This document shows, piece after piece, positions 1 through 5,652 of a DNA stretch of 5,652 nucleotides. The position numbers were made by a program, and so were the translations under genes. Position 1 is the stretch's first letter. Every line of letters starts with the position of its first letter. The notes under the pieces are model-generated. The model had not been told where the DNA came from. It ran no database searches and was given only the letters and a program-made list of their open reading frames with translations. Source of the stretch: Chloroflexota bacterium (lineage in GTDB: Bacteria > Chloroflexota > UBA6077). The stretch covers positions 1-5,652 of the forward strand of contig JAJYKO010000440.1 in assembly GCA_021788565.1 (NCBI GenBank), given 5' to 3'.

Positions 1-564
1 GGGCAGTTCGCCCTCGATGGACTGGGCCACGGCGAGCACCTCTATATTCTGGAGGATAATCGCGGCCTCGTCCTTGCCCATGACGTCCTTCTTGAAGATA
101 CCGATCACGTCCACGCGGTCGCCGGGGATTATCATGCCGCCGGCCCCGATGAGCTCGCTGGTGGTTATGGAGACGGCGCGCTTAGAGGGCGGGATAGCGA
201 AGGCCAGTCCGGCCTCCTCTCGCGCGTAGGCGAACATGTTCGGGATGATCTGCTGGCCGGCGCTGATCGGCAGCCTGGTTACCTTTCCGTCGACGTCCTT
301 CACCGCGGAATAGGCATTGGGCTGCTTGGCGGTAGCCGGCACATCCATGACCTTAACCATTGCGGTCGTGACCTTGGTACGGGTTGAGATATCCTGCGCC
401 GCGATCACCACGGGCACGCCCGGGGCCGCCTGAGGCTGGCCGGACTGGGCGGCACGCTGAGCGTTCTGCTGCACCTGCTGCATGTATGCCATGACCAGCC
501 CGGCGGCCAGGACGCCGAGCGCGATCGCGAACACCAGCACCAGTATGCTTCTTCTTCTCTTCAT
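1..564 (-). CDS. cpaB: Flp pilus assembly protein CpaB/RcpC, N-terminal part (cut by window edge)
   Basis: CpaB/RcpC is a periplasmic component of the Tad pilus secretion apparatus, thought to support the outer-membrane part of the channel. The frame stays open from the ATG to base 1, giving 188 residues of a protein usually about 250-350 long, so the C-terminus lies outside the window. Residues 1-5 (MKRRR) are basic and are followed by a membrane segment at about 7-27 and a Gln/Ala-rich linker at 28-48. A SAF-like domain spans about 50-112 (VPVVIAAQDI, then the LPISAGQQI region). The conserved CpaB core follows with LAFAIPPSKRAVSI at 120-133 and IIPGDRVDVIG at 145-155. The ATG is preceded by GGAG with a 7-base spacer. 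It lies 66 bases after the tadG-like stop, so it is probably in the same operon. The family assignment is secure; the exact role in this organism is inferred. Confidence 0.93.
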   Translation of the reverse strand, partial: MKRRRSILVLVFAIALGVLAAGLVMAYMQQVQQNAQRAAQSGQPQAAPGVPVVIAAQDISTRTKVTTAMVKVMDVPATAKQPNAYSAVKDVDGKVTRLPISAGQQIIPNMFAYAREEAGLAFAIPPSKRAVSITTSELIGAGGMIIPGDRVDVIGIFKKDVMGKDEAAIILQNIEVLAVAQSIEGELP

Positions 565-630
565 CTATCCTCTCCAGCAGCAGTTTGGTTGTGCAGCGTT
601 GGTATCACAACTGGCAGCCATCCCACGGAG

Positions 631-1881
631 CTACCTCCATAGGAAGTAGCCCACGATCGCAGAATTGCTCGGGTCTTGCCATGTGGGAGTGGCATCGGTC
701 ACGACAACCTTGCTGAGAAACGAGCCCTGCAAGGTGCTCGGATCAGGGCTGCCAATCACATAGAAGGCCGCCCAATTCAAGACCTGAACCTGACTACTAC
801 CGTTGGTATAGCTACCGGGACCCGAGTTCGGGATAATTGGAATGAAGACCACACGAGGACAGGTGTACGAGACCTGCGGATAAGTGGCGTATACCGACGG
901 GTTAGTGCTTAGGTCAGAGGGATCCCCAGTGCACCCCGAGGGTGGGTTCGGGGGAGAAGAAGGGGACCCCAGGCCCCACGGGGCAGGCGGCGAGACAAGC
1001 GGCGGCGGTGGCGGACTTGGCGGGTCGAGCAGGCCGGAGGTGTCCCAGTAGACGTTGTCCGGCACCCCATTCGTACATTGCACCAAACCAGACGCGCATA
1101 GTGTGGACCACGATGGAGGCTGCGGGTTCGTGAAATTCAACAGATCATTGACTCCTTGCTGGGTAGGGCCGACCTTATTGCCTGGCAACGTGTCCAACCA
1201 TGAACCGGGAACGGGAGGTGGGCTAATGCAAGCACCGCCAGCGGCTAGATTCTGCCTGTAGTTGTCGCCCCCACTGCCGCTCAAGTCCAGCGCGCCGAAG
1301 TTGCCAGGAGTGTAGTTGTTCTGGGCACCCACTTTAAGCGTGACCTCATAGCCCAATAAGTCGCTGTAAGAAATTGGGGTGGTAAACCCGACGGGGAGCA
1401 CCGTTTCAGGTATAGCCAGAGGGAAGTACTTGCACGGTGGCATAGCGGCCGTAACTACGGCCTCAGCGTCGGCCGGAACGTCGATGGGGCCTCCACCGAC
1501 AGCGGCGCGGAGCCCGGGCTGAAAGGTGCGGTGGACCTCCACCACTATGGCGTTAAGGACGGTCGTGTTGCCTCCGGCTGCGGCAGCTTCATTCTTTACA
1601 TGGGCGTTCACCGTTATCGGCTCGCCGGAGGGGTAATTTCGCTTGGCATAGTCTGTCGCGAGGGCTACGGCCCCGGGTGGGTCGTCGGGGAGGTCACGAA
1701 CCCCGGCCAATGCCGCCGCATCCGCGATGTTCTGCTCCGCCCCGCGGCTCCAGAGAAGCTGTCCCATGTCCACAGCCATCGCCCCCGCCCCTAGGAGCGC
1801 CAGGAGAGCCACTGCCACAAGAACCATTGTCTGACCCTTCTCACCTGAGGGCCACCGCCGCCGCGGGCTCATCTCAAACAT
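631..1881 (-). CDS. tadG: TadG-like pilus assembly protein with N-terminal Tad domain
   Basis: Predicted 416-residue envelope-anchored protein. A short basic N-terminus ends in GEKGQT at 13-18, followed by a hydrophobic helix at about 19-37 and the family signature AVDMGQLLWSRGAEQNIADAAALAG at 36-60 (key residues D38, G40, N51, A53-D54-A55 and G60), as in putative Flp pilus-assembly TadE/G-like (Tad) domains. The remainder should be extracytoplasmic. It holds six cysteines (150, 218, 262, 269, 317, 341), a GNFGALDL motif near 193-200 of a kind seen in TadG-like proteins, and a proline-rich stretch at 287-313. No von Willebrand A MIDAS motif is visible, unlike long TadG proteins. I chose the ATG at 1881 because GAGAGG sits 8 bases upstream; a GTG nine bases earlier has no usable spacing to that sequence. 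It follows the second TadE gene by 38 bases. Proposed role: minor pilus component or assembly factor. Confidence 0.85.
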   Translation of the reverse strand: MFEMSPRRRWPSGEKGQTMVLVAVALLALLGAGAMAVDMGQLLWSRGAEQNIADAAALAGVRDLPDDPPGAVALATDYAKRNYPSGEPITVNAHVKNEAAAAGGNTTVLNAIVVEVHRTFQPGLRAAVGGGPIDVPADAEAVVTAAMPPCKYFPLAIPETVLPVGFTTPISYSDLLGYEVTLKVGAQNNYTPGNFGALDLSGSGGDNYRQNLAAGGACISPPPVPGSWLDTLPGNKVGPTQQGVNDLLNFTNPQPPSWSTLCASGLVQCTNGVPDNVYWDTSGLLDPPSPPPPPLVSPPAPWGLGSPSSPPNPPSGCTGDPSDLSTNPSVYATYPQVSYTCPRVVFIPIIPNSGPGSYTNGSSQVQVLNWAAFYVIGSPDPSTLQGSFLSKVVVTDATPTWQDPSNSAIVGYFLWR

Positions 1882-1919
1882 GCTAGACACCTCTCAGCCA
1901 GCGCAAAGCAGACACATCG

Positions 1920-2330
1920 CTATTGGTTCTCGAGGCGCATTGTCGATACGCCGTAAACGCTCATGTCCCCTAGTATCGGGGCGACACTGGACACGTTGGC
2001 GGTGACCGTGACGGTTACCGTGCCGCCCGAAACCACTACTGTAGCGGGTGGGAAATCTCCCGGAAAGCCGTTGGTGTAGCTGGCTGCCACTCCCTGCACG
2101 TCCGTCGGGTAGCAAGTCAACTCGGGATGGCTGGGGATGGTCCTATCCAGACAGGTGGCGCCATAACGAGCTCCCTCCCGGGCGCCGTTGGTGGCGCCGA
2201 GCCAGGCGCCGAACAGGATCCCCCCCTCGACGATCAACGTTATGACCGTAAACAGCAGCACGAAGACCAGAGCGAACTCTACCATGGCTGCCCCTCGCTG
2301 GCCAGTTCGCCCTCGGCTGTTCCGTTTCAT
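1920..2330 (-). CDS. tadE: TadE-family pseudopilin, second copy
   Basis: Predicted 136-residue single-pass protein of the TadE/TadF type. A basic N-terminus (MKRNSRGRTGQR) leads to RGAAMVEFALV, a pseudopilin-like G|xxxxE site (G13, E18), then a hydrophobic helix at about 16-34 and the family's NGAREGARYGA block at 48-58. The rest is a beta-rich outer domain ending in a VTVTVTANV strand. C60 and C73 could form a disulfide. TadE and TadF of Aggregatibacter are pseudopilins processed by TadV; the same is inferred here from the motif. The start is uncertain. ATG 2330 gives the usual short basic leader but has only a weak SD. GTG codons at 2348 and 2354 are in frame, and GGGG lies close upstream of them. 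It lies 76 bases after the first tadE gene, whose protein it resembles. It might equally be called tadF. Confidence 0.85.
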   Translation of the reverse strand: MKRNSRGRTGQRGAAMVEFALVFVLLFTVITLIVEGGILFGAWLGATNGAREGARYGATCLDRTIPSHPELTCYPTDVQGVAASYTNGFPGDFPPATVVVSGGTVTVTVTANVSSVAPILGDMSVYGVSTMRLENQ

Positions 2331-2406
2331 GATCGCCCGTTGTTTCACAACCACAAACCCCGCCCATAATCCAGGACTCTCGGCCCTAAGGGGCCAGGCC
2401 GCAAAC

Positions 2407-3003
2407 CTACTGGTCCATGGTGGTCCACGCGCTAACCGGGAAAGTCCCGCTGGCCCCGAGAAACGGAACGAGCGGACCCGGGGCGAAGATCGCGACCTGG
2501 GCCGTGACCGCGACGGTTACAGGCCCCCCTCCGGCCGTATTGTCGACCAAAATACTGGTGATGGTAATGTCGCCACCAGGGTTGCTCAATCTGGCGCCAT
2601 AGCCAGAGTCCAAGTAGTTCGTTACCTTGCCCACGACGTATGTGGTAATGTCGCCGTCTGCGGGGCTCCACTCGATGGCGTAGCGCGCACCTTCGCGGGA
2701 AGCATTGGTGACGACCTGCCAGGCGTCGAAGATCCTCCCAAACTCCCATATCCCGAACAATAGCATCAGAAGAACGGGCGCAACAAGGACGAATTCTACC
2801 AGCGCGGCGCCGTGCTGAGCCCGGTGCGGGCGATCAATTGCGGAATCCGTAGTGGCGCTCCGTTGTGGGCGCCCTGTTTCCGCCACAGAGGAGCACCTGT
2901 CCACGCCGCTGGGCAGCCACGTTGGGCTGCCTCTCCGCGGTTTGCACAGCCCCGCGGATGGAACCCGCCCCTGAATTGTGGACCAGATGCTCAATGCTGT
3001 CAT
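2407..3003 (-). CDS. tadE: TadE-family pseudopilin, first copy, with long N-terminus
   Basis: Predicted 198-residue TadE-like protein. The recognisable part begins late, with HGAALVEFVLVAPVLL at 64-79, containing the pseudopilin site G65|A66 with E70. A membrane helix runs to about 85, followed by NASREGARYAIEW at 100-112, a beta-rich extracytoplasmic domain with VTVAVTAQV at 162-170, and a C-terminus ending in TTMDQ. The ATG is two bases after the tadV stop (TGACCATG), with GAGG 8 bases upstream, which suggests translational coupling. This start gives an unusual 64-residue, Arg- and Ser-rich extension before the cleavage site, where family members normally have about 10-20 residues. Later in-frame starts are GTG 2904 (no SD) and GTG 2886 (AGGTG 7 bases upstream). 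Even the last leaves about 25 residues, so the extension is at least partly real or marks sequence change. The family call is secure; the start is not. Confidence 0.83.
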   Translation of the reverse strand: MTALSIWSTIQGRVPSAGLCKPRRGSPTWLPSGVDRCSSVAETGRPQRSATTDSAIDRPHRAQHGAALVEFVLVAPVLLMLLFGIWEFGRIFDAWQVVTNASREGARYAIEWSPADGDITTYVVGKVTNYLDSGYGARLSNPGGDITITSILVDNTAGGGPVTVAVTAQVAIFAPGPLVPFLGASGTFPVSAWTTMDQ

Positions 3004-3005
3004 GG

Positions 3006-3557
3006 TCACAGCCTCACGAAAAGCGCGGCGACGCTGCCGGCGGCGATGGCGAGGCCGTATGGGAAGCGCAGCGGCGAGGACTTCGGATCCTTCGGCCGCG
3101 GCAGCCACCCCGTGTAAACAAGGGTCTGGAGCTGCGTCGTGACGCTCGCCACGGTGTAGCGGACCAGGCGGCGACGCACCGCCACGGCGATGGCGATGAT
3201 CCCGCCAGCAAGACCGGTGAAGACGAAGGCGTTGAACACGAATAATGGCCCCATAAGCGCGCCCACCGCCGCGAGCAGCTTGACGTCCCCCGCTCCCATA
3301 ACTCCGATGGCGAAGAAGGCGAAGAATAGCGCAGCCCCCAACGCCCAACCCGCGAGGCCACTGACCAGCCCGTCTGGCCCGCGGAAGAGAAGGCTCAACA
3401 GCAGCCCCACGGCGGCCCCACCAAGCGTGAAAGCGTTCGGAATGCGCAGGTAGCGCAGGTCGATGTAGGCCGCGGCGGCCACCATCGCGACCATGATCAC
3501 GGCCGCCGCGGCCTCCGACCCTTCTGGCATTGTGAGTTGTATGCCGTGAAGCGACAA
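3006..3557 (-). CDS. tadV: Type IV prepilin peptidase TadV/CpaA
   Basis: Membrane aspartic protease expected to cleave the leader of Flp and of the TadE-like pseudopilins at the cytoplasmic face of the inner membrane. With the TTG start it has 183 residues. The two catalytic aspartates of the prepilin peptidase family are visible: D33 in YIDLRYLRIPN (31-41) and D91 in the GxGD motif MGAGDVKL (87-94). Hydrophobic segments lie at about 16-31, 43-58, 64-86, 94-120 and the C-terminus. The methyltransferase domain of PilD is absent, as is usual for TadV/CpaA. I chose TTG 3557 because GAGGAG lies exactly 7 bases upstream; the in-frame ATG at 3530 (174 residues) has no visible SD and is the main alternative. 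The gene follows flp after 80 bases that hold a strong hairpin, and its stop nearly touches the next start. Confidence 0.93.
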   Translation of the reverse strand: MSLHGIQLTMPEGSEAAAAVIMVAMVAAAAYIDLRYLRIPNAFTLGGAAVGLLLSLLFRGPDGLVSGLAGWALGAALFFAFFAIGVMGAGDVKLLAAVGALMGPLFVFNAFVFTGLAGGIIAIAVAVRRRLVRYTVASVTTQLQTLVYTGWLPRPKDPKSSPLRFPYGLAIAAGSVAALFVRL

Positions 3558-3564
3558 CGCTACG

Positions 3565-3613
3565 CTCCTCGAGCTCGGCACCTGGGATCGAACGACCCCT
3601 GGTGCCGAGGAGA
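3565..3613 (-). promoter_or_regulatory. Hairpin between flp and tadV that can enclose the tadV SD
   Basis: On the minus strand CTCGGCACC (3601-3609) and GGTGCCGAG (3574-3582) form a perfect 9-bp stem. After one A-A mismatch it continues with GGG/CCC around a 10-base loop. CTCCTCG at its 5' foot (3606-3612) is complementary to CGAGGAG (3565-3571), which contains the SD of the TTG start at 3557. No run of U follows, so it is not a standard intrinsic terminator. It may protect the 3' end of an abundant flp message, attenuate read-through, or restrain tadV translation. The pairing is seen in the sequence; the role is inferred. Confidence 0.55.
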
Positions 3614-3637
3614 GATCGGTGGCCAGAATACGAGGCC

Positions 3638-3817
3638 CTACAGGTTTGCCTGCCACTTCGCCATGAGGCTGCCCATTCCACTGAACCAGTTGCTGAGGCT
3701 GTTGGAGAAGAACCCTATGCCGACGAACACTATAGTGGCGATGAGGGTAACCAGTAAAGCATACTCAACCAGATCCGCGCCTTCTTCGTCCCGGAAGAAC
3801 CTTCGAATGATGTCCAC
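3638..3817 (-). CDS. flp: Flp-type major pilin prepilin
   Basis: Predicted 59-residue structural subunit of the Flp/Tad pilus, starting at GTG and ending at TAG. The leader MDIIRRFFRDEEG (1-13) is followed by the Flp processing motif G|xxxxEY: G13, then A14-D-L-V, with E18 and Y19. The mature protein would begin at A14 and have 46 residues. The hydrophobic polymerisation helix ALLVTLIATIVFVGIGFF spans 20-37, followed by a short polar tail with W44 and W55. Length, motif and helix are typical of Flp1 family pilins. AAGGAG 8 bases upstream fixes the GTG start. Its 215-base leader, and the hairpin directly after the gene, fit separate high-level expression of the pilin relative to the assembly genes. 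Cleavage should be by the TadV encoded next. Confidence 0.95.
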   Translation of the reverse strand: MDIIRRFFRDEEGADLVEYALLVTLIATIVFVGIGFFSNSLSNWFSGMGSLMAKWQANL

Positions 3818-3825
3818 GGTGTTTT

Positions 3826-3831
3826 CTCCTT
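3826..3831 (-). promoter_or_regulatory. Shine-Dalgarno of flp
   Basis: AAGGAG on the minus strand lies 8 bases before GTG 3817. It is the best SD for any structural gene here with normal spacing, and it decides the non-ATG start of flp. Confidence 0.85.
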
Positions 3832-3879
3832 CTCGCTGTTTTCTTAATTGCTGACTGCACTGTTTCCGAGGGGGTTAGC

Positions 3880-3900
3880 GGCAGGGCACAAGACCCTGCC
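3880..3900 (-). promoter_or_regulatory. Hairpin in the flp 5' leader
   Basis: GGCAGGG and CCCTGCC form a perfect 7-bp stem around a 7-base loop, about 63 bases before the flp start. An overlapping alternative pairing, GGGCA with TGCCC, is also possible. There is no U-tract, so intrinsic termination is unlikely. It begins directly after the stop of a possible 26-codon ORF. Possible roles are mRNA stabilisation or attenuation; neither is shown by the sequence. Confidence 0.45.
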
Positions 3901-3981
3901 CTACGTGCCCGTTCCGATACCGTGGTTAGGGTTGCGATCGGCATCCGCGCGGCCGCGGCAGCGGGTCTTTGTCTCTAGCAT
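3901..3981 (-). CDS. Possible 26-codon leader ORF upstream of flp
   Basis: ATG to TAG, 26 codons, encoding a polar peptide (MLETKTRCRG at the start, NHGIGTGT at the end) with four arginines and no hydrophobic segment. I recognise no family. The reason to list it is the sequence just before the ATG: AAGGGGGTGA at 3982-3991 matches the full anti-SD complement AAGGAGGTGA at 9 of 10 positions. Against it, the G-run is only 3 bases from the ATG, shorter than optimal, and a 26-codon ORF is easily due to chance in GC-rich DNA. Its stop abuts the leader hairpin at 3880-3900, the kind of arrangement expected for a leader peptide, but no codon bias pointing to a sensed amino acid stands out beyond four Arg codons. 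Confidence 0.2.
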   Translation of the reverse strand: MLETKTRCRGRADADRNPNHGIGTGT

Positions 3982-4002
3982 TCACCCCCTTTCATACGAG
4001 CA

Positions 4003-4014
4003 CCGGCATGCCGG
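4003..4014. repeat. 12-bp perfect palindrome CCGGCATGCCGG
   Basis: Lies 18 bases after the stop of the ATPase gene and inside the flp leader. As RNA it would form only a 4-bp stem with a 4-base loop and has no following U-tract, so it is a poor terminator. A second palindrome, GAGCGCGCTC, lies at 4019-4028. These could be protein-binding sites or chance in GC-rich DNA. Confidence 0.35.
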
Positions 4015-4032
4015 GGCCGAGCGCGCTCCGAC

Positions 4033-5415
4033 CTATTCGACGTAGATCCTCTCGTCGATGAGCTTTTCCGTGACGTAGCTGCCGTTCGGGTTCAGGCTGC
4101 AGTAGCTGAACAGCTTCTCGAACTGCACGTCGACTACGTCGCGGCCGGAGCGATTCTTCTCGATACTGCACACGAGCCAGTCGTGGAGGGTCTGCGCCTT
4201 CTGTGGGTTGAACTCCAGGTGCACGCGGGAAACGGCGTCGTACTTGTCCGCCAGCATCAGGATCACGTCGGCCTCGTAGGCGAGCAACGAGCCCCCAAGG
4301 AGGTGGTGGGCGCGCATCCGCCTTGCCTTCAGCCCCTCCAGGTCGGACGCCACCACGGCAACCACCGGGATCTGCTGGGCCATGGCCATCTCCTTCAGGC
4401 CGGTCACCACCATCTCCACCTGCTCCTGCTCGCTCCGGAGCTCGGTACCCACCGGCATCTTCTGCAGGTAGTCTACGAACAGCACCAGCCGGTCGTCGCT
4501 CCGCACCCGATGCGCCTCGACGAGGGACGCGATGGCCGAGAGGGTGGCGCGATCGCCTGACCCCTTCAGGAGATGCAGCCGATCGCCGTAGACGCGCAGC
4601 CGCTCCAGAGCGACGCTGGTACGAGAATCCGCCTCCAGGAGATCGTAGAGGCCGGTCTCGCCCTGGTGGTGGGCGGCCATGATCCGCTGGGTAAGGTCGC
4701 GCACGGTCACCCCCAGGCGGAGTCCTTTGGAATCGGGATCGATGGACTCCATGGCGATCAGCCGCTGGACGAGGTTCTCCTCGTCGTGTTCGAAACAGAG
4801 ATAGAGGCAGCTCGCCTCGCCGGAGGCGGCGACGTTGCGTGCCATCTGGAGCGCCATGGTCGTCTTGCCGGTCCCCTGGGCACCGCCGAGAAGGATCAGC
4901 TCGCCCGGCCTGATGCCGCCGCCGAGGGCCTCGTCCAACGGATCGAAGCCCAGAGCCACCGGGGTCATGGTCTCCAGGTACCCCGCGGCGACCTTCTCCG
5001 CGAGGCCATCCAGAACGCCGAGCGCCGAGGTCGGGCGTACCGGTCCGGAGCTTGTCGGCACCTGCCAGGCGTCTCGGGGCTGCTGCGTTCGGTGGCGGAT
5101 TGCAGGTGTGGCGCCTGCGACACCCTCTGATCCTGTGGCCGTGTAGGGGCCGGCCGCTGTGCCGGCCCGCCCGGTCACCCCCTGGAGTGCCAACGCCGCG
5201 TCGATCTGGGCTGCGTCCAGGTAGCCGAGGCCGGTCAGGATGCGGCCGAGGAGGTAGTAGCGGTGCCTCGCGGCGAGAAACTGCTGGCGATCGAGAGCGG
5301 TCGTAACCTGCTCGGGAGTCACGACACCGGCCTCCACAAGGATCTGGCCAAGCTTGCGCTGTCCGATCCCCATGCCGCCGAAGCCGCTACCGGTCCCGCT
5401 GCCCGACTGGAACAT
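4033..5415 (-). CDS. MshEN-like domain fused to a DnaB/KaiC-type RecA-fold ATPase
   Basis: Predicted 460-residue cytoplasmic ATPase of unknown role. After a Gly/Ser-rich start, residues 21-78 hold two copies of the GspE/PilB N-terminal motif: KLGQILVEAGVV..V...L..Q (21-44) and LLGRILTGLGYL..I...L..Q (55-78). This fits the MshEN c-di-GMP-binding pattern, except that the first position is Lys rather than Arg, the second copy has T61 in a normally aliphatic position, and the spacer is 10 rather than 5 residues. A low-complexity linker covers about 80-145. The RecA core resembles the C-terminal half of DnaB: Walker A GGAQGTGKTT (177-186), E209 in CFEHDEE, Walker B VLFVDYLQKM (311-320, D315) and IEKNRSGRDVVDVQF (418-432). 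The DnaB N-terminal domain is absent, and SQLNR of DnaB is SDLEG here (357-361). An in-frame stop lies just upstream of the ATG, so this is the first ATG. Its AGGA is 13 bases away, and Met15 (5373) is an alternative. Being upstream of flp on the same strand suggests a link to the pilus. Confidence 0.8.
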   Translation of the reverse strand: MFQSGSGTGSGFGGMGIGQRKLGQILVEAGVVTPEQVTTALDRQQFLAARHRYYLLGRILTGLGYLDAAQIDAALALQGVTGRAGTAAGPYTATGSEGVAGATPAIRHRTQQPRDAWQVPTSSGPVRPTSALGVLDGLAEKVAAGYLETMTPVALGFDPLDEALGGGIRPGELILLGGAQGTGKTTMALQMARNVAASGEASCLYLCFEHDEENLVQRLIAMESIDPDSKGLRLGVTVRDLTQRIMAAHHQGETGLYDLLEADSRTSVALERLRVYGDRLHLLKGSGDRATLSAIASLVEAHRVRSDDRLVLFVDYLQKMPVGTELRSEQEQVEMVVTGLKEMAMAQQIPVVAVVASDLEGLKARRMRAHHLLGGSLLAYEADVILMLADKYDAVSRVHLEFNPQKAQTLHDWLVCSIEKNRSGRDVVDVQFEKLFSYCSLNPNGSYVTEKLIDERIYVE

Positions 5416-5455
5416 CTGCTACGGCCGTCCTTTCATCCCTAGTGAAGCGGCTACC

Positions 5456-5524
5456 AAACCCGCGGGGTCTTTGGCTCCTGGTCCTGTGCTGCCGTGCCTC
5501 GATCCCCTGAGACCCCGCGGGTTT
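5456..5524. repeat. Perfect 15-bp inverted repeat upstream of the ATPase gene
   Basis: AAACCCGCGGGGTCT (5456-5470) and its exact reverse complement (5510-5524) flank 39 bases that have no strong internal pairing. Each arm holds the 8-bp palindrome CCCGCGGG. It ends 41 bases before the ATPase start and would sit in that gene's 5' leader. On both strands the second arm ends in TTT, but the long loop and short T-run make a standard terminator doubtful. Alternatives are an operator pair, a leader structure or a small mobile repeat. I found no match to a riboswitch consensus I know. Confidence 0.75.
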
Positions 5525-5568
5525 CACCGCCCGAGTTCACCGGCGGCCTTTCCTCGACCGCGTGAGTG

Positions 5569-5574
5569 AGTATA
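5569..5574 (-). promoter_or_regulatory. -10-like hexamer TATACT (possible cluster promoter)
   Basis: TATACT on the minus strand matches the sigma-70 -10 consensus at 5 of 6 positions and is followed by gene-free leader. At 16-18 bases upstream there is no good -35 hexamer (AGCGTA at 17), and the spacer contains six C residues. If used, transcription would start near 5562, leaving a leader of about 147 bases that contains the inverted repeat. An activator or another sigma factor could compensate for the missing -35. Confidence 0.3.
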
Positions 5575-5586
5575 GGGGGGAAAACA

Positions 5587-5642
5587 GAACATACGCTTAA
5601 CAGTGGATGACCCGGCGCATGAACATACTTATACCGGATGAC
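5587..5642. repeat. Two copies of a split direct repeat GAACATAC...GGATGAC
   Basis: GAACATAC at 5587-5594 and 5621-5628 is followed each time by GGATGAC, at 5605-5611 and 5636-5642. The gaps differ: 10 bases in the first copy and 7 in the second. The first copy sits where an activator would bind relative to the TATACT element. The halves are exact over 8 and 7 bases. They may be regulator-binding half-sites; chance cannot be excluded. Confidence 0.45.
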
Positions 5643-5652
5643 GCAGATTTCC

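Follow-up and report, generated by a model that had tools for sequence, protein, structure and literature searches.

A DnaB_C-type ATPase joined to an MshEN-like domain beside Chloroflexota Tad pilus genes, and its unfused relatives

The Tad pili of Caulobacter extend and retract with a single motor, CpaF/TadA, in a manner described in 2024 as elusive (PMC11300603), and c-di-GMP changes the activity of these pili in an exact way that, according to a 2019 report, remained to be shown (PMC6581867). In the Chloroflexota, a published survey places Tad in about 1,234 of 3,780 genomes (PMC12488501). Two kinds of described protein lie close to the one considered here. The first is ArlH of the archaellum, a RecA-fold ATPase encoded beside the motor of a type IV filament machine and itself not the motor; it docks under the motor ArlI and is needed to stimulate it, and its Walker B motif is divergent, its hydrolysis of ATP being given as not shown (PMC12024892). 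The second is the group of c-di-GMP receptor domains (MshEN/GSPII) found in MshE, PilB and PilF, each built from a pair of 24-residue motifs whose key positions are Gly, Leu and Gln.

The protein described here (P0001, 460 amino acids) is encoded on the reverse strand at positions 4033..5415 of the window, by which we mean the whole stretch of 5,652 nucleotides that was analysed, and was identified as an open reading frame with matches to NF053729 and DnaB_C. Whereas ArlH is a KaiC-like hexamer, the core here is DnaB_C-like and its hexamer is a predicted one; unlike ArlH, the Chloroflexota family keeps the catalytic residues. The two motifs of MshE, PilB and PilF are present, but the core that follows is of the DnaB type instead of a secretion ATPase, and a low-confidence linker stands where MshE has its second subdomain. 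The likeness to the C-terminal domain of DnaB extends to the fold and the NTPase residues, but the DnaB N-terminal domain is replaced by MshEN or, in the unfused relatives, by nothing, and the DNA-loop and sensor-Gln motifs are replaced as well. TadA/CpaF is a T2SSE/VirB11-type ATPase, whereas the present family, a second ATPase, has a different kind of core; its gene neighbours that of TadA in one class, and we infer that the two serve the same machine.

The initial annotation knew of no described Tad component with this architecture, and our literature search, made mostly by title, likewise found no description of such a protein, which does not prove its absence from print. We put at about 0.55 the probability of a joint explanation in which the window protein is an auxiliary ATPase of the Tad (type IVc) pilus, fused to an MshE-type c-di-GMP input domain, and in which its family consists of undescribed single-domain DnaB_C-type ring ATPases of Chloroflexota that would form hexamers. 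The larger finding than the single fused gene is this ATPase family, which in another class adjoins tadA.

The N-terminal domain and the rarity of the fusion

An MshEN-like domain joined to a DnaB-type ATPase had been proposed for this gene, and the profile searches bear this out: residues 21-78 match the NCBIfam model NF053729 over model positions 1-53 of 53, with 42.4 bits against a cut-off of 38, and the DnaB_C match covers residues 153-434. The N-terminal assignment held for NF053729 but not for the Pfam MshEN/T2SSE_N family (which we take to be PF05157), which is absent among the families matched by the window protein at E ≤ 1. Two further fused proteins lie on either side of the NF053729 cut-off, P0002 passing with 39.3 and P0018 failing with 35.5.

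Both motifs lie on the reverse strand. Motif I (K-L-G ... Q, residues 21-44, 5284..5355) was placed by NF053729 and the published motif definition (PMC5013675 and PMC11731258), and motif II (L-L-G ... Q, residues 55-78, 5182..5253) by NF053729 and the alignment of fused proteins, which also defines the 10-residue spacer between them (residues 45-54, 5254..5283). The linker that follows (residues 79-152, 4960..5181) is of low confidence and variable in its middle part, with pLDDT below 50 at residues 86-114 and a mean entropy of 1.87 bits over residues 79-116. The full-length predicted model of the window protein gives the N-terminal domain four helices; a model of the isolated domain, made without an alignment, had a pTM of 0.48 and two of the helices merged, and was set aside.

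The window protein carries two copies of the pattern (R/K/L)LGxx..xxG..xxxxLxxxLxxQ, namely K21-L22-G23..Q44 and L55-L56-G57..Q78, with deviations at V37, T61, Y65 and I71. Work on Thermus PilF widens the first letter of the motif to R/K/L and reports that GSPII-B of PilF, whose motifs I and II open with K and L, respectively, binds c-di-GMP at 6 nM (PMC11731258); K21 and L55 of the window protein are the same first-position pair. Among all 16 fused proteins, the window protein included, G23, L26, L41, Q44, G57, L60, G64, L75 and Q78 are invariant, as are the spacer residues L47 and R52. The key motif positions were also better conserved than the others in these 16 proteins, with a mean entropy of 0.51 against 1.12 bits (one-sided Mann–Whitney p 0.005), or 0.37 bits (p 0.0014) when motif position 1 was left out. 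The positions tested (1, 2, 3, 10, 17, 21 and 24) were chosen from PMC5013675, in which the turn Gly, one of those used, is no ligand contact, and four hydrophobic-core positions per motif were omitted from both sets. Judged by these conserved letters, the N-terminal domain of the fused proteins likely binds c-di-GMP.

The domain might instead have kept the MshEN fold and lost the ligand, serving only as a docking module. The spacer of 10 residues, where MshE has five (PMC5013675), is the reason why we call the domain an MshEN variant, and it speaks for such a loss, as do the Pro at the first position of motif I and the Ala at its turn position 10 (each in nine of the 16 fused proteins), the score of P0018 below the NF053729 cut-off, and the precedent of Xanthomonas GspE (XpsE), given as a known non-binding case in the same paper. 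Set against this, both Gln residues, the Gly that opens each motif, one key Leu per motif and the turn Gly of motif II are invariant in all 16, and tight binding is possible with K and L as the first residues, the pair of the window protein (PMC11731258). We consider the loss of binding doubtful and prefer the reading of a c-di-GMP input domain.

The fused architecture looks rare. The ATPase part, run against about 5.8 billion proteins, returned 2122 relatives, and a search with the fused alignment returned 353; the best 120 of each were examined. In both, the first 17 entries comprise 15 full-length proteins and the fragments P0014 and P0017, which are too short to show the domain, after which the matches listed drop to proteins mostly of 355-440 amino acids. 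The motif pattern matched 16 of 121 proteins, these being the window protein and its 15 full-length relatives; 14 of them have both motif copies, and P0010 and P0011 have one. Thus, among the matches listed, the fusion amounts to 15 full-length relatives in a single clade. The tree and the 85-row alignment took in 20 of the 80 loci of the largest group (see below) and omitted L153, which is shortened by a stop; the fused proteins form one clade with support of 100/95. The row nearest to that clade is L129 (98/89), followed by P0019, although L129 is a long branch and its place as nearest relative is only provisional for that reason. By identity, the nearest unfused protein is P0019, which shares no more than 52% identity with any of the loci compared.

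Genome searches found no fused relative in 400 genomes of the phylum, nor in the classes of genomes G001 (177 genomes), G091 (29), G310 (158), G014 (110) and G015 (a sample of 249). There was no good match to the MshEN part in 183 loci (best E 0.024), and no relative in viral contigs. In two loci of the largest group, L026 and L070, the match begins from residue 6 or 19, and the early part is the end of the upstream gene and not MshEN.

Gene neighbourhoods of the ATPase family

In the window, the gene order, all on the reverse strand, is the fusion ATPase followed by flp, tadV, tadE, a second tadE, tadG and cpaB, so that the ATPase gene is upstream of the cluster. The flp pilin (59 amino acids, 3638..3817) matches PF04964 with 34.4 bits against a cut-off of 32.2. 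The prepilin peptidase gene tadV (3006..3569, PF01478, E 1.2e-17) and tadE (2407..2838, PF07811, E 3e-19) both have approximate starts; a second tadE/F-like pilin gene lies at 1920..2354 (PF07811, E 1.6e-11), and a tadG-like gene at 631..1890 matches PF13400 with 27.6 bits against 22.3. The last gene, cpaB/rcpC (1..564), is cut by the end of the window and matches TIGR03177 with 138 bits against 71. The proposed position of the gene at the head of a Tad cluster is therefore correct. A scan for promoters and terminators found no site within the gap between the ATPase gene and flp.

The ATPase without MshEN is widespread in the Chloroflexota, being carried by 104 of the 177 genomes in the class of G001. 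The largest group of loci, taken as the best 80 of 181 related stretches from a contig scan (all 42-51% identity), appears to belong to this class: ten of the 80 were traced to genomes and all ten fell in it, and the titles suggest that the class is Limnocylindria. These 80 loci share a conserved non-Tad neighbourhood, with one neighbour cluster (c1) in 72 and another (c2) in 61, which we read from their sequences as a putative FtsH and a putative M20 peptidase, respectively. Core Tad genes were found near the ATPase in none of the 80, using queries from other classes that may miss divergent Tad genes. A TadE-like match is present in four (L001, L002, L008 and L010), on the strand opposite the ATPase and about 4.1 to 7.5 kb away. 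A CpaE-like gene occurs in 18 of the 80, usually 5 to 11 called genes downstream of the ATPase, and the one representative scanned has a receiver domain and a ParA-type ATPase. One member of the group, L001, is titled Steroidobacteraceae and yet carries the Limnocylindria-type locus; it is probably a contig from a mis-assigned MAG.

Outside this group we compared 46 loci, made up of 13 matches outside the class of G001 and 33 from the class of G015. The latter class gave 42 matches, of which 34 were strong, that of G248 being already among the 13; eight weaker matches (E 7e-50 to 5e-44), from G897 and G828, were left out, as were L141-L150, shortened duplicates of L151-L160. Searches by tblastn with Tad genes as queries place Tad genes near the ATPase in 21 of these 46 non-duplicate loci, a floor because six of the 25 with no Tad gene in the stretch read are on contigs shorter than 7 kb; the rows are not independent, L164-L166 being near-identical. 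A candidate tadV at L138:10932-11648 was rejected before this count, the query having matched a protein that Pfam calls ICMT/PEMT.

The most regular arrangement is tadA followed by the ATPase gene on the same strand, found in 15 loci, all in the class of G015. In its better assembled loci the order is flp, tadE, cpaB, cpaE, tadB, tadC, a TPR protein, tadA, the ATPase, a NERD-domain protein, tadE and tadG. In 12 of the 15, the distance from the tadA stop to the first possible ATPase start is at most 60 bases, or the two overlap by at most 10; of the other three, L181 has an overlap of 20, L162 a distance of 347, and L175 is an anomaly in which the tadA frame stops early. Elsewhere, L129 resembles the window in that the ATPase gene is immediately followed by flp in the same orientation, and a receiver-domain gene stands ahead of the ATPase; L130 has the order TadA-TadB-TadC-ATPase, with 4 bases from the TadC stop to the first possible ATPase start; in L132 three genes separate the ATPase from flp, which lies downstream; and in L133, L138 and L139 the ATPase and flp are transcribed divergently.

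Several neighbouring genes recur in these loci. A NERD-domain protein of about 600 amino acids (L178:7079-8923 and relatives; Pfam was run on one protein) follows the ATPase in 10 of 11 clustered Tad loci, the exception being L163, whose contig ends at the ATPase. A TPR and PD40 protein of about 625 amino acids (L169:5349-7226 and relatives; Pfam again on one protein) lies between tadC and tadA in nine of the 11, the exceptions L162 and L181 beginning at tadA. Receiver-domain genes are next to or near the unfused ATPase in L129, L132, L133 and L139, as judged by Pfam, and in L136, as judged by a BLAST match only. In the product of L130:1452-3383, a T2SSF domain of the TadC type is joined to a von Willebrand A domain.

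In three samples that overlap in part, nearly every genome that carries the family also has a Tad marker. With p-values that overstate the association because related genomes are not independent, an RcpC/CpaB match (E ≤ 0.001) was present in 42 of the 43 genomes with the family and 181 of the 357 without it in the phylum sample (Fisher p 7e-11), a Tad marker in 8/8 and 85/150, respectively, in the class of G310 (p 0.013), and a TadA model match in 34/35 and 136/214, respectively, in the class of G015 (p 1e-5). A threshold of E ≤ 1e-70 was used for the last of these, in which no match reached the model's own cut-off; the one genome with the family that lacks such a match, G811, carries part of a TadA gene next to the ATPase where a contig ends (L183).

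These observations bear on whether the protein is a general chromosomal ATPase of the Chloroflexota, with the Tad neighbourhood a matter of old synteny or chance. The 80 loci at their conserved non-Tad site would be expected of such an ATPase, as would the absence of Tad genes from the stretch read in 25 of the other 46 loci. It accounts poorly, however, for the tadA-ATPase order common to 15 loci and for the near-confinement to Tad-marker genomes. In addition, Tad linkage turns up at five separate positions in the tree, and a minimum of five gains or losses of this label is required, compared with a mean of 19 changes when the labels are shuffled. We regard a general chromosomal role as unlikely and retain that of an auxiliary pilus ATPase. 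The expectation that homologues would tend to adjoin Tad genes is borne out, outside the largest group, by 21 of the 46 loci, and by none of the 80 within it. The proposed architecture stands, as does the suggestion of a pilus-linked auxiliary ATPase, but the earlier reading is supported only in part, because the fusion is one small clade, its Tad context comes from the window alone, no core Tad genes were found near the 80 loci of the largest group, and c-di-GMP binding, hexamer formation and the role in the pilus are predicted ones.

The ATPase core and its possible role

The RecA-fold core (residues 153-434; 4114..4959, reverse strand, as are the motifs that follow) has the DnaB_C relationship anticipated for it, with PF03796 at E 5e-23 and fold matches to DnaB. 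Its Walker A motif, GGAQGTGKT, occupies residues 177-185 (4861..4887), its Walker B motif, LVLFVD, residues 310-315 (4471..4488), and a KNR motif residues 420-422 (4150..4158), the last presumably at the position of the trans-acting finger of DnaB. K184, D315, K420 and R422, together with the Glu after strand 2, are invariant in 85/85 aligned family members. We assume the roles of these residues in NTP hydrolysis and ring assembly from those of DnaB; on that assumption, their invariance fits an active NTPase that would assemble as a ring.

The window protein is nevertheless far from the equivalog models, scoring 72.1 against a cut-off of 385.25 for DnaB (TIGR00665) and 26.4 bits against 215 for the NCBIfam ArlH model, and no DnaB N-terminal family is among the 25 families listed for it. 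In the fold comparison of the core, DnaB was closest and RadA lower in the list; no KaiC or ArlH chain is among the 50 fold matches listed by VIA-align, which excludes nothing. Motif H3 reads AADxEGL in the family and the loop before the last strand LRGSSA.YE.D, and the aligned solved DnaB chains differ at both sites, which we take to be those of the sensor-Gln and DNA-contact motifs of DnaB. In all five family groups the consensus has other letters in place of the DNA loop and the H3 Gln of DnaB, which argues against a helicase. A DNA-handling ATPase of RadA or DnaB type, processing DNA taken up through the Tad pilus in natural transformation, would suit the fold, the retained KNR finger and a study whose title links Tad pili with the uptake of DNA in Liberibacter (PMC8513845), but is improbable given the family letters at H3 and the loop before the last strand, and a site next to a pilus motor does not call for a helicase.

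The position of the ATPase gene next to tadA in one class, together with the nearby receiver-domain genes, suggests that the auxiliary ATPase is a regulated partner of TadA. It would form a hexamer that binds the TadA motor ring or platform in the manner of ArlH on ArlI, and the nucleotide state of this ring might promote or brake extension or retraction of the pilus. In the fused lineage, c-di-GMP bound between the two motifs would alter assembly or docking of the ring, and the Tad pilus would so gain the c-di-GMP control that the PilB and MshE motors get through their own N-terminal domains; NF053729 is absent among the families listed for three TadA proteins (25 of 26 families for one of them). 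A tentative wider proposal, which we hold with less confidence than the auxiliary role itself, is that in Chloroflexota Tad pili a second ring ATPase of DnaB origin, arisen separately from ArlH, partners TadA and in one lineage has become a direct c-di-GMP receptor that sets extension or retraction. A tadA-adjacent ATPase of DnaB type that has a c-di-GMP domain in one lineage would be a candidate both as partner ATPase and as direct c-di-GMP effector of these pili, and a Tad-linked ring ATPase with a c-di-GMP-type domain suggests a pilus regulator not yet described.

No c-di-GMP riboswitch or other RNA was recognized, an Rfam search giving no match at E ≤ 1. In the window, a perfect 15-nt inverted repeat with a 39-nt loop (5456-5470 and 5510-5524, fold z −3.5) lies about 40-110 bases before the ATPase start and is possibly a terminator of an upstream gene or a regulatory element.
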